From assembly GCF_000993805.1 (NCBI RefSeq), contig NZ_CP009961.1, forward strand, positions 458,001 to 522,000: a stretch of 64,000 bases of DNA, read 5' to 3'. Made by a program: the position numbers and the translations under genes. A model generated the notes under the pieces. That model worked only from the letters and a program-made list of their open reading frames with translations. It was not told the DNA's origin and ran no database searches. Origin of the DNA: Thermofilum uzonense (GTDB lineage Archaea > Thermoproteota > Thermoprotei > Thermofilales > Thermofilaceae). This document shows positions 1 to 64,000 of this stretch, in pieces (position 1 is the first letter of the stretch; every line of letters starts with the position of its first letter).

Positions 1-124
1 CCGTATGCTAATGACCGGTTTTAACTGGGACAAAAGCTTTAGGGTTTTCTCGAGGTCTCTCTCCTCCAAGCGGAATCATGGAATTAACGAGGACATGGAT
101 ATATCTTTGCTTTGCCCGAATAAC

Positions 125-829
125 TTAGATCCACTTAAGTATTTCTTCTTCTCTAAACTCGCCATCGTATACAGCTTTAATCTTCCCTGACACCATAACC
201 AAGAGCCTGTCGGCCAGAGTTTTTGCCTCGGTTACACTGTGGGAAACAATAATGGCATGGGCCTTTGTCTCGTATACAAACCGCTTTATGAACTCTCGGA
301 CAAACTCTGCGTTCTGGGGTGCTAGGTGTGCTGTAGGCTCGTCCAGCAAGAGGATTTCAGGCTGGGTGGCAAATGCCCTTGCGAGAGCCAAAAGTTGCTT
401 CTCGCCGCCAGACAGGTTCTGGGCGTTCTTCCTCGAAAAGCCTGCAAGTCGGAAACGAGCCAGCCACTCCTCCGCTAAAGACTTAGCCCTTGAGGGCTCC
501 ACCCCTCTAAACCTCAGTGGTAGATAGACGTTCCTGAAAACACTAGCAGTTAGCACTGGGGGCTTCTGGGGGACAAAAGAGATTTTCCTCTGGAATTCGG
601 GTTTCTCTTTTTCACCGAGCGTGTTCACCTTTACCCCGTTGTATTCTATCTCCCCGGCGTCCGGAGGTATTAACAGTGCCAGCATCTTCAGGAGGGTTGT
701 CTTTCCAGCACCGTTTGGACCCATGATAACGGTAATTTTCCCTTCTGGGCTCTCTAAACTTACGTTGTCTACTACCTTGTCGTCTCCAAACCTTTTCGTG
801 AGGTTCTGGGCCCTAAGCACCCTTGACAC
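125..829 (-). CDS. tupC: Tungstate ABC transporter, ATP-binding subunit
   Basis: Cytoplasmic ATPase that powers tungstate (possibly molybdate) uptake. All ABC motifs are visible in 234 residues: Walker A GPNGAGKTT at about 37-45, signature LSGGEKQ at about 139-145, Walker B LLLDEP at about 160-165, and a switch histidine in IIVSHS. It is the last gene of a minus-strand set of three and overlaps the permease gene by 17 bp, so translation is probably coupled. The ATPase alone could belong to many importers; the substrate call rests on the adjacent TupA-type binding protein. The 124 bases between its stop and the left window edge hold no gene I can support. Confidence 0.88.
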   Translation of the reverse strand: MSRVLRAQNLTKRFGDDKVVDNVSLESPEGKITVIMGPNGAGKTTLLKMLALLIPPDAGEIEYNGVKVNTLGEKEKPEFQRKISFVPQKPPVLTASVFRNVYLPLRFRGVEPSRAKSLAEEWLARFRLAGFSRKNAQNLSGGEKQLLALARAFATQPEILLLDEPTAHLAPQNAEFVREFIKRFVYETKAHAIIVSHSVTEAKTLADRLLVMVSGKIKAVYDGEFREEEILKWI

Positions 830-1478
830 CCAGCTTGAACCTGAGTATTAATAGTACCGTGTTTATGGCGAGATAGACAAGTGTCAAAACTGCGCCCAGC
901 CATAATACCATTTCAAACTCCCCTGTATTCGTGTAGAAGACTATTGCAGTGGTTAAAACACGCGTGTAGTACCGTATATTACCTCCAACTATAATTACCG
1001 CTCCAACCTCAGACACAGCCCTCGCGAGTGCAGCCAGCACTCCTCCGAATATCCCAACTCTCGCCTCGTTGAGAGTTAAAAGGAGCTCGTAATGCTTTGG
1101 TATAGCTAAAGACCGGAAGAACTCCTTTGTCTCCTGCGGAAGCGCCTCTATAGCTGTTATCGTCAAGCCTGTTATTATAGGTAGTGTGAGGAGGAACTGC
1201 GCCAATATCATGGCCTCAGGTGTGAAGAGTATTCCTAGGAAGCCGAGAGGCCCTGACCTGGAAAGCAAAAGGTATAGTACGAGGCCCAGTAGTACGGGAG
1301 GAGTTCCCATAAATGTATTTACAAGAGTTACAATTATGTTTTTAAAACGCGTCTGGGAGACGGCAATATAAGCCCCAGTAAAAACGCCCACTAGTGTAGA
1401 GAGGAGGACAGCTATCCCCGAGACCCTCAAGGAGAGAAGAGTTATTTGTATTATCTCGGAATACTCCAAGAAGCCCAC
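813..1478 (-). CDS. tupB: Tungstate ABC transporter, permease subunit
   Basis: Membrane channel subunit of the tungstate importer, 221 residues with about five hydrophobic segments, the usual size for TupB. A conserved cytoplasmic-loop region (about residues 120-160, containing ALARAVSEVGAV) corresponds to the EAA loop that contacts the ATPase. It lies 38 bp downstream of the binding-protein gene and overlaps the ATPase gene. WtpB and ModB permeases are similar in general form, so the family call depends partly on its neighbour. Confidence 0.85.
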   Translation of the reverse strand: MGFLEYSEIIQITLLSLRVSGIAVLLSTLVGVFTGAYIAVSQTRFKNIIVTLVNTFMGTPPVLLGLVLYLLLSRSGPLGFLGILFTPEAMILAQFLLTLPIITGLTITAIEALPQETKEFFRSLAIPKHYELLLTLNEARVGIFGGVLAALARAVSEVGAVIIVGGNIRYYTRVLTTAIVFYTNTGEFEMVLWLGAVLTLVYLAINTVLLILRFKLGVKGA

Positions 1479-1516
1479 CGTTCTAAAAAAATTAACTTTT
1501 TTTAAATCCGTCGTGT

Positions 1517-2533
1517 CTAGCTCTTCCCTATCAGGCTCTGGTAGAAGACGACTTGTCCGCTCATCTGGTCGTACTCGTAGGGGTCGTATATTCCCAGCTT
1601 TGTTAGGTTACCAAAGCACACGTTGAAGAGTTTAGCTCCGCCCTTAACGTACGTTCCTATCAAGTTCTGGCCCTCGGGTGAGACTATGAAGGTGACAAAT
1701 AGGAGAGACTCATTGTAATGGACGTGTGGGAACTTCTTGGGGTTTACTGGTATTGCTCGGTAAATGTTAAGGTACAGGGGGTCGCCCTCGTTCAGAATGA
1801 CCAGGTGTATCTTGTCTTTGAAGGCAAGGTAGGTGGATCGGTCTGAGAGAGTGTACCCGTTCAGCTGGTCGGCTACCATGAGCGTCTGGGACATCCCCTG
1901 GCCCGTCTCCTTATACCAGGGCTTGCCCTTGGGGTCAACGCCGGCCATAGACCATAACTGTAGTTCTCTCAAGTGAGTGCCTGACCTGTCTCCTCTTGAG
2001 ACAAAGACTGTCTTTCCGGCCTCAGCAGCGGCATAGATCTTCTTGAATGCGTCTACAGCGTTCTTAGCGCTCTTCACTCCGGCTGGATCATCTGGTGGCC
2101 CTAGAAGTACGAAGTCATTATAGGCGAAAGTTATACCATGAACGCCGTATCCCTCTGCGATGAACTGGTTTTCGAGGTCCCTATTATGAACGATTACTAG
2201 GTCTGCGTCCCCCCTCTTTGCGATCTCGATTGCTTGGCCCGTACCAACGGCGACCCATGTCACATTTATCCAGGGATATTTGGCTTCAAACCTCTGCTTA
2301 ATAGCCTGTAGCAACCCTGTAGCATCCATGCTTGTAGTCGTCGAGATTCTTAGGACCACTTTTTCCTTGGGCTGCTGTGTCTGTGATGGAGTCTGCTGGG
2401 ATGGAGTTGAGGGTTGTTGAGTCCCCTGACGGGGGGCTGTCCCGGGTTGTGGGTTAAGCATCGGGTATACTAGGAATGCTACGACAAGGAGGACTGCAAC
2501 TACAACTATGCCATATAAGAGTTTTTTATCCAT
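1517..2533 (-). CDS. tupA: Tungstate-binding protein, membrane anchored
   Basis: Extracytoplasmic receptor for tungstate. An N-terminal hydrophobic anchor (LLYGIVVVAVLLVV) is followed by a Pro/Ser/Thr/Gln linker, then a TupA domain with hallmark family strings: TTTSMDATGLLQ, VGTGQAIEIAKRGDADLVIVH, NDFVLLGPPDDPAG, SRGDRSGTHLREL and YTLSDRSTYLA. I chose the ATG at 2533; an in-frame TTG at 2560 would add nine residues. The ATG fits an A/T box about 30 bp upstream and suggests leaderless initiation. There is no lipobox cysteine, so it is probably held by the N-terminal helix. Tungsten supply fits the aldehyde:ferredoxin-type oxidoreductases common in such archaea (inference). Confidence 0.92.
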   Translation of the reverse strand: MDKKLLYGIVVVAVLLVVAFLVYPMLNPQPGTAPRQGTQQPSTPSQQTPSQTQQPKEKVVLRISTTTSMDATGLLQAIKQRFEAKYPWINVTWVAVGTGQAIEIAKRGDADLVIVHNRDLENQFIAEGYGVHGITFAYNDFVLLGPPDDPAGVKSAKNAVDAFKKIYAAAEAGKTVFVSRGDRSGTHLRELQLWSMAGVDPKGKPWYKETGQGMSQTLMVADQLNGYTLSDRSTYLAFKDKIHLVILNEGDPLYLNIYRAIPVNPKKFPHVHYNESLLFVTFIVSPEGQNLIGTYVKGGAKLFNVCFGNLTKLGIYDPYEYDQMSGQVVFYQSLIGKS

Positions 2534-2562
2534 CTGTGATCGATATGAATTTTTATCCAATC

Positions 2563-2571
2563 AAATATAAA
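2563..2571 (-). promoter_or_regulatory. TATA box of tupABC
   Basis: On the minus strand this reads TTTATATTT and lies about 30 bp upstream of the ATG at 2533. This is the spacing expected for an archaeal promoter driving a leaderless transcript. No palindromic operator is obvious beside it. Confidence 0.5.
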
Positions 2572-2982
2572 ATTTTCTTTTTGTTATTTATTCCTCTTGT
2601 TATTTATTCGTCTTATGCCTCTTATAACGAAGTTATATCGCCCCATTGTTTACCACTCATAATCTTTGGATCTTGTACTGCCATAACTCCCAAGGTCGTA
2701 CTCAAAAATGAGATAGCTCTACCTCTCCAACTACCCTCTAATGCCTGCTAAAAATGTTAAGTGTTTATTAAGATATATGCGTAGCAGATTGGGCACACCT
2801 AACCTCCTCCCCGCCCTGGAAGGGGCAAGGCTTGTCACTGTTTTGGCCACAGTCTTCCTATAGATGGAAAAGGTAGCATTTAGATTATTACAATATTATT
2901 ACAATCATGCTTGTTACAATCATGACTGCAAAATTCATTTCAGAAATCTAGAGCTTGACTTTCTTGAGGACTTATCTATAAA
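2572..2982. other. Intergenic region without a supported gene
   Basis: About 410 bases between tupA and the next gene. It contains the tupA promoter at its left edge and a GC-rich hairpin resembling an IS605-type end at 2803-2836. Otherwise it is AT-rich sequence with short near-repeats (ATTATTACAAT and similar, near 2885-2915). No frame here looks protein-like. Confidence 0.5.
2803..2836. mobile_element. Possible IS200/IS605-type end remnant
   Basis: The sequence CCTCCTCCCCGCCCTGG followed by AAGGGGCAAGGC can fold with a GCCC/GGGC stem extended by CC/GG pairs. Strings of the form CTCCTCCCCGCCCT...AGGGCGGGG are familiar from archaeal IS200/IS605 (TnpB) element ends. No tnpA or tnpB reading frame lies beside it, so at most it is a scar. 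It could instead be an ordinary GC-rich hairpin. Confidence 0.3.
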
Positions 2983-3258
2983 CTAGGAATTACTCTGCGT
3001 GTTTACGGCTAGCTGGACCCCCGGCTCTATCTGTCGCAGGGCTTCCTCTACTATCATTTCCAGATCAGTTTGCGTCGCACCGCTTACAAGGTAAAGGCTC
3101 GCCCTGTTGCGAGTGGGTTCTAGGAGTAGAACACCTGCTATTCTCCCCTTATAGCCTAGAAGATACTCGTAAGCATGCATCCTAACATAGACCCCTCTTC
3201 TCCTAAGCTCGTGCGCGAGTCTGAGCCTGTTCACGGCTATTGCGAGTTTACTGGACAT
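2983..3258 (-). CDS. Small conserved-looking protein of unknown function
   Basis: Unrecognised 91-residue protein starting MSSKLAIAVNRLRLAHELRRRG. The N-terminal third is basic and helical. The middle (GRIAGVLLLEPTR, ASLYLVSG) looks like beta strands, and a Glu-rich helix follows. I chose the ATG at 3258. A GTG at 3330 would give 115 residues but would overlap the promoter of the divergent gene at 3363. The composition is soluble and globular and no catalytic motif is evident. It may act with its divergent neighbour only through shared promoter space. Confidence 0.5.
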   Translation of the reverse strand: MSSKLAIAVNRLRLAHELRRRGVYVRMHAYEYLLGYKGRIAGVLLLEPTRNRASLYLVSGATQTDLEMIVEEALRQIEPGVQLAVNTQSNS

Positions 3259-3329
3259 ACCCCTTACTGTCCTGTTTTTTACTGATATTACCTTTTTGGT
3301 ATACAAGGCTATACTTTGAGTTATCGACA

Positions 3330-3339
3330 CTTATATTTA
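3330..3339 (+). promoter_or_regulatory. TATA box of the secreted-protein gene
   Basis: CTTATATTTA lies about 28 bp upstream of the ATG at 3363. That is a good spacing for leaderless transcription and supports this ATG over upstream in-frame alternatives. Confidence 0.45.
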
Positions 3340-3362
3340 GGTTCCTGAATTTCAAGCATGGA

Positions 3363-4052
3363 ATGTCTCGATCCATCGACATAAAAATGCTTACTCTGCT
3401 TGTAGCCGTCCTAGCTCTTGCAGCCTCCAACCTAGCCCTGCTTTTTCTGTTAGACAAGTGCTCACAACATTCACACGTCACCCCATCCTCCCCCGTCTCG
3501 GGGCCTTCACCCCAGTCGACGCCCCCAGCTACCTGTCAGCCCAACACGAGTAACCCCCAGCAACCCTCCCAGGTCTCCAACGCATCCACAAGCCTAGAGA
3601 TCCCAAGTAGTCCACAAGGCCCGGCTTGGAACACGACGCCTACCTATACATACTATCCTGTGCCCTACTATCTTGAAATCGAGGCTGTAGGCGGCCCCTA
3701 TCCTGGAGCGCCTCCGCCCGAGATCCCTTCAGATCTCAAGGTTGAAGTTGTTTATCTCGAAGGTATAAGGTCGTCGAACATATGCCCGGTAACCATGAAG
3801 ACAAAGTTAGATGAAGGTGCTGCTTATCTTAACGTCACGCTCCCCCTTCCAGGTGGTAAATGCTTCAAGGTTACACCCCTCCTCGTGAACAGGACTAAGA
3901 CATCGGTTTACTACCGTTTGGCTTTGCAGGAGGATCCCGGCGGGGCATGTGGTTACTGCGTAGCCTTCACGTTGAAGGTTTCATTCCTGCCGCCAGGTCG
4001 ATACACGGTGACTGTAGGCCCTGAGCTTAAATTTGAAGGGGGCCAGGGCTGA
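3363..4052 (+). CDS. Secreted or membrane-anchored Pro/Ser-rich protein
   Basis: Unrecognised 229-residue surface protein. The first 30 residues contain a strong hydrophobic helix (MLTLLVAVLALAASNLALLFLL) followed directly by a cysteine. Residues of about 40-95 form a Pro/Ser/Thr/Gln linker. The C-terminal half (about 100-229) has beta-strand character with several cysteines, including a CGYC pair, and a final strand like YTVTVGPELKF. The layout is a tether, a spacer and a beta-sandwich. No enzyme motif is seen. Longer frames extend upstream to 3240 but the promoter at 3330 favours this start. Confidence 0.6.
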   Translation: MSRSIDIKMLTLLVAVLALAASNLALLFLLDKCSQHSHVTPSSPVSGPSPQSTPPATCQPNTSNPQQPSQVSNASTSLEIPSSPQGPAWNTTPTYTYYPVPYYLEIEAVGGPYPGAPPPEIPSDLKVEVVYLEGIRSSNICPVTMKTKLDEGAAYLNVTLPLPGGKCFKVTPLLVNRTKTSVYYRLALQEDPGGACGYCVAFTLKVSFLPPGRYTVTVGPELKFEGGQG

Positions 4053-4076
4053 AAACGTATGGGTAGGTTTATCTAG

Positions 4077-4100
4077 AACTGGTTCTATATAGAACCAGTT
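4077..4100. promoter_or_regulatory. Perfect 24-bp palindrome, likely operator
   Basis: The half-site AACTGGTTCTAT is followed immediately by its exact reverse complement, giving a gapless 24-bp inverted repeat that ends one base before the ATG at 4102. A TTTATC box at 4068-4073 is about 30 bp from the ATG, so the palindrome spans the expected transcription start. Its position directly before a winged-helix regulator gene suggests autoregulation. Binding is an inference. Confidence 0.7.
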
Positions 4101-4101
4101 T

Positions 4102-4497
4102 ATGTCGGAGGAGGAGTTCGAAGTACTCTTCGAGATATTAAGGTCCCCTCATATAAGCGTTAACAAACTCTACCAGAGGATGAAGGGGCGTATCTCAAAG
4201 GCTAGACTCATCAAGATTCTCAGAAACCTGAACAAGGAAGGATTCCTGAAGGTGGAGCGGGACCCCCGTCATAAACAGAAGTTACACCTCAGGGTAAGCG
4301 AGGATGTTGAAAGGCTTGCTGGATCGCTAATGGGGGCTCTTTCCACTTTAAGGGACACAAGCGTAGCTAATCAGATCGAGAGTCTTCTAAACACATATCA
4401 TGAACTGGCATCCAGGGTTACTAGACCAGAGCTTAGGGACTTTCTGAGGAGTTTGATCAAGCGACAAGTCGACAGTCTAATCACGAATATCCTGTAG
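4102..4497 (+). CDS. Winged-helix DNA-binding regulator
   Basis: A 131-residue protein whose first 75 residues fit a winged helix-turn-helix: helix FEVLFEILRSP, turn ISVNKLYQRM, recognition helix ISKARLIKILRNLNKEGFL, and a wing strand KVERDPRHKQKLHLRVS. The remainder is helical and probably dimerises (LAGSLMGALSTLRD onward). The class is MarR/ArsR-like, not resolved further. It is the first gene of a probable three-gene operon with the UbiA and GT4 genes. The perfect palindrome touching its start codon is the obvious candidate binding site. The ligand is unknown. Confidence 0.72.
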   Translation: MSEEEFEVLFEILRSPHISVNKLYQRMKGRISKARLIKILRNLNKEGFLKVERDPRHKQKLHLRVSEDVERLAGSLMGALSTLRDTSVANQIESLLNTYHELASRVTRPELRDFLRSLIKRQVDSLITNIL

Positions 4498-4506
4498 GTG
4501 TCATGT

Positions 4507-5307
4507 ATGAGTCTTGCTAGATGTGTAATAGCAGCTATACGTCCTCGGGGATGGAGGGCTTACCTATGGATGTGGCTGCTGGGAGTCCTGCATGGGAGGG
4601 TGGATGCCCAGGCCTTGCTCCTAGGCTTCTACATGGTTGCCTCATTTCTAGCAACGGCCTTTGCGGTCAACAACTTTTATGATGTTCAAGGCGACTCGCT
4701 TAACAACTCTAAGGGTAATCCCTTTACACGAGGCTGTGGGAGCGGAGCCGTCAAGGTAGTTATACTGAACCAGTTTATAGCCGCACTGGTCGCTCTAGCC
4801 TACCCGAGAGTTTTCCCGATATACCTGGTCATGGTTATCCTGGGAGTTCTTTATAGTGCTCCTCCGATAAGGCTCAAGGGAAAAGCCGGCCTGGACGTGC
4901 TGTCTCACTCGTTATATTTTGGCCTCTTACTCTTCTTAACTGGCATCTTTATTAGTGGAGCTACTATAACCCATAACGTATTGGTTGCTGGGACCACTAC
5001 TTCTCTCTACTCTGCCTTCCTGCAACTGCGCAACCTTGAAAAGGATAAAGAATACGATGGACTGGCAGGGGACAATACCCTCTCCGTTAGGTATCCAAGT
5101 CTATCCAAGTTTCTCCTCTACCTGACAGGAGTTGCCTCAAGCCTCGGAGCTCTTCTGGCTTTTATGCATGATGCGACCCTTACGCTGGTCCTTTTAGCGG
5201 CTTCAACGTTACTCGGTACTCTTCTTAGTTGGGAAAGAGGAATAGACCTCTTAGTCGTAACGGGTCTCAGTCTACCTGTCCTGGTGTCCATATGCGCGTG
5301 CTACTAG
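4507..5307 (+). CDS. UbiA-family prenyltransferase
   Basis: Integral membrane enzyme that transfers an isoprenoid chain to an aromatic, glycerol-phosphate or other acceptor. The first Asp-rich motif is NNFYDVQGDSLNN (N-x3-D-x3-D form) and the second is LRNLEKDKEYDGLAGD; both bind the Mg-diphosphate of the donor. Seven to nine hydrophobic helices fill 266 residues, normal for UbiA. I prefer the ATG at 4507, with GGTG six bases upstream, over the GTG at 4498. It follows the regulator gene by about 9 bp and overlaps the glycosyltransferase by 16 bp. Archaeal members include the digeranylgeranylglyceryl-phosphate and quinone synthases; the acceptor here is not determined. Confidence 0.82.
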   Translation: MSLARCVIAAIRPRGWRAYLWMWLLGVLHGRVDAQALLLGFYMVASFLATAFAVNNFYDVQGDSLNNSKGNPFTRGCGSGAVKVVILNQFIAALVALAYPRVFPIYLVMVILGVLYSAPPIRLKGKAGLDVLSHSLYFGLLLFLTGIFISGATITHNVLVAGTTTSLYSAFLQLRNLEKDKEYDGLAGDNTLSVRYPSLSKFLLYLTGVASSLGALLAFMHDATLTLVLLAASTLLGTLLSWERGIDLLVVTGLSLPVLVSICACY

Positions 5308-6398
5308 TTTCCCCCTGGTGTCCTAACAAGCCCGGCGGTGTAGCCTCTCAAGTCAAGATTCTCTACAGCTGGCTCCAGACTAAAGGCTATGATGCACGCG
5401 TGGTTTGCGGAGAACCAGGTGCACTAAACCCCCGAACCTTTAATGGAAGAGCACGTTTAGTCTTTGATCACGTCGTAGCTATAAGGAACCCCGTCCTTTT
5501 AAGGGAAGCCTTAAAAGAGCTGAGACCTGATATAGTGCACGTCCACCACGTCTTTACGCCCTTCTCGGCTCTAGCCTTTGCGCTCTGCAGGAAGTACAAC
5601 ATACCCTGTATAGCAACAAACCACTCTCTACCACCAATGGGTGACTTTAACCTCTGGGCCGCGGCGTCTTATCTGACTCCTCACAGGTGGATTATAAGGC
5701 CCACAAGGGCCACAGCTGTAAGCAAGACAGCAGCACACTTCCTGGAGAAATTCTTCGGATGGAGGAACGTAAGCGTTATACCTAACGGCGTTGACACGCA
5801 AAGGTATGCGCCAAGAAGCATGGGGGATTTCAGGGGAGACTACGTTATCTACATAGGGAGACTTGTATGGAGGAAGGGCGTTCAAAACCTGATTAGGGCT
5901 GCAAGGCTTCTACATCGAGAAGAACACACTACACGTATAGTCATCGCAGGGGAGGGTTATATGATGGAATACCTGAAATCACTTGCCTCCGGGTTAAGAA
6001 ATGTGGTCTTCCTTGGAAGAGTGGATGAAGGCTTAAAAATTGAACTACTTAGGGGCGCAAGAGCTCTAGTACTTCCAAGTATCTCTGGCGAGAGCTTCGG
6101 CGTCGTCCTCATAGAGGCTTTCGCTACAGCAACACCGGTTATAGCTACAAGGGTTGGGGGCATCCCAGAGATAGTTGATCATGGCCTCAACGGGGTCCTA
6201 GTCGAGCCTGGAGATCACGCCGGTTTGGCCGACTCAATCTTAAAGCTAACTCAGGAAGACGGTCTTTGGAGGTTCATGTCCTGGAATGCTAGGAGGAAAG
6301 CCCTGGAGAAATACTCGATTGACATCGTGGGAGCCATGTATGAGAAAATGTACATTGAGGCTTTGAACTATCCCAGGGAAAATATTAGGATGGGTTAG
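5292..6398 (+). CDS. GT4 family glycosyltransferase
   Basis: Retaining GT-B glycosyltransferase, 368 residues. The N-terminal Rossmann half begins MRVLLVSPWCPNKPGG. The C-terminal half contains the linker IPNGVDTQRYAP, the strand YIGRLVWRKGVQNLIRAA, and the nucleotide-sugar motif ESFGVVLIEAFATATPVIAT (E-x7-E). The start overlaps the UbiA gene by 16 bp with GGTG upstream. Pairing with a prenyltransferase suggests glycosylation of a lipid or polyprenol carrier (inference). Donor and acceptor cannot be read from sequence. Confidence 0.85.
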   Translation: MRVLLVSPWCPNKPGGVASQVKILYSWLQTKGYDARVVCGEPGALNPRTFNGRARLVFDHVVAIRNPVLLREALKELRPDIVHVHHVFTPFSALAFALCRKYNIPCIATNHSLPPMGDFNLWAAASYLTPHRWIIRPTRATAVSKTAAHFLEKFFGWRNVSVIPNGVDTQRYAPRSMGDFRGDYVIYIGRLVWRKGVQNLIRAARLLHREEHTTRIVIAGEGYMMEYLKSLASGLRNVVFLGRVDEGLKIELLRGARALVLPSISGESFGVVLIEAFATATPVIATRVGGIPEIVDHGLNGVLVEPGDHAGLADSILKLTQEDGLWRFMSWNARRKALEKYSIDIVGAMYEKMYIEALNYPRENIRMG

Positions 6399-6448
6399 GT
6401 GCAGGTCCTTCGGCCCAATTTTTGAAATTCCTATTCATACAAGAATTC

Positions 6449-6457
6449 TTATATAAT
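6449..6457 (+). promoter_or_regulatory. TATA box of the 6483 gene
   Basis: TTATATAAT at about 30 bp from the ATG at 6483 and 21 bp from the alternative ATG at 6474. The spacing favours the downstream start. Confidence 0.45.
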
Positions 6458-6482
6458 AAACTACGGTTAGAACATGATTGTT

Positions 6483-8168
6483 ATGGCTAGCGTTGGCAAG
6501 CGTGTAGTAAGTGGTGTTCTTCTCGCGTTTTTAGGTGTAATCTTATCGATCTACACGCTCCTGTCTTCTACTTGGCTTTCACTACTACCATTACTCTTAC
6601 TCCCCTTCGTGATTGCGATTTACTTCTCAAGGCTAGGCGTAATAAATACAAATATCCTTAAATATGGTTTGGCAGGAGCGGTGATCATAGCTCTATTCTT
6701 TCTCCTCGCCGCCATACCACCCCTCTACATCTCTTGGATTACACTCTTGGTATATCTCTTCTTATTGTCACTCAAACATCCTAAGCTACTAATAGCATAC
6801 CTAGTCTTCCTATTTCTATTCATACCTCTCATGCTTTACTCAAAAGGATACCTGACAGTAACGAGCCATAATCTCGTCAAGATAGGAGATTTAAAGGAGC
6901 TTCAGAGCCATCTGAGCAGGCCTTCATCTCTCGTGGTCGTCGGTCACGCGATGGCAGACATTATAGCTCACACACAGCTCTCCCCAAACGAGAAGATATC
7001 CGAGTGGGAGGAAATAATCGTTAACGGAACCCCCTACTGGGTCTTCGCGGTTACCCCCCAGAACACAATAGCGCAAAACTATGTAAGCAAGATTATCCTA
7101 GTACACGTGCAAACGGGAGAAGTTAAGTCTGTCCCGGTTCACCTGACGGTAGGCAGCGGCCTCTGGTTATTGAACGACATCGTCCTCAGGACATTCCTCG
7201 CGACTGCACAGCCCATCGGGAATACCTACCCGTTCATTCACGACGGGAAAGCATACTTCGCCGCATGCGTGAATAGGCTCGGAGGCTTCGGACTTGTTGA
7301 GCTTCCCGACTCAGTCTACGTGTATAGCGAGGATGGAGGCTTCAAGGTTATACCCCAGTTTAGCGGGGATACGCACCTACCCGAGGACTACGACTGGGAA
7401 TATTTTAACTGGTATATCGAGAAGTGGCTTTACCACCTCGCGGACGAAAACCCTGTGACTTTCTCATTCTTTCCGAGGGGGTTCCTCTGGATACCTGCGA
7501 GCCCTTACAGTCAAGACTTGCTCAACATGACATTATTGATACCGGGAAGCAGGGGAGAAACGGTACGTGTATATTTCGGTGTTAGCCCTCAAAACCCGAA
7601 CAGTATAGTCTCCTTGATCCTGGTAAACAACACAGGTGCTTATTACTACAACGTTAAGAGCATCGGCATCTATAGTCCCTACTACATCCAGTCGCTAGTC
7701 CAGGGCAAGCTCCCAGCGATAAGCGGGGGATATCTCTACGCTAAATACTCCCAGCTCATCTATCTCGACGGCTATTACTGGATCGTACCAATCTACGCGC
7801 AGACAAACATAGTGACCCTATGGGGTATAGCTATAGTCAACGCGACAAACCCACAGTCCATGAAGATCTACCAGTATCATCCAGACTATGGCACCTTCCA
7901 GGATTTCTTGCACACCGTCCTTGCGTTAAGGCTGACAGAGCAACCCTTAAAGCAGCCCTGCAGGCTTGTTACGGGCACAGTAAGCCATGTAGCCCAGTTC
8001 GTATACAAGGGTGACACCTATATAGCGATAGAGGTTCAGGGAAAAACATTCTTCGCGACCCCCGAGATCGGCCTCACACAATTCGTGAAACTGCTGAAGG
8101 TGGGGGAGGGCTCGAAGGTTACGATATGTGTCAGCGATGATAAGATAATAAATTTCCTTGAGCCTTGA
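6483..8168 (+). CDS. Membrane protein with large extracytoplasmic domain
   Basis: Unrecognised 561-residue protein. Residues 1 to about 125 contain four to five hydrophobic helices. The rest is a soluble, aromatic-rich domain with many Tyr/Trp/Gly, repeated PYWVF and YYWIVPIYA-like strands, and phrases such as HDGKAYFAACVNRLGGFGLVEL that resemble beta-propeller or beta-sheet ectodomains. No peptidase or hydrolase motif was found. I chose the ATG at 6483 from promoter spacing; an ATG at 6474 adds three residues. It appears monocistronic. A transport or sensory scaffold is possible, but no function is assigned. Confidence 0.6.
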   Translation: MASVGKRVVSGVLLAFLGVILSIYTLLSSTWLSLLPLLLLPFVIAIYFSRLGVINTNILKYGLAGAVIIALFFLLAAIPPLYISWITLLVYLFLLSLKHPKLLIAYLVFLFLFIPLMLYSKGYLTVTSHNLVKIGDLKELQSHLSRPSSLVVVGHAMADIIAHTQLSPNEKISEWEEIIVNGTPYWVFAVTPQNTIAQNYVSKIILVHVQTGEVKSVPVHLTVGSGLWLLNDIVLRTFLATAQPIGNTYPFIHDGKAYFAACVNRLGGFGLVELPDSVYVYSEDGGFKVIPQFSGDTHLPEDYDWEYFNWYIEKWLYHLADENPVTFSFFPRGFLWIPASPYSQDLLNMTLLIPGSRGETVRVYFGVSPQNPNSIVSLILVNNTGAYYYNVKSIGIYSPYYIQSLVQGKLPAISGGYLYAKYSQLIYLDGYYWIVPIYAQTNIVTLWGIAIVNATNPQSMKIYQYHPDYGTFQDFLHTVLALRLTEQPLKQPCRLVTGTVSHVAQFVYKGDTYIAIEVQGKTFFATPEIGLTQFVKLLKVGEGSKVTICVSDDKIINFLEP

Positions 8169-8297
8169 GCAAGGTACGAAATTGTTTCCTGTACACTTAA
8201 ACATTTTTTAAGTATCGACTCAATCCAAGTAAAGGTTCTTCTATCATGAAAACTGCTCTAATCATATACGGGGAATGTAAGGCGTTAGGGATCCGAG

Positions 8298-9587
8298 TTA
8301 TCGGTAAAAATATTCTTTTATCTCCCACTGTGTCACGCTTCCATGGTCATGCCCGTTTAGAGATTGCAGGTAGGCTATCCACTCTTTTCTCTTGGCCTCC
8401 GATATCTTTTCTATGAATGGCTTTAAGGGCTCGATACCATTGACACCTTTACCAGCGATTTCAAGCGCCTCTCCAAGACTCTGAGGCACGCGTTCCAAAC
8501 CCTTGGATTCGAAGACGTTACAATGACACTCAGGGGGCGGCTTGATGTTATCTTCGAGGCCCTTAGAAACTGAAAAAACTGTGGACAACACTTTCAAGTA
8601 TATGTTGCCCGACGAGTCTGGGAGTCGGAACTCAACGGTACCGGAGAGTCCCTCCAGCCCCACAGGAACCCTGATCATTGTCGAGCGATTACCCCTCCCC
8701 CATGAAAGATAAACAGGGGCTTCAAATCCAGGTGTCAGCCTCTTATATGAGTTAACGGTCGGGTTAGTTAGTAGTGTGAAGGGTCTAGCATAGGTTAATA
8801 GGCCTCCTATTAAGCTTGACCCCATGCTAGTAAGTTCTCCCTCCTCGACGAGAAGGTTTCGGCCACCACTAACGTAGGATATGTGGAGATGCATTCCATT
8901 ACCGGGTAGACCCTCAAAAGGCTTCGGCATGAAGGTTGCCTGTAAACCACTCCTAGCAGCGGTCTCCCATACAAGTTTCTTTAAGAAGACGACGGTATCT
9001 GCTAGTTCTAAGGGATTCAACGGAGGCGGTACAATCTCATACTGGCCTGGACCCACCTCATGGTGTCCCGCCTTTACCTCGACTCCAGCCTCCCTAGCAT
9101 TCTCTATAATCTCTAATAAGACTTCATGATTCACCGTGTAAGGAGACAAATCCATATACCCTCCCATGTCCAGGGGCTTGTAGTTACGTGCAAGGTAAAA
9201 CTCAAGCTCAGCACCAAGTAGTAACTCCTTCCTAAGGCCTCCTACAACCTCCTTGAGTGCATTTCGCGGGTATAGCTCAAAGGGTTTCCCATCAATATAA
9301 AAGTCACCTATAAGGAAACCTACAATACCCATTCGTGTCCTATAAAGCCTGAGTGTATGGGGGTCTGGAAGAAGATGGACATCGGAATTCTCCACGCTCG
9401 TGAAACCTGTACTAAAGGCATCTACGCGGAACCCTTTCAAGATGTCATCGGCTTTGCCAGGTTTTAATATCCTGCCTCTAATTACTCCCGATAGATCCTG
9501 AAATGCGACCTCGAAATATCTTATGCTCTTGGATCTAAGATTGTTAAACTGCCTTTCAAAGTCCTCTATTACTTCTACTCTCCGCAT
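8298..9587 (-). CDS. Glutamine synthetase family enzyme
   Basis: ATP-dependent amide ligase of the GS-I fold, 429 residues, near the usual 440. Active-site signatures are present: GAELEFYL (metal glutamate), HHEVGPGQYEI, GNGMHLHIS (nucleotide/metal histidine), the glutamate-binding region NPTVNSYKRLTPGFEAP, and NRSTMIRVP. The ammonium-site loop near residue 60 reads FSTGFTSVENSDVHLLPD rather than the usual DGSSI-x-GF form. It may therefore be true GlnA of the I-alpha type or a gamma-glutamyl-amine ligase paralogue. No adenylylation motif is visible. It stands alone between unrelated genes. Confidence 0.78.
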   Translation of the reverse strand: MRRVEVIEDFERQFNNLRSKSIRYFEVAFQDLSGVIRGRILKPGKADDILKGFRVDAFSTGFTSVENSDVHLLPDPHTLRLYRTRMGIVGFLIGDFYIDGKPFELYPRNALKEVVGGLRKELLLGAELEFYLARNYKPLDMGGYMDLSPYTVNHEVLLEIIENAREAGVEVKAGHHEVGPGQYEIVPPPLNPLELADTVVFLKKLVWETAARSGLQATFMPKPFEGLPGNGMHLHISYVSGGRNLLVEEGELTSMGSSLIGGLLTYARPFTLLTNPTVNSYKRLTPGFEAPVYLSWGRGNRSTMIRVPVGLEGLSGTVEFRLPDSSGNIYLKVLSTVFSVSKGLEDNIKPPPECHCNVFESKGLERVPQSLGEALEIAGKGVNGIEPLKPFIEKISEAKRKEWIAYLQSLNGHDHGSVTQWEIKEYFYR

Positions 9588-9762
9588 ATAGCATTTCTAA
9601 ATTGAAATGATTAATTCTTTAGTCATGGAAAGCTGAATATAATACAATAAGACACAGACCCTACAGTATACTCTTCAATTTTACTAGAATTCCTATCTTT
9701 TTCAACAAGGATACTTTTCAACGGAAGTATAGATGAGTAACTCCTCTTACTTCTATTCAAGT

Positions 9763-11193
9763 TTAAACAAGGGGAGTTACAGCACTCAAGATCAATCCTA
9801 ATACAAGAGATATCCATACAACATTGACCCACGGCGAGCCTCCTTTGTATACCCAGACCGTGGCAGCAGACTCGATGGGAAGGAGTAGTATGAGGCTCAT
9901 AAAAGTCACTATTAAGAGGTACCCAGCAAAACCAGCAGGCATTATGGCTGAAACCACGAGCCACGCGGCTAGAAACCCTAGAGATCTTGTAATGAATGAT
10001 TTAGCTATGGAACCTAGGAGGCTAGCGCCTATGAGTTGAGGTCTTCCCAGCATTTCAAATAGGAATACCGTGGGGGTTATGATTACGAGCATTGATAGGA
10101 AGAGCCATACCCGGCTTATGCTGGGGGACACGTTCATGAAAGGCTGTAGTGTCTCGTATAAAATGAGGTATATTACGAGTCCCATTAGTAGTCCCTTTGA
10201 AACGTATTGGAGTTCTAGACTCCTAACCGTGGTAATGATGATCTCCCGGTATGGCTTGACTGCGACTAGCGACCCTAGTGCTTGAAGTAGGAGCACGGAG
10301 AGTATATATGCAGCTATGGGCGCTGAGGTAACTTTTGCAAACAAAATATACGTTAGTGGGGCCAAGGATGCAGCTAGAGTGGCAGCTAGAACGACTTTTC
10401 TCGTTTCACCCTTAGGTCTAGGGGCTATGGATGAACCAGTCAGGTAGAGGGGGAGAATCGATAAGAGCACAAGGAGTGTGAAGCTTCTTGCGAGAGTCAC
10501 AGCAAGCCTTAGACCAGACATGTTAACATTCTCGTAGGGGGTTAAATAGTCCAGGATTGCCTGAATTGCCCTTGGAGAGTATAGGACTGATAAATGGTCT
10601 TCGCAAGGAAGGATTACAATCCTCCATCCGATCAAACTCGACGAGTTTAAGCTCGAAGGATTAAATATCTCGTCAAGCTTTGCCAGAACTAGTAGGGAGC
10701 GCACGGGTGACGGGTTCAGCCGTGGCTGCGATGCTACTACAATGAGGTTTTTAACCGGGAACCCCTCCTGGACTAGGAGCTGCACGGCGGCACCACCCAT
10801 GCTGTGCCCTACTAGCGTAATGTTGGCTTGAGTCAAATTCAATGCTTCTATGAGAGCCTTGTAGTCACCTGTAATCACGCTTGTATTATAGCTTAGTTTC
10901 CCAGAACTTTTACCGTGACCACGGGTGTCGTAGGCTACTGCAAGGAAACCGTTTCTCGCAAGTTCCACGGCGATCCAGCCCATCATCTCAGAACTCCCCC
11001 CGAAGCCATGAAACAAGAACACGACCGTCCTAGGCGAAGCCAGGTCTTTATTATACCATATTTTATACCTTAGTATAGAGCCGTTAGATGCCAAGTAACC
11101 CTCCTGGGACGTTATGTTTGAATCCAAATTGATTATTGCAAGTGTTAATGCAAGGTACAAGCTCACTAACACGAGTAAAAGGATTAGTCTCAT
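9763..11193 (-). CDS. Alpha/beta hydrolase fused to a polytopic membrane domain
   Basis: The protein has 476 residues. An N-terminal signal-anchor helix (about 5-22) leads into an alpha/beta hydrolase domain at about 35-230, with oxyanion motif HGFGG, AYDTRGHGKSSG, nucleophile elbow GHSMGG, and a late EDHLS histidine. The C-terminal half (about 235-476) has about seven hydrophobic helices and no recognised family. The anchor suggests the hydrolase faces outside. A lipid or ester substrate near the membrane is plausible, unproven. It starts 17 bp downstream of the convergently unrelated 11.2 kb region and has its own TATA-like TTATATAAT upstream. Confidence 0.75.
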   Translation of the reverse strand: MRLILLLVLVSLYLALTLAIINLDSNITSQEGYLASNGSILRYKIWYNKDLASPRTVVFLFHGFGGSSEMMGWIAVELARNGFLAVAYDTRGHGKSSGKLSYNTSVITGDYKALIEALNLTQANITLVGHSMGGAAVQLLVQEGFPVKNLIVVASQPRLNPSPVRSLLVLAKLDEIFNPSSLNSSSLIGWRIVILPCEDHLSVLYSPRAIQAILDYLTPYENVNMSGLRLAVTLARSFTLLVLLSILPLYLTGSSIAPRPKGETRKVVLAATLAASLAPLTYILFAKVTSAPIAAYILSVLLLQALGSLVAVKPYREIIITTVRSLELQYVSKGLLMGLVIYLILYETLQPFMNVSPSISRVWLFLSMLVIITPTVFLFEMLGRPQLIGASLLGSIAKSFITRSLGFLAAWLVVSAIMPAGFAGYLLIVTFMSLILLLPIESAATVWVYKGGSPWVNVVWISLVLGLILSAVTPLV

Positions 11194-11273
11194 GCTAAGC
11201 TTATTATATAATAGAGGCTTCCCTTATAAATTTATGAGTTTATTAGTCTGCAAGGAGCTAGTCTTCAACAGGA

Positions 11274-12098
11274 TTACTTCTGCATTGATTCCAGGGTTTT
11301 CCGGGCCCTACGAGTGCCGCTGATTACTATATATAAGAGGGAAAGTATAATGGCTACAACAATCACACCTGAGCCCGTGCTCGCGGATACCTGGTTTTGA
11401 CTCGCTTCGATCCTTGCGAGTTCTAGAGGGCCAACGTAAATGTTTTTACCAAGAAGGGAGGCCATAGTGATTGCGAGAAAGCCGAGTGCTAGGAAGCTCA
11501 GGATGGTAGTCGCTGCGTATTCAAGGAAAAGTATTGCGGCTAGTCTGGGTCTGCCGTTGCAGATTGCAAGCGCTTCCCCTTCATCCTTCACATTGGCGTC
11601 TAGGCCCGCGCTCAACGTAATGGCTAAAAGAATAAGGTCTCCCGCGCTTCCAGAGGTGTTGAAGACAAAAACAAACTTTAGGATATTCGTAACGGGAGTC
11701 TCGAGGCCGGAAGCAACTAGAGAGACTGGTGAGAGGATAATTAGCGGGGCAATAGCTACAATACTCCACCGTTTAACTGAGAGATAATTGGTAAAGCCTA
11801 CAGATACTCCCAATGGGATATATCGTTTAAACATGAATGGTCTTATGCTGGTCTTTCCGCTTCCCAGTTTCTTCATGAAGAGGATATGGATGCTTTCATG
11901 TAATACAGTGGTGAGCACTGCGGCAACCGCGATCTCAAGCCATAAGGGGTAACCGTAGCTTGACGGTGAGCTTAGACCAGCCGCAGGGTACATGTGCTGG
12001 AGAACACCCAGAGAGAACAGGACAAGTAGGAAACCTATTGAAAGCAGCGGGAGCATAAACTTGTCCAGCGTTACGTGTACACAATCATCACTGACCAT
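11274..12098 (-). CDS. Membrane zincin, DUF3267-like
   Basis: Predicted intramembrane metalloprotease-like protein, 274 residues with about six hydrophobic helices. A zinc-binding HESIH (HExxH) sits at about residue 65 inside a helix, LTTVLHESIHILFMKKLG. A downstream SAGDLILLAITL segment may supply further polar residues, as in DUF3267/putative zincin families. The C-terminus ends in a basic tail after the last helix. It is not organised as site-2 protease with an NPDG motif, so M50 membership is not claimed. Substrate unknown. Confidence 0.66.
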   Translation of the reverse strand: MVSDDCVHVTLDKFMLPLLSIGFLLVLFSLGVLQHMYPAAGLSSPSSYGYPLWLEIAVAAVLTTVLHESIHILFMKKLGSGKTSIRPFMFKRYIPLGVSVGFTNYLSVKRWSIVAIAPLIILSPVSLVASGLETPVTNILKFVFVFNTSGSAGDLILLAITLSAGLDANVKDEGEALAICNGRPRLAAILFLEYAATTILSFLALGFLAITMASLLGKNIYVGPLELARIEASQNQVSASTGSGVIVVAIILSLLYIVISGTRRARKTLESMQK

Positions 12099-12157
12099 GA
12101 GGGATTAACCTCTCAGCTAAGGATTTGCTAAACAAAATATTTTTTTCGTTACCTGAG

Positions 12158-12499
12158 TCAGGCTTGCCTTAGTTCCTGGAGAACTTTCTCAAGCGCCTCG
12201 CGAGCCTTTAAGCCGACATAAGAATATACTCTTATTCCAGAACTCTCAAGCGCTACCAGGGCATTCGGGCCAGGGTTTGGACCTATAGCGATACTTACCC
12301 CCTCCTCGATGAGCTTCTGGACAGCCTTTATACCTGCCCCGCTTCCCGCGATGCTACCAGGATTTTCTACAACATAAGTTCTCTTTATCTCATGGTTTGT
12401 ATCATCGATTTCTACAATGGTGAATGTAGGAGCTCTCCCAAACCTGTCAGCTATCTCGTCGTCCAGCCCTCCCCTATTAGTAGCTATTGCCACCTTCAT
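12158..12499 (-). CDS. NifX/NafY-type small Fe-cluster-binding family protein
   Basis: A 113-residue protein of the dinitrogenase iron-molybdenum cofactor family (ribonuclease H-like fold): start MKVAIATNRGGLDDEIADRFGRAPTF, central IAGSGAGIKAVQKLIEEGVSIAIGPNPGPNALVALESSGI. It is the distal gene of the MinD-ferredoxin operon, 14 bp after the second ATPase. No nitrogenase genes are present, so nitrogen fixation is not implied. Archaeal homologues are common beside MinD-ferredoxin ATPases. A cluster-carrier role for some metalloenzyme is the likely reading (inference). Confidence 0.82.
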   Translation of the reverse strand: MKVAIATNRGGLDDEIADRFGRAPTFTIVEIDDTNHEIKRTYVVENPGSIAGSGAGIKAVQKLIEEGVSIAIGPNPGPNALVALESSGIRVYSYVGLKAREALEKVLQELRQA

Positions 12500-12513
12500 A
12501 TGAACACCCCTTA

Positions 12514-13497
12514 TTATCTACCCTCAGGCTTTATAACTTTCGGAACGAATGGTTCCTGTCTAGGCGGTAGGTGCTTGATCCTCCACTCATCCATGTCCTC
12601 TATTATCTCCCTCAGCCTTTCTGCCAGCTGGAATAATGCTTTAGAGGCAAGGGAATCCGGCGATGCCTCCACTATGGGAGTCATTCTCTCCAGAGAGTAT
12701 GGTACTTTTTCATCATAAGGGATGTCTCCCAGGTAATCGATTCTCCACTCGCGGGTATACTCTATGAGTTTTAACCTGTAGCTTTCATCGAGGTCAGCCT
12801 TGTTTATCACCAGCATGGAGGGAATCCTGAAGTGACGAGCTAAGGCGTGCAACCTTTTCAGGTCACTTAGGCTGGTTGGCGTAGGCTCAGCAACCATAAG
12901 CAGCGCGCTTGCCCCTACCAGGCTCGAGATTACCTGGCAGCCAATCCCTGCAGCCGCATCTATAAAGATAAGCCCCTCGCTCCCTAGCATCTTCTTTGCG
13001 ATGTTCTTGGTTTCCGTGACAAGCTTCCCACTGTTCGGTCTGCCAGGCATGCTCTCACTTGAAACCAATGGAAAACCATATCGTGTCCTCTCTTTAACTT
13101 TCAGGTATCCCGCCACCACCCCACGATTGAACCTCACAGCCTTCACTGGACACACAAAGCTACACGTGTAGCAGCCCTCACAGATCCAGGGATTAATCCT
13201 GTATCTTCCATTAACAATTTCTACTGCTCCAAACTGGCATGCTTCAAGGCAACGACCACACTGTGTGCATAGCTCGTCCAGAATGTAAGCAACCCTTCCT
13301 TCGTAGTATGGCTCAACCCGATCCCAGTCGGCTACACCAAGCGATATGTGAAGGTTAGGTGCTTCTGCGTCAGCATCTGCGCCCAGAAGCTTGTAGCCAT
13401 GCCTGGATAGGAGTACTAGTAGTGACGCCGTTATCGTGGATTTCCCAACGCCACCTTTACCGCTAGCGACGACGATCTCGTAAGCCTTTTGTTTCAC
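12514..13497 (-). CDS. MinD-superfamily ATPase with inserted ferredoxin domain (second copy)
   Basis: A 327-residue P-loop ATPase: deviant Walker A SGKGGVGKST at the N-terminus, then two 4Fe-4S motifs at about 70-120 (CTQCGRCLEAC and CEGCYTCSFVCP), then the rest of the MinD fold with FIDAAAGIGC and a late INKAD. It belongs to the SIMIBI class, which dimerises on ATP. The gene overlaps the preceding paralogue by 4 bp, so the two are probably made together and may form a heterodimer. A role in Fe-S or metal-centre assembly is inferred from the family and the NifX-like neighbour. Confidence 0.85.
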   Translation of the reverse strand: MKQKAYEIVVASGKGGVGKSTITASLLVLLSRHGYKLLGADADAEAPNLHISLGVADWDRVEPYYEGRVAYILDELCTQCGRCLEACQFGAVEIVNGRYRINPWICEGCYTCSFVCPVKAVRFNRGVVAGYLKVKERTRYGFPLVSSESMPGRPNSGKLVTETKNIAKKMLGSEGLIFIDAAAGIGCQVISSLVGASALLMVAEPTPTSLSDLKRLHALARHFRIPSMLVINKADLDESYRLKLIEYTREWRIDYLGDIPYDEKVPYSLERMTPIVEASPDSLASKALFQLAERLREIIEDMDEWRIKHLPPRQEPFVPKVIKPEGR

Positions 13498-14384
13498 TGC
13501 GCCATCACCTCCTCCAGCAGCCCAGCCATCTGTAGGAAGATCTTCGAAACGGGTGACTCGGGCTTCAAGGCTATTACTGGGACTCTCGCATAGTAAGACT
13601 CTATTGCATCCCTGTGATATGGTATCCGGAAAATATTCTTTACGCCATAAGAGGAGGCTATCTTTATGGATTCCTCGGCGTTACCGATCCCGTCTCTATT
13701 TATCACAAGCCAAGTCCTCAAGCCCAAGTTTTTTACGATCTTAAGGATTGCCTCCATGTCGTGCCTTCCAAGAGGTGTGGGCTCTGTCACTACTATCACC
13801 ACGTCCGAGTCCTTGAGTGCTATGGATATGTGATTTCCAGTGCCGGGACCTGTATCGATGACAAGAACCTCTGTCTGAAGGGAGAGAGCCCTCATCTTGA
13901 CCCGGTACACGCCCGGAGCTATGTGCTCTTCTCCCTCTCGGAGTATCCCTGTGACTAGGGTTAAGGATGAATCACCTTTATGTACCTTGTTGATATGTAT
14001 GTGCCCTAGGACATGGTATCCCGGGATTATCGCCTTATAGGGACATGCATAGTAACAAGCCATGCATCCGCTGCAGAGCCGCGGCAGCACAAGGGGCGGG
14101 CTCTTACCCGGCATTAATAAAGCTCCTGCGTCGCAGACCTTGGCGCATACACCGCAAGAGGTACACCGCGATGTGTCTATGAACGGGAGAAATAACTTTA
14201 TGTCTTCACCCTCACCTAGCTCATCTACGCCGAGCAGTATGTGGTCGTTCGGAGCCTCAATGTCGAGATCTGCTAGCACGACTTGATGCCTCCTTGCAAG
14301 AAGCGAGGCGATGTTTACGGCTACAAATGTCTTCCCTGTTCCTCCTTTACCGCCTGTCACCGCAACCCGGAACATATCAACCAC
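13494..14384 (-). CDS. MinD-superfamily ATPase with inserted ferredoxin domain (first copy)
   Basis: A 296-residue paralogue of the next gene: Walker A GGKGGTGKTF, cluster motifs CTSCGVCAKVC and CSGCMACYYACP at about 65-115, then VIDTGPGTGNH and VINRDG of the MinD fold. The threonine in GGTGK and a shorter C-terminus separate it from its partner, so this is an old duplication, not a recent repeat. It overlaps the upstream unknown gene by 8 bp. Cytoplasmic. Confidence 0.85.
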   Translation of the reverse strand: MVDMFRVAVTGGKGGTGKTFVAVNIASLLARRHQVVLADLDIEAPNDHILLGVDELGEGEDIKLFLPFIDTSRCTSCGVCAKVCDAGALLMPGKSPPLVLPRLCSGCMACYYACPYKAIIPGYHVLGHIHINKVHKGDSSLTLVTGILREGEEHIAPGVYRVKMRALSLQTEVLVIDTGPGTGNHISIALKDSDVVIVVTEPTPLGRHDMEAILKIVKNLGLRTWLVINRDGIGNAEESIKIASSYGVKNIFRIPYHRDAIESYYARVPVIALKPESPVSKIFLQMAGLLEEVMAQ

Positions 14385-14796
14385 TCATGATAGTTCGTGA
14401 GAAAAGTTTTTTGTATAAGGGGTGTTTAACCACCATCTCATTGAGCGCTCGGTCGTCAAGTTGGGAAGCGACCATAATGGCTTGGTCCAAATACCTTCTT
14501 AGGTTTTCCCGGATCGATGGTTCCGAGCAGAGGTATTCTATGCACCCGTGGCCCTTCTCGGGCTTCCTTCTCTTAAAGCAAGGGTCCTCTTCCACGGGTT
14601 CCTTCAAGCCTTCCACGTAGAAGGCCCCAGGCCCCTCCACGTAAATCAGGTTCGTTAATCTCTCATTTGTCTCTTCGATGTACCTCAGCTCGGCTAATGC
14701 TATGATCCTGCTTGCCCTGAAAGGGTGTAGGCACCCAGCCTTACTCAACACGTATCGAAAAGCATCGAAACCTTCTAGAACACCAACACTAGACAT
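14377..14796 (-). CDS. Unknown protein heading the MinD-ferredoxin operon
   Basis: A 139-residue soluble protein I do not recognise. It contains four scattered cysteines (AGCLHPF, EDPCFKRRKPEKGHGCIEYLCSE), which might bind metal together. The remainder is charged and helical. It is the promoter-proximal gene of a four-gene operon and overlaps the first ATPase by 8 bp, so it is probably a functional partner of the MinD-ferredoxin pair. Its cysteines make it a candidate cluster donor or acceptor (inference). Confidence 0.6.
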   Translation of the reverse strand: MSSVGVLEGFDAFRYVLSKAGCLHPFRASRIIALAELRYIEETNERLTNLIYVEGPGAFYVEGLKEPVEEDPCFKRRKPEKGHGCIEYLCSEPSIRENLRRYLDQAIMVASQLDDRALNEMVVKHPLYKKLFSRTIMSG

Positions 14797-14880
14797 GCAT
14801 GACTATATTCCAATGGCATTATTTGAATTTTGCTCACAACCCAAGGGCTGCCTCTCCTCGAAATAAAGGCTGAGACTATA

Positions 14881-16263
14881 CTAGGGCATAAGGTTTTCCT
14901 GTAGGCTTAAGAGGGTTAATGAGACAATGAGCGGGGGTAATGTAGCCAACCAACCATGCCTTAGCCACTCAGTTAGCGAGGGTTTCCTATACCCTGATCT
15001 CTCGAGTAGCCCCAGTGCTACAATATTCGCTGTGCTGCCTATTGGGGTTAGATTCCCTGAGATGACGGCTGAGTGAAGCATAACCCAGTACAGCGGATAG
15101 ACTCGTAAGCCGGCCTTACCTAGACCTTCAACCACGGGTAGTAATAATGAGACAGCGATTACATTATCCATTAGCGGGGAGATCATGCTGGTCAGTGTAG
15201 TCATCAGGACCATGTTTTCTAAGAGCGAAGATCCAGTATTCTCAAGGATGATTCTGCTGAGGTAGTCGATGAACCCGGTCGATTTTAGCGAGCCGACTGA
15301 TGCAAACAACAGCGTAAAGAAGAGGAGAGTAGGCCACTCGACACGCTCGCGTAAAGCTCTGGATGCGGATTGAGGGTAAACAATTATAGATATGCCTGTT
15401 GAGATAAAGGGAATCGCAAGAAGCATCGAGTTCTTCTCGAGGCCGAGGAGGTATTCCAACTGGTGGTGGATAGCCAGGAATACCAGTGTGAGTAGAAAAA
15501 GTGCAGCGTCAACTAGGAAACCATCGTACGTTTTAAACCCCTCCGATTTTATATTAAGGGAAATCTTCCTCACAAAATCACGTAACTCGTCTCGAAGAAA
15601 GTGCATGCTCAGAACAATCAACAGGCCTACATCCAGGAAGGAGATTGGCAGCGACCACCTTAAAAACTCCTCAAAGGATAGACCGGCCCTGAACGCTATG
15701 AGGACTCCCACAGGGTTTCCAATGGGCGTAGCGCTACTCCCAATATTAGTTGCAAAAATGCACGCAAGGGTAAGAGGGATCGGGTTAACCTGTGCTTGCC
15801 TCGCTAAAGAGAGAACAAAGAAAATCATTATAACAATCGATGTGACCTCGTCTATAACCGCTGCAAGGGCAAAGGAGAGTAAAATAATTACTGCATACAA
15901 GAGCAAGCCATTGCCTCCAGCAGCCCATATCGTTAACGAGACTATACTGTCGAAGAACCCCCTTTCCTCCAAGATTCCCACTAGGATCATCATCGCGGCT
16001 AGGAAAAATATCACGTCGAGGTTGGCGTATTTCAGGAAGCTCTCCAGTGTCAGGCTACCTGTTAGGATTAACAGGCTTACTCCTATGAAGGCGACGGATA
16101 ACCTATTATCCCACAGTAGAAGGGTAGCTGAAATCTCTGCTAGGAATATGCTTAGCGCTAAAAGTGTATTTGTCGGCAAGCCAAGAAGACTTGAGACTAG
16201 AAGCGAAACTAGCGAAACAAGAAGGACGCTGAGAACAGCTACGAGCTTTTGAACATTGGACAT
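14881..16263 (-). CDS. ArsB/NhaD-type ion transporter
   Basis: Secondary transporter of the ion-transporter superfamily, 460 residues with about 11-12 helices. Two inverted-repeat re-entrant signatures are visible: ATNIGSSATPIGNPVGVLI in the first half and SGNLTPIGSTANIVALG in the second. An EVTSIV acidic patch lies in helix four. Possible substrates are arsenite, Na+/H+ or a dicarboxylate; sequence alone does not choose. I took the ATG at 16263, which fits an AATATATT box at 16291-16298. Longer frames to 16392 would run into the divergent gene. Confidence 0.75.
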   Translation of the reverse strand: MSNVQKLVAVLSVLLVSLVSLLVSSLLGLPTNTLLALSIFLAEISATLLLWDNRLSVAFIGVSLLILTGSLTLESFLKYANLDVIFFLAAMMILVGILEERGFFDSIVSLTIWAAGGNGLLLYAVIILLSFALAAVIDEVTSIVIMIFFVLSLARQAQVNPIPLTLACIFATNIGSSATPIGNPVGVLIAFRAGLSFEEFLRWSLPISFLDVGLLIVLSMHFLRDELRDFVRKISLNIKSEGFKTYDGFLVDAALFLLTLVFLAIHHQLEYLLGLEKNSMLLAIPFISTGISIIVYPQSASRALRERVEWPTLLFFTLLFASVGSLKSTGFIDYLSRIILENTGSSLLENMVLMTTLTSMISPLMDNVIAVSLLLPVVEGLGKAGLRVYPLYWVMLHSAVISGNLTPIGSTANIVALGLLERSGYRKPSLTEWLRHGWLATLPPLIVSLTLLSLQENLMP

Positions 16264-16324
16264 TTTCCCACTTAGGCGTCTATCGGGAAAAAATATATTT
16301 TTTTCCAGCTCTAACGTCATAGGT

Positions 16325-16747
16325 GTGGCTCCCGTGATCCCCCAACAGAAAATCCCGGTTTCAGTCATACAGACTGCGCGGTATTTCCTCAAGGCAGGCG
16401 AAGTCGTGACGCGTGTGGCAGTCCTGTTCTCAATAGTGTTTGCAATATATCAGGCATTACGCTTAGCGCACTCCGTTCTCAGGGGATCCCCAATATGGCA
16501 GGATGCTGCTGAAATCCTCCCCATGGTCACCTTAAACTTGATATCGGCTGGGACGATATCAATCGTTCTAGATAAATGGTATCGAGAGTCGAGGTTCAAA
16601 TCCCTTGGTCTCTTGGATCTTCTCGTGGGAGCCATCACGCTCATAAGCGCCCCCCTTGCAGGTGTCCTTTTCATCGCGGGAGGACTACTCTTCTATGTGG
16701 CTGCAGAAACTATTGCGATTTTTAGAATCGAGGAAAAGCTCGGCTAG
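16325..16747 (+). CDS. Small membrane protein of unknown function
   Basis: About 140 residues with three to four hydrophobic segments (TRVAVLFSIVFAIYQALRL; MVTLNLISAGTISIVL; LLVGAITLISAPLAGVLFIAGGLLFYVAAETIAIF). No motif is recognised. The start is uncertain: GTG at 16325 or GTG at 16334, the latter with AGGTG eight bases upstream. The shared AATATATT element at 16291-16298 places the transcription start near 16320. The 3' end overlaps the convergent herA gene by 4 bp. Confidence 0.55.
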   Translation: MAPVIPQQKIPVSVIQTARYFLKAGEVVTRVAVLFSIVFAIYQALRLAHSVLRGSPIWQDAAEILPMVTLNLISAGTISIVLDKWYRESRFKSLGLLDLLVGAITLISAPLAGVLFIAGGLLFYVAAETIAIFRIEEKLG

Positions 16748-18366
16748 GCCTCCTCTCCAGCAACAGGCTTCTGGATTAGCTGTGAGGCCCTATGCTTCTC
16801 GATGAGTCTTGAACAGTATTCTTCATAAGGGAACACTTTTATAGAGACTGCAAAACGGAAACCGCTGGGCTGGCTAACCACGACAGCTTCTCCTCGATCA
16901 AGCGTCTTTATCTCGCTCTCCGCTTCGTCGAGGTAGGGAGAGTGATTTATTATCATGGAGTAGTCGGGACGCGTAGGAAGCGAGAGCACAATCTTGGTCA
17001 GCGCCTGTCTCACAACAGCCTCCATCAGCTCGCTCGGCATCTGAGTAATATATAATCCCCCAACCTTATACTTCCTGCCCCTCTTCGCTATGATCGAGAA
17101 TATGTTCTCGCGGACTTCGCCCTTGCCTCCCAAAGCCTGAGCGCTTAGATACCTGTGGGCCTCCTCCACCATGATTAAAACCGGGGGGAGCGTGACCCAC
17201 TTGTCAGGAAGCTTTTTCCTCATCTCCTCGTAGCTCCTAAATATCCTCTCAGCTATAACGGTGGCCAGCAGCTTCTCTTCTCCCTCGGAGGCGAAGGGAG
17301 TCTCGATTAGCACGACCCTGCCCTTCGCGACCATAGAGAGTATTGCTGACGCTAGGTCGTAGTCGCACTCCCTGCAGAAGATGTCCCCGTCACCAACAAG
17401 GTGCTTTACCTTTCTCTTCGTAACGTTAATTGTGTTAACGGCTGTAAGCCTTCCCAATCGGGCGTAAATGCTCCTAGCGTCGGCTGTCAGGAGAGAGTAT
17501 ACCCAGTCCTCCCCGAAATTTTTATAGGCAAGCCAGAGCAACTCCTCCTGAGGCCCCGAAAACTCTCCAGTCAAGGTAAAGTCATGGGGCTTGAGTCTTC
17601 CAACGTCCATCTTTAAGGGATAAGCGGGAATACTTCGAACTTCACCAAGCTCTGGGAGTTCTACCCGGAGGCGACCCGGCCTGTTAACCCTGCCAGTTAC
17701 AAGGAAAAGATATTCCTCAGATAGGGGGAGATGCGCCAGCCCCATCTCACCCGGCCGGGAGCCTAACAGGTATTCACTCTCACAGTCAAAGACGACTAAG
17801 CTGTACTTACCCTTCGTGTCGAGTATTGATGCCGCAAAAACGCGGCCAAAATTGCTCTTACCTGCACCCGTCCCCCCTACGACGAGTATATGATGAGGTA
17901 TTACGCGTTGCCCGTCAAGTGTCACAATCATGTCGACCTGGTCGTGTCCGAACCTGATGTAGCCTATAGGTATGTCTCCCGTGTGAAGCTTGAGTTTTTC
18001 AAGGTCATCCTTGTCGAGGAATTCGACGCTCGAGAAGATTGATGGTACACTGGTAGGACCATGAGCCTCTCCGTCGGGGTCGATCTGGGCTACAATTACT
18101 CCTATAGCGGTATCGTACAAACGTAGATCCTTGTCTCGAAGGTTGACTCTCTCACCTTTATCGGCCTTACTACTAATCACTGCTACCTCTGCCGCGCTCA
18201 GGAGGCTCTCAGGCCTGAAGTCCACAACTTTAACGATGAACCTCCTCCCCGAGTCCTCTACCTTGGCGAGCATCCCCCGTTCGACCCTAGCGCCCTCCGC
18301 TATCCTAAACCTAACCGTGGTCCCCTCAACCCATGTTACTACTCCCAGCTTTCCCAGGTCAATCAC
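16744..18366 (-). CDS. herA: HerA DNA translocase
   Basis: Hexameric FtsK/HerA ATPase that pumps DNA and, with NurA, resects double-strand-break ends. The protein has 540 residues: an N-terminal HAS beta-barrel (about 1-130), Walker A VGGTGAGKSNFGR at about 165-175, Walker B LIMVEEAHRYLS, and the sensor region IAKRGRKYKVGGLYITQMPSEL with RPDYSMIINHSP near the end. The GTG start at 18366 lies 5 bp after the nurA stop. Mre11 and Rad50, often in the same operon, are not in this window. Confidence 0.92.
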   Translation of the reverse strand: MIDLGKLGVVTWVEGTTVRFRIAEGARVERGMLAKVEDSGRRFIVKVVDFRPESLLSAAEVAVISSKADKGERVNLRDKDLRLYDTAIGVIVAQIDPDGEAHGPTSVPSIFSSVEFLDKDDLEKLKLHTGDIPIGYIRFGHDQVDMIVTLDGQRVIPHHILVVGGTGAGKSNFGRVFAASILDTKGKYSLVVFDCESEYLLGSRPGEMGLAHLPLSEEYLFLVTGRVNRPGRLRVELPELGEVRSIPAYPLKMDVGRLKPHDFTLTGEFSGPQEELLWLAYKNFGEDWVYSLLTADARSIYARLGRLTAVNTINVTKRKVKHLVGDGDIFCRECDYDLASAILSMVAKGRVVLIETPFASEGEEKLLATVIAERIFRSYEEMRKKLPDKWVTLPPVLIMVEEAHRYLSAQALGGKGEVRENIFSIIAKRGRKYKVGGLYITQMPSELMEAVVRQALTKIVLSLPTRPDYSMIINHSPYLDEAESEIKTLDRGEAVVVSQPSGFRFAVSIKVFPYEEYCSRLIEKHRASQLIQKPVAGEEA

Positions 18367-18371
18367 CCCTA

Positions 18372-19370
18372 CTAGCTCATACCCCAGATATACCTCGACT
18401 TGTACTCGGATCCAGCAGCATCCTCGACAAGCCTAACAGACAAGCCGCTACGAGAGAGATCCTCCATCAAGAGTGATCTATCAAGGTCAAGCTCGTTTTC
18501 ACTTATCCTTGAAAGCTCATGGACAATCTTCAGCGGTAAAGGATATCCTGGCGACGAGAAGTCTTGGAGGTATGCGAGTATCGAGGCGGTCTCCTCGGCG
18601 TCAAGCCTCTCAGCCATAACGAAAGGCGTGTCCACGCGGAAAGGCGGAGCCTCGCCTGATAGCCTAGCCACCGATACTGACAGCCCGCCCGGCTGGATCT
18701 TGCTTGACTCGAATACAGGGTAATACACCCAGGGTAGACCCTTAAAGTACTTCTCGCCGAGCCGGTAGAGATAGCCCACCAGGCTTTCTCCACTTGAAAC
18801 CTTAAGGGAGGTCGTCTTCGGGATCCCTATGATCCTCCAGTTTTTCCTTAAAATCATCTCATAGGCCCTAGCTGCCCGTGAACCACGACTGAAGACTAGA
18901 GGCCTGTCTAGAAGAATAAAAGATGAGTTGTGTTCCCGGGCTAGGCGCAGGACTGCTTCAAGCTCCACCTCGGCTAGCCAGTCGCCTGCCTGCTTCAAGT
19001 CATCGAACAGTTGAAGACGCTTGTACGGGCCGAGAAGCTTTATCCGCTGTACGCCTTTCCAGACGCCTGCAACGACCTTCGCCGCGACTATCTTGTATGA
19101 ACCCGCATCGAATAATATACGAGCAGCTGCGTCCACAGCCACAACTTCGAAGTCATGGGGGATTTCTTCTAGAACTCTAAACCTTGCCTCGCTTATCGGT
19201 GGCCCTCTAACCTTCACGCCGTTTATCCTTGCTACTGGATACGGCCTTGAAGGGGTTCCATCGAGTGTTAACTGCTTGCTCTTCCCGCCGAGCTTGTAGA
19301 CCTGGGCAAGTTTCTCGATTAAGATCTTTACGTCGGGGTCGATATAGCCTGAGCTATGTAGCATCGCCAT
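18372..19370 (-). CDS. nurA: NurA 5'-3' nuclease
   Basis: Nuclease partner of HerA in DNA end resection, 332 residues. NurA landmarks: the metal aspartate in VVAVDAAARILFDAGSYK, FILLDRPLVFSRGS (second acidic motif), GIPKTTSLK, and a C-terminal SEYKSRYIWGMS tail that contacts HerA in known complexes. The usual DGS triplet is DAA here, a mild deviation. An ATTATAAAA box near 19396-19404 lies about 30 bp upstream of the ATG. It forms a two-gene operon with herA. Confidence 0.85.
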   Translation of the reverse strand: MAMLHSSGYIDPDVKILIEKLAQVYKLGGKSKQLTLDGTPSRPYPVARINGVKVRGPPISEARFRVLEEIPHDFEVVAVDAAARILFDAGSYKIVAAKVVAGVWKGVQRIKLLGPYKRLQLFDDLKQAGDWLAEVELEAVLRLAREHNSSFILLDRPLVFSRGSRAARAYEMILRKNWRIIGIPKTTSLKVSSGESLVGYLYRLGEKYFKGLPWVYYPVFESSKIQPGGLSVSVARLSGEAPPFRVDTPFVMAERLDAEETASILAYLQDFSSPGYPLPLKIVHELSRISENELDLDRSLLMEDLSRSGLSVRLVEDAAGSEYKSRYIWGMS

Positions 19371-19468
19371 GTCTCTCGTCTCATAAAGCTTTTTACTTTT
19401 TATAATAGGTTTCGAAGATAACTTCGTTGAATTACAAAAAACACGTATTGAGACTGTATCAAGTTGAT

Positions 19469-19617
19469 AAAACGGTAACGTTTTAAGCGTACTTTTACGT
19501 GGGAGAGTTTAGGGAGAAAAGTTGCATTAAAATGCTACTGTAGTTTTTCTTTGCAACAGTTACACTATCTATATATACTAGTGGCTCGCTGCTATTACTG
19601 TAATATACAACTGTTAC
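19469..19617. promoter_or_regulatory. Promoter region with a repeated near-palindromic motif
   Basis: Upstream of the CARF-like gene, GCAACAGTTAC (19553-19563) and ACAACTGTTAC (19607-19617) are near-palindromic variants of one site, gYAACwGTTAC. Their centres are 54 bp apart and they flank a CTATATATAC box. A related site, AAAACG-GTAA-CGTTTT (19469-19484), has perfect 6-bp arms. The pair resembles operators for a dimeric winged-helix protein, possibly the adjacent gene product (inference). Confidence 0.5.
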
Positions 19618-19627
19618 CGTGGGCGTC

Positions 19628-20437
19628 ATGGTAGTCACAGTGCATTACATCGGCTTCCACCCAAACCTGGTCTTCCAGGGGTTCGAGCAGATAAGGCTAC
19701 GATACCCTATCGAGAGAGTATACCTTGTCTACGATGCTAAGCCTGATAGGTACGGAGCTGTCTCTAGGTATAACTTAAAACGCCTACAGGATCAGCTATC
19801 CTTCTTTAAGCCTAAGCTAGTAAAGGTCAACCCTCTCAGCTATTCGAGCGTAGCAAGCGCCTTCTACATGATTCTGGAATACGAGAAGGACAAGGAGATA
19901 CTCATCGACATAACAGACATGCCCCCCTACATGGCGTCCACGGTAACAGTCATCACGATGATGTTCGCAAACGCGCGGATATACGCTGTCCAGCCACAGC
20001 AGCAGGGCGAGTTCATCCCCGACCCCGACACTCCTGAGTTCGCCGACTTCATAGCACGGAAGGACAACCTACAGCTCGGCGCCGTGTTCGAGGTTGAAGC
20101 GCCCTCAAAGAGGATAGAAGTCTACGAGAACGAGCGAGAGGTCGACATACTTGTAACGCTTTACACTAAGAATGGTTCAGCGGAAAGCATAACAAAGCTT
20201 ATCGAATGGATGGGCGAGGATCCTAGGGATCCCGTTATCAAGGCGACTTACAGCAGAATCGTGGCATCCATGGAGGAGAGGGGCCTCCTGAAGCGCTCGC
20301 GGGAAGGGAGAAACAGGATTGTAAAGCTTACAGAGTTGGGCACAGCTATAGCAGAGGCAAGAGTGAAGCTCGGAGTGTCGAGGCCCCCTCCAGCCCCTCC
20401 AAAGCCGGAGGAGCCCTTAAGCATCCACCTTCCATAG
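19628..20437 (+). CDS. CARF-like winged-helix regulator (Csa3/DUF6293-like)
   Basis: A 269-residue two-domain protein. The N-terminal half has Rossmann-like alternation: VTVHYIGFHPNLVFQGFEQI, VYLVYDAKPDRYGAV, and ILIDITDMPPYMASTVTVITMMFANARIYAVQP, a ligand-pocket pattern of CARF proteins. Residues of about 165-245 form a winged helix (EVDILVTLYTKNG, RIVASMEERGLLKRSREGRNRIVKLTELG). The C-terminal tail is Pro-rich. Csa3-type proteins bind cyclic oligonucleotides and control cas genes, but no cas gene is visible here. The general architecture is clear; the family is moderately sure. ATG at 19628 is chosen; GTG at 19619 is possible. Confidence 0.6.
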   Translation: MVVTVHYIGFHPNLVFQGFEQIRLRYPIERVYLVYDAKPDRYGAVSRYNLKRLQDQLSFFKPKLVKVNPLSYSSVASAFYMILEYEKDKEILIDITDMPPYMASTVTVITMMFANARIYAVQPQQQGEFIPDPDTPEFADFIARKDNLQLGAVFEVEAPSKRIEVYENEREVDILVTLYTKNGSAESITKLIEWMGEDPRDPVIKATYSRIVASMEERGLLKRSREGRNRIVKLTELGTAIAEARVKLGVSRPPPAPPKPEEPLSIHLP

Positions 20438-20562
20438 GCTGTTCTAAATGTCGATATTCAGCCTTTCATCTTGGGAATAGATCCCAAATTTAGCTCTCAT
20501 CTAGACGTGTTTAAGCTCTTTAAGCCGGCTGTCAGGAGTTCACGAAAATGTTTATTAATACT

Positions 20563-20580
20563 AAATGATCATTTTATAAT
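20563..20580 (+). promoter_or_regulatory. Palindrome overlapping the fmdE TATA box
   Basis: AAATGATCATTT (20563-20574) is a perfect 12-bp palindrome. It overlaps the ATTTTATAAT box at 20571-20580, about 25 bp upstream of the ATG at 20598. A repressor there would block TBP. The operon's metal-transport content makes a metal-responsive repressor plausible (inference). Confidence 0.45.
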
Positions 20581-20597
20581 ACGATACGGCGGGGAAC

Positions 20598-21266
20598 ATG
20601 GTTTCGCGTGAGTTGGTCCAGAAAGCAAAAGCATTTCACGGGCATGTGTGCCCCTTTCTTGTTCTTGGGCTCAGAGCCACAGAGATAGGCTTCTCGAAAC
20701 TCGGGCTACGAAGGCCGGGCGAGGCTGAAACCATTAGGGAAGACGTGATAGCGATAGTGGAGGCAAACAACTGTTTTGCTGATGGCGTACAGGTAGCTAG
20801 TGGTTGCACTCTCGGGAACAATTCTCTTATATACTTAGACACTGGGAAAAATGCTGTAACCTTCTACAGGAGAGATACGGGTAAAGGTGTAAGAATATAC
20901 GTTCATAGCGACAAGGTTCGCGAGTTATTCCCAAGCAGGGGGAGCGAGCTCTGGAGGAAAGTAGTTGTCGAGCGAAAAGGCTCGAAGGAGGAGGCTGAGG
21001 AACTAGCGAAGATATGGGAAGAGATCGGCTACAAGATGGCCGACTTATCCGAGGAGTTTTTCAAGATCGAGGATGTGGCCCTTAAACAGGTAATTGAGAG
21101 AGCTCCCATTTTCGAGAGCGTAAGGTGCGTGTCCTGTGGAGAGCTGGTAAGGGCTGACAGGGTCTTCTATCTAGATGGGAAGCCTTACTGTGCGAAATGT
21201 GCAGGCTTAGAGGTCCCCGCCGTCATCGGTAGGGGTATTGTGAACTCTTTCCATGTGCCGTTTTAA
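20598..21266 (+). CDS. FmdE-family protein with C-terminal zinc ribbon
   Basis: A 222-residue protein of the formylmethanofuran dehydrogenase subunit E family. The N-terminal FmdE domain shows FHGHVCPFLVLGLRA and VEANNCFADGVQVASGCTLGNN with conserved His/Cys. A C-terminal treble-clef or zinc ribbon, CVSCGELV and YCAKC, lies at about 175-205. FmdE was named in methanogens, but the family is wide in non-methanogens, and no other formylmethanofuran genes are here. It is followed at 13 bp by a metal-complex ABC importer, so a metal or metallocofactor role is more likely. Confidence 0.85.
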   Translation: MVSRELVQKAKAFHGHVCPFLVLGLRATEIGFSKLGLRRPGEAETIREDVIAIVEANNCFADGVQVASGCTLGNNSLIYLDTGKNAVTFYRRDTGKGVRIYVHSDKVRELFPSRGSELWRKVVVERKGSKEEAEELAKIWEEIGYKMADLSEEFFKIEDVALKQVIERAPIFESVRCVSCGELVRADRVFYLDGKPYCAKCAGLEVPAVIGRGIVNSFHVPF

Positions 21267-21278
21267 AGGTGAGATGGC

Positions 21279-22412
21279 ATGGATACCCGTAAATTAATAA
21301 TGGCCGCGATTGTAATAATAATCGTACTTATCGGAGCGTACATCTTAATAACGAACTGGTCTAGTCCTGCACAACAGGAGCAGGCCCCTCAATACATAGA
21401 GGTCACTGATTATGCCGGCAGGACGGTGAAGGTACCTACAAATGTCTCGAGGATCGTGGCCATAGGTCCAGGTATGCTACGGCTGGTCTGTTACTTGAAC
21501 GCGGTGGACATGCTGGCTGGTGTAGAAAACGCTGAGAAGAGCTGGAACCCTGTAGGTAGAGATTATGCTATGGTCTACTTCGAAAAATTCAAAAATCTCC
21601 CGGTTATAGGCCCTGGCGGACCAAGGGAGGCTCCGAACCCCGAGCTCCTGCGCAGCGTGAAACCCGATCTCGTCATCATGTCAAGGGTCTATGTCGATTT
21701 ATACGACCCCGACAGGCTTTCATCCGAGGTCGGGGCACCCGTCATAGTCCTCGATTACGGTGTTGCAGGCTACCTGAACACCACTGAGTTCAAGAAGGCA
21801 ATAACCCTGCTAGGCAAAGTTCTCAGGAAAGAGAGCAGGGCTGCAGAGCTCTCATCCTACGTGGATAGCCTCGTATCTGACCTGGAGAGCCGAGTGAAGG
21901 GTGTCGAGCAGAAGCCTAGCGTGTACGTTGGAGCAGTATCCTATAAGGGTGCACAGCCCTTTACGGCTACACAGGGCAAGTTCCCGCCCCTCTCCCTCTT
22001 GAAAACCCCCAGCATAGCCGACGAGACAGGGAAGACAGGCTTCATAAGCTTGGACTTTGAGTTCATCTTGAAGAAGCAGCCTGAATATGTGTTCATAGAC
22101 CTTAACAACCTCAAGACTGTCCTCGACGACTTCAACAAGGATAAAGCTAAGTATTGCAGCTTGAACGCGTTCAAGTCTGGGAATGTCTACGCTATACTAC
22201 CCTTTAACTACTACCACACCAACATCGCCACTGCAATTGCAGATGCTTACTTCATTGGGAAGGTGCTTTATCCCGACAAGTTTAAAGATGTGGACCCAGC
22301 GGCGAAGGCCGACGAGATATACTCAAAGTTCTTGGGGAAGCCATTATACCAAGACTTCGTGACTGGCCTTAAGCGAGGCTTTGGTGACCTGAGCGATGTC
22401 TTCAAGTGCTAG
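21279..22412 (+). CDS. Metal-complex ABC transporter, binding protein
   Basis: Extracytoplasmic receptor of the BtuF/FepB class, 377 residues. An N-terminal helix (AAIVIIIVLIGAYILI) anchors it and a short Ser/Pro/Gln linker follows. The ligand domain begins EVTDYAGRTVKVPTNVSRIVAIGPG and contains the two-lobe pattern PELLRSVKPDLVI and FILKKQPEYVFIDL joined by a long helix. The ligand may be a siderophore, cobalamin, heme or molybdate; the family covers all. Start is at the ATG with AGGTGAG upstream. It overlaps the permease by 17 bp. Confidence 0.85.
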   Translation: MDTRKLIMAAIVIIIVLIGAYILITNWSSPAQQEQAPQYIEVTDYAGRTVKVPTNVSRIVAIGPGMLRLVCYLNAVDMLAGVENAEKSWNPVGRDYAMVYFEKFKNLPVIGPGGPREAPNPELLRSVKPDLVIMSRVYVDLYDPDRLSSEVGAPVIVLDYGVAGYLNTTEFKKAITLLGKVLRKESRAAELSSYVDSLVSDLESRVKGVEQKPSVYVGAVSYKGAQPFTATQGKFPPLSLLKTPSIADETGKTGFISLDFEFILKKQPEYVFIDLNNLKTVLDDFNKDKAKYCSLNAFKSGNVYAILPFNYYHTNIATAIADAYFIGKVLYPDKFKDVDPAAKADEIYSKFLGKPLYQDFVTGLKRGFGDLSDVFKC

Positions 22413-23460
22413 CGGTATCGAGCACGTCTTAACCCACCTGGATAAAAGGAGGTTTTTCTCCCTATTTCTTCTCTCAATTCTTCTAATCTTCTCGATACCC
22501 ATAGCAGTTGCATTTGGAACTGTTTACAAGCCCTGGGACGTGCTCTCGTATCTGTTCGGTAATTCTCAGACGGATGCAGGGCTGGTAGTAGCTCTAAGGT
22601 TCCGGAGAGTTATAGCCGCAGTCATAGTAGGAGCACTTATAGGTGGCAGTAGCATGTTGGCCCAGGCCAGCTTCAGAAACCCTCTAGCCTCCCCCTTCAC
22701 GCTCGGAATATCTCATGCTGCAGCGCTCGGGGTAGCTGTCTCCCTTCTGCTCCAAGTAGGGGGGCTTGGCGGAGCATGGATTATAAGTTTCACGAGGCCA
22801 TTCTTCGTCGCGTTCTTCGCTTTTATCTTTGCAGCCTTTCAAGTGGTCTTAATCCTCTTACTCTCCTGGTGGGCTGGCCTTGACACGAGAGCCCTCGTAC
22901 TAGCGTCAATCGCTGTCAGCTTCACGTATCAGGCCATACTATACTTCATGCAATACCTTGTTTTAGACGAGGTCCAGCTTGCAACTGTGATATTCTGGAC
23001 CTTCGGAGACCTTGGAAAAGTGGGTTGGAGTGAGCTTACGATTCTTCTCGTGGGCTTCCCGCTCTTTGCAGCCATGTACATCGCACTTCACAAGGATCTA
23101 GACTTAATAGTCTTTGGAGACGAATTGGCCAAGGCCTCGGGCGTAGAGCCACGAAAGATGCGTCTCACAGCTGTAATCATATCAGCTCTTGGAACAGCAC
23201 TGGCAACAGCCTTTGTAGGTGTTCTAGCATTCCTCTGTCTCTTATCGTCCCATGTGACAAGGATGATAGTCGGGGGGAGACACAAGTTCCAAATCCCGGG
23301 AGCGATGTTAACCGGGGCACTGTTATTGACGTGGTCTGACCTGCTCTCCAGGACGCTCCTAGCCCCCCTCGTGCTACCCGTAGGTATTCTTCTCTCTTTC
23401 ATCGGGGGGCCACTCCTCGTATTCCTACTCTTTAGGGTGAACAGGAGTGGGAGTGATTAG
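22396..23460 (+). CDS. Metal-complex ABC transporter, FecCD permease
   Basis: A 354-residue permease of the FecCD/BtuC family with about ten helices. Typical strings are RFRRVIAAVIVGALIGGSSMLAQASFRNPLASPFTLGIS near the N-terminus, GDELAKASGVEPRKMRLTAV (ATPase-contact loop), VGVLAFLCLLSSHVTRMIVGGRHK, and a GGPLLVFLLF end. It overlaps the binding-protein and ATPase genes on both sides, so the three are co-translated. Molybdate-specific MolB is a member of this family, so uptake of an oxyanion is a real alternative to an iron chelate. Confidence 0.88.
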   Translation: MSSSASGIEHVLTHLDKRRFFSLFLLSILLIFSIPIAVAFGTVYKPWDVLSYLFGNSQTDAGLVVALRFRRVIAAVIVGALIGGSSMLAQASFRNPLASPFTLGISHAAALGVAVSLLLQVGGLGGAWIISFTRPFFVAFFAFIFAAFQVVLILLLSWWAGLDTRALVLASIAVSFTYQAILYFMQYLVLDEVQLATVIFWTFGDLGKVGWSELTILLVGFPLFAAMYIALHKDLDLIVFGDELAKASGVEPRKMRLTAVIISALGTALATAFVGVLAFLCLLSSHVTRMIVGGRHKFQIPGAMLTGALLLTWSDLLSRTLLAPLVLPVGILLSFIGGPLLVFLLFRVNRSGSD

Positions 23461-24217
23461 GGTAAGAGGGGTAACAGTATACTATGGGTCGTTCAAGGCC
23501 CTGAACACGGTAGACGTAGAAGTCGAGGCTGGAGAGGTCCTCGCACTTATAGGGCCTAATGGTAGCGGTAAGACCACGCTCTTGAAGACTATGTGCGGGA
23601 TTCTCAACCCGAAGCTTGGGGCCGTCTACCTAGACGGTAAAGAGGTGCACAGGATACCAAAAATGGAGCTTTCCAAGATCATAGGCTACGCTCCCCAACG
23701 ACTCGAAGTAAACTTCGCGATGCCTGTTCTGGACTTCGTGCTCACCGGAAGGAGGGCCTATGCCTCGTGGGACTACAGCCGGGAAGACTACAATATCTCA
23801 CTCAAAGCCCTAAAAATGCTTAGGGCCGACCACCTGATAACCAGGCGGCTAGACCAGCTTAGCGGGGGAGAGCTTCAACGAGTGGTCATAGCCAGGGCTC
23901 TAGCCTCTGAGCCCAAAGTGCTGCTCCTAGACGAGCCAACATCGAGCCTAGACCCGAAACACCAGATTGAGATCTTGGAGACTTTGAGAAGTCTGAGTAG
24001 AAACTTCTCGACCACGGTAATCATGAGTCTCCATGACCTTACCCACGCCTACCGCTATGCGGACAAAACGCTCATCTTGAAGGATGGGCAGGTCTTCGCT
24101 GCGGGCCGCACAAGCGACGTTATAAGGGAGGATATATTGGAGCCTGTCTACGGGGTCAAGCTGAAAGTCCTCAAAGAGTTTCGGGCAGTTCTGCCGGAAG
24201 ATCCCCATGTGCTTTAG
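23447..24217 (+). CDS. Metal-complex ABC transporter, ATPase
   Basis: A 256-residue FecE/BtuD-type ATPase. Walker A is GPNGSGKTT at about 36-44, the signature LSGGELQR, Walker B VLLLDEPTSSLD, and switch histidine MSLHD. The Q-loop follows IIGYAPQR, then the typical FecE segment VLDFVLTGRRAY. The GTG at 23447 is taken; an in-frame GTG at 23453 is almost as good. It is the last gene of the fmdE-ABC operon. Confidence 0.88.
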   Translation: MGVIRVRGVTVYYGSFKALNTVDVEVEAGEVLALIGPNGSGKTTLLKTMCGILNPKLGAVYLDGKEVHRIPKMELSKIIGYAPQRLEVNFAMPVLDFVLTGRRAYASWDYSREDYNISLKALKMLRADHLITRRLDQLSGGELQRVVIARALASEPKVLLLDEPTSSLDPKHQIEILETLRSLSRNFSTTVIMSLHDLTHAYRYADKTLILKDGQVFAAGRTSDVIREDILEPVYGVKLKVLKEFRAVLPEDPHVL

Positions 24218-24323
24218 AGGGCTTGAGAGGATATAATCAAAATTAACCTGGTCTTGTCGTTTTCTGAGTTTTCTTGACATTCCTAGCTGTATGTTAGGGT
24301 GATAACAAGTTATTTTGTAAAAA

Positions 24324-24332
24324 TAATATATA
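24324..24332 (+). promoter_or_regulatory. TATA box of the HAD-GH65 operon
   Basis: TAATATATA about 28 bp before the ATG at 24356. This supports leaderless initiation there instead of at upstream in-frame ATGs. Confidence 0.5.
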
Positions 24333-24355
24333 CCACTTCCGGTAGTAAATTCTTA

Positions 24356-25048
24356 ATGAAGTCTAAAATTGTTTTTGTGTGGGATTTTGACGGTGTCATT
24401 GCGCTAACGCCGCACGAGGAGGCCTGGCGTCAAGCCAGCCTAAAGTATGGGATTCAGGGCTTCGACAGCTCTTTCTACGCAAGCTATGTTTCAGGGAGGC
24501 CAAGGCTAGAGGGAGCTAAGAATATCCTCGAAAAACTTGCACCAGACCTACTTGCACGGCGTGGCGAAGAAATACTCAAAGAGTTTGCAGACTACAAGAC
24601 GAAGATCTACCTTGATATGGTGAGTAGAGGTGAGTACAGGGTTAACTGGAAGGTTGTAGAATTCATCCAGTCCTCGCGTAAGGAGGGTTTTCTACAAATC
24701 CTGGCATCTGCCTCCAAGAATGTTCTCTATATAGCTACACGTGAAAAAATAGGTGAGAATCGTCTATCAGATCTCTTCGATTTTGATGTGAGTGGAAAGG
24801 GGGCTTCAAAGCTAGAAGTTTTCAAGGCCGCTTTTTCCGAAGCGTTAAGGATTACCTCAGGAAGAATATCCTGCGTCGTATTCTTCGATGATGCTCCTGC
24901 TGGGGTACATGCAGCGAAAGAAGCGGGTGGAAAGGCTGTTGGATGCTTTGACCCGCAGCTTCGGGAGTACGGGGCCGATATAGTGATAGAGGATTTCTCA
25001 TATTGGTCTCCTCGCGACCTAGTTGTTCGGCTGGGGTGTGAGTATTGA
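24356..25048 (+). CDS. HAD phosphatase, probable beta-phosphoglucomutase
   Basis: A 230-residue HAD hydrolase with a helical cap. Motif I is VWDFDGVIALTPHE, motif II is LASASKN, motif III lysine is GASKLEVFKAA, and motif IV is VVFFDDAPAGVHAAKEAGG. It overlaps the GH65 gene by 4 bp. The GH65 product of an inverting alpha-glucoside phosphorylase is beta-glucose 1-phosphate, which beta-phosphoglucomutase converts to glucose 6-phosphate. This gene pairing is common and makes the specific call likely, although the HAD fold alone would allow other phosphatases. Confidence 0.75.
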   Translation: MKSKIVFVWDFDGVIALTPHEEAWRQASLKYGIQGFDSSFYASYVSGRPRLEGAKNILEKLAPDLLARRGEEILKEFADYKTKIYLDMVSRGEYRVNWKVVEFIQSSRKEGFLQILASASKNVLYIATREKIGENRLSDLFDFDVSGKGASKLEVFKAAFSEALRITSGRISCVVFFDDAPAGVHAAKEAGGKAVGCFDPQLREYGADIVIEDFSYWSPRDLVVRLGCEY

Positions 25049-27141
25049 AGAAGAAGTTTACTTTTAGTGAAGAGTACTTTGAGCGAGAAACGATAGCTAC
25101 GCTGACCACCCTGTCTAACGGCTACATTAGTGTTAGAGGAGATCCAGAGTTCTTGGAGTCCAAGCAGGGTACCTTCATCGCGGGCGTGTACTCGTACACC
25201 CCGGTTTTTTACAGGGAGCTTGTTAACCTCCCAAGGGCTCATGCAATCTACGCCGAGTTTGAAGGAGTCCCCCTCAAGCCTGAAAACGTGTTGTATACTC
25301 TCGACGTGGAGCATGGGCTCCTTGAGATGGAATCAACTCTAACGTCGCCTTTGGGAAGCTTCGCGTACAAGAGCGTTAGATTTGTTCACAAGAACATTAA
25401 AGGTCTTTTGGGTATAAAGGCCAGTATTAAGAGCTTGAATGCTCGTGGAAGGCTTTTCGTCAAAGCCCCTGTAGAGCTAGAGTTCTCAAACCCCTCTGTT
25501 CCACAAGAGGTCTCCGTGAGGCTCTTCAAGGTGGTATCACTAGAAAACAAGGCATATCCCAGGGTCGAGGTGGTAACAGCCGATGACAGATACAAAGTAT
25601 ATATTGCATCAGTTGCATCTTCGGTACCTGAGGCTACAGTAAACAATTTTACGACAAATTCTAATATAGGCCAGGTATTAAGCCTAGACGTACGCCCTGG
25701 AGACATATTAAACTTAGAAAGACTAGCGGTCTATGGGTTTGATTCCTCTACCGTTGACTCTGCCTTAACGAACGCCAAATCCAGGGGCCTTGAAGGCCTC
25801 CTGCAGGAACACATGAGAGAGTGGGAAAAGGAGTGGAGAGAGATAAACCTTAACGTAAGCGGGGATGAAGAATTAGCCGACTCACTCATCTTCAACACTT
25901 TTCACCTCCTCCAGATATACAATGATCAAAGCGACGTCTTTGCGATTCCCGCAAAAGGCCTCCACGGCTATGGTTATCGAGGCCACGTTTTCTGGGATAC
26001 AGAGATATACGCCTTCCCCTTCTATCTATTTTTCAAGCCAGACGCTGCCAGGAAAATTTTGACATTCAGGTGTCGGCTACTCGAAGCGGCCATCGAAAAC
26101 GCTAAGCGAAACGGCTATCGAGGCGCCCAGTATCCTTGGGAAAGCGCGGACGATGGGGTGGAGGCTACTCCAAGGGAAGTCCCCCTGGATCTCACAGGCT
26201 CTAAAAAAGTCAGAATATATACAGGTGATCAGGAGCACCATATAACTGCAGATATAGCTTACGCAGTGGACATGTACTACAGGTTTACCGGCGATAAGGA
26301 CTTCCTCGCTGAATGCGGGTTAAGAATACTTGTAGAAACAGCGAGGTTCTGGACCTCACGCGTCGAATGGGACACGCGGCTAAGCAGGTACGTGATAAGG
26401 AACGTTATAGGCCCTGACGAGTACCATGTGGGTGTGGACAATAACTTCTACACAAATCTGATGGCTAGACACAATCTAGAGCTGGCCGCCAGCTATAGCA
26501 AGCGGGCACAATCAGACATCTCTCTCAGGCCTGTCCTCGACGAGTTAAGAGTTAGCAGTGAAGAAATTACGACATGGGAGAACATAGCAGAAGGGATCTA
26601 CGTTAATTGTGGCGAAGATGGACTATGCGAGCAGTTTGACGGCTACTTCAAGCTAAAGGACTACAAGCTCGACCCAGGCGTTATCGGTGAGAAAAGCCTT
26701 CCCCCCAGTGTTCTACAATCCATCCAGGACTATCAGTTAATTAAACAAGCAGATGTTGTCGCAGCCATGTTTTTGCTCAGAGAAAAGTTTACCCGGGAGG
26801 TCATTGAGAAAAACTATGAATATTATCTTCCCAGGACAACACATGCGAGCTCTCTCTCGCTGCCTATGTATGCGGCTGCTGCACTGTACATAGGTAGGAT
26901 CGAGGAAGGGTTAAGAATGCTTAAGATTGCAGCCCAAGCGGATCTCGCAGACGTTTACAAAAACTCTAAGGATGGATTCCACATTGGATCGGCTGGCGGG
27001 GTGTGGATGGCTATCCTCTTCGGCTTGTTGAGGCTTCGCGAGGAAGAGACGATTACCTTCGAGGAACCAGAGAAAGCATATGGCTTGAAACTTTCCTTCA
27101 ATATCAAATATCGAGGTAAGACTTACCGCGTAGAATTATAG
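25045..27141 (+). CDS. GH65 alpha-glucoside phosphorylase
   Basis: A 698-residue inverting phosphorylase of glycoside hydrolase family 65. An N-terminal beta-sandwich leads to the (alpha/alpha)6 barrel with GYRGHVFWDTEIYAFPF, PWESADDGVEATP and NVIGPDEYHVGVDNNFYTN. The Glu of GPDEYH (about residue 459) is the expected general acid. THASSLSLPMYAA is the phosphate-binding segment. The start is a TTG overlapping the HAD stop. Maltose, trehalose, kojibiose and nigerose enzymes all share this layout, so the disaccharide is unresolved. The adjacent MalEFGK importer is the likely supply. Confidence 0.88.
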   Translation: MKKKFTFSEEYFERETIATLTTLSNGYISVRGDPEFLESKQGTFIAGVYSYTPVFYRELVNLPRAHAIYAEFEGVPLKPENVLYTLDVEHGLLEMESTLTSPLGSFAYKSVRFVHKNIKGLLGIKASIKSLNARGRLFVKAPVELEFSNPSVPQEVSVRLFKVVSLENKAYPRVEVVTADDRYKVYIASVASSVPEATVNNFTTNSNIGQVLSLDVRPGDILNLERLAVYGFDSSTVDSALTNAKSRGLEGLLQEHMREWEKEWREINLNVSGDEELADSLIFNTFHLLQIYNDQSDVFAIPAKGLHGYGYRGHVFWDTEIYAFPFYLFFKPDAARKILTFRCRLLEAAIENAKRNGYRGAQYPWESADDGVEATPREVPLDLTGSKKVRIYTGDQEHHITADIAYAVDMYYRFTGDKDFLAECGLRILVETARFWTSRVEWDTRLSRYVIRNVIGPDEYHVGVDNNFYTNLMARHNLELAASYSKRAQSDISLRPVLDELRVSSEEITTWENIAEGIYVNCGEDGLCEQFDGYFKLKDYKLDPGVIGEKSLPPSVLQSIQDYQLIKQADVVAAMFLLREKFTREVIEKNYEYYLPRTTHASSLSLPMYAAAALYIGRIEEGLRMLKIAAQADLADVYKNSKDGFHIGSAGGVWMAILFGLLRLREEETITFEEPEKAYGLKLSFNIKYRGKTYRVEL

Positions 27142-27163
27142 ATTCATAATTCATATGTAATTG

Positions 27164-28183
27164 TTATTTTTGTGCTATTATCTCGATTCTCCTAGCTTCT
27201 ACGTCCTCAAGATAGGCTCCAATGCCTCCAACGGTCACCTCTCTGCCGTCGGCAAGCCTCACTGTAAGATATCCTATACTCCTAAACGAGTTTTCAAACT
27301 CCCCGACGACCTCACCCTCAAGCTCAACAAGTCTACCATCAGATGTTCGCCTGCCAATTACTCGGACGAACACTCGTCTTCCTTTCTCTCTCAGTATCCT
27401 GACGTGGTCGAGCGCTCTCGTCAGGTGAACATAGCTTCTCTTGTCGAGTGTGTCTAACCTGCTATGGATGAGCTTAGAGCCGGATCGAATATAGCTCAAA
27501 TAATAGACAGCGAATATTTTGATGAGGTTTTCATCTGTTATGAGGTAGGATGTAGGCTTTCTAGTCTCCCAGTCTATAATGACAAGAGCATGTCTGAAAT
27601 CCGGTATGAGCATGACCGGAGCTTTGGTGGGCTTAACCCTGACTTCATCGTAAAGTTTTAGGTTTCCAGTGGCCTCTTCAATGGCGTCATATAAGACTAC
27701 GCAGGTAGAGAGAGGCTTTTTGGCGGCCTCCTCAAGTTCTTCTAATATCTCCAAGTATCCTGCAAATAGGAGCTCGTCACTTGCAATAAAAAATGATTCG
27801 CGAAGTAGGTTTAACGCTGATGTGTAACCAGAGGAAGTCCATACCCCTGCTTCTGTAGAGGCAGGTGCGTGAGAGGTAAGCTCTGCAAGAAAAGTTTCGA
27901 GAGCCTCGTCCTCGAGCTGGCGCTTTCTGTTCACATAATTCCGGAGGGCAACAGTGGGTGAGATAGCCTGAAATTTTCTCGGCCTGCCCTCGGATACCAT
28001 GATTAGGCCTTTTTCCAGGAGCGATTGAACAATGTCATAGACCCTCGGCTGCGGTATCTCACTCTTCATAGCTAGCTCGGTGGCTGTGAGGGACCCATTG
28101 AGAACTAGGGTAATATATGCTTTAGCCTCGTAACTTGTAAACCCGAGTTTTTTGAGCAGTTCATGAAGAGATTCTGTCGACAA
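27164..28183 (-). CDS. TrmB-family sugar-responsive regulator
   Basis: A 339-residue regulator. The N-terminal winged helix reads LLKKLGFTSYEAKAYITLVLNGSLTATELAMKSEIPQPRVYDIVQSLLEKGLI, the standard TrmB signature. A coiled segment (VNRKRQLEDEALETFL) follows, then a PLD-like sugar-binding domain and a C-terminal beta domain. In Thermococcales and Crenarchaeota, TrmB proteins control maltose/trehalose uptake. It starts with TTG at 28183, 73 bp downstream of the MalK-type gene on the same strand, so it is probably part of the transporter operon it regulates. Confidence 0.88.
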   Translation of the reverse strand: MSTESLHELLKKLGFTSYEAKAYITLVLNGSLTATELAMKSEIPQPRVYDIVQSLLEKGLIMVSEGRPRKFQAISPTVALRNYVNRKRQLEDEALETFLAELTSHAPASTEAGVWTSSGYTSALNLLRESFFIASDELLFAGYLEILEELEEAAKKPLSTCVVLYDAIEEATGNLKLYDEVRVKPTKAPVMLIPDFRHALVIIDWETRKPTSYLITDENLIKIFAVYYLSYIRSGSKLIHSRLDTLDKRSYVHLTRALDHVRILREKGRRVFVRVIGRRTSDGRLVELEGEVVGEFENSFRSIGYLTVRLADGREVTVGGIGAYLEDVEARRIEIIAQK

Positions 28184-28256
28184 GGAGAGTCGTACCCGTA
28201 GAAGGGTATTAACGGTAAATAAAAATACTTTTCATGGATTCCTGGCCTACAAAGGT

Positions 28257-29357
28257 TTACGTCACTTCAAACTTGTAATCCGTTAAAACCTTTACTAGCT
28301 CATCAGTTGATGCATCGAAGATATACAAGGGACCGTCGAACAATAATGCGATATGTCCCTTTCCCTCTATCTTTGCGTCTAAGCCCCTTTGCTCGCTATA
28401 GGAAGTTATCTCTTGATCTTCTAGGAGAGCATGTACTATCACGCCGCCACCTAGTTTTTCTACGCCTAGGAGTGTAGCTTTTATGCCCTCCTCGCTCCCG
28501 ATTTTAACGTCTTGGGGGCGAATACCCAGTATTACATCCTGTGTCTCCTTTTTCTCGCCGAGGCTCGGCGAGAAAATAGATAGCCTGCCCAATTGTATCC
28601 TACCATTTTGCAGCCGAGCCTTAAGAAGGTTCATGGGAGGCGTACCAATGAATCCCGCGACAAACGTGTTGACAGGATTATTGTATAGCCTTCCAGGAGT
28701 ATCTACCTGCACGACTTCACCCTTGTTTATTACGGCTATGCGGTCCGCCATAGTCATGGCTTCGGCCTGATCGTGCGTAACATAGATCGTCGTCGTGTTA
28801 AGCTGGTCGTGTAAGAGTTTTCTAAGCTCGAATCTAAGCCGTACGCGGAGCTTCGCATCAAGGTTGCTTAAGGGCTCGTCTAGGAGGAATACCTTGGGAC
28901 GCCTCACTATAGCCCTAGCCAAGGCCACCCTTTGCTGCTCACCTCCGGACAGCTGGTATGGATACTTTTCCAGGAGGTGTCGTATCCCTAGCATCTCGGC
29001 GGCTTCGAGGACCTTGGTATGTATCTCTTCACGTGGGTATTTCCTCATCTTGAGCGGGAATGCTATGTTGTCGTAGACCTTCATGTGTGGGTAGAGCGCA
29101 TAGTTCTGGAACACGAAAGCAATGTCGCGCTTACTGGGGTCTACCCTGTTCACCACTTTACCGTCTATAATCACTTCCCCCTCGTCAGGCTCCTCAAGGC
29201 CGGCTATTATTCGGAGCAGAGTGGACTTGCCTGAGCCTGAAGGTCCGAGGAATACGAAGAACTCGCCTTTCTGAATCTCGAGGTTTACGTTTTTTACAGC
29301 TATTAGGTCTCCAAACCTCTTCGTTACACCTTTGAAGCTTACGCTCACACGGATCAC
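28257..29357 (-). CDS. Sugar ABC transporter ATPase (MalK type)
   Basis: A 366-residue CUT1-family ATPase. Walker A is GPSGSGKST, signature LSGGEQQR, Walker B VFLLDEPLSNLDAKLR, switch histidine VTHDQAEAM. A C-terminal OB-like regulatory domain (about 235-366) contains the expected ILGIRPQDVKIG motif. It overlaps the MalG-type permease gene by 4 bp. In the cluster it energises uptake of the sugar later split by GH65 or GH130. Archaeal MalK proteins of this type can serve several importers. Confidence 0.9.
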   Translation of the reverse strand: MIRVSVSFKGVTKRFGDLIAVKNVNLEIQKGEFFVFLGPSGSGKSTLLRIIAGLEEPDEGEVIIDGKVVNRVDPSKRDIAFVFQNYALYPHMKVYDNIAFPLKMRKYPREEIHTKVLEAAEMLGIRHLLEKYPYQLSGGEQQRVALARAIVRRPKVFLLDEPLSNLDAKLRVRLRFELRKLLHDQLNTTTIYVTHDQAEAMTMADRIAVINKGEVVQVDTPGRLYNNPVNTFVAGFIGTPPMNLLKARLQNGRIQLGRLSIFSPSLGEKKETQDVILGIRPQDVKIGSEEGIKATLLGVEKLGGGVIVHALLEDQEITSYSEQRGLDAKIEGKGHIALLFDGPLYIFDASTDELVKVLTDYKFEVT

Positions 29358-30196
29358 CCCTTCTTCGCAGACACGACCGTCCCTTTAATCATGTACTTGT
29401 TTAGAAGCACGTACAATATTATTGTTGGAGCCGAAGCTATGAGGCTCCCGGCTATAATTGGCGTGTACTCAGTCCACATGTTACGGCTAAATGCAAAATT
29501 CAGGCCGACAGGCAAAGTGAAGTTTTCAACGCTCCTTAAAAAGACGAGTGGCCCTAGAAAAGCGTTCCAGGAGCCCAGGAACTGGTAGATAGCCAACGCG
29601 CCTAACGCTGGCTTCGAGAGGGGCAAAGCTACATAGAAGAAGGATTTCAAGGGGTCTGCGCCGTCGATTCTTGCAGCTTCAAAGAGCTCCTTTCCAAAGG
29701 AAAGGTAGTATTGCCGCATCAGGTAAATGCCTGATACGCTTGCTGATCCAAGAAGCGCTAAGCCAAGCAGGTTGTCTATAAGCCCGAGCTTCGTGACCAG
29801 TATAAAGTTAGGTATGAGTGTGATGAAAGGTGGAACCATGAGGAGTGTAAGGAGGGCGCTGAAGAGGAGCTCTTTCCTAGGGAACCTTAAAATTGCGAAG
29901 GCATATCCCGCCATAGAAGCCGTGACAGTATTAGCAGCCACTATCAAAGCGCTTACAAATACAGTATTCAAGACCCACCTAGGAAAATAGGAGAGTCTAA
30001 AAAGCTTCAAGTAATTCTCTAGAGTGAATGGGTTTGGAATCCATTGGGGAGGGTATGCAGATGCCTGAGCCCAGGTCATGAAGGACGCGAATATTGATCT
30101 GACAAATGGCATCAGGTAGATAAGGGCTAGGATGCTCATTATTGTATAAGCAAAGAAGACATATAGAAGCGTGTACACGCTTCTACCCTTGTCCAC
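29354..30196 (-). CDS. Sugar ABC transporter permease (MalG type)
   Basis: A 280-residue permease with six helices. The EAA loop is ELFEAARIDGADPLKSFFYVALPLSKPAL, the contact with the ATPase. The N-terminus is short and cytoplasmic, as in MalG. The gene directly abuts malF (no gap) and overlaps malK by 4 bp. Confidence 0.88.
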   Translation of the reverse strand: MDKGRSVYTLLYVFFAYTIMSILALIYLMPFVRSIFASFMTWAQASAYPPQWIPNPFTLENYLKLFRLSYFPRWVLNTVFVSALIVAANTVTASMAGYAFAILRFPRKELLFSALLTLLMVPPFITLIPNFILVTKLGLIDNLLGLALLGSASVSGIYLMRQYYLSFGKELFEAARIDGADPLKSFFYVALPLSKPALGALAIYQFLGSWNAFLGPLVFLRSVENFTLPVGLNFAFSRNMWTEYTPIIAGSLIASAPTIILYVLLNKYMIKGTVVSAKKG

Positions 30197-31141
30197 TTAA
30201 ACCACCCTTGCGAACTCAAGCTTTTTCTGCACGTAGTAGTTTAAAGTGAATATAATTGCGAACAAGAGGACAGCTTTGGCCGCAGCATACCCGTACCTAA
30301 GCTGGATGAAAGCAGTGTTGTAGATGTCCAGGGCTATAGTATAGCCTGCACCCCCAGGGCCTCCACCAGACCCCGCCATAACCCATGCAAGGTCAAACAT
30401 TTGTAAAGCACCTATTGTTCCTAGAACAACTACATAAGTTATCAGAGGCTTTAATAGCGGCATCGTTATATGGACGAATCGGTTGAAGGCATTCGCACCG
30501 TCGATTCTTGCAGCCTCGTAAACCTCTCTCGGGAGGGCCTGCAAGCCCGCAAGGAACGTAACAGAGAAATGAGCGCTTGTCCCCCATATTGCTACTATGG
30601 CTATCGCAGGCAGGAGGAAGTTCGGGTCATTTAGCCAGTCAGGCTTAAACCCCGCGGTTAGAGCCGAAACAAAGTAGTTTATAAAACCATCCTTCATGAA
30701 GAGCCATATAAAGATGAGTGATACTATCACGGGGCAGGTTGTTGCTGGTAGAAAGTATGCTACTCTGAAGAAGTGTGACCCTCTAATCTTCTGGTTTCCT
30801 ATAACGGCTAGAACGAGGGCAAGAAGGGTTTGTACAGGCACTACCATGGCCGTATAGATCAAAATGTTCTTAAGCCCATTGAAGAATGGCTCGCGTAAAT
30901 AGACAAGCGTTGGAGAAGTAATCAACTCATGGAACCCTTTTGCTATCTCCAGAAACATTTCGTAAAAGTTTCTGAGTCCAACGAATCTCATGGGTGTCAG
31001 AATATCCCACTCGAAGAGGCTCAGGGTAAAGGCAAACATCATCGAGAAATAGCCGAAGAAGAAGTTGAGAGTTAAAGGGTATAATGTGAACAAGATAAAA
31101 ACTAGAGCTTCTATTCTTCGGGACTCCTCAAAAAAAGACAT
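30197..31141 (-). CDS. Sugar ABC transporter permease (MalF type)
   Basis: A 314-residue permease with six or seven helices. The EAA loop reads EVYEAARIDGANAFNRFVHITMPLLKPL. The stretch MAGSGGGPGGAGYT after it is the usual periplasmic loop of CUT1 MalF proteins, with a Gly run. It lies 34 bp downstream of the binding-protein gene. Confidence 0.88.
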   Translation of the reverse strand: MSFFEESRRIEALVFILFTLYPLTLNFFFGYFSMMFAFTLSLFEWDILTPMRFVGLRNFYEMFLEIAKGFHELITSPTLVYLREPFFNGLKNILIYTAMVVPVQTLLALVLAVIGNQKIRGSHFFRVAYFLPATTCPVIVSLIFIWLFMKDGFINYFVSALTAGFKPDWLNDPNFLLPAIAIVAIWGTSAHFSVTFLAGLQALPREVYEAARIDGANAFNRFVHITMPLLKPLITYVVVLGTIGALQMFDLAWVMAGSGGGPGGAGYTIALDIYNTAFIQLRYGYAAAKAVLLFAIIFTLNYYVQKKLEFARVV

Positions 31142-31175
31142 ATTTTTTAATCCCTCCCAGGTTAAAATTCTTCTT

Positions 31176-32507
31176 TCAGCCTTTAAAGCTTTGTGAAACC
31201 TTGGTTTTCAAAAGTGAAAGAGCCTCAGACGCGCTGACCTCGCCTCTAACAGCAGCCTGGAGAACCTGGTTGAACTGGCCCTCCAGGTCGCCTGTCTTGG
31301 GCCCGTAGAAGAAGACCTTAACTATGTTGTACTTTCCGATGTTGCTTAGCTCCTTTGCGTGTGAGGGCCAAAGGTTAGGGTCGTTAGCCAGAGACTTTAT
31401 CGAGGGTAGGGTATGACCCATCTTGACGACTAGTTCACGCTGGCCATCAGGCCCCTCAATGAACATTAGGAACTTTATTACAGCGTCGATATTCTCAGTC
31501 TTCGAGTTCACGCCGAGCGCGACAGTGTATGCCATTGTTGCTCTCCCTGAAGAGCCCTGTGGGATCAACGAAAGATCCCAGTCGCTTCCATATTTAAAGT
31601 TCGGGAACTGGTCGGCAATGTAAGGTATCATCCAGCTTCCCTCGATGGTCATCGCAGCAAGCTCCTTACCAAACGCTTCTCCCGACCACCCGGCGTTTAC
31701 ATCAGATGGTATGACTATCCATCCCTCCTTCCTCCCTTGCTGGAATAGCGTGATGAAGTTTGTTAATGCTGTCTTAACAGCTGGATTGTCAAAGTAAGCA
31801 GCATCGGCAGCGCTGTTAAAGGTGGGCGGCGGGGCTCCGTTAGACATCAAATATGGGAGCCAGCGGTTAAACTCCGCGTGTATGACGAGTCCAGGTTTTC
31901 CGGTCTTCTGGTATATAGTTTTCGCAGCGTTGAAAAGGTCTTGCCATGTCCAGCTCTCGGTTGGCTCAGGCACTCCTGCCTGGGCGAAGAGCTTCTTATT
32001 GTAGAATAATGAGAGGACGGACCAGTCCTTGGGCACTCCGTAAAGCTTTCCATCTGATCCCTTGAAAGGCTCTAACAGGAATGGATAGAACTGGTCTACA
32101 AAGTCCTTGGGGAGCTTATCCCCTATCGGGTATACAGCTCCCTTAGATATGAAGGTTGGTGCCCACGCGGAGTCAAGGTAGAATACATCCGGCGCGGCTC
32201 CTGCAGCGTAGCTTGCAAGGATGTTCTCCGAGAACATCTGAGTTATGACCTCATACTTGACTATTATGTTGGGGTTTTGCTTTTCAAATAGGTCAATCAT
32301 CTTCTGGTAGCTTTTCATCTCAGTCTCTCCTGCACTCCAACCCGCGAAACGAATTACAACGGTCTGGGAGGGTGTGGGTGCTGGGCGCTGCAGGAGGAAT
32401 ACAGCGCCGACAATAAGGGCGAGTATTACGATGGCAGCGGCAAGGATCAAAGTAGAGCTTGTCTTCTTGCCCTTCTCAGGGCTTCCTTGGGTTGTCAACC
32501 CCTTCAC
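31176..32507 (-). CDS. Sugar-binding protein (MalE type)
   Basis: About 443 residues. An N-terminal helix (LILAAAIVILALIVGAVFLL) anchors a CUT1 solute-binding domain with VVIRFAGWSAGETEMKSYQKMIDLFEKQNPNIIVKYE, DVFYLDSAWAPTFISKGAVYPI, and TIEGSWMIPYIADQFP. The start is uncertain: GTG at 32507 fits the TATA at 32531-32540, while TTG at 32525 adds six residues. No lipobox Cys. It heads the operon malE-F-G-K-trmB. The ligand is probably an oligosaccharide. Confidence 0.87.
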   Translation of the reverse strand: MKGLTTQGSPEKGKKTSSTLILAAAIVILALIVGAVFLLQRPAPTPSQTVVIRFAGWSAGETEMKSYQKMIDLFEKQNPNIIVKYEVITQMFSENILASYAAGAAPDVFYLDSAWAPTFISKGAVYPIGDKLPKDFVDQFYPFLLEPFKGSDGKLYGVPKDWSVLSLFYNKKLFAQAGVPEPTESWTWQDLFNAAKTIYQKTGKPGLVIHAEFNRWLPYLMSNGAPPPTFNSAADAAYFDNPAVKTALTNFITLFQQGRKEGWIVIPSDVNAGWSGEAFGKELAAMTIEGSWMIPYIADQFPNFKYGSDWDLSLIPQGSSGRATMAYTVALGVNSKTENIDAVIKFLMFIEGPDGQRELVVKMGHTLPSIKSLANDPNLWPSHAKELSNIGKYNIVKVFFYGPKTGDLEGQFNQVLQAAVRGEVSASEALSLLKTKVSQSFKG

Positions 32508-32530
32508 CAAGAAATTTACTACCAAAAGTA

Positions 32531-32540
32531 GTATTTAAAC
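32531..32540. promoter_or_regulatory. Shared divergent TATA element
   Basis: GTATTTAAAC reads as an A/T box on both strands (TTTAAA core). It lies about 28 bp from the GTG start of the binding-protein gene and about 48 bp from the ATG of the GH130 gene. The two genes are divergent, so one regulator could control both. No perfect palindrome was found here. Confidence 0.35.
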
Positions 32541-32584
32541 CTTACTCAAAAAGCTTCATAAAAAAGGCTTTATATTTAATGATT

Positions 32585-33664
32585 ATGAGCAATGAGAAAA
32601 AATTAGAGAAAAACGACGCATTGACAAAGAAACTCTACTCATTGTACAAGGAATATTATCACCGTCTTTCCGGCCTCAGAAAATCATCGACAGAAAAGGT
32701 CTTCAAACGGGTAGGCTTGATAACTCCAGCCTCTCTGAAGATAACCAACTATGTTCGTGAACACCCATCTGCGGCCTTCAACCCCGGTGCCATCTTGCGT
32801 GGGAGAGAACTCTTCGTTTATCCTAGAATCGTCTTTGACTATTACTGGTATGTATCATCCATAGGCGTTTTCTCGCTGGACATCCAGGCCTCGCTGGAGG
32901 GCCTGTTGCCCGAAGAAATTCCTACACGGATAGTGATCTATCCTTCCAGAAAGGAGGACATGAGGGGGTGCGAGGATCCAAGGGTTCAAGAGCTCGACTC
33001 GAAGACTTACATTTTGTATACTGCTGTTGAGCCGTCCCCGGGGGGAGTCGAGGCTAGACAAGCGATAGCTGTTCTCGAGGATTCCAAGGCAGTAAAGCTG
33101 GGTAATTTCAGACTGGAATACATGGGGGAACTCTTCAATACCTTCTGGAAAGACAGCGCTCTTATAGAAGCACGTAACAAAGACTCAGTCCTTCTTTTAA
33201 GGCCCTCCATCCCGCTTGAAAACAGTGGCTACCTCGAGATTGGGTGGCGCTCGGTAGCCTCTTTAAAGGAACTTACTGTAAGCGCAGATACCATGGAGCC
33301 TGTTCTCCTGTACGAGCCCTTCGAGATCAAGGTGGGATGGTCCACGAATTCTGTACGTATCTCCTCAAACGAGTACCTTGTAGGCTGGCACGGCGTCGGG
33401 AACGATTATATCTACAGGAACGGACTTGCGCTTCTGGATTCTGATGGAAGATTGCTCGCTATAAGCGATTATCTCATCGCGCCTGAACCCACGCTTGAAG
33501 AGTTCTATGGAGACAGACCTGGCGTGACATTCGGATGCGGCCTAATACACTACAAGGATCTCCTGATCTGGGTGGGCGGGCTTTCAGACTACGCTATCGG
33601 GATCTGGGTGGCCGATTTCGACAAAGTTATGGATAAGCTTAAAACTGTCTCAACTAGCGTTTAA
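32585..33664 (+). CDS. GH130-like beta-mannoside phosphorylase/hydrolase
   Basis: A 359-residue five-bladed beta-propeller enzyme of the GH130 type. Diagnostic strings: HPSAAFNPGAILRGRELFVYPRIVFDYYWYVSSIGVF, the acid GCEDPRVQEL (with the catalytic Asp), YILYTAVEP, FWKDSALI, LVGWHGVGNDY, and FGCGLIHYKDLLIWVGGLSDYAIGIWVADF. These match the mannosyl-phosphorylase family, which cleaves beta-mannosides with phosphate or water. It is divergent from the sugar importer. Substrate unresolved. ATG at 32585; a further ATG lies at 32579. Its 3' end overlaps the convergent MFS gene by 11 bp. Confidence 0.78.
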   Translation: MSNEKKLEKNDALTKKLYSLYKEYYHRLSGLRKSSTEKVFKRVGLITPASLKITNYVREHPSAAFNPGAILRGRELFVYPRIVFDYYWYVSSIGVFSLDIQASLEGLLPEEIPTRIVIYPSRKEDMRGCEDPRVQELDSKTYILYTAVEPSPGGVEARQAIAVLEDSKAVKLGNFRLEYMGELFNTFWKDSALIEARNKDSVLLLRPSIPLENSGYLEIGWRSVASLKELTVSADTMEPVLLYEPFEIKVGWSTNSVRISSNEYLVGWHGVGNDYIYRNGLALLDSDGRLLAISDYLIAPEPTLEEFYGDRPGVTFGCGLIHYKDLLIWVGGLSDYAIGIWVADFDKVMDKLKTVSTSV

Positions 33665-34880
33665 GAATAGGTTGAAGGATTGAAGAATCCATTAGCCATT
33701 GTAGGGGATTAGTCTTAGCCCTCTTTTGACCGCTAAACGGTAGGAGTAGTTTCTGGACAAGGATTGCTGCGGAGAGTGCTGAGAGGCTAGATAACAGGAA
33801 GAGTGTCCTAGGACTGGTCGCGTCTGCAAGGTAGCCGGCTAGGATCCCTATAACTGAACCATAGATTGTTGAGAGCACGCCCTCAAAGGCGTAGAATGTC
33901 GCTCTTTCCGTCTCGTCGCTTATGTCCATCAGGGCCTTCGTGTAGGCTATCCAGAACAAAGGCCAAACGGGGATAATAAAGAAAAAGGCGAAGACAAGTG
34001 GATTCGGGGCAAGATAGTATCCTGCATAGAGGATCGTCCATCCCAGGCCAGCCATTGTGAACATCTCAGACGTGGAGAGCTTGTCGGCAAGTTTCCCGTA
34101 AGGTATCGTAGAAAGCCCAGCCAGCACGGTTATTGCCACAGTCGTTGACCAGGCCTCGGGCGAGCCGCGAAGATATCTCAGGAAATATATACCCAGGACA
34201 CCCCCGCTAATCGCCCCGGGTAGCGTTAAAAGCAGCCTTGACGCGTATAATCTCCAAAACCTCCTTGGAACCCTTGGGATGTGAAGAATAACTCGTGCGT
34301 GTGGTTTAGCGTTGGTTGTTTTCTCCTCGTCTATGGAGAGTATCAGGGCGACCGGTATTATGTTCAGGGCCGCGTATAGGCGAAGTAGATTCCTGTAGCC
34401 GAGCAGCGTGTATAGCTCCCCTGAAGCTAGGCCTCCAATGAAGCCTCCCGCTACACCCATAGCATTGTATTTTCCTAGGAATTCCCCGCGCCCGTTGCGG
34501 AATTTCTCTGCTAGGAGTGCTGAGAAAGCGGATCCTCCAGCACTTCCCGTTATGGCGCCAAGCGATTGGATGATAACGACTTGTTGTAGGTTTGTCGCGA
34601 AGCTTAGGGCCACGCTTGAAACTATTCCTGTGAGAGATGCCATGAGTATGAAGCTCTTTCTCTTACCTGTAGAGTCTGATAAGCGGGCCCATATAAAGGA
34701 CATTACCGCTGATATGGCAGCCGGGAGCTGGCTTCCTATACTCGTTGCGAGGAAGCTGCCTCCCGCGAGTTCGTAAATGAATAAAGATAGGAAGGGCGAC
34801 ACTAGGTTTCCGGAGAGGCTAGAGGTGAAATTGTAGGCTAACAGTTTTTTCTTTATCGCGTCGCCAGGATTTTTCTGCAC
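33654..34880 (-). CDS. Major facilitator superfamily transporter
   Basis: A 408-residue, roughly 12-helix carrier. The loop 2-3 motif is FIWARLSDSTGKRKSF. The central loop separates two six-helix halves at about residue 190. It resembles set or sugar-phosphate-type and drug-export MFS members; no substrate motif is conclusive. It is monocistronic, next to but convergent with the GH130 gene. Confidence 0.75.
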   Translation of the reverse strand: MQKNPGDAIKKKLLAYNFTSSLSGNLVSPFLSLFIYELAGGSFLATSIGSQLPAAISAVMSFIWARLSDSTGKRKSFILMASLTGIVSSVALSFATNLQQVVIIQSLGAITGSAGGSAFSALLAEKFRNGRGEFLGKYNAMGVAGGFIGGLASGELYTLLGYRNLLRLYAALNIIPVALILSIDEEKTTNAKPHARVILHIPRVPRRFWRLYASRLLLTLPGAISGGVLGIYFLRYLRGSPEAWSTTVAITVLAGLSTIPYGKLADKLSTSEMFTMAGLGWTILYAGYYLAPNPLVFAFFFIIPVWPLFWIAYTKALMDISDETERATFYAFEGVLSTIYGSVIGILAGYLADATSPRTLFLLSSLSALSAAILVQKLLLPFSGQKRAKTNPLQWLMDSSILQPILKR

Positions 34881-35026
34881 AATCTCTCCTTGATTACCTA
34901 CTGATTTATTAACTTATACGCACTAATCAGGCATGTTAAACAATATTAGACGTTTACAGATTGCTATTGCCTGTTCGTTAAAGGATAGAGCATAACCCTT
35001 TTATGCAGACATGACGTCTACGACTC

Positions 35027-35422
35027 GTGCACGAGTGGGCTTTAGCAGAGGCTGTGGCGAGGACCGTAGAGGAGCTAGTAGTAAAGGGCAGGGATGTCAG
35101 GGAAGTCGAGGTCGTTTTGGGGGAGCTTCAGGCTGTTGATGAAGGGGTTTTTGAGCTAGCCTTAAAAGAATTGTTTGAAGAGATGCGCCGCGAGAAAGGG
35201 ATAGATGTTCAAGGCTTCAAAATTACACGCGAGAAAGCAGCCTTCAAGTGCCAGGTTTGCGGGCACACCTGGACACTGGAAGAATGGCCCGTGAAGGAGG
35301 AGTTCCGCGAGGCTGTACACTTTGTCCCAGAGGTGGTACACTCCCATTATTCTTGTCCTAGGTGCGGTAGCAGGGACTTCGAAATAACTGCTGGAAGGGG
35401 TGTCAAGGTAAGGGTGATATAA
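35027..35422 (+). CDS. hypA: Hydrogenase nickel-insertion protein HypA
   Basis: Nickel metallochaperone for [NiFe]-hydrogenase maturation, 131 residues. The mature N-terminus MHEWALAEAVARTVEEL carries the nickel ligands His2 and Glu3. Zinc ligands are CQVCG at about 74-78 and CPRCG at about 109-113, so the two CxxC knuckles are intact. It starts with GTG at 35027 behind a CCTTTTATGC box at 34996-35005. It is followed one base later by the MinD-like gene. No hydrogenase subunits or other hyp genes are in the window. Confidence 0.92.
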   Translation: MHEWALAEAVARTVEELVVKGRDVREVEVVLGELQAVDEGVFELALKELFEEMRREKGIDVQGFKITREKAAFKCQVCGHTWTLEEWPVKEEFREAVHFVPEVVHSHYSCPRCGSRDFEITAGRGVKVRVI

Positions 35423-35423
35423 G

Positions 35424-36152
35424 ATGGATCTCGACTTCCGCGTCCCACTTATACGCGAGAGGCTTGAGAGTTTCCGGCTCGTCGTGCCTGTAGCCAGCCC
35501 GAAGGGCGGTGTAGGTAAGACGACGGTTGCGAGTGCTCTCAGCCTCTTACTTGCTAGGGAGGGCATACCGACAGGCCTGCTAGATGCAGACTTCACAAAC
35601 CCTACCACTCACGTTATGCTAGGCTTAGACGCCGAGAGCATAACTCCCGAAGAGGAAAAAGGAGTCCTACCTGTAAGGGTCGAGGATAAACTTGAGTTCA
35701 TGAGCCCGGCTTTCTACTCTAAGGACAAGCCCCTACCACTACGAGGGCATGAAACCGTAGACGCGCTTCGCGAGCTTCTCGCAGTTACAAGGTGGTCAAG
35801 CAGGATCCTCATAGTTGACTCGCCCCCAGGCCTCTCGGACACTCTCCTAGAACTCCTACGTCTCCACCGTGATTCAAGGGTGTTGATAATCTCAACTTGT
35901 GACGAGATGAGCCTCTTATCGACGAAAAGAATGATTGACTTCCTCGCACAGGAAGGGTTAAGGAGCATAGGCATAGTGGCTAACATGTGTAATGAGTGCT
36001 CAAAAATACAGGGGAGATTAAATACGTCTGCGCTGGCATGCTTACCTTTGATTGAAGGCTTCCAGAGGCTTGAGGGCAATAGGGATAAGGTGTTAGAGGC
36101 CTTGGGGACAGGCTTAGAAGCCGTCAAGTACAGGATTATATCTCTCCTCTAG
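35424..36152 (+). CDS. MinD-like ATPase, HypA partner (mmHypB type)
   Basis: A 242-residue SIMIBI ATPase: Walker A ASPKGGVGKTT at about 30-38, GLLDADFTNPTTH, VDSPPGLSDTL, and a late ANMCNECSKIQ with two cysteines. Classical bacterial HypB is a GTPase, whereas in Thermococcus the HypA partner is an Mrp/MinD-type ATPase called mmHypB. Tight coupling with hypA (one-base gap) makes that the best call. The two cysteines in ANMCNECS may bind nickel (inference). Confidence 0.75.
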   Translation: MDLDFRVPLIRERLESFRLVVPVASPKGGVGKTTVASALSLLLAREGIPTGLLDADFTNPTTHVMLGLDAESITPEEEKGVLPVRVEDKLEFMSPAFYSKDKPLPLRGHETVDALRELLAVTRWSSRILIVDSPPGLSDTLLELLRLHRDSRVLIISTCDEMSLLSTKRMIDFLAQEGLRSIGIVANMCNECSKIQGRLNTSALACLPLIEGFQRLEGNRDKVLEALGTGLEAVKYRIISLL

Positions 36153-36172
36153 CCTCTGAGCGGTATACGAAT

Positions 36173-36181
36173 TTGTTTATA
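36173..36181 (+). promoter_or_regulatory. TATA-like box upstream of an interrupted micro-ORF
   Basis: GTTTATACC lies about 28 bp before an ATG at 36205. The spacing is right for a leaderless transcript, although the frame behind it is cut by a stop. Confidence 0.3.
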
Positions 36182-36204
36182 CCCCGCTTTGTTCTCTGAA
36201 GAAA

Positions 36205-36330
36205 ATGGAGAGGTGGCCATCTCTGTTGAGGGTTTAATGGAAATCTACCCTGGTGGCTACGTGTGACCTTTGCTTCTACTACATTCTTGCAGCGATCGTG
36301 TTAGCATTTCTATGGAAAATCGTTGAATAG
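36205..36330 (+). pseudogene. Possible broken small membrane-protein gene
   Basis: The gap between the mmHypB-like gene and metG (about 300 bases) holds a frame starting ATG at 36205: ten codons (MERWPSLLRV), one TAA at 36235, then the same frame continues 30 codons to TAG at 36328 with a clear transmembrane segment (CDLCFYYILAAIVLAFLWKIVE). A promoter-like box sits at ideal spacing. It may be a decayed gene, a programmed readthrough, or coincidence. A GTG at 36253 would start the C-terminal part alone (25 residues). Confidence 0.3.
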
Positions 36331-36462
36331 GACGAGAACGCTACTCTCTCATATATGCGCGTCTAAAGTCCCGAGTCACGTCGAGGCGCTCGATATTACC
36401 CTGGAATATAGGGGCATAGAGTTTTTATTTCCAGGGCCTCTTAGGGCTCAAAGGTGATTAGG

Positions 36463-37956
36463 GTGAAGACGTTTTACGTAACAACCCCCATATACTATCC
36501 AAATGATGTCCCGCACATAGGGCACGCCTACACGACCGTGCTGGCGGACGTGCTTGCCAGGTGGCATAAGAGTAACGGCTACGACGTCTTCTTTTTGACA
36601 GGGACAGATGAGCACGGGTTAAAACTCCAGCGTAGCGCGGAAAAGGCAGGCAAGACTCCAAAGGAGTTTGTCGACGAGATGGTCCCGATATTCAAAAAGT
36701 ACTGGGGACTTCTCGACATCCAGTATGACAGGTTCATAAGAACCACCGACCCAGACCACGAGGAGCTGGTAGGCAGGGTCTTCGAGAGGTTGCATGAGAA
36801 GGGCTACGTGTACAAGGGGAAGTATAGTGGCTGGTACTGTGTAAGCTGTGAGAAGTTTTACAGTGAAGGCGAATACGTCGAGAAGGATGGGCAGAAACTA
36901 TGCCCTATCCACAACAAGCCCTTGGAGTGGGTTGAAGAGGAGACATACTTCCTAAAGCTCTCAGCCATGCAGGACGAGATCCTCCACTTAATCGAGGAGG
37001 GCAATATAATAAAGCCTGAGAGCTATGCACGCGAGGTTGCCAACCGGATTAAAAAGGAGGGCCTCCGCGACCTCTCAGTGGCCAGGCCCAAGTCAAGGGT
37101 TTACTGGGGTGTTGAGCTCCCCTTCGATAAAGACTTTGTTGCATACGTCTGGATAGATGCTCTCCTCAACTACCTGACAGGTGTAGGGTACTTACGTGAC
37201 AACTCCAGGTTCGAGAAGTACTGGCCCTCGGCCCACCACATAATAGGCAAGGACATCCTGTGGTTTCACAGCGCCATATGGTTTTCGGTTCTCCGCATGC
37301 TCGGCGTAGCCCCGCCGAAGATGTTGGTGGTTCACGCCTACATCGTGAACCGGGGGCTCAAAATGGGTAAAAGCACCGGGAACGTCGTTATGATAGACGA
37401 CCTCCTCGAGAGGTATGGCTCCTCAGACGCTGTACGCTACCTCCTTATGAGGCTACTCAACCTCGAGAAAGACGTAGAGTTCGACCAAAACCTCCTCGAC
37501 AGCATATACAACGGCGAACTAGCAGACACATACGGGAACCTTGTACGCCGAGCAGGCGTCCTGGCCCTCAGGAGGCTCAACGGTGAGGTTGTAAAGGCAG
37601 GCCTAGACGAGTCTCTAGCCAGTCTCGCAACGGAAGTTATCTCAAAGACACAGCAACTCATGGGGGATCTCAAGATAGCTGAGAGCCTAAGCCTGAGCTT
37701 CGACTTACTCCGGGAGGCAAACGCCTACCTGAACCGCACACAGCCATGGTCCAGCGAGGATCCCAACAAGCCACTATACAATGTTCTCGAGGCTATAAGG
37801 ATATCAACAAACCTCCTCTACCCCGTCATGCCAAAGACGAGTGAGATCGTTTCTCGCTCCCTAGGATTCGAGATCATACCACCACCGAACCTCGCCTACG
37901 GTCAGACCCAGCTTTTCAAGGTTAAAGATGCTCCCATCCTCTTCAAGAAGGTTTGA
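36463..37956 (+). CDS. metG: Methionyl-tRNA synthetase
   Basis: Class I synthetase that charges tRNA-Met, about 497 residues. HIGH motif PHIGHAYTT at 18-21 and KMSKS-class loop GLKMGKSTGN at about 300-304. The methionine pocket contains TGTDEHGLK. The zinc insertion YSGWYCVSCEKFYSEGEYV...CPIHN has a single knuckle, as in the Thermus/bacterial type, unlike the longer archaeal/eukaryal type. No C-terminal EMAP domain. The GTG at 36463 with GGTGAT upstream is preferred over the GTG at 36454. Confidence 0.93.
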   Translation: MKTFYVTTPIYYPNDVPHIGHAYTTVLADVLARWHKSNGYDVFFLTGTDEHGLKLQRSAEKAGKTPKEFVDEMVPIFKKYWGLLDIQYDRFIRTTDPDHEELVGRVFERLHEKGYVYKGKYSGWYCVSCEKFYSEGEYVEKDGQKLCPIHNKPLEWVEEETYFLKLSAMQDEILHLIEEGNIIKPESYAREVANRIKKEGLRDLSVARPKSRVYWGVELPFDKDFVAYVWIDALLNYLTGVGYLRDNSRFEKYWPSAHHIIGKDILWFHSAIWFSVLRMLGVAPPKMLVVHAYIVNRGLKMGKSTGNVVMIDDLLERYGSSDAVRYLLMRLLNLEKDVEFDQNLLDSIYNGELADTYGNLVRRAGVLALRRLNGEVVKAGLDESLASLATEVISKTQQLMGDLKIAESLSLSFDLLREANAYLNRTQPWSSEDPNKPLYNVLEAIRISTNLLYPVMPKTSEIVSRSLGFEIIPPPNLAYGQTQLFKVKDAPILFKKV

Positions 37957-37986
37957 GGAAAAGCTCGAATTCCCCCAGATAAAACG

Positions 37987-38511
37987 GTGAATTCTGTGTT
38001 TCTTCCTACCGAAGACGTCTACGTTTTCGATGTAGACGGGGTACTTGTGGATGCAAGCGAGCGTCTCAAAGCAGCCCTCAGGAGCGTCGGCCTGGAGGGA
38101 TATGAGAGGCCCGAGGACATAGAGCCCGGGCTAAGACAGGCTTTCTGGAAGGTATTCTTGTCCCCTGAGCTCCTCGAGCTTGACAAGCCAAGGGAGACTG
38201 GGATAAAGCTGTTATTAGACAGACTGGGTAAAGGCGTCGTCCTGATTCTCACAGGTAGGCCGTACAGGTTATTCAAGTCGACAGTCGCTCAGCTGAAGAG
38301 CATGGGGGTGCCTATGGAGAGAACGATTTTAGTTATGAGGCCTAACTCTGAGAGACGTAGAGACGTAGACTTCAAAGCCAGCGTTCTAGCCAGGATACAG
38401 AAACTAGTAGAAATCCACGACGATGACCTCAAAGTCCTCGAGGTGGCTAGAAGACTTCACCCCCAGGCTCGTCTTTTCCTTCACTTCGACGACAACTATA
38501 AGGAGATTTAA
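37987..38511 (+). CDS. HAD-superfamily phosphatase
   Basis: A 174-residue small-cap HAD protein: motif I VYVFDVDGVLVDASE, motif II LILTGRPYRLF, motif III lysine VDFKASVLARI, motif IV EIHDDDLKVLEVA. Substrate not recognised. It follows metG by about 30 bp on the same strand. A close resemblance to phosphoglycolate phosphatase is not clear. Confidence 0.75.
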   Translation: MNSVFLPTEDVYVFDVDGVLVDASERLKAALRSVGLEGYERPEDIEPGLRQAFWKVFLSPELLELDKPRETGIKLLLDRLGKGVVLILTGRPYRLFKSTVAQLKSMGVPMERTILVMRPNSERRRDVDFKASVLARIQKLVEIHDDDLKVLEVARRLHPQARLFLHFDDNYKEI

Positions 38512-38526
38512 TCCAAGCAAATAAGA

Positions 38527-38544
38527 TAAACAATATATTGTTTA
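38527..38544 (+). promoter_or_regulatory. Perfect 18-bp palindrome containing the TATA box
   Basis: TAAACAATATATTGTTTA is its own reverse complement and includes the AATATATT promoter element. It lies 18 bp upstream of the ATG at 38562, with AGGTG between them as ribosome site. The arrangement suggests a dimeric repressor competing with TBP. Confidence 0.6.
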
Positions 38545-38561
38545 GATAGTTTCGAGGTGTC

Positions 38562-40964
38562 ATGAGCAGTATTTCGACTAAGGACTACCAGAAGATGAGC
38601 CTTGAAGAGGTTTTCGAGAAACTGGGAAGCTCTCCGCAAGGCTTGAGCAGCCAGGAGGCAGAAAAAAGGCTCAAGGAGTATGGTTTCAACGAGATCCTCG
38701 AGAAGAAGGAAAACCCCCTCCTTGAATACTTGAAAAGATACTGGGGGCCCCTACCCTGGCTTATGGAGTTCACGATCGCCGTATCTTATCTCGCCGGTAG
38801 ATATTTTGAGGCAGCTATAATGCTGGGACTACTCGTTTTAAATGCTACACTCGGCCACTACCACGCGAGATCCTCGAAAAAAGCGGTAGAGCTTTTAAAG
38901 AGAAAGCTGACTGTCAACGCAAGGGTTCTCCGAGAGGGCAAGTGGGTCAGTCTACCGGCCCGTGAGCTTGTTCCAGGGGACATAGTCTTCCTGAGGCTTG
39001 GCTCTGTAGTACCTGCAGATGTAAAGCTGATTGAAGGAAAACTTCTCGTCGATCAATCCGCTCTAACCGGTGAATCCCTGCCCGTAGAGGTCTCTCCTGG
39101 CGACGTGGCCTTCTCGGGCTCTATAGTTAAGAGGGGTGAGGCCAAGTGCATAGTGGTCAACACAGGTACGAGAACGTATTTCGGGAAGACGCTGGAGCTC
39201 ATAAAACAGGCAAAGAGCCGCTCAGAGCAGGAGGAAGTCGTTCTACAGGTAACAAGATATGCCGTCTTCATCGGGCTTGCAGGGCTTGTCGTCGCTTCGA
39301 TTATTTCAATATGGGAGAGGAGACCCCTCATAGATCTCACAAACATGGCTGTCGTCTTCCTAATGTCCTCCGTCCCGGTAGCGCTCCCAGCAGTATTGAC
39401 AATCATGCAGGCTTATGGCGCTCTTGAGCTCGCACGGAACGGAGTCCTGGTAACTAGGCTCAGCGCGGCTGAAGACTTTTCGGCTGTCGATGTAAGCTGC
39501 CTTGACAAGACGGGGACTATAACGATGAACAAGCTGAAGGTTGTAGAGGTTCGGACCTTCATGGAAGATGAGGGGAAAGCTGCTCTCTACGCGCTGCTCG
39601 CTTCACGCGCCGAGGCGGAGGACCCGCTCAACCTTGCCGTCATAGAGTATGCCAAGAGTAAAGGAGTTGATGCGAGCAGATACACTGTTGTAGAATTTAC
39701 CCCGTTCGACCCCTCTATCAAGAGGTCGGAAGCCGTTGTCCAGCACGACGGAGAACGCTTTAAGGTGGTGATGGGGGAGCCCCGGACAGTGCTTTCACTC
39801 TCTTCGAATCGTGAAAAGATAGAGAAAGAGGTTCTGGAGGAGCTTGATAAGGCAGCCTCGCGGGGAATGAGAACACTGGCAGTGGCCAGATCCAAGGAAG
39901 ACATCTCAAAACTCGATCTTGTAGCGCTTATACACCTCTTAGATCCCCCCAGACCTGATTCCAGGCAGCTGATCTTAGAGCTAAAGGCTAACGGGATACG
40001 ACCTATCATGCTCACAGGTGACAATGTAGCTGTCGCAAAGGAAATCGCTAAACAGGTAGGAATAGGCGAAAGAGTTCTCTCAGTGAGAGATCTTAGATCC
40101 TCTGGCAAGGAGCTTGTCGACGTAATAGACGAGGTCGACGGCCTTGCTGAGGTATATCCTGAGGACAAGTTCCACGTCGTCAAAGCACTACAGGCAAAGG
40201 GGCACTTCGTGGCAATGACTGGTGACGGCGTTAACGATGCACCAGCCTTAAGCCAGGCTGAAGTCGGAATAGCTGTGGAAAACGCCACTGATGCAGCCAA
40301 GGCAGCGGCTAGCATAGTCCTCGTGAAGCCCGGCATCGAGCCTATAGTTATGGCCGTGAAGGTTAGCAGGACGTTACATGAGAGAGCTCTGTCTTGGGTT
40401 ATAAACAAGGTCTCAAAGACGGTTCAAAGCATAGCTGTGCTCCTAGCAGGCATGCTCGTTTATAGAAGGATGCTTTTAGAGCCTGTCGACATGGCTTTGC
40501 TTCTTCTAGCCAACGATTTCCTCACAATGTCCCTTGCGACAGACCATGCCACTCCCTCCCAGAAGCCCACCCGTTGGCGCCTCGTCCCCATAGCAATTCA
40601 ATCTCTTCTGCTCGGATTCCTTATGGCATTGCCAGTCTTCCTAGTGTCGAGGTTTACATTTTCCAATGGTGCTGATTGGAGCTTAGTACGTGCCACAACT
40701 CTCCTAGCCATGGTTTATACAAGTCAATTCCGAGTTCTCATGGTTCGTGAAAGGGACTGGATGTGGCATTCAAAGCCCGGGAGAGAACTGACTATAAGCA
40801 TCATAGCCACTTTCCTAGCCTTCACACTGATGGGTTTATACGGGGTAATACTGCCAAGGATGTCCATCGAAGATATCCTAACCGTCCTAGCCTGCTCGCT
40901 AACCGTGTTGCTCCTTGAACCCTTAAAGGCGTTCCTATCGAGAAAGAACGGGCTGAAACGGTAA
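38562..40964 (+). CDS. P-type proton-transporting ATPase (P3A)
   Basis: Plasma-membrane H+-ATPase, 800 residues with ten expected helices. Phosphorylation site CLDKTGTITMNK, actuator motif LTGESLPV, hinge MTGDGVNDAPALSQAEVGIAVENATDAA, and PADVKL preceding the actuator. The absence of a long N-terminal metal-binding domain and lack of a CPx motif argue against heavy-metal export. Archaeal P3A enzymes of this size are known. Proton pumping at the expense of ATP helps pH homeostasis (inference). Upstream palindrome suggests regulated expression. Confidence 0.88.
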   Translation: MSSISTKDYQKMSLEEVFEKLGSSPQGLSSQEAEKRLKEYGFNEILEKKENPLLEYLKRYWGPLPWLMEFTIAVSYLAGRYFEAAIMLGLLVLNATLGHYHARSSKKAVELLKRKLTVNARVLREGKWVSLPARELVPGDIVFLRLGSVVPADVKLIEGKLLVDQSALTGESLPVEVSPGDVAFSGSIVKRGEAKCIVVNTGTRTYFGKTLELIKQAKSRSEQEEVVLQVTRYAVFIGLAGLVVASIISIWERRPLIDLTNMAVVFLMSSVPVALPAVLTIMQAYGALELARNGVLVTRLSAAEDFSAVDVSCLDKTGTITMNKLKVVEVRTFMEDEGKAALYALLASRAEAEDPLNLAVIEYAKSKGVDASRYTVVEFTPFDPSIKRSEAVVQHDGERFKVVMGEPRTVLSLSSNREKIEKEVLEELDKAASRGMRTLAVARSKEDISKLDLVALIHLLDPPRPDSRQLILELKANGIRPIMLTGDNVAVAKEIAKQVGIGERVLSVRDLRSSGKELVDVIDEVDGLAEVYPEDKFHVVKALQAKGHFVAMTGDGVNDAPALSQAEVGIAVENATDAAKAAASIVLVKPGIEPIVMAVKVSRTLHERALSWVINKVSKTVQSIAVLLAGMLVYRRMLLEPVDMALLLLANDFLTMSLATDHATPSQKPTRWRLVPIAIQSLLLGFLMALPVFLVSRFTFSNGADWSLVRATTLLAMVYTSQFRVLMVRERDWMWHSKPGRELTISIIATFLAFTLMGLYGVILPRMSIEDILTVLACSLTVLLLEPLKAFLSRKNGLKR

Positions 40965-41057
40965 AGCGAATTTTTGCTTAATCTATTCTCAATCTATTAG
41001 TCCACAAGGATACCTTAATATGAGGAACTCTTTCTCTTTATGATGTCCCTCTTCTCC

Positions 41058-41831
41058 CTAGACAGCCCTAGCTACAACCACTAGTTCGGAGCTAGACTCG
41101 GTGATGGGCTTACAGGTGTAATCCTCGAACATTGTGACGACTTCAAACCCCGACTCGCGCAACAAGTGTTTCAATTCGCGGGGCGTAAACAATCGCAGAA
41201 CCAGCGTGTGGCTAGCCGTGTCGATTACCCCGCTCTTCAAGTCTATAACGGACCAGGATATCTCAGCAGTAGAGGTCTGGCTAAGCACGTTGAGCCTCCA
41301 CGACTCCTCCTTAAGGGCTATAAGGGAGCCATACTTGCGAACGTGGGTGCTCGGCGTCTCATAGTAGACACGTTTCTCGAGTACGCCTAACATGTTCCAG
41401 GTATCGAATACGAATATTGAGCCTGACTCGAGGGATTCACGGATGCTTTTTAGAAAGTCTAGAGCGTCTTCGTCTGTTGTGAAATAGCTTATAACGCCAT
41501 ACATAGCGATAGCTGCATCATACTTCTCAGGTAGCTTAAGATGGCGCGCATCCGCCACCATAAACGAGACGTTATCGATGTCTTTTGCCTTCTCTCTCGC
41601 GCGCTCTATCATGACTTTCGAGGCGTCAACCCCTAAAACAGAGTATCCACGCCTTGCAAGTTCAACGCTGTGTATTCCAGTTCCACACCCAACGTCAAGA
41701 ATCTTTTTTACACTTCGCTTGGCATGTTTCTGGAAGACCTTCTCTAAGAAGTCGACCTCGCTCTTAACGTTTCGGTGCGAGTAAAGTATGTCATAGTACT
41801 GAGCATAAAAGTCCTCGCTACTCACGAGCAT
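41058..41831 (-). CDS. SAM-dependent methyltransferase
   Basis: A 257-residue class I methyltransferase. Motif I is KKILDVGCGTGIHSVELARRG, motif II GVDASKVMIERARE, then VADARHLKLPEKYDAAIAMYGVISYFTT. The C-terminal half is a beta-sheet substrate domain. The ATG at 41831 is chosen; ATG at 41846 and longer frames exist. Substrate unknown; it stands alone. Confidence 0.8.
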   Translation of the reverse strand: MLVSSEDFYAQYYDILYSHRNVKSEVDFLEKVFQKHAKRSVKKILDVGCGTGIHSVELARRGYSVLGVDASKVMIERAREKAKDIDNVSFMVADARHLKLPEKYDAAIAMYGVISYFTTDEDALDFLKSIRESLESGSIFVFDTWNMLGVLEKRVYYETPSTHVRKYGSLIALKEESWRLNVLSQTSTAEISWSVIDLKSGVIDTASHTLVLRLFTPRELKHLLRESGFEVVTMFEDYTCKPITESSSELVVVARAV

Positions 41832-42024
41832 TTTCAAATATAACATGGCATAAAAGGATTTTTTCAGGGAAATTAGAATCATTCCCAGAGAGCTTTCTAA
41901 AAGATTAAACTGACTCCCCAACCAGTGAAAATCTCTTTCGAAACAACACTCTTTAAAAGAGGTGTAAGCGGCTTAAGGAAAAAATTCCAACTCCAGTAAA
42001 AACTCTAATGCTTCGTAAACGTGC

Positions 42025-42612
42025 TTAAACAGAAACGTCGCTGATTTTTATCTCAAACCTATCAAAGGAATAGCCGGTCCCCCAGCAGTGCGTCTCTTCA
42101 ACGGTTACCCTACGCTTGTAAAGCTTCGAGAAAACAGCCGTTAAAAATCCGCGTTCAAAGTGGCATACCGTGCGTCCAATGTTAGGAATCCCGGAGCTCG
42201 AGATGGACTCATACACGTTGATAACCACACTGGAATCATCGGCTGAGACTATGTCGTATATTCCCAGCCTCTGATTCAAGGCAAATTCCACAAGGTCATC
42301 GAGGTTCTTAATAAGGCCATGTTCAACAGCGTTTTCCCCTAGAACCCTACCCGCCGTGAATAAAACAATGTTAAATGTCTTCTGTCCGAGATCAACGGGC
42401 TCCGACCATCTTAGAAGCCTAAAGCTTGAAACATAAACAGGGTCCTCGGGGTTAACGAGTTGAAAGGTTGGCCTCTCCGATGCTAATAAGTCAAGAATAG
42501 AGTAATCATTTTGTGGCGGGTTAGGTTCAATCTCTCCCGATAGAGCTTTTGATGAAATCTCGCGATACATTTTAAGAGCTTCAGCTACCTTATCTTTGAG
42601 CAGATCCACCAC
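42025..42612 (-). CDS. V4R-domain protein
   Basis: A 195-residue 4-vinyl-reductase (V4R) domain protein of the small-molecule-binding type. The C-terminal signature CHFERGFLTAVFSKLYKRRVTVEETHCWGTGYSFDRFEI is seen in pieces: CHFERGFL and ETHCWGTGYSFDRFEI. In most V4R proteins the pattern has two cysteines (C-x3-G-x3-C-x-F); here the second is Asp. A metal site may therefore be weakened. The start is GTG at 42612, with a TATA-like box near 42632-42641. Confidence 0.72.
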   Translation of the reverse strand: MVDLLKDKVAEALKMYREISSKALSGEIEPNPPQNDYSILDLLASERPTFQLVNPEDPVYVSSFRLLRWSEPVDLGQKTFNIVLFTAGRVLGENAVEHGLIKNLDDLVEFALNQRLGIYDIVSADDSSVVINVYESISSSGIPNIGRTVCHFERGFLTAVFSKLYKRRVTVEETHCWGTGYSFDRFEIKISDVSV

Positions 42613-42756
42613 CTTTTTTGGAACCGTCAGCTTGGATATAAGATGCTAGAATAAAAACTTATATTTTAAAATGTCAGAATCCTTTGTGTAGTCAGGCTAA
42701 GGGCTTGTTGGATTATATAGGGAAAACATTCTATTGTTAATTCTGAGGATGAATCC

Positions 42757-43164
42757 CTAGTCAATATATCTCTGGCAATTAAAGCAGTACCACCGCTTAT
42801 ACTGTGGTATATACGTGGCAGGCTTTCCACAGTAAGGACATATCTTTTCTTCCCGTTTGAACGGGATGGGAATCTTCAGCCCGCTAGATGGCTGTGGGGG
42901 AGAGGTGGCTAGCGGGGGGGTTTGTTGTACGGGTCCTTGGGAAACCTCTTTAGGTAATTCGATCTTCTCCTTGAGCAAAATGATATCCTTGACGGCTAGA
43001 ATCTTGTCTGAAGAGATCTCTAGGAGGGTTCCTAGTGGCGTCCTAACCTGTATTCCGATGTCCTTTTCCTCCAGTTTGATCACAATATCTTGAACGGTGC
43101 CTATGAATTTTGCCTCCTGATCATAAACCGCCTTGCCTATTAGTTCAGAGCGAGTTATGCTCAT
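42757..43164 (-). CDS. PRC-barrel protein with zinc ribbon
   Basis: A 135-residue two-domain protein. The PRC-barrel is at about 1-75 (ELIGKAVYDQEAKFIGTVQDIVIK; GIQVRTPLGTLLEISSDKI). A Pro/Gln linker of about 25 residues follows. The C-terminal zinc ribbon has CPYCG and CFNCQ. PRC barrels often work as RNA-processing or photosynthesis accessories; here the role is unknown. It is 145 bp upstream of the V4R gene on the same strand. Confidence 0.78.
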   Translation of the reverse strand: MSITRSELIGKAVYDQEAKFIGTVQDIVIKLEEKDIGIQVRTPLGTLLEISSDKILAVKDIILLKEKIELPKEVSQGPVQQTPPLATSPPQPSSGLKIPIPFKREEKICPYCGKPATYIPQYKRWYCFNCQRYID

Positions 43165-43183
43165 AAATTATAGAAAGGCTGTC

Positions 43184-43414
43184 TCATATATCAGTCTTTT
43201 GTAGAACCCGAGTCACCACGATTGATCCCTCCCGAGATGATTGAAGTTCAAAAACATGTGGGTCAGATAGGTCGGTGTTCCTCACCAGTGCGGTGCGGGA
43301 CTCAATATCATCATCCTCAATTTGAAGTGGGGTTACGCCAATAAATGCATTCCCTCGTTGCCCCTCTTCTTCTTGAGATATGTAAGAACGAGGAAAAGTT
43401 TTATCGAGAAAGCC
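43184..43414 (-). other. Start-less open frame in an intergenic gap
   Basis: On the minus strand a 74-codon frame runs without stop and ends at TGA 43184-43186. Its translation is mixed and protein-like (for example HVFELQSSREGSIVVTRVLQ), but there is no ATG, GTG or TTG before residue 40. It could be a decayed gene fragment or chance. The gap of about 280 bp otherwise carries only the promoter of the hydrolase at 43447. Confidence 0.2.
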
Positions 43415-43446
43415 TCAAATAACTCATACATGCTGTATATTAACAT

Positions 43447-44274
43447 ATGAAGACGGGCTCTGAAAATATCTTTCTTAAAACAGGCCTCGAGACAATAATG
43501 AGATTCTGGGAACCCGAGTCAAGCCCAAAGGCCGTTGTCGTTGGCATTCACGGCTTTGCGGAGCACAGTGGGCGTTATAGCCACTTCGGCGAATTTCTGG
43601 TCGAGAAAGGCATAGCCCTATACATGTACGACTTAAGAGGACACGGCCTCTCAAAATCGGAAAGAGGATACATAAACTCTTTCGAGGACTTCATCCGCGA
43701 CACAATAGCCTTCGTTGAGCACGTTAAAAGCAAGACGGATGTGAAGAGTTTCTTTATATTTGGCCACAGCATGGGGGGTCTAATAGCCACTCACACCGTG
43801 TCAAGACTTGGAGATGAGAGCAGGGGATTCATAACGAGTGGGGCCGCAGTAGAAGTCAGAACACCTCTCAAACAAAAGATACTCCTCCAGCTCCTCGGTG
43901 TTTTCTCCCCACGGAAGAGGATACCATTACCTGTCGCGACGGACTGTCTTACACGGGACGAAGATATAATCAAAAGATACGTGGACGACCCCCTTGTCCT
44001 CAAAGACCCAACCGTGAAGTTACTCGTCGAGTTTGGAAAGGGGGTGGCGAGCGTGTGGAGCAGGGTCCCCCTCATAAAGGTTCCAGCCCTTATAATGCAC
44101 GGGGAGGAGGACTGCCTTGTACCACCATCCGCAAGCAGGAAACTCTACGAGTCAATATCTTCTAAAGACAAGACTCTCAAAGTGTATAAGGGCCTAAGGC
44201 ACGAGATATTAAACGAACCCGAGTGGAGGCAAATAACATCAGAGATAGCTGATTGGATAGCCAAGCACGCATAG
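43447..44274 (+). CDS. Alpha/beta hydrolase, monoacylglycerol-lipase-like
   Basis: A 275-residue soluble hydrolase. HGFAEHSGRY, YDLRGHGLS, nucleophile GHSMGG, acid MHGEEDCLVPP, and late His GLRHEILNEPE give a full Ser-Asp-His triad. The order and spacing match the lysophospholipase/monoacylglycerol lipase (Hydrolase_4) group. No signal peptide, so cytoplasmic. The ATG at 43447 is taken. Genetic neighbours do not suggest a pathway. Confidence 0.82.
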   Translation: MKTGSENIFLKTGLETIMRFWEPESSPKAVVVGIHGFAEHSGRYSHFGEFLVEKGIALYMYDLRGHGLSKSERGYINSFEDFIRDTIAFVEHVKSKTDVKSFFIFGHSMGGLIATHTVSRLGDESRGFITSGAAVEVRTPLKQKILLQLLGVFSPRKRIPLPVATDCLTRDEDIIKRYVDDPLVLKDPTVKLLVEFGKGVASVWSRVPLIKVPALIMHGEEDCLVPPSASRKLYESISSKDKTLKVYKGLRHEILNEPEWRQITSEIADWIAKHA

Positions 44275-44513
44275 CATCCCCACGAGTAAAGCGGGACCAC
44301 CAGAACAGAGGTAGTCGAGTAGAAGGTTAGTGGGCGAGAAGGGGGATCCGATAAACTGCCATGTGAATATAATTCCAGTCTAGCCCTGTATCTAAAAGGC
44401 CCTCTTGACCTTAATACACGTGTTAGCATAAAGCAGAAATATCCAATAAAACGGGAGATTCCTGTGGTTATAGTTACTCGTTCAGGAACAGGGAGCCCAG
44501 GCGGGGTATCCTA

Positions 44514-45224
44514 ATGACTGTGATCAATGTCGCTGATCTTTATAAGAGTCTGCAGGGCGAATATGTTCTTAAGGGTATCTCTTTCCAGGTGGATGTCGAA
44601 CTGGTCGCTATCTCGGGACCAGGAGGCTCTGGGAAGACTACCCTCCTAGGCATCCTATCAACGAATCTCAAACCTGACTCTGGGAAGGTAGAGATACTAG
44701 GCTTTGATGTTTTAAAGGAGCCTCGCTTAGTTCGTAAGATGATCGCTTACCTCCCAGAAGGGTACTCTGCGCCTCCAAGTTTGACCCCTAGGGAATACGT
44801 CTTTACTTACCTATTGTCTCGGGGCTTCTCATATGGCGAGGCCCGAGAGCAGACGAGAGACTGGCTGCTTGAACTGGGTCTAGAAGACTATATGAGAACG
44901 CCCATAGCCGAGCTGAGTCCCGGCCTCGAGAAGAGGGTATATTTTGCTGCAATCCTAGCTTCACAGGCCGAGGTTCTGCTTCTAGACGACCCGTTTAGCG
45001 GAGTCGATAAAAATACACGTGAGTTAATGATCTCCTGGCTAAAAAAGAGAGTTGAAATGGGGATAACGGTCGTGCTTACACTCAGGGATCTCTCCCAGGC
45101 TCAAAAGCTAGCCCAAAGGGTTATAGTCCTGGATGATGGTTACATATTGTTTCAAGGTCCTCCCAGGAAGCTCTGGGAAGTACTCGGGCCCTTCTACTGG
45201 AAGAAGAAGGAGGCCAAGGATTAA
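44514..45224 (+). CDS. ABC-2 exporter ATPase
   Basis: A 236-residue ATPase with Walker A SGPGGSGKTT and Walker B VLLLDDPFSGVDKN. The signature motif is LSPGLEKR instead of LSGGQ, a substantial deviation. The Q-loop glutamine after IAYLPEG is also replaced. It lacks long extra domains and fits the CcmA/DrrA type, which works with a two-gene exporter. The permease follows 36 bp later. Confidence 0.8.
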   Translation: MTVINVADLYKSLQGEYVLKGISFQVDVELVAISGPGGSGKTTLLGILSTNLKPDSGKVEILGFDVLKEPRLVRKMIAYLPEGYSAPPSLTPREYVFTYLLSRGFSYGEAREQTRDWLLELGLEDYMRTPIAELSPGLEKRVYFAAILASQAEVLLLDDPFSGVDKNTRELMISWLKKRVEMGITVVLTLRDLSQAQKLAQRVIVLDDGYILFQGPPRKLWEVLGPFYWKKKEAKD

Positions 45225-45260
45225 GGGGAGGATCTGTCGGTTGGCGCGGGAGTGTAAGCC

Positions 45261-46076
45261 ATGCGGTTAAGGGACATCTACTGGAGGCTTATGGAAAAGT
45301 ATTGGAGATTATACGTCCTCCTTAGAAAACTCTTCCTTCGAAGACTCCCTGATAGGGTATATAGGATAATCGGCGTAGCTAGCATGCAGGTTATCCTCTG
45401 GTGGAGGCGTAAGAGCCCCCTAGGTCAATTATTTGGCTTCTTATTGGGGATGCTCTTCTTCGTTGGTTTCTGGGGCGGTCCCACCCTCTTAAGGGACTAT
45501 CTCATAGCTTCATTTATAGCCGGGGGCTGGAGCCTTGGGTCGAGTAGTGTTGCCCGTATATTAGAGTGGGATTGGGCTACAGGCCAGCGCGAAGTCTACG
45601 TAGCCTCGCCCCTAACATTCTCTGAATATCTCCTTGGAATCTTAATCTCACTCATACCGGCCCTCCTTTTTGAGATATGGCTTCCCCTAGCCCTCATCTT
45701 AATGATGGACATCAGCATCAGCTCTATTCCCTGGCTCTTCACGCTAGCCCTCATTTCCTTAGTTCTCGGTATGCTCGCAACCCTTGCCATTGCCCCCCAT
45801 GTAAAACCTAAGAGTAGGCTCAGCATAGTGACCAACCCCGTCATGAACTTCATACTTATGCTCTCACCGGTGTTCTATCCCCTAAGCCTCACCCCCTGGC
45901 CTATGAGACCCTTATTACTTCTCTTGCCGGTTACACCTCTTGGCGAGGCTGCCCGGATAGCTGCGGGTGGATACATGAGCGTGCTGAGCCCACTCGACAT
46001 CGTCTTTCTGTTATCATTTTGGATTGCCGTCTTAACGTTAGCGGTCTCGAGTCTCCACAAGTGGGGCTTCGAGTAG
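45261..46076 (+). CDS. ABC-2 type exporter permease
   Basis: A 271-residue membrane protein with six helices, paired with the ATPase upstream. The middle segment LVTNPVMNFILMLSPVFYPLSLTPWPMRPLLLLLPVTPLGEAARIA is typical of ABC-2 permeases (quoted only in part: SPVFYPLSLTPWPMRPLLLL). A basic N-terminus (about 40 residues, Arg-rich) precedes the first helix. Cargo could be a drug, lipid or polysaccharide; not determined. Confidence 0.8.
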   Translation: MRLRDIYWRLMEKYWRLYVLLRKLFLRRLPDRVYRIIGVASMQVILWWRRKSPLGQLFGFLLGMLFFVGFWGGPTLLRDYLIASFIAGGWSLGSSSVARILEWDWATGQREVYVASPLTFSEYLLGILISLIPALLFEIWLPLALILMMDISISSIPWLFTLALISLVLGMLATLAIAPHVKPKSRLSIVTNPVMNFILMLSPVFYPLSLTPWPMRPLLLLLPVTPLGEAARIAAGGYMSVLSPLDIVFLLSFWIAVLTLAVSSLHKWGFE

Positions 46077-46086
46077 CAAGCTTACT

Positions 46087-46104
46087 CTCCGATTAGCATC
46101 GGAG
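46087..46104 (+). terminator. Hairpin after the ABC exporter
   Basis: CTCCGAT-TAGC-ATCGGAG forms a perfect 7-bp stem with a 4-base loop, 11 bp after the permease stop. A run of T follows near 46140. It may be a terminator or an operator for the convergent region. Confidence 0.35.
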
Positions 46105-46183
46105 ACGGCTCTGAAACGCTTTCAGGTCGGGAATTACCCTTTTTCTAAAAAATCGTATTAGTGACAGGGTGCATGTAATACTT

Positions 46184-47407
46184 CTACGGCTGAACAAAAC
46201 TACCAGCGAAGATGATGGCTTTCGTCTGGGGGTCTATGAGGAAGAATGCGAATGGCCTGTCAATCTTCACAGCCTTTACTTGAAGGGGGACTGCCGTAAC
46301 CCTGACCACAACAGCTGTAGCCGCTGCAGCCTCCGTACCCTCTGTGTCCACTTTGACTCGAGCCCTGTGAAAAACGTCGTCTACATAGACATTCCCAAGT
46401 ATTTTAGAAGTATCTATCATTGCGGAGAGATCCGCCTCCGGAGTAAAGACATTGTTTATACCCATCTCTTTAAGCACTGGCTTCACTTCCAGGATACCGC
46501 TGTCCACGTCGAACCTCGGCATAGATAGCTTTATATTCTCCTCCCTGCTGGTCGCGAGCTCCGTGAATATGGAGATTAGCTTCTCACTAGTCATTCCCTC
46601 CATGAATTCCTTTAATCCGGTCTTTCGAGGCATCAGTATGACGAACTTGATGTCAGTGCCCTTGTAGCCCAGCATGACGGCAGTATAGTCCTCCGTCTCG
46701 ATCGTGACCGCTGGCACCGTGCCCGACATGAACTCGGTCTCAACTGTACCCTTCGGTGAAAAGAACAAGTCTTTGTACTCGTTTTCGAAGGGTGTAGTCC
46801 AGTTTGACTTGAAGTAAACAGTGTTCACCAAAACTACAACGCTGGACTCGTCAAGCTGCTTAAGTATCTCTTTGATCAGGCCTTGCGTCTTGTCTGATAC
46901 CCATTCGTTTATATCCTTTACAGCGCTATTCGTATCCGTGAAAGTGTATTTCTCGGCCATGTAATAATCTACTAAGGTCTTCACAAAGGAGTCGCGGACG
47001 GGAACACCCTTCTTTACCCATATACTGTTCGCTATGCTTGTCTTCGTGGGTGTAGAGCAGGCTAGGAACCTCCCCGTAGACTCTTTAAACCACTCTCTCG
47101 CATCACTTAGGGATGAGAGGCCCAGGGCTGTGAGTAGCTCCGACCTCGTCTGCCCTGAGGCTCCCTCGCTCAGCATGAGCAAAGCCATGTAGACGCTGTA
47201 CGGCGAAACAACAGTGTTCCTTTGCCCGAGGCCGGACTTGAGGGAGAAGCGTATCGCGAAGCCCGTATAGGAGTCTAGAGGGCTCGCCATCACGGTTGCT
47301 GGGGGCTGAGAATGCTCTGTCTTGGGGGCCATGTTAAAGAATATCGCTATAAGGCTTATAAAAAGCGATACCAGCAATGCTGTAACAATTAGTTTCAGAC
47401 GGCTCAT
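46184..47407 (-). CDS. Membrane-anchored serpin
   Basis: Serine-protease inhibitor, about 407 residues, with an N-terminal helix (LKLIVTALLVSLFISLIAIFF) that places the serpin domain outside. Family features: NTVVSPYSVYMALLMLSEGASGQT, NSIWVKKG, NTVYFKSNWTTPF, and hinge EGTEAAAATAVVV. The reactive loop runs to RPFAFFLIDPQTKAIIF. By alignment to antitrypsin the scissile bond is near VRVTAV (Thr-Ala by count, uncertain because the loop is about three residues longer). The ATG at 47407 fits a TATA at 47431-47440. Secreted proteases of this or neighbouring cells are the probable targets. Confidence 0.88.
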   Translation of the reverse strand: MSRLKLIVTALLVSLFISLIAIFFNMAPKTEHSQPPATVMASPLDSYTGFAIRFSLKSGLGQRNTVVSPYSVYMALLMLSEGASGQTRSELLTALGLSSLSDAREWFKESTGRFLACSTPTKTSIANSIWVKKGVPVRDSFVKTLVDYYMAEKYTFTDTNSAVKDINEWVSDKTQGLIKEILKQLDESSVVVLVNTVYFKSNWTTPFENEYKDLFFSPKGTVETEFMSGTVPAVTIETEDYTAVMLGYKGTDIKFVILMPRKTGLKEFMEGMTSEKLISIFTELATSREENIKLSMPRFDVDSGILEVKPVLKEMGINNVFTPEADLSAMIDTSKILGNVYVDDVFHRARVKVDTEGTEAAAATAVVVRVTAVPLQVKAVKIDRPFAFFLIDPQTKAIIFAGSFVQP

Positions 47408-47430
47408 CAAGTCCCTAGCCACATCCAGTG

Positions 47431-47440
47431 GTTTAAAAGT
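47431..47440 (-). promoter_or_regulatory. TATA box of the serpin gene
   Basis: Minus-strand ACTTTTAAAC centred about 28 bp before the ATG at 47407. Confidence 0.45.
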
Positions 47441-47544
47441 GATGCATCGAGGCTACGTATCATGGATACGTATAGACCCGTGTGGGGACAACGTTTAAAC
47501 TCTAACGTGAGAAACGGGCGGCTCTATTTCGACAAGGCGTTTCA

Positions 47545-48534
47545 CTATCCCTTCGAGTAAAGGTGGCATGCCACTAGGTGTCCGCCACCGACATCGACTA
47601 GTAGTGGCTCACTTACCCTGCAAGCTTCTGATGCAAACGGGCATCTCGGATTTAGCCTGCATCCAGGGGGCAGATCCAAAGCGTTCGGCACTTCCCCCTT
47701 CAAGGCGACCCTCACAGCGAGCATTTGTTGTGGCGTTATGCTTGGGACTGAGCCTAACAGGGCCCTAGTGTATGGGTGGAGGGGCTCGCTGAAGACTTGT
47801 TCAACTGTGCCGTACTCCACGATCTTTCCCAGATACATCACGGCGACCCTGTCGGCTATAGCCCATGCTGATGAGAGGTCGTGGGTTATGTAGAGCATAC
47901 TCAATCCCATTCTCCCGCGGAGCTCTTTCAACAGTGTTAAGACCTGGGCTCTCGCGGAGACATCTATGTTAGATATGGGCTCATCTGCTATCAGGAGTTC
48001 TGGCTCGAGGACGAGGGCCCTTGCTATCGCTACGCGTTGTCTCTGCCCGCCGCTAAGCTGGTGTGGATACCTCCGGTAGAACTCCTCTGGAGGAGTTAGA
48101 CCGACAGCTTCGAGTGCCTTAAAGGCTCTCTCCTTGCGCTCCTCTGGCGTTCCGATGTTGTTTACATCCAACGGGTATTTGACCTGGACCCCTACTCGTA
48201 GCCGGGGGTTAAGGCTCACAGCAGGGTCCTGGAAGACCATTTGGACTCTGCGTCGATACCTCCGGAGCTCCTCGCCGTTGAGGCTAAATATGTCTTTCCC
48301 CTCGTAGAGGACCTTTCCGCTGGTCGGTTTTACAAGCCCTACGACCGTCCTAGCAACGGTTGTCTTGCCAGAGCCGCTCTCGCCAACCAGTGCTAGTATC
48401 TCGCCCTTTCCTATCTCGAAGCTTACGCCGTCGACGGCCTTCAAAAACCTTCTCCTCCCGCTGAGCACCTCCCCTATAGTTCTCTTGACAGGGAAGTATA
48501 CCTTCAGGTCTATCAAGGACAAGAGTTTATGCAT
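47545..48534 (-). CDS. oppF: Oligopeptide ABC transporter ATPase (OppF type)
   Basis: A 329-residue ATPase: Walker A GESGSGKTT, signature LSGGQRQR, Walker B LLIADEPISNIDVSARAQ. The C-terminal oligopeptide/dipeptide extension has the CRLNPRCPFASEACR cluster motif, diagnostic of OppD/F. The ATG at 48534 (MHKLLSLIDLKVYFPVKR) is preferred to a GTG at 48558; either overlaps oppD. Confidence 0.9.
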   Translation of the reverse strand: MHKLLSLIDLKVYFPVKRTIGEVLSGRRRFLKAVDGVSFEIGKGEILALVGESGSGKTTVARTVVGLVKPTSGKVLYEGKDIFSLNGEELRRYRRRVQMVFQDPAVSLNPRLRVGVQVKYPLDVNNIGTPEERKERAFKALEAVGLTPPEEFYRRYPHQLSGGQRQRVAIARALVLEPELLIADEPISNIDVSARAQVLTLLKELRGRMGLSMLYITHDLSSAWAIADRVAVMYLGKIVEYGTVEQVFSEPLHPYTRALLGSVPSITPQQMLAVRVALKGEVPNALDLPPGCRLNPRCPFASEACRVSEPLLVDVGGGHLVACHLYSKG

Positions 48535-49474
48535 AGTGGCATGCGACAAGTCTATCACCCTTCAACTTTAAAGGAGGCTCTTCTGACCTGCACTTCTCAG
48601 TGGCAAGGGGGCATCTCGGATGGAACCTGCATCCCGGGGGAGGGCTCCTCATATCCGGTGGGTCTCCGGGTATGGGTTGAAGTTCCTTGGAGCCTCCAAT
48701 CCTAGGCACAGACGCTAGGAGGGCCTTCGTGTAGGGGTGAAGGGGGCTGCTGATCACGTCTCTCGTGTTCCCGAACTCGACTATCTTGCCTGCATACATC
48801 ACTGTAACCTTGTCGGCCAGCTGGGCGACGAGGCCCATGTTGTGTGTGATGAAGAGGATAGATGTCTTGAATGTGTGCCGGACCTCTTTTAGTAGGTCAA
48901 CGATCTGTGCCTCTACTAGAGCGTCTAGAGCAGTGGTGATCTCGTCGGCTATAAGGAGCCTCGGGTTCAAAGCCAAGCCTAGCGCTATAGCTACCCTTTG
49001 CCTCTGCCCCCCACTCATCTGGTGCGGGTACTCTAGAAGCTTTTCGCGGGGCACGCCCATCTTTTCAAGGATATCTCCAGCCAACTTAGCAGCTTCCTCG
49101 CGCGTGTAGCCGGCGCCATGCTCCTCGTAGAGCTCGCTGAAGTGGTCTATTATACGCATCACGGGGTTCAGGGAGGAATAGGGGTCCTGGAAGACCATCG
49201 CTATCTCCCTCCCCCTTATCTCGCGCATCTCGTCCTCCTCCAGCTCGAGGAGGTTCCTGCCCTGAAACAGGACTTCACCGCCCTCAATGTGAGCGTACCT
49301 GGGGAGTAGACGCAATATGGCCTGTCCCAGGGTGCTCTTACCGGAGCCGCTCTCGCCAACAACCCCCACGACTTCTCCTTCCCCAAGCGCGAGTGAGACC
49401 CCACTCAAGGCCTCTATTCTCCCCCGCCTTGTAGTATAGCTGACCTTTAGATCCCTGACCTCCAGGAGACTCAT
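48527..49474 (-). CDS. oppD: Oligopeptide ABC transporter ATPase (OppD type)
   Basis: A 315-residue partner ATPase: Walker A GESGSGKST, signature MSGGQRQR, Walker B LLIADEITTALDALVEAQ (the usual Pro of DEPT is Ile-Thr-Thr here). C-terminal CRFHPRCPLATEKCR is present. The ATG at 49474 has GGTGGGAT upstream and overlaps the oppC stop by 4 bp. Confidence 0.9.
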   Translation of the reverse strand: MSLLEVRDLKVSYTTRRGRIEALSGVSLALGEGEVVGVVGESGSGKSTLGQAILRLLPRYAHIEGGEVLFQGRNLLELEEDEMREIRGREIAMVFQDPYSSLNPVMRIIDHFSELYEEHGAGYTREEAAKLAGDILEKMGVPREKLLEYPHQMSGGQRQRVAIALGLALNPRLLIADEITTALDALVEAQIVDLLKEVRHTFKTSILFITHNMGLVAQLADKVTVMYAGKIVEFGNTRDVISSPLHPYTKALLASVPRIGGSKELQPIPGDPPDMRSPPPGCRFHPRCPLATEKCRSEEPPLKLKGDRLVACHYA

Positions 49475-50352
49475 ATATCCCACCTCTTCGGGTTGAGAAT
49501 CTCGTTAAGCCCTTCTCCAAGCAAGAGGAATCCGAGAACGCTCACAACTATGGCGAGGCCTGGGAACACTCCTATCCACCAGTAGCCTGCTAGGAAAAAC
49601 TGTCTACCCTTGTTCAGGTCGAATCCCCAGTCGGGAGTGGGTGGCTCGATGCCTAGGCCTAGGAAGGAGAGGCCTGCCTCCGTTATTATTGCGTCGGCGA
49701 AGGTTATGGGTAGCAGGGAGGCTATAGATGGGAAGGTGTTAGGCAGTATTTGTCTCACAGTGATGCTGAGGGGTCCTGCACCGGAAATCCTGGCGGCCTC
49801 GACGAACGGCATGTTCTTCAATGATAGAACATTGCCCCTGACCATGCGGAAATACGATGGTATATAGGCTACGGCTATCGCCATGGAGATGTTCCACAGG
49901 CCGGTCCCGAGAAGAGCGGCTAAAGCTATTGCGATTATAAGTCCCGGGAGCGAGTACAGGCTGTCCATTGTGACTGATAGAGCCCTGTCGAGCAGCCCTC
50001 CCGTATAGCCCGATATCAATCCTAGCAGGGTTCCGACAATCCCTGAGATAAGCGTGCTCAGAAGCGCGACTGCAAGCACGAACCTCGCCCCGGCTAGAAG
50101 CCTCCCGAGAACGTCCCGTCCAAGCTGGTCTGTTCCCAGATAGAATACCCGTGTCTCCTCGCCTACTTTGACCTGTGAGAGGGGTGGCAGCAGTGGAGGC
50201 ACCTCAACAGGCCGGCTGTCCACGTATATGTAGCTGGAGGTAACGTTCCCCTGAGCCAGGTATTGCCCGAACACAGCGAGAACAACCACGATGCCCGTCA
50301 AAACCCCTCCTGTGAGTAAAGACCACTCGCCGAATGTCTTGGGCCTTCTCAT
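49471..50352 (-). CDS. oppC: Oligopeptide ABC transporter permease (OppC type)
   Basis: A 293-residue permease with six helices. Typical landmarks: YLGTDQLGRDVLGRLLAGARF, EAARISGAGPLSITVRQILPN (EAA loop), and EAGLSFLGLGIEPPTPDWG. The gene overlaps oppB by 1 bp and oppD by 4 bp. Confidence 0.92.
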   Translation of the reverse strand: MRRPKTFGEWSLLTGGVLTGIVVVLAVFGQYLAQGNVTSSYIYVDSRPVEVPPLLPPLSQVKVGEETRVFYLGTDQLGRDVLGRLLAGARFVLAVALLSTLISGIVGTLLGLISGYTGGLLDRALSVTMDSLYSLPGLIIAIALAALLGTGLWNISMAIAVAYIPSYFRMVRGNVLSLKNMPFVEAARISGAGPLSITVRQILPNTFPSIASLLPITFADAIITEAGLSFLGLGIEPPTPDWGFDLNKGRQFFLAGYWWIGVFPGLAIVVSVLGFLLLGEGLNEILNPKRWDI

Positions 50353-51374
50353 CAGTACCTCACCCTCGGGTCTACATATGCATACAAAACGTCCACGATG
50401 AGGCTTGTCAGGGATACTAGTACAGCGTATATCGTGACCGCGCCCTGAACTATGGCGTAGTCCCGCTTGAGAATTCCCTCGTAGACTAGTAGGCCGATGC
50501 CCTCCCAGTTGAAGGTGGTCTCGGTCAGCACAGCACCACCTAGGAGTGCCGCAACCTGCAGTCCAGCCATGGTCAGTATCGGTATGAGCGCGTTCCTCAA
50601 GCCGTACCTTTTAACGATGGTCCACTCACGCAGCCCCCTTCCACGCGCTGCCTGGGTATATTCTTGCGACATGGCGTCCTCCACGGAGAGATAGGTTACC
50701 CGTGAGAATACCCCGGAAAGGTATATTCCCAGCGTGAGCGAGGGGAGGAGCAGATGTATCAGGTAGTCGGATAGTATGTCGAGCCTGCCCGATAGAAGCG
50801 AGTCGAGGAAAATAAAGCCTGTCCTAACGGGTAGCGAGTCTGCTAGAACCATGTTTATGGGGCTTAGCCTCCCCGTTGTAGGCATACCCAGGGGTTTTGC
50901 GAGGAAGGCTTGAAGCAGGAGCCCGATATAGAAAACAGGTATGGAGTAGACGACGGAGGAGTAGACCCTAACAGCGTAGGGCAGCCTCCCGTACTGGTAC
51001 CTCGCCGAGAGTAGACCCATTGATAGGCCTATCAACGCCGCGATAATCGTTGATGATACTGCTAACTCGATCGTGGCTGGAAGCCTGACAGCTATAAGGT
51101 AGGCCACCGGCACTCTCTCTAGCGCAGTCTCGCCCAGGTCGAGCTTCACGAAGACGGAGTAAAGGTAGTCTATGTACTGGACGTATATCGGCTTGTCTAG
51201 TCCTAGCTCGGCCCTACGCCTTGCTAGAACGTCCTCGGGTATGTTCTTGCCCTCCAGCATCGTTATAGGGTCGCCCGGCAAGACCCTTAGGAGTAGGAAG
51301 ACGAAGGTCAAGAGTATGAATAGCATTACAGGTGTGAGTAGAATACGGGAAAAAACGTACTCTTTTAGACCCAT
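50352..51374 (-). CDS. oppB: Oligopeptide ABC transporter permease (OppB type)
   Basis: A 340-residue permease. LRVLPGDPITML near the N-terminus, EYTQAARGRGLREWTIVKRYGLRNALIPI (EAA loop), and TETTFNWEGIGLL near the end are OppB/DppB hallmarks. I chose the ATG at 51374 with GGTG six bases upstream over a start at 51383. It is 27 bp downstream of oppA. Confidence 0.92.
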   Translation of the reverse strand: MGLKEYVFSRILLTPVMLFILLTFVFLLLRVLPGDPITMLEGKNIPEDVLARRRAELGLDKPIYVQYIDYLYSVFVKLDLGETALERVPVAYLIAVRLPATIELAVSSTIIAALIGLSMGLLSARYQYGRLPYAVRVYSSVVYSIPVFYIGLLLQAFLAKPLGMPTTGRLSPINMVLADSLPVRTGFIFLDSLLSGRLDILSDYLIHLLLPSLTLGIYLSGVFSRVTYLSVEDAMSQEYTQAARGRGLREWTIVKRYGLRNALIPILTMAGLQVAALLGGAVLTETTFNWEGIGLLVYEGILKRDYAIVQGAVTIYAVLVSLTSLIVDVLYAYVDPRVRY

Positions 51375-51400
51375 CAGTAGCACCAGGAGAAAAATCTCGT

Positions 51401-52996
51401 TCAGCCGCTTACCTCAGCGTAGATCAGCCAGTACCTGAATATCTGCGAGTAGTCGAGGACTATCCCCTTCACGTTCTTCTGTGCAACCGCGAACTGCCCC
51501 TCCTGCCACAAGGGTATTATCGGTGCATCTTCAGCGGCTATGTCCTGTATCTGGGCTAGCGTCTTAATCCTCTGCTCCGTGGGCTGGAGCACCTGCTCGT
51601 CGATCAGCTTGTCAATCGTGGGGTTCTTGTAGTTCACGTGTAGCCAACCGTTAGCCCCTGAGTGGTAGAAGGGCCTGACATAGTTGTCGGAGTCGAGGAA
51701 GTCTGGGAACCAGCCGAGAAGCCAGACCGCTATCTTCTCCTGCTTGAAGAGCGACCTATAGGTGGCCCAGTCGGCGCTCTTAAGGTCCACCTTGATCATG
51801 CCGCTCACCTCTAGGTTCTGCTTTATGATGGCCGCTATGTCTGGCTCGGCGGGCGTGTACCTGACCGGGGTGTACCAGAGCTCCATCTTTAATGGGTTGG
51901 ACTCGCTGAAGCCGGCCTGCACTAGGAGTTGTCTCGCCGCCTGGACGTTAGGCTTGTCACCGTACCTTTCCTTGAAGCTATCCTTGTGGCCCAAGAAGCC
52001 TATCGGGACCATACTGTAAAGGGGCTGCGCGAAGGTCCCCATATAGACGGTGTTCACGATCTGGTTCCTGTCTATCAGGTAGGCTATAGCCTGCCGAACC
52101 CTCTTATCGTTGAACGGCTCCTTGTTGACGTTTATCACCATGTAGCGGATCGGGGCTATTCCAGGCCCGCTAACCACCTGTAGCGCACCCTTAGCCATTA
52201 TGTCCTTGACGTCCGCTGGGGAGAGCGTCCTGAAGGCCACGTCCACCTCCCCGTTCTCGACAGCCAGCCTGAGAGACTGGGCATCCTTGTAGAACCTTAT
52301 AATCACGCGCTCGGTCTTAGGCTTCTCACCGTAGTAGTTGGGGTTGGCGACGAGCTCGATATACTCCCCCGGCTTCCAGCTGGCGAGCTTGTAGGGGCCT
52401 ATCATGTCTACGGTATTTGGCGGCTTCACGACATCCATCGGGGTAGTCTTCGGGTTCACGGGGAAAGCAACCCACGTTGCGAGGAGCGACTTAACGTATG
52501 TTTCCTCGAAGGGCTGCTTAAGGTATACGCGCACAGTGTCGCTGGAGATAGCCTCCGCCTTCTCGATCAAGTCGCCGATTAGAAAGGCGGGGTCCTGGTT
52601 GAGCTTTATCGTCCTCTCCCAGGACCACACGACAGCCTGGGCCGTTAAGGGTGTCCCGTCCTGGAACTTGGCATCGGTGCGTATCTTTATGTCCCATACC
52701 TTCCTGTCAGGGCTAACTGTGTAGCTGACGGCGAGCTTGTTTACCAGCTTTGCAGTTCCAGGCTCATATGCGAAGAGCCCCTCGCCCATGTTCTGTATTA
52801 TGTTAACCCCGAGGTAGTCGTATGCCTCGCAAGGGTCGAGAGTCGTTTGAACATTGTCGGTGGTGCCAATAACTATGACGTTCTTAACTCTCGGAGCTTT
52901 CGGGGCAAGGAGGAAGTAGGCCGCTATAACAGCTACCACAGCTATAAGCGCTACAGCCACTGCTAGTGTTGTCTTTTTAGAGCCGGGTTTAGCCAT
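51401..52996 (-). CDS. oppA: Oligopeptide-binding protein (OppA/DppA type)
   Basis: About 531 residues: an N-terminal helix (LAVAVALIAVVAVIAAYFLL) anchors a family-5 solute-binding domain. Landmarks include VTLDPCEAYD-like ligand entry (TTLDPCEAYD), DAKFQDGTPLTAQAVVWSWERTI, NVNKEPFNDKRVRQAIAYLIDR, and a WHVNYKNP region late. The ATG at 52996 fits a TATA at 53021-53030. First gene of the opp operon. The adjacent pyroglutamyl peptidase supports peptide substrates. Confidence 0.88.
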   Translation of the reverse strand: MAKPGSKKTTLAVAVALIAVVAVIAAYFLLAPKAPRVKNVIVIGTTDNVQTTLDPCEAYDYLGVNIIQNMGEGLFAYEPGTAKLVNKLAVSYTVSPDRKVWDIKIRTDAKFQDGTPLTAQAVVWSWERTIKLNQDPAFLIGDLIEKAEAISSDTVRVYLKQPFEETYVKSLLATWVAFPVNPKTTPMDVVKPPNTVDMIGPYKLASWKPGEYIELVANPNYYGEKPKTERVIIRFYKDAQSLRLAVENGEVDVAFRTLSPADVKDIMAKGALQVVSGPGIAPIRYMVINVNKEPFNDKRVRQAIAYLIDRNQIVNTVYMGTFAQPLYSMVPIGFLGHKDSFKERYGDKPNVQAARQLLVQAGFSESNPLKMELWYTPVRYTPAEPDIAAIIKQNLEVSGMIKVDLKSADWATYRSLFKQEKIAVWLLGWFPDFLDSDNYVRPFYHSGANGWLHVNYKNPTIDKLIDEQVLQPTEQRIKTLAQIQDIAAEDAPIIPLWQEGQFAVAQKNVKGIVLDYSQIFRYWLIYAEVSG

Positions 52997-53020
52997 AGCA
53001 CTCGACAGCCTTAATTTACA

Positions 53021-53030
53021 CATTTAAAGT
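53021..53030 (-). promoter_or_regulatory. TATA box of the opp operon
   Basis: Minus-strand ACTTTAAATG about 29 bp before the ATG at 52996; this decides the start over a codon at 53023. Confidence 0.45.
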
Positions 53031-53265
53031 TACTTAGCAATTTTATGAAAGAAATTCTTTATAATATAACAAACAAGGCTAATACATTCAAGTAACTCTG
53101 TCCTAACTCGGTTGAAAACAAAAATTTTTCACGTGTAAAGAGCTCCTGACAAGGCTTTCCGTCCAAGATACAGGTTTCAAAACTAGCCAGCGCAAGAATC
53201 ACCCCTCCCTGATAAGAGAATCACTAAGAGTTACCTTTATGTCTAGACCCCCTATAGAAGCCCTT

Positions 53266-53892
53266 GTGAAAATAATAGTTTCAGGCTTCGAGCCCTTCGG
53301 CGGGGACAAAACAAACTCTTCATGGGAAGCCGTGAAGCTCTTACCCGACTCTCTAGAAGGAGCCGAGGTTGTTAAAGTACAGCTACCCGTTAGCTTCAGA
53401 AAGGTAAAGGATTTGATACCACTCATCCTCGAGGAACACAAGCCCACACTTCTCCTTCTAACTGGTCAGGCCAGTGGAATCAGCTCTCTACACGTCGAGC
53501 GCGTGGCTATAAACGTGATGGACGCCAGGATAGCGGACAACGATAACTACAAGCCAGAGGACGAGCCCATCTACCCGGGGGCGCCTGCAGCCTACTTCGC
53601 CACGATACCAGTCAAAAGGGCTGTTGAGAGCATTAGGGCCGCCGGCGTCCCTGCAGCTGTCTCAAACAGCGCTGGAACCTTTGTATGCAACGCCGCGATG
53701 TACACGGCTCTACACTACGTTGAATCAGTCAAGATGGGTACACTAGTAGGCTTCGTGCATGTCCCTGCTAGTCCTCTGCAAGCCCTACAGGGTAATATCC
53801 CCTCAATGGCTCCGGGTCTCGCAGCTAGAGGCATAGAAGCCTGTATAAAAGCCTGTATTCAATACCAGCGAACCATTACCGGGGACCTGTAA
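53266..53892 (+). CDS. pcp: Pyroglutamyl-peptidase I
   Basis: Cysteine peptidase (family C15) that removes N-terminal pyroglutamate from peptides, about 208 residues. Catalytic residues are in place: Glu in HVERVAINVMDARIADN, Cys in SNSAGTFVCNAAMY, and His in FVHVPASP. The N-terminus VKIIVSGFEPFGGDKTNSS fits the family start, so I chose GTG at 53266; an ATG at 53239 would add nine residues. Cytoplasmic. It faces away from the opp operon but shares the peptide theme. Confidence 0.92.
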   Translation: MKIIVSGFEPFGGDKTNSSWEAVKLLPDSLEGAEVVKVQLPVSFRKVKDLIPLILEEHKPTLLLLTGQASGISSLHVERVAINVMDARIADNDNYKPEDEPIYPGAPAAYFATIPVKRAVESIRAAGVPAAVSNSAGTFVCNAAMYTALHYVESVKMGTLVGFVHVPASPLQALQGNIPSMAPGLAARGIEACIKACIQYQRTITGDL

Positions 53893-53895
53893 CCC

Positions 53896-54771
53896 TCAGC
53901 CATGGCTTGGAGCCGGCTCAACGTGAATGGTTAGGTCGACTCTTCCTTCAAAACGCCTCTCTATACTCTTCTCAAGCTCGTCGCACAAGCGGTGGGCCTC
54001 CTCGACGCTGAGGTGTGGATCCACCTCCAGGTGAAGGTCAGCGTAGATCCTTTCCCCTACGACCCTAGCTCTCAGAGCGTGCACCCCCTTTACTCCATGA
54101 ATCCTCATTGCTTCCTCTCTGATCGCGTCGAGCACCTCTGAAGGTGGACTAGTGTCTATAATCTGGGATCTGAGATCCTGGAGCGTCTCATAGATGAAGT
54201 ATGAGACCATTCCGAGAATTATTATCGTTGCAGCGAGGTCATAGTATGCTGAAAAGAGCGAGCCAAGTGTAACTCCGGCGAGGGTTGTAACACCCTCTGC
54301 GACGTCTAGGCTCACGTGCCTGGATTCAGCCAGGGCAATCTGGCTTCCCCTGCCGTGGACGCGAAGCAGGGACGAGACCAAGGCGTTTAGCAGGATAGAT
54401 ACCACTGCGAAAGCTATCCCTATCTTATCAACGAGCTCCGGCTCACCATGCGCAAGCCTGTCAACAGCCATAAAGCCGACGAAGCTGAAGGTTGCGGCCA
54501 TGAGTAGAAGGATTAGAATCGAGCCATAGACCTCGAACCTCACATGACCATAAGGGTGTTTCTCGTCAGGCGGCTTCCGGCTCCGCTTGTAATAATGGTA
54601 AGCAATACCAGAGCTGGCAACGTTAAGGATAGAGTCACTGCCATCCGCTAGCAGCGCCGTGCTGCCCGAAAGGAGACCACCCAGTATCTTGACCAGGCTT
54701 ACCGCTGCGTTCCCGAGCATGGCGGCGAGAAAAATCCGTCCTAGTTTGCCTTCATTTTCCAACGTGTACAC
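53896..54771 (-). CDS. Cation diffusion facilitator (metal exporter)
   Basis: A 291-residue CDF transporter with six helices and a C-terminal metal-binding domain at about 205-290. Metal-site motifs in the membrane: ALLADGSDSILNVAS (D-x3-D) and AESRHVSLDVAEG (H-x3-D). HPYGHVRFE is the inner loop. Zn, Mn, Fe, Co or Ni could be exported; His/Asp in both motifs is typical of zinc-type members. It converges with pcp (4-bp gap). Confidence 0.86.
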   Translation of the reverse strand: MYTLENEGKLGRIFLAAMLGNAAVSLVKILGGLLSGSTALLADGSDSILNVASSGIAYHYYKRSRKPPDEKHPYGHVRFEVYGSILILLLMAATFSFVGFMAVDRLAHGEPELVDKIGIAFAVVSILLNALVSSLLRVHGRGSQIALAESRHVSLDVAEGVTTLAGVTLGSLFSAYYDLAATIIILGMVSYFIYETLQDLRSQIIDTSPPSEVLDAIREEAMRIHGVKGVHALRARVVGERIYADLHLEVDPHLSVEEAHRLCDELEKSIERRFEGRVDLTIHVEPAPSHG

Positions 54772-54841
54772 CTCAGTCTAGCTTAAACCCGCTTAGAGAG
54801 AATTTAGAAATAAGGCTTTTATTTTTTATTTATTATGGAGG

Positions 54842-55888
54842 CTAAACGATCTCCTCTATCCTGGTAGTACTCTCATCCTCGCCGAAGAAGTAAAGCCTCC
54901 TGGGAAGTATCCTTATAGTTGTGTCGGCCTGAATCCTGGACTGTGAGAATATCTTTGCAGGCCTATCTAATCCTAGATCCACGACATAGACCCATTTCTC
55001 CCCCCTGAACTCTCCGCCCAACACCCTGACGGGGATCCCCCTTGTGTCAGAGATGGCAGTGTGTTCGGGCCGGAACCCGAAAAGCTTTTCTCCCGTGGAA
55101 ACCTTAACCCCTAGCTGTTCCTGAATGATGCCGGCCAGCCTGTCGTTTAGCGGTAGGACGTTCATGCCGCCTATGAATTCCGCCACATAGGCGTTTACAG
55201 GGTGCTCGTATATCTTCTCAGGAGCATCGTACTGGATGAACCTACCCTTTCTTAGGAGTGCTACGCGATCCGCTAGGGACATTGCCTCCTCCTGGTCGTG
55301 TGTAGCCATTATAGTCGTAATCCCTACCTTCTTGACGAGAACCTTTAGCTCCCACCTCACGCTGGCTCTCAGAGCAGGATCGATGTTGCTGAAAGGCTCG
55401 TCCATGAGTAGGAGCTTCGGCTCCTTTACAATAGCCCTCGCAACAGCTACACGTTGTTGCTGTCCACCAGAAAGCTGTGAAGGCTTGTGGTCGAGCACGT
55501 GACTTATCCTGAGCATTTCTGCAACCTCCAATACCCTCTTCTTGACCTCATTCTCCGGAAGCTTCCGCATGCGAAGCGGGAATGCTATATTGTCGAAAGC
55601 CGTCATGTGTGGGTAAAGCGCGTAGTTTTGGAAGACGTATCCAATATCCCTCTTCTCGGGAGGGATGTACGTTTTACCTGAGTCGTCTACAACCTCTCCG
55701 TCTATGATGACTCTGCCCTTGTCTGGCCTAACGACGCCAGATATTATGTTCAGGATTGTGCTTTTTCCCTCTCCGCTTGCCCCAAGAACTACAAGGAACT
55801 CGTTTTTCTCAGCGCTCAGGCTTATCTCTTCTAAGACCCTGTTTTTACCATAGCTTTTTGTTACTCCTTCAAGTTCAACCATTCCCAT
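54842..55888 (-). CDS. Second sugar-type ABC ATPase
   Basis: A 348-residue MalK-type ATPase. Walker A reads GASGEGKST (Glu where Ser/Gly is usual); signature LSGGQQQR; Walker B LLLMDEPFSNIDPALR; switch MATHDQEEAM. A C-terminal regulatory domain (about 230-348) includes LFGFRPEHTAIS. It is the distal gene of an importer operon. Its 28-29% divergence is not measured; it is clearly not the same gene as the one at 28257. Confidence 0.85.
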   Translation of the reverse strand: MGMVELEGVTKSYGKNRVLEEISLSAEKNEFLVVLGASGEGKSTILNIISGVVRPDKGRVIIDGEVVDDSGKTYIPPEKRDIGYVFQNYALYPHMTAFDNIAFPLRMRKLPENEVKKRVLEVAEMLRISHVLDHKPSQLSGGQQQRVAVARAIVKEPKLLLMDEPFSNIDPALRASVRWELKVLVKKVGITTIMATHDQEEAMSLADRVALLRKGRFIQYDAPEKIYEHPVNAYVAEFIGGMNVLPLNDRLAGIIQEQLGVKVSTGEKLFGFRPEHTAISDTRGIPVRVLGGEFRGEKWVYVVDLGLDRPAKIFSQSRIQADTTIRILPRRLYFFGEDESTTRIEEIV

Positions 55889-55904
55889 GCTCTACCACCT
55901 CCCA

Positions 55905-56708
55905 TTACCCCTTAATACCACCCGTTATAGCCTTTGAAATGTTCTTTTGAACAAAGGTTACAAACAGCAAGGCTGGTATGATGCTGAGTATGTTTGCGGC
56001 CGCCATGATACCCCACTCGACAACATACTCGCTGGTCACCATCTGTCCGAGCACCACGGCCGCGGTTTGAAGCCTGCTGCTTGAGACCATGACGCTCGAA
56101 TACATGTATTCATTCCACAAGTTCAGGTAATTCATAATCACCACCGATATGATCCCCGGGATGGAGACCGGGAGAATAATATGCCTCAGACGGTCGAAAC
56201 TGCCGGCCCCGTCGAGGCGCGCGGCAACCTCTATTTCCCGAGGCAAATCCAGGAAAAACGATGTTAAAAGCCAAATAGTGTAGGGGAGCGTGTAGACCTG
56301 GTAGCTGAGGGCTACGCCTAGGGGCGTGTTGGTGAGCTTGAGCCTCCAGAGCCAGTCGTATATTGGGACGAGGAGGCTACCCGGGGGCACGGATTTTGCA
56401 AGGATCACTAGCGCGACTGTTGCAGCCCAGACCTCATACCTTATGGGTAGCCTCGCTATCGCATAAGATGTCGGGATAGCCAGGACAAGGGAGATTATAA
56501 CAGCTAGAGTGATGAACACAAACGTGTTAAACATGTTTTGCTGAAATCCCAGCTTCTCTATAACGTAGGCGTAATTCGATAGCGTTGGGTGCTGGGGCGG
56601 TATCGTGTATTCACCTGGTGGAAGGAAGCTTATGAGGACGAGAGCGCCTAAAGGCACTATGACGGATAACAGGAGTACTACCAAGATGAGGTCGTTCACC
56701 GACGCCAT
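55905..56708 (-). CDS. Second sugar-type ABC permease (MalG type)
   Basis: A 267-residue six-helix permease. The EAA loop is EIEVAARLDGAGSFDRLRHIILPVSIPG. Overlaps the preceding permease by 13 bp. Confidence 0.86.
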   Translation of the reverse strand: MASVNDLILVVLLLSVIVPLGALVLISFLPPGEYTIPPQHPTLSNYAYVIEKLGFQQNMFNTFVFITLAVIISLVLAIPTSYAIARLPIRYEVWAATVALVILAKSVPPGSLLVPIYDWLWRLKLTNTPLGVALSYQVYTLPYTIWLLTSFFLDLPREIEVAARLDGAGSFDRLRHIILPVSIPGIISVVIMNYLNLWNEYMYSSVMVSSSRLQTAAVVLGQMVTSEYVVEWGIMAAANILSIIPALLFVTFVQKNISKAITGGIKG

Positions 56709-57562
56709 CCTTTTATCACCATAATCATGTACGGGACAATAACAGTCATGGCTAGCAAGATGAATATAACAGACATGGAGGAGCCCAAGCCTATCTCTAG
56801 GCCTCTCACACCACGGTTATAGATTTGAAGCTCCAAGGTTTCCGTGGCTATCCCTGGCCCACCCCGCGTTAAGAGCTGTACCTTAGCGAATATCCTGAAG
56901 GCGTCTATGAGGCGAAGGAGTACGACAGCCATTATAATGTTCTTTGTAAGTGGAAGAAGTATCTTTAGAGTCATGCTCAGCTTGCTCGCCCCGTCTATAC
57001 GTGCAGCTGTAATGATCTCGTTCGGGACAGTTGACAAACCGGCCAGTATTATTATCATAACGAAGGGAGTCATCTGCCACATATCCATCAGTATTATTGT
57101 TGGCATGGCCCACGTGGGATCGTTGAGCGGGTCTATAGGCGCGAAACCAAAGGTTTTCAAGAACATGTTGACGAGCCCATACTCCGGGTGAAACATGAAT
57201 CTCCATAGGACTACAACGTTCACCGCGGGAAGCAGCATGGGGACTAAGAGGAACGGTAGGAAGAGATACCGGTACTTGCTCCAGTAGAGAAGGACGGCTA
57301 GAAGAATGCCGTAGAGTATCTCTAGGGTCGTCGCCACTACTACGAAGTACAACGTGTTTACGATGGCGGTCCTAAAGATCACGTCATTGGTGAGAAGGTC
57401 GACAAAATTTTTCAGACCGACATAGGTGGGCTCAGTGAATCCCAGCTTGTACCTGTAGAACGACATGTAGACAGAGTAGCTTATCGCGAAGATGAAGACC
57501 ATTAAGCCGAGAAGTCCAGGAAGCAAAAAAATCTCGTTTCGTATGCCAGTCTTCTTACTCAT
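56696..57562 (-). CDS. Second sugar-type ABC permease (MalF type)
   Basis: A 288-residue six-helix permease: EIITAARIDGASKLSMTLKILLPLTKNI is the EAA loop, followed by LLTRGGPGIATETL, the MalF-type periplasmic turn. It lies 29 bp downstream of the binding-protein gene. Confidence 0.86.
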   Translation of the reverse strand: MSKKTGIRNEIFLLPGLLGLMVFIFAISYSVYMSFYRYKLGFTEPTYVGLKNFVDLLTNDVIFRTAIVNTLYFVVVATTLEILYGILLAVLLYWSKYRYLFLPFLLVPMLLPAVNVVVLWRFMFHPEYGLVNMFLKTFGFAPIDPLNDPTWAMPTIILMDMWQMTPFVMIIILAGLSTVPNEIITAARIDGASKLSMTLKILLPLTKNIIMAVVLLRLIDAFRIFAKVQLLTRGGPGIATETLELQIYNRGVRGLEIGLGSSMSVIFILLAMTVIVPYMIMVIKGWRR

Positions 57563-57591
57563 ACCTATTTCACATGCTTCTAAGCAATGCC

Positions 57592-58896
57592 TTAAGACTT
57601 AACAGCCGAGGTTACCTTAACCATTTCCTCATAAGCCTTAGTAATCGCCTCCTCTGCGCTTATCTGGCCCAAGAGTCCCATGTAGAGATACGTTCCAACG
57701 TTTTCAGCCATGTCTCCCCATAGCGGGTTTGTTCTGACTGGTTTGACGACTCTAATGATGTCCAGGAATTTGTCTGCCAGCCTTACCTTAGCCTTGTAGT
57801 CGGGATCCGTAAATACGTTCAGCCTGGTTGGCGGTAGTCCTGCCTCTATCGCAGCCCTCTTCTGGGCCTCGAAGCTCGTGGTGACCTTCACGTATTCGAT
57901 AGCGGCGTCAGGGTTCGTTGTATATGAAGAAGCAGCCATATACCAGACTCCAGACTGTGCACCGAAGGACACCTTCTGGCGCGGGTATGGCATTATGTCG
58001 ATCTTCCCGACAACCTGTGACTTCTGCGGGTTGTCAATGTCTGAGATCCAGCCGTTCCAGACTACTCCTATGGCCACCTCTCCCCTTAGAATAGCCTCGC
58101 TGTACTCTGCAAGGCTGCCAAACTCGGTCATCCTCGGGTGAGAGTACTTCTTTAACTCCTTGAAGAACTCTAGCGCGTCGATGGCCTCCTGGCTCTTGAG
58201 CGCAGGGGTGATACCGTCGTCTGCGAAGTATCTCCCACCGAACGGGTAAAGTATCGCTGGGAAGGTGTCCTGTGCGATAGAGGTTCCTTTAACAGAGTAT
58301 GCGCCGAACCCGTAGAGCTTGACACCGGTATCCGTGTACTTGCTTTTGACCTTCTTGGCTATCCGGAGCACGTCGTCCCAGGTTTCGGGTGGAGACTCTC
58401 CCAGGTCCTTTAGGATGTCCGTGCGGTAGAAGAGGAAGTTCGCGTTCCCAGTGATGGCCTGCGCATATGTCTTGCCCCCCACGGTGGGCCAGCTCTTGAG
58501 GAAGTCTGGATAGTTTGAAAGGTCTGGGTTATCGATGGGCATCAGCCAGCCGTTCTGTATGAACATGTGGATCCAGGGCTCGTCAATGTAGAGCACGTCG
58601 TAGTCGCTCGACTTGTTCCTCATGGATAGTATGATAGTCTGATACTCGTCGGTATAGCCCTTGGGGACATAGTCTAAAGTCACATCGGGATACTTCTTGC
58701 TGAAGGTGTCCATTAGGTTCCTGTTGATGGTCTCGTGGTAACCACTCCTACCCAGGATCGTTAGCTTTCCAGAAATCTTCTTGGGTTTTGACGGCTGTGT
58801 TGAGGGTGTCTGAGAAAGCCAGTAATAGATCCCGCCCGCCGCTGCTGCTAGAGCTACTCCTCCTACGAGGTAGATGAACTGACGCCTGGTGACCAT
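57592..58896 (-). CDS. Tat-type sugar-binding protein
   Basis: A 434-residue family-1 solute-binding protein. The N-terminus MVTRRQFIYLVGGVALAAAAGG has a twin-arginine motif (RRQFIYL) before a hydrophobic stretch, so export by Tat is likely. The domain then shows LTILGRSGYHETINRNLMDTFSKKYPDVTL, DVLYIDEPWIHMFIQNGWLMPI, and GVVWNGWISDIDN. The ATG at 58896 has GGTGG five bases upstream. Ligand unknown. A TATA-like box is at 58931-58940. Confidence 0.86.
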   Translation of the reverse strand: MVTRRQFIYLVGGVALAAAAGGIYYWLSQTPSTQPSKPKKISGKLTILGRSGYHETINRNLMDTFSKKYPDVTLDYVPKGYTDEYQTIILSMRNKSSDYDVLYIDEPWIHMFIQNGWLMPIDNPDLSNYPDFLKSWPTVGGKTYAQAITGNANFLFYRTDILKDLGESPPETWDDVLRIAKKVKSKYTDTGVKLYGFGAYSVKGTSIAQDTFPAILYPFGGRYFADDGITPALKSQEAIDALEFFKELKKYSHPRMTEFGSLAEYSEAILRGEVAIGVVWNGWISDIDNPQKSQVVGKIDIMPYPRQKVSFGAQSGVWYMAASSYTTNPDAAIEYVKVTTSFEAQKRAAIEAGLPPTRLNVFTDPDYKAKVRLADKFLDIIRVVKPVRTNPLWGDMAENVGTYLYMGLLGQISAEEAITKAYEEMVKVTSAVKS

Positions 58897-59052
58897 TTTT
58901 CCACCGGCATAGAGTTTTACTTGAATCAAACTTATAAACTTTACTTAAATGATTAATAAATGCATAACATATGTCACTTACTTACTCTATTTGGTTATAT
59001 ATTAAAAATAAAAAGATGAAAACTAAAGAGAAATTATGAGTTCCAGGTGAAG

Positions 59053-60510
59053 CTACCTAATACTTGACTTAACCCTGCTGAACGAGAATATCGCCGCTGA
59101 GAGGTTGACTATCCCGAGGATGCGGAACGTCTCTCCTATGGCTAAGGCCAACGACCTACGTCCACTGTCCAGGGTTGCCTGGTCTAGCTCGGCTGATATC
59201 AGGAGTTTCGTTATAAGGCTATATGATAGCCTGCTAGACAGGAGCAGGACCGAGATGTTTAGGCTCAGCGTGAGGCCCAGGTTGAATAAGACATTCCTGA
59301 GTGCTGAGGCTATCCCCCTCCTGTGCTCGGGGACGGAGGACATTATCGCGCTGTTGTTGGGCGAGATGAAGAGGCCGTTCCCAGCTCCTAGGAGTGCAGA
59401 TCCAAGCGCGAAGACATGGTAAGGCGTAGACAGGGTGAGGCCGGAGAGTATGAACAGCGCGGCACTTCCTATGAGTAGGCCTGCAATGGAGAAGTACACG
59501 TATCCGTACTTGTCCGAGAGCTTCCCGCTCAACAGGCTGAAGACGAGGAAGGAAAGCTCGTAGGGAAGAATGAGTAGACCGGTGCCAGCCGCGGAGACGC
59601 CCTTCCCGACCTCAAAGTACAGCGTGAATAAGAGCATCACGGAGCCGAAGGCTATAGCGTTGAGGAACTGTGCTATGACCCCGCCCGTAAAGCCCCATAC
59701 CCGGAAGAGCCTAAGGTCTAGCAGGGGGTGCCTTGATCTTAGCTCCCACAACCCGAAGACTACTAGTGAGACTAGAGACGAGGACAACAAGATGTTCACT
59801 ATCCTCCTATACGACAAGCCGTATGCCTCGAAGGTTAGCGCCAACAGGATAGACACCATGAAGGCCGTGAAAGCTAGGAAGCCTGGCCAGTCCATCTTCT
59901 TGGCCTCGACAGGCCTGTACGTCTCCCTTAGAGCCTTTAACCCCCACCAGGATGCTAGAAGGCCCACGGGGACGTTTATCCAAAAGATATACCTCCAGTC
60001 CAAGAGTCCTATGATGAGTCCTCCAAGCGTCAAGCCAAGGAGCGAGCCCATCCTGAAGGCCAGAGCGTTTATGCTCAATGCAAAGGCGAGAGGGCCCCCC
60101 GCAGCGGCATCCGTAACAATTGCCGCGCTAACAGTCCCCAGTATACCTCCCCCAAGCCCTTGAAGGAAACGTGTAGAGATAAGCATCTCCGGGGAGGTCG
60201 ATGTCCCGGCTAGAAGGGACCCGATCGTGAAGACCAGGAATCCCGCGACGTAGAGCTTTACCCGGCCGTAGAGGTCTGCTAGACGACCCACGAGCAGCAG
60301 CATCAACGTGCTCCCTAGCATGTATGCCTGGGTGAACCATAGTGCCTGCTCTATGTCAGCGTGGAGCGCCTTAGCCACAGCGTCTAAGCCCACCACTACT
60401 ATGCGTGTGTCTAGCCCGGCCATGAATGCGCCTATAGTAGTTACGGAGAGCACTGTCCAAAGGTACTTCCTATCAACAGCTCCGGGCTTGCGTGTCTGTA
60501 CTGCCTCCAT
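59053..60510 (-). CDS. DHA2-family MFS multidrug exporter
   Basis: A 485-residue carrier with about 14 helices, as in EmrB/QacA. Motif A is GRLADLYGRVKLY; the helix 1 region GAFMAGLDTRIVVVGLDAVAKALHAD has the DHA2 Asp; RFLQGLGGGILGTVSAAIV fits motif C-like helix 5. A TATA-like ACTTTATACA at 60541-60550 lies about 30 bp upstream. It is the last GC-normal gene before the AT-rich block. Confidence 0.86.
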   Translation of the reverse strand: MEAVQTRKPGAVDRKYLWTVLSVTTIGAFMAGLDTRIVVVGLDAVAKALHADIEQALWFTQAYMLGSTLMLLLVGRLADLYGRVKLYVAGFLVFTIGSLLAGTSTSPEMLISTRFLQGLGGGILGTVSAAIVTDAAAGGPLAFALSINALAFRMGSLLGLTLGGLIIGLLDWRYIFWINVPVGLLASWWGLKALRETYRPVEAKKMDWPGFLAFTAFMVSILLALTFEAYGLSYRRIVNILLSSSLVSLVVFGLWELRSRHPLLDLRLFRVWGFTGGVIAQFLNAIAFGSVMLLFTLYFEVGKGVSAAGTGLLILPYELSFLVFSLLSGKLSDKYGYVYFSIAGLLIGSAALFILSGLTLSTPYHVFALGSALLGAGNGLFISPNNSAIMSSVPEHRRGIASALRNVLFNLGLTLSLNISVLLLSSRLSYSLITKLLISAELDQATLDSGRRSLALAIGETFRILGIVNLSAAIFSFSRVKSSIR

Positions 60511-60596
60511 TAAGGTCGTTTTCCCGCTATGCCGGCAGACTGTATAAAGTTTATTATATATAGTTAAAATAAAAATTGTTGTGTCTTAAAGAAACT

Positions 60597-60683
60597 ATGG
60601 AGGAGCCTCAGACCCCTCCGGCTACCAACATATATGCTATACTCCTCTGTTCCCAGACCCGTAGCCGTTACGAGTTAAACTAG
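60597..60683 (+). other. Short frame at the composition junction
   Basis: A 28-codon frame (start MEEPQTPPATNIYAILLCSQ) lies immediately left of the AT-rich block. It has a A/T-rich stretch about 28 bp upstream. It could be the 5' end of a gene truncated by whatever joined the two compositions, or chance. The GC-rich hairpin GGAGG...CCTCC is within it. Confidence 0.2.
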
Positions 60684-60711
60684 GGTACAACGCTTTTCTG
60701 TAAAGAAGAGA

Positions 60712-62022
60712 TTATAATTTTGAAAAGGAAGACTGAAAGATAGATTGTAAAAGTAATTTTCTATCAACTATTTCATCGCTTTTTCTACCAAGAATTGCCA
60801 AATATCCTTCTTTCTGGGCTAAGGCATCTAGTAAATCACAAGATAATATTCCGATTACATCTTTAACATAAACCAATTTTCCCTCATACAATCCATATCC
60901 TAAATATCTTGAAGGTATTGCCTCTAATTTTTTTTCAAAATCCTCTAAAAACATTCCTTCTTTTTGAGCAAGCTTTCTAACATAATCTTTATCGATTATT
61001 TTTAATTTTCTCCCTTCGGGAATAGCAACAACCCTTCTTCTCCAGTAAGAAATTGTATAAGGAGTAAGTAAAGTCTCTTCAGGATTTTCAATTTCTATTG
61101 TTTTATTCTCCACATTTTCTTTATATTTTTCTATAACATATTCAGGAATATTTTCTGAATCAATCTTTATGTTATATAAAATTTCTCTAATTTCTTTTTC
61201 GTCGAATTTTCTCTTTTCTATTCCTGAAAGATAAATTTGAGCTTCATAAAGAAATTTTCTTAAAAATCTTGGTAAGTATGGCCAAGATTTTTCCAAGTAT
61301 TTTGAAAGTAAGGGGGCTGCTAAACCAAATTCTAATGTACTAATTGCGGCTGAAGTTGGAGACCTTAAAAAATAGTACAAAGAAATAGCGTTATTCAAAT
61401 ACTTTCTAGTTCTCTCGCTCGAAATTTTAGAAGAAATGTATCTTAAAGATTGATAAGGAATGGGAAAGGAAAGCAAGTAAAGTAAAGGAGCTAATGGATT
61501 TTGAGTAGCAAGATAAAGTTCTAATGAAGTTAAAGCATAAAAAAGATAAATTAATTTTCTGCTTTCTTTCCAAATTTTTTCTTGATATGCTTTTTCAATT
61601 TTTTTCCATTCTTCTGGGATTAATCCATATTTCTCGTAAATTTCATTCTTTTCTTTAATTAGCTTTCTCCTTTCAAATGGGTTTTTAGGCAATGGTTCAT
61701 TTAAAATTTCAATTTCTTTTTCGGAAATTCCCCTCCTTTTAAAAACTTCTTGAATTAGTATGGGGAATGGAGGAAGATTTCTTTCCACCAAATCTTCCTC
61801 TTCTTTATTTAAAGAAAGAAAAATTGGATTTAAGTTGGAAGAAATCAATCCATATTTCAATTTTTCTTCTTCTGAAGGAAGGGAATTATATGCCTTTAGT
61901 GCGCTTAAACCTTCAATCGTTTGTTTGAATAATGGATGATTAGAATATAGTATTGCAAAAGAAAACCTATCTTCTTCTGAAAATTTTTGCCAAGAGTTTA
62001 ATAAAGCTTCAGTGTCACTCAT
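60712..62022 (-). CDS. Unknown protein of the AT-rich block
   Basis: A 436-residue protein I do not recognise. It is rich in Lys, Glu, Ile and Leu. Residues of about 1-140 are highly charged helices. One or two hydrophobic hairpins lie at about 155-190 (KLIYLFYALTSLELYLATQNPLAPLLYLLSF, seen in part as LIYLFYALTSLELYL), and a C-terminal region contains YTISYWRRRVVAIPEGRKL and YGLYEGKLVYVKDVIG. It may be membrane-associated. The start has GTGAT seven bases upstream. No homologue is named. Confidence 0.7.
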   Translation of the reverse strand: MSDTEALLNSWQKFSEEDRFSFAILYSNHPLFKQTIEGLSALKAYNSLPSEEEKLKYGLISSNLNPIFLSLNKEEEDLVERNLPPFPILIQEVFKRRGISEKEIEILNEPLPKNPFERRKLIKEKNEIYEKYGLIPEEWKKIEKAYQEKIWKESRKLIYLFYALTSLELYLATQNPLAPLLYLLSFPIPYQSLRYISSKISSERTRKYLNNAISLYYFLRSPTSAAISTLEFGLAAPLLSKYLEKSWPYLPRFLRKFLYEAQIYLSGIEKRKFDEKEIREILYNIKIDSENIPEYVIEKYKENVENKTIEIENPEETLLTPYTISYWRRRVVAIPEGRKLKIIDKDYVRKLAQKEGMFLEDFEKKLEAIPSRYLGYGLYEGKLVYVKDVIGILSCDLLDALAQKEGYLAILGRKSDEIVDRKLLLQSIFQSSFSKL

Positions 62023-62045
62023 TTTATCACTAATAGATAGTAAAA

Positions 62046-62057
62046 AAATTTTAAATC
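62046..62057. promoter_or_regulatory. Shared A/T promoter of the divergent AT-rich genes
   Basis: AATTTTAAATCC reads as a TTTAAA box on both strands, about 25-27 bp from each start codon (62022 and 62080). The spacing is typical of archaea and argues that both genes are archaeal. Confidence 0.45.
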
Positions 62058-62079
62058 CTTTTTTCTTTTAATTAAAGAT

Positions 62080-64000
62080 ATGAAAGTGAAAAGTTATTTT
62101 AAAGAGCTTTTTAAAGAACATTTACCTAGAAAAGAATTGAGGGAAGAATTAGGGTTAACAACAAATTTTATACAAGAAGAAAATAAAATTGGGAAAAATT
62201 TAGCTGGAGATTTATTGGTAACTTTGCCTTGGATTGTTGGGGGAGCTTTAACAGTAATAGGAGCTGCTTTTGCTTATGATTATTTTATTAGAGATAAAGA
62301 AGCACCAGAAATTGAAAGTTTAAAATATAAAGATAGGGTTTTTAAAAGAGAAAATCAAGAATTTTTTGCTTGTGTAAAAGAGAAAAATCCTGAAAAATAT
62401 GCTATTTTAAATTTAAACAATACAAAAATTGAAATTCCTTTTGATGAAAAAGATTCTTGTTATAAAATTTCTTTTGATCCTAGTAAATATTGGTCTAAAG
62501 AGGGAATTGTTAAAGGAGAATTGATTGTTCCTGATAAATATAACAATATAAGTAAGGAAAATGTTAGCTTTTTTGTTAATTTGGAAAGTCCAAAAATTGA
62601 AGGTTTAGACATTAATAGAAAAGATGTTGGAATTTATGAAATTTCTGGTTTGATAAAAGATGATAATTTAGAAAATGCTTTTCTTTTGATTGATAATAAT
62701 AGAATTGATTTGAATAAGAATGGGAATAATTTTTATTCTGAAATTAAAACTCTGAAAGATCTTGAATTTAAGCTTTGTGCTTTTGATAAATTTAATTTAA
62801 GCTCTTGTGTTAATGGGAAAATTGAATTTAGTCAAGATAATCCAAATGTTTATTATGCTTTGAATAAGGGGTTAAATCAAAGTTATATTGATTTAATTAA
62901 ACCTTTGGATAATGATGGAAAACAAGATTTGAATGAAAGGGAATTTGTTGATTTATTGTCAGAATACCAGAAGTTTTTAGTAATTCCAACTTATTTGAAT
63001 TATTTAAGAAATCAAACCTCTGATGGAATTATAAGCAATGAAGAATTGAATTATTCAAAGAATTTTTCTTCTCTTGTTGAGAGGTTGTATGAAAATGTAT
63101 TAAAAGGGAAAATTGATGAGTTGAAAGTTAAAGCAAATAATGCTCCAGATAAATGGGAAGCTGAAGAGATATTAAAAAAAGCTAGAATTTTGGAAGAAAT
63201 TTTAAATAAAAGAATTGTTGATAATTCAACAATTAATGTTCTTGATTATTCTTCTTCTCTTGGATTAAAATTAAATTTTGATAGAGAATTAGCTAGTAAT
63301 GCTACTGCTAAAGTTTTAGGTTATTATGGGATTGCTGTTGTTGAGAGAAAATTGCCTGAAGAATTTGATGCAATAAGTTTATTGACAAAAGCAACTCAAG
63401 ATAAAATTTATGGGGAAAATATTGTTGATTTTGAGCCAATTGTTATAAATGATGCTGCCAATAGAACAATTTTAATTGGGAGTTTAGATATAGGAAGAGA
63501 TACATGGATGCTTGCTCATTTGCTTAAAGAAAGACCTTATTTAGTTGAGCAGCCAAAAAAATATGAATGGATTAATAGAATGATCCAAGAAGTTGCTTAT
63601 GATATTTTTGATGATGAATATTCCCTTAATTCAAGATGGATTGAACCACACAGCGGAAAAGAACATTTACCAGAGAATGTTACTCCAACTAATAAGGAAG
63701 TTTGGGAAGTAATTTTAGGATTTCATGATTATATGGATAAATTGCCTGAAAAACTTAAGAAAGATAATTTGCCAATAGTTTTTCCTTATTATGATTCTGA
63801 TTTATTGAAAAGTCAAATTAATGATAAAGTTGGTAGAACTATTGCTTTGTTTTTATTAGCTAAATTGCCAAATGCAACTTATGATTGGAGTAGAGAAGAG
63901 ATTGTTCCTGGAATGGAAGGAATAAGAGTTTTTCTTAAACAATTGCCATGGATATATGAAGAAATGAAAAATGCGTGGAAAGATCCAAACTCTGAAGGAT
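62080..64000 (+). CDS. Large membrane-anchored protein, partial at right edge
   Basis: A reading frame of at least 640 codons, open to the window end. The short basic N-terminus is followed by a transmembrane helix at about 45-70 (LVTLPWIVGGALTVIGAAFA). The remainder appears extracytoplasmic: four cysteines in the first 250 residues (98, 127, 233, 243), Ig-like beta segments, and an EF-hand-like LDNDGKQDLNE at about 276-286. The later part is helical. This layout recalls large surface proteins of small symbiotic archaea, but the identity is not established. It is missing its C-terminus here. Confidence 0.7.
   Translation, partial: MKVKSYFKELFKEHLPRKELREELGLTTNFIQEENKIGKNLAGDLLVTLPWIVGGALTVIGAAFAYDYFIRDKEAPEIESLKYKDRVFKRENQEFFACVKEKNPEKYAILNLNNTKIEIPFDEKDSCYKISFDPSKYWSKEGIVKGELIVPDKYNNISKENVSFFVNLESPKIEGLDINRKDVGIYEISGLIKDDNLENAFLLIDNNRIDLNKNGNNFYSEIKTLKDLEFKLCAFDKFNLSSCVNGKIEFSQDNPNVYYALNKGLNQSYIDLIKPLDNDGKQDLNEREFVDLLSEYQKFLVIPTYLNYLRNQTSDGIISNEELNYSKNFSSLVERLYENVLKGKIDELKVKANNAPDKWEAEEILKKARILEEILNKRIVDNSTINVLDYSSSLGLKLNFDRELASNATAKVLGYYGIAVVERKLPEEFDAISLLTKATQDKIYGENIVDFEPIVINDAANRTILIGSLDIGRDTWMLAHLLKERPYLVEQPKKYEWINRMIQEVAYDIFDDEYSLNSRWIEPHSGKEHLPENVTPTNKEVWEVILGFHDYMDKLPEKLKKDNLPIVFPYYDSDLLKSQINDKVGRTIALFLLAKLPNATYDWSREEIVPGMEGIRVFLKQLPWIYEEMKNAWKDPNSEG

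Follow-up and report, generated by a model that had tools for sequence, protein, structure and literature searches.

A probable autoregulatory operator of two boxes precedes a MarR-like winged-helix gene in Thermofilum uzonense

Results

Gene organization and promoter region

The stretch of DNA analysed here, referred to as the window, comprises 64,000 nucleotides (positions 458001 to 522000) of the one-contig, 1.61-Mb genome of Thermofilum uzonense, and positions below are those of the window unless another locus is named. A forward-strand gene at 4102 to 4497 encodes a MarR-like winged-helix regulator of 131 amino acids, assigned from profiles and a structure model and proposed to bind the element described below. 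It is directly followed on the same strand by the gene of a UbiA-family prenyltransferase (4498 to 5307; PF01040, 42.1 bits against a cut-off of 34.2), whose start is either GTG 4498 or ATG 4507. A forward-strand GT4 glycosyltransferase gene (5292 to 6398; PF00534, 124.6 bits) overlaps the end of the UbiA gene and probably starts at ATG 5292. Upstream, the preceding gene, also on the forward strand, ends at 4052; downstream, the next ORF (6474 to 8168) follows after a 75-nt gap containing a TATA-like stretch and probably has its own promoter. The region 6437 to 6483 ahead of this ORF holds, besides the TATA-like stretch, an imperfect palindrome (6437 to 6454), and ATG 6483 may be the likelier start, rather than 6474.

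Immediately before the regulator gene, AACTGGTTCTATATAGAACCAGTT at 4077 to 4100 forms a perfect, gapless 24-bp palindrome (12 + 12 nt, 100% complementary), with exactly the sequence and coordinates given in a preliminary description of this DNA; a single T separates its end (4100) from ATG 4102. The 24-mer occurs once in the 1.61-Mb genome, allowing up to 3 mismatches, and in 100 shuffles preserving the window's dinucleotides, no perfect palindrome of at least 24 bp without a gap arose. Such an element is improbable by chance, as had been claimed, yet a 22-bp perfect palindrome is also present in the window. Based on symmetry, genome uniqueness, and the shuffle test, the 24-bp palindrome was listed, with no strand assigned, as the proposed operator O1.

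The 22-bp palindrome (TAGAAGCGTGTACACGCTTCTA, 30164 to 30185) sits within a reverse-strand ORF (29354 to 30196), 11 bases in from its 5' end, and because this is coding sequence, palindrome length by itself is no proof of function. This ORF is transporter permease-like and belongs to an apparent sugar ABC transporter cluster with an adjoining TrmB-like ORF. At 28550 to 28576, two 13-nt arms with 100% complementarity flank a single base; this inverted repeat lies in the coding region of an ABC ATPase-like ORF (28257 to 29357, reverse strand).

The TATA-like element TTTATCTA (4068 to 4075, forward strand) matches a simple TATA consensus in 7 of 8 letters. The TTTATC box of the preliminary description is the start of this element, and the palindrome does lie between it and the ATG. 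There are 26 nt between TTTATCTA and ATG 4102, the same distance as in a related genome, G020, and judging from this distance the operon is probably leaderless. Two hexamers within the palindrome, box 1 (ACTGGT, 4078 to 4083) and box 2 (ACCAGT, 4094 to 4099), neither assigned to a strand, occupy the whole interval from the TATA box to the start codon. A dyad-symmetric site thus follows the TATA box and precedes the gene of the regulator itself, which is the placement looked for in an autoregulatory operator. A transcribed palindrome can also fold, and with the upstream gene ending at 4052 on the same strand, the element might act as RNA, through a transcript hairpin such as a terminator of that gene or a 5' leader structure. 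We consider this very improbable, since with a TATA box 26 nt before the ATG the transcript probably begins on the ATG or right beside it, leaving most of the element outside the mRNA, and since the relatives described below do not retain the full-length symmetry.

The regulator and its relatives

The regulator scores narrowly below the gathering cut-offs of the Pfam models MarR_2 (PF12802, 24.8 bits; cut-off 27) and MarR (PF01047, 22.5 bits; cut-off 24.6) and far below the curated NCBIfam cut-offs for Lrs14 (NF040939, 22.5 bits; cut-off 90) and Sta1 (NF053606, 22.4 bits; cut-off 80), with the weak profile similarity to the Lrs14 and Sta1 models extending over residues 1 to 59. Its AlphaFold2 model is confident (pLDDT 90.6). 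Both the sequence profile and Foldseek point to MarR proteins as the nearest PDB relatives, chiefly over the winged helix; the whole-chain Foldseek match is loose (TM about 0.48), and VIA-align superimposes the model on 3vod_A with a Z of 11.9 and an rmsd of 2.9 (88 aligned), many rows spanning residues 1 to 67 only. No description of the regulator family or of its motif was found in the literature searched (titles and abstract openings).

The regulator is present in 2 of the 81 genomes of its class, namely, the window's own and G020, which belongs to the same order and a different family; none of the six other genomes of the window's genus has it. A two-row profile run over 398 genomes of the phylum revealed further relatives. 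With an 11-row profile, 11 genomes gave full-length E-values of 5e-47 or better, and the next best was no better than 5e-6. Nine of these 11 genomes belong to another class, among 12 genomes searched there; the 11 full-length relatives (window counted) span four families, and 7 of them represent one genus, g36. The viral contigs searched yielded no regulator relatives. G129 carries the regulator gene a second time (L071, contig C3), in a copy cut by the contig end and with an intact two-box upstream region; this partial copy was left out of the 11 relatives. A regulator-gene remnant with two TAG codons in G007 is probably a chance match, which the 11-row profile did not recover.

Residues identical in five lineage representatives all fall within the winged helix, except M1, and the C-terminal half of the regulator varies among lineages. 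The natural reading is that the DNA-reading half has been conserved, and that the targets, and perhaps the signals, have changed.

A conserved two-box footprint

A pair of ACYRGT boxes exactly 16 bp apart is found within 60 nt of the start codon in all 11 full-length relatives, window included, under a uniform scoring in which a pair at 16 bp was counted with at least 11 of 12 letters matching. Spacings of 6 to 15 and 18 to 30 bp occur in none of the 11, and a spacing of 17 bp occurs in 2. When each upstream region was shuffled 2000 times, no more than 0.35% of the shuffles scored as high as the observed pair. The pair was absent from two sets of negative controls, 57 long ORFs of the window and 22 weakly related winged-helix genes (remaining after 7 of 29 loci without a usable start codon were left out). 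Because the sequences used to define the motif were also those in which it was counted, and 7 of the 11 come from one genus, we put the weight on the spacing control, the four-family spread, and the two negative controls.

The boxes vary in sequence and orientation. In G020, TTTATATA is followed by ACCGGT-N10-ACCAGT touching the ATG, and the corresponding pairs are ACCGGT-N10-ACTAGT in G122 and ACAGGT-N10-ACTAGT, with one mismatch in a box, in G101. G108 and G148 have ACTGGT-N10-ACTGGT; G115, G154, and G086 have ACCGGT-N10-ACCGGT; and G129 has ACCGGT-N10-ATCGGT, again with one mismatch in a box. The promoter-proximal pair of G094 is 17 bp apart, and a 16-bp pair is formed there using an upstream ACCGAT. 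In genus g36, a third box, ACCGAT, is located at -46 or -48 in 5 of 7 genomes, and G148 has an extra ACTGGT at -44. In the window and G020, the pair is found next to and downstream of the TATA box; in G108, G148, G115, G154, and G086, it overlaps the end of that box; and in G122 and G101, it lies 17 nt ahead of the ATG, with no clear TATA box. TATA assignments for G094 and G129 were not used, as the upstream pair had been picked there.

A perfect palindrome as the conserved unit was ruled out by this comparison, as the relatives retain the boxes and the spacing; the predicted operator is conserved as two boxes 16 bp apart, not as a palindrome. The preliminary description, which proposed self-regulation through the palindrome, had named its lack of conservation upstream of orthologues, together with no binding by the regulator, as grounds for rejection. 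In the literal sense the first of these is what was found, since the exact palindrome is absent upstream of the relatives; the two-box, 16-bp architecture present in 11/11 nonetheless argues for self-regulation through an operator, and it is only the exact palindrome that must be given up as the conserved feature. A functionless palindrome that arose by chance could be imagined from the 22-bp example in coding sequence of the same window, but conservation of box, spacing, and position in every relative, together with the shuffled windows, makes its probability negligible.

Genes behind the regulator

What follows the regulator varies from lineage to lineage. UbiA and GT4 are found in the window, GT4 in G020 (47% identical to the window GT4 and directly behind the regulator), and UbiA in G122 (29% identity over 194 columns) and G101, whereas in g36 the regulator is followed by an 85-aa ORF and a B12/radical-SAM-like protein. 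Because of these differences, the putative operator appears to travel with the regulator. A role of the window's operon in lipid or glycan modification, as suggested earlier, is plausible from its UbiA and GT4 domains, but other lineages have other genes in this position.

In G101, a tetraether lipid synthase gene, Tes (L098, 2207 to 3721; 654 bits, cut-off 450), lies two genes from the regulator-UbiA pair. A shared "lipid regulon" based on this synthase was considered and rejected, as an opposite-strand gene separates Tes from the regulator.

Other two-box sites

A search of the genome for further copies, as proposed in the preliminary description, gave 18 copies of AACTGGTTC, mostly single boxes. 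These copies are too degenerate to be taken as a regulon (loose pairs at 3 mismatches numbered 62, against 20 for a reversed control), and therefore the strict two-box pattern, ACYRGT-N10-ACYRGT, was used instead. It occurs only twice in the whole genome, at O1 and at 4769 to 4790, both in the same operon. The boxes might be bound by another cellular factor rather than by the 4102 product, the neighbouring gene being just one target, and winged-helix proteins are indeed numerous in these genomes. A general factor would have more sites than two in one operon, however, and the pair recurs ahead of the regulator family in other lineages, whatever genes come behind, so we regard this alternative as improbable.

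The second site (ACCAGT-N10-ACTGGT, no strand assigned) is located within the UbiA gene, 691 bp downstream of the promoter operator, and is the only other strict match of the genome. In the 11 genomes (about 19.3 Mb), 16 strict sites lie outside the regulators' own promoters, compared with 4 for the reversed control pattern, both counted on one strand, and the background rate predicts about 0.002 strict sites in the 2.3-kb operon. Synonymous-codon shuffles of UbiA with the protein fixed, a test made after the site had been seen, form a milder null, in which 104 of 5000 created a two-box site. These figures are suggestive of a role of the second site as an auxiliary operator, O2.

The surroundings of 14 of the 16 outside sites (those in G115 C125 and G086 C28 are left out) place 11 within long ORFs or at their ends and 3 upstream of ORFs. 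The latter are in G108 C47 and in G115 C20 and G086 C40, the last two being seemingly the same place in two species. In G108 (L092, 1519 to 1540), ACTGGT-N10-ACCGGT lies 37 bases ahead of an ABC-transporter permease-like ORF, which may be a second target for the regulator there. In G115 (L091, 1504 to 1525) and G086 (L090, 1479 to 1500), ACCGGT-N10-ACCGGT precedes one ORF type in both species, which we take to resemble peptidyl-tRNA hydrolase.

Discussion

Our preferred reading, to which we assign a probability of about 0.8, is that the palindrome serves as operator in an autoregulatory circuit in which the 4102 protein would bind the box pair and keep RNA polymerase off the start site. The winged-helix protein would recognize two near-symmetric ACYRGT boxes ahead of its own operon and, once bound, would lower its own synthesis together with that of UbiA and GT4, until a ligand or stress releases the repressor. 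That the 4102 product is the binder and repression the effect is predicted from sequence comparison; repression is expected because the boxes come after the TATA box and before the start codon and because LrpA provides a precedent. Pyrococcus furiosus LrpA binds within its own control region, downstream of TATA, and excludes RNA polymerase (PMC2995911, excerpt). The site proposed here is likewise downstream of TATA in the promoter of the regulator's own gene, but LrpA belongs to the Lrp family, whereas the window protein is a MarR-like winged helix with a mechanism deduced by analogy. Archaeal regulators can also work both ways, and the excerpted text of PMC2995911 describes Ss-LrpB as a concentration-dependent dual autoregulator; the bound regulator might accordingly stimulate or switch the promoter instead of simply repressing it. 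We consider an activator or dual-function site unlikely, as a protein bound between TATA box and start codon is expected to collide with RNA polymerase.

Other families offer partial parallels to the predicted repressor. Lrs14 is negatively autoregulated and blocks an earlier step, TBP/TFB binding (PMC2995911, excerpt). Lrs14 and Sta1 are, like the window protein, small archaeal winged-helix proteins that bind DNA (in the window protein, a predicted property), but the window protein is far under their curated cut-offs, and Lrs14 acts at the TBP/TFB step. MarR repressors such as MTH313 (PDB 3bpv/3bpx) give the best sequence-profile and Foldseek matches, although the window protein is just under the Pfam cut-offs and the good fit is mainly to the winged helix. 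MarR-family repressors usually have short dyad-symmetric operators before their own genes. In the MarR type, the winged helix comes with a dimerising helical part to which both chain ends contribute. MarR has N-terminal helices, whereas the window protein chain starts at the winged helix, without them.

ACYRGT nearly equals its own reverse complement, and therefore an inverted pair, as in the window, and a direct pair, as in g36, can be equivalent. Each box may be read by one dimer, as the near-symmetric modular boxes and the third box of one genus suggest; with a spacing of 16 bp, or about 1.5 turns, box symmetry and spacing would place the two dimers on roughly opposite DNA faces. Semi-palindromic sites able to take two dimers are described for FadRSa of Sulfolobus acidocaldarius, which has only four genomic sites, and for QacR, whose two dimers sit on opposite sides of the helix (PMC6449355, excerpt). 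These are TetR-family proteins unrelated to the window protein, for which two-dimer occupancy is deduced from the box symmetry and spacing only. More speculatively, and with considerable doubt, we may be dealing with a small archaeal regulator family that reads a near-symmetric 6-bp box with one dimer per box at a fixed 1.5-turn spacing, in which inverted pairs (window, G020, G122, and G101) and direct or tripled arrays (g36) are interchangeable and only spacing and promoter position are fixed. The circuit of the window genome would then be closed, with two operators, the promoter site and the UbiA site 691 bp further downstream, and these could work jointly, through looping or as a roadblock.

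Taken as a prediction from sequence, the element represents a well-supported but conventional kind of gene control, in a regulator family previously undescribed in the literature searched. With the predicted operator moving with the regulator across four families while prenyltransferase, glycosyltransferase, and radical-SAM genes swap behind it, the system would be a clean case of repressor rewiring. For an archaeal regulator family that is uncharacterised, it offers a sharp, testable predicted binding site, and the combination of a promoter operator with an intragenic operator would allow repression at a distance to be tested in archaea.

Follow-up and report, generated by a model that had tools for sequence, protein, structure and literature searches.

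The stretch of DNA analysed here, called the window, comprises 64,000 bases (458,001–522,000) of the closed 1,611,988-bp chromosome of Thermofilum uzonense. An AT-rich island of approximately 4.3 kb lies at its right end, three quarters of it inside the window. The island and its borders contain the following features, those past position 64,000 being given in extended, genome or contig (L002) coordinates:

60690–60712: left junction, where host intergenic DNA passes into AT-rich DNA
60712–62022, minus strand: 436-aa open reading frame (ORF), 29% GC, GC3 0.19, with its 3' end at the junction
62023–62079: divergent spacer of 57 bp with a palindrome-like A/T core
62080–64000, plus strand: gene of an 823-aa membrane-anchored surface protein, whose stop codon ends at extended position 64,551
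extended ~64,565–65,020 (L002 ~4,565–5,020), minus strand, outside the window: remnant of a Cys-rich ORF, convergent with the 823-aa gene
extended ~65,000–65,030 (genome ~523,000–523,030), minus strand, outside the window: right junction, inside the host vapC gene
L002 ~5,010–5,115, minus strand: vapC remnant, of which the first ~30 codons remain, followed by island DNA
L002 5102–5344, minus strand, outside the window: vapB (PF04014), an orphan antitoxin gene beside the truncated vapC

Measured in 500-base steps, the GC content is 0.57 at 60,000–60,499 and 0.23–0.31 from 60,750 to 64,000. The host DNA has a mean of 0.495 (sd 0.029, minimum 0.431; 1-kb windows over positions 1–60,000). The drop from about 54 to about 28% GC proposed in an earlier, sequence-only reading is real and falls near 60,690–60,712, but the host level is nearer 50%, the local left flank of the island being at 55–57%. 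A two-breakpoint likelihood fit delimited a segment of 4.45 kb with 29.4% GC inside versus 53.0% outside (log-likelihood gain 433). An AT-rich stretch (60,541–60,600) upstream of a gene for an MFS protein is absorbed by the fit, which for that reason gives 60,543 as the left edge; since positions 60,601–60,700 are again at ~50% GC, the true edge lies at ~60,690–60,712. The borders are sharp on both sides; for the left one this had been described. Outside the island, no 2-kb window below 33% GC occurs in the 120 kb examined. The AT-rich codon choice ascribed to both genes was likewise confirmed, with GC3 values of 0.19 for the 436-aa gene and 0.16 for the 823-aa gene against 0.66–0.89 in three neighbours. 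The stretch thus combines foreign composition and codon usage with discrete borders, as horizontally acquired islands do.

The protein encoded by the 823-aa gene has one strongly hydrophobic segment (residues ~45–67), followed by beta-rich Ig-like strands (~75–250) and by a helical region and a conserved C-terminal domain (~380–823); the C-terminal part is confidently modelled by AlphaFold. The 436-aa ORF has a single credible homologue, a weak match to a broken fragment in genome G102, and its 3' end may have been cut at the junction. The near-palindromic A/T core of the spacer between the two genes (AAATTTTAAAT, read by eye) might act as a TATA region common to a pair of leaderless transcripts.

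Both genes had been described as unrecognised, and they remain so: neither the two proteins nor the alignment produced a significant match in Pfam, NCBIfam, PHROGs, PADLOC or PDB sequences, and no PADLOC model of a known defence protein was matched. Fold searches with two AlphaFold models returned nothing at E below 0.001. The best of the weak fold matches of the 823-aa protein are Ig-type adhesin modules, and it resembles bacterial and archaeal adhesins with Ig-like stalks in having an N-terminal anchor followed by Ig-like strands; it differs from them in its conserved C-terminal domain, for which neither structure nor sequence comparisons gave anything significant. Transglutaminase-like folds are frequent among the low-ranking matches of the C-terminal model (E-values of 0.8 and above), part of the domain being weakly and non-significantly alike in fold to that superfamily. 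A transglutaminase-like protease was considered and rejected, as the catalytic Cys-His-Asp was not found. The position equated with the expected catalytic Cys is occupied by a conserved Glu (E717), and consequently no enzymatic activity is claimed for the domain.

The viral, phage and plasmid collections, as far as searched, contain no match to the two genes or to other branches of the family, and comparison of the 205 host CRISPR spacers with the island and its relatives gave only chance matches of 15–19 bases. The host carries a pair of CRISPR arrays, from L003 position 13140 to the start of L004 (genome ~551,140–559,822) and at L004 11862–16300 (genome ~569,862–574,300). Their 25-base repeat cores are identical but oppositely oriented; the arrays comprise 137 and 71 repeats, and their distances from the island are 28 and 47 kb. 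At L002 8784–10166, a 460-aa protein begins with a sequence resembling, by eye, CARF-type CRISPR-associated proteins.

When a sample of 398 Thermoproteota genomes was searched with a profile, 23 proved to contain the 823-aa family; Candidatus Brockarchaeota QC4_43 and Thermoproteota AUK152 are among the named records. The last ~400 residues are common to the family, with D654-R655, G659, E717, G733, P735, G797 and D801 among the well-conserved positions. The N-terminal parts vary, being Ig-like in T. uzonense and built of TSP3 repeats (PF18884) in G018, while the G020 protein has a long N-terminal extension ahead of the hydrophobic segment. The family gene is decayed in some genomes: in G005, another Thermofilum, it is split into two open frames within an AT-rich stretch (L015 8984–10989) and is perhaps a pseudogene, and in G262 a decayed copy contains internal stops (L074 9825–10979).

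Twelve of the 22 copies, a count that leaves out a ferredoxin-like match near one of them (G157b), stand tail-to-tail with a Cys-rich gene on the opposite strand, the stop-to-stop distance ranging from −27 to +25 nt. Most of these convergent Cys-rich proteins end in a sequence of the YLCDPPGW type followed by a hydrophobic tail. The 436-aa gene is outside this conserved pair. The complete Cys-rich homologue in G381 opens with a signal-peptide-like sequence; the T. uzonense remnant is in mid-frame at the right junction, without a start codon or signal peptide. The partner is thus cut at its start, and the cassette in T. uzonense is therefore probably no longer complete. Cys-rich frames were also seen in other positions, namely 4 kb from the split family gene of G005 (at 4499–4873) and in the window itself (9626–10000, minus strand; 10 Cys in 60 residues).

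The gene tree pairs the T. uzonense copy with that of G241 (100/99), although the exact sister is uncertain, some branches being long and the G241 sequence partial. Both belong to a larger group (100/100) that also contains Brockarchaeota G128 and AUK152. The tree places the remaining two Thermofilum copies, those of G004 and G005, in two other groups, and copies from the family to which G128 belongs (f20) occur in more than one group. The gene phylogeny thus conflicts with that of the hosts, and this scattered placement indicates repeated transfer.

The sequence-only reading had suggested, as one source of the island, a low-GC archaeon such as a DPANN ectosymbiont, which would here have been attached to Thermofilum. 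The 28% GC of the T. uzonense gene is the lowest of all family copies and lies below the 36–40% of its Thermoproteota relatives within the clade, which speaks for such a source. However, the nearest relatives found, including Brockarchaeota and AUK152, belong to Thermoproteota, the phylum whose genomes the profile search covered, and two contig scans over species of all archaea, which reach close relatives only, returned Thermoproteota alone. The DPANN origin is thus unsupported, though not refuted; none of the results requires it, and we consider it quite improbable.

The family gene is lower in GC than its flanks in 15 of 20 loci, with a median difference of −0.035, and the deficit reaches 10 points or more in all hosts whose flanks exceed 50% GC. 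AT-richness may therefore be in part a property of the family or of its carriers, and the low GC of the T. uzonense copy may also partly reflect a low-GC source. The same pattern could be expected of a resident surface-protein gene kept AT-rich by selection rather than acquired by transfer. Against this stand the tree, in which each of the three Thermofilum copies falls in a different clade, the absence of any match, or the presence of only a weak one, in four of the seven genomes of the genus examined, and the right junction, where reading frames are interrupted on either side; a resident gene is accordingly quite improbable.

Several copies of the family elsewhere are linked to mobility genes. 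The sole PF00589 integrase of genome G128 is situated ~50 bp upstream of its copy. Among the copies in G074, one has immediately upstream of it a weak integrase match that falls short of the Pfam cut-off, and another is 7 kb from the single PF00589 gene that passes this cut-off. PF00589 integrases also occur within 7 kb of the copy in G241 and within 3 kb of that in G157. Four integrases were seen in the neighbourhoods examined, where we estimate that ~0.8 would be expected by chance (Poisson P ~0.008, calculated by hand from per-genome counts with the neighbourhoods treated as independent). HerA-like ATPases, which have distant terminase-like PHROG matches, are found near the copies in G128 and G256, and Cdc6-like ATPases near those in G241 and G074. 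These neighbourhoods support, without proving, the carriage of the family on integrative elements. The association concerns a minority of copies; most copies outside T. uzonense lack an integrase in the region inspected. In the Brockarchaeota locus at L062 6731–17367, which is possibly an integrative element, the convergent pair is accompanied by an integrase, a ThiF-like gene and a HerA-like ATPase that has a terminase-like PHROG match.

At the right junction, the island interrupts a host toxin gene. The vapC remnant matches its homologues over ~30 residues (VVDTSVLIERIIRNSPFKSLVEDLFERANG...) and then enters island sequence; in the relatives G014, G012, G004 and G027, the vapBC homologues are intact, with a vapC of roughly 145–155 aa. 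The missing part of vapC was not found by tblastn in the window and the adjoining 60 kb (120 kb in total), which implies that the insertion was accompanied by loss or rearrangement of host DNA. The flanks of the island are rearranged, and not syntenic, in the other genomes of the genus compared for an empty site.

It had been suggested that the remainder of the element is located beyond the window and that direct repeats or an integrase might be found on the right side. The first is true, but only ~1 kb remains there and it contains no integrase; clear repeats and an integrase were both looked for on that side and neither was found. No direct repeat longer than 9 bp is common to the two junctions, the one shared 9-mer being about what chance would give. 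No tRNA gene was found at the borders, no integrase or replication gene within the island, no transposase match in the two ORFs and no Rfam family in the 20 kb from position 60,001. The only PF00589 gene of the T. uzonense genome is 344 kb away. The island thus has neither an integrase or transposase of its own nor attachment repeats or a tRNA target, as an intact mobile element would.

A complete small autonomous element, such as a virus or transposon, would be consistent with the compact size, the putative divergent promoter and the sharp ends on both sides. This explanation is very unlikely, given that no replication, integration or capsid gene was recognised, that terminal repeats are absent and that at least one gene is truncated at an end. 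Least probable of all is a chimeric assembly, or the joining of contaminating DNA to the chromosome: taken alone, the sharp composition change would fit the chimeric join once proposed, but the T. uzonense 1807-2 genome is a closed circular chromosome from a pure isolate, assembled from MiSeq pairs and 2.4-kb mate pairs and validated by read mapping that revealed only three problem regions, resolved by Sanger sequencing, whose positions the paper does not give (PMC4673724), and host DNA surrounds both borders, one of which cuts a host gene, with GC returning to the host level on the far side.

The low-GC stretch is of foreign origin, as its composition and codon bias, the host vapC truncated at one junction, the patchy distribution of the family and the gene tree show; of the two origins first considered for it, the foreign island is the one that holds. 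Like known archaeal genomic islands and remnants of integrated elements, it has a sharply foreign composition, carries unrecognised genes and disrupts a resident toxin–antitoxin gene. It differs from them in having no integrase, tRNA target or attachment repeats, and its ends look like products of illegitimate recombination. Our preferred explanation, which we regard as probable, is that T. uzonense acquired a foreign fragment of ~4.3 kb by illegitimate recombination, and that this fragment is probably the remnant of a mobile element carrying a surface cassette. The fragment is most likely derived from an integrative element. It would have entered with loss of host DNA, interrupting vapC.

The core of the acquired fragment would be the conserved tail-to-tail gene pair. 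The first gene is predicted to encode a protein anchored in the membrane by a single N-terminal segment, with a stalk that varies (Ig-like in T. uzonense, made of TSP3 repeats or helices in relatives) and an outward-facing, conserved C-terminal domain; the second would encode a secreted Cys-rich protein. Because an anchor, a variable stalk and a conserved tip are combined with a secreted Cys-rich partner, we infer a role at the cell surface, where the two proteins would act together, for example when cells that carry such elements recognise, attach to or exclude one another.

The acquisition of such an island is in itself nothing unusual. The convergent pair is conserved from Thermofilum to Brockarchaeota and is described in none of the family libraries searched. 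We tentatively suggest, as a possibility that falls well short of a probable conclusion, that it may constitute an undescribed mobile surface system of Thermoproteota, carried on integrative elements and serving in recognition, exclusion or competition between archaeal cells. If so, it would provide a handle on how archaea recognise and compete with their neighbours, an area that is poorly known.
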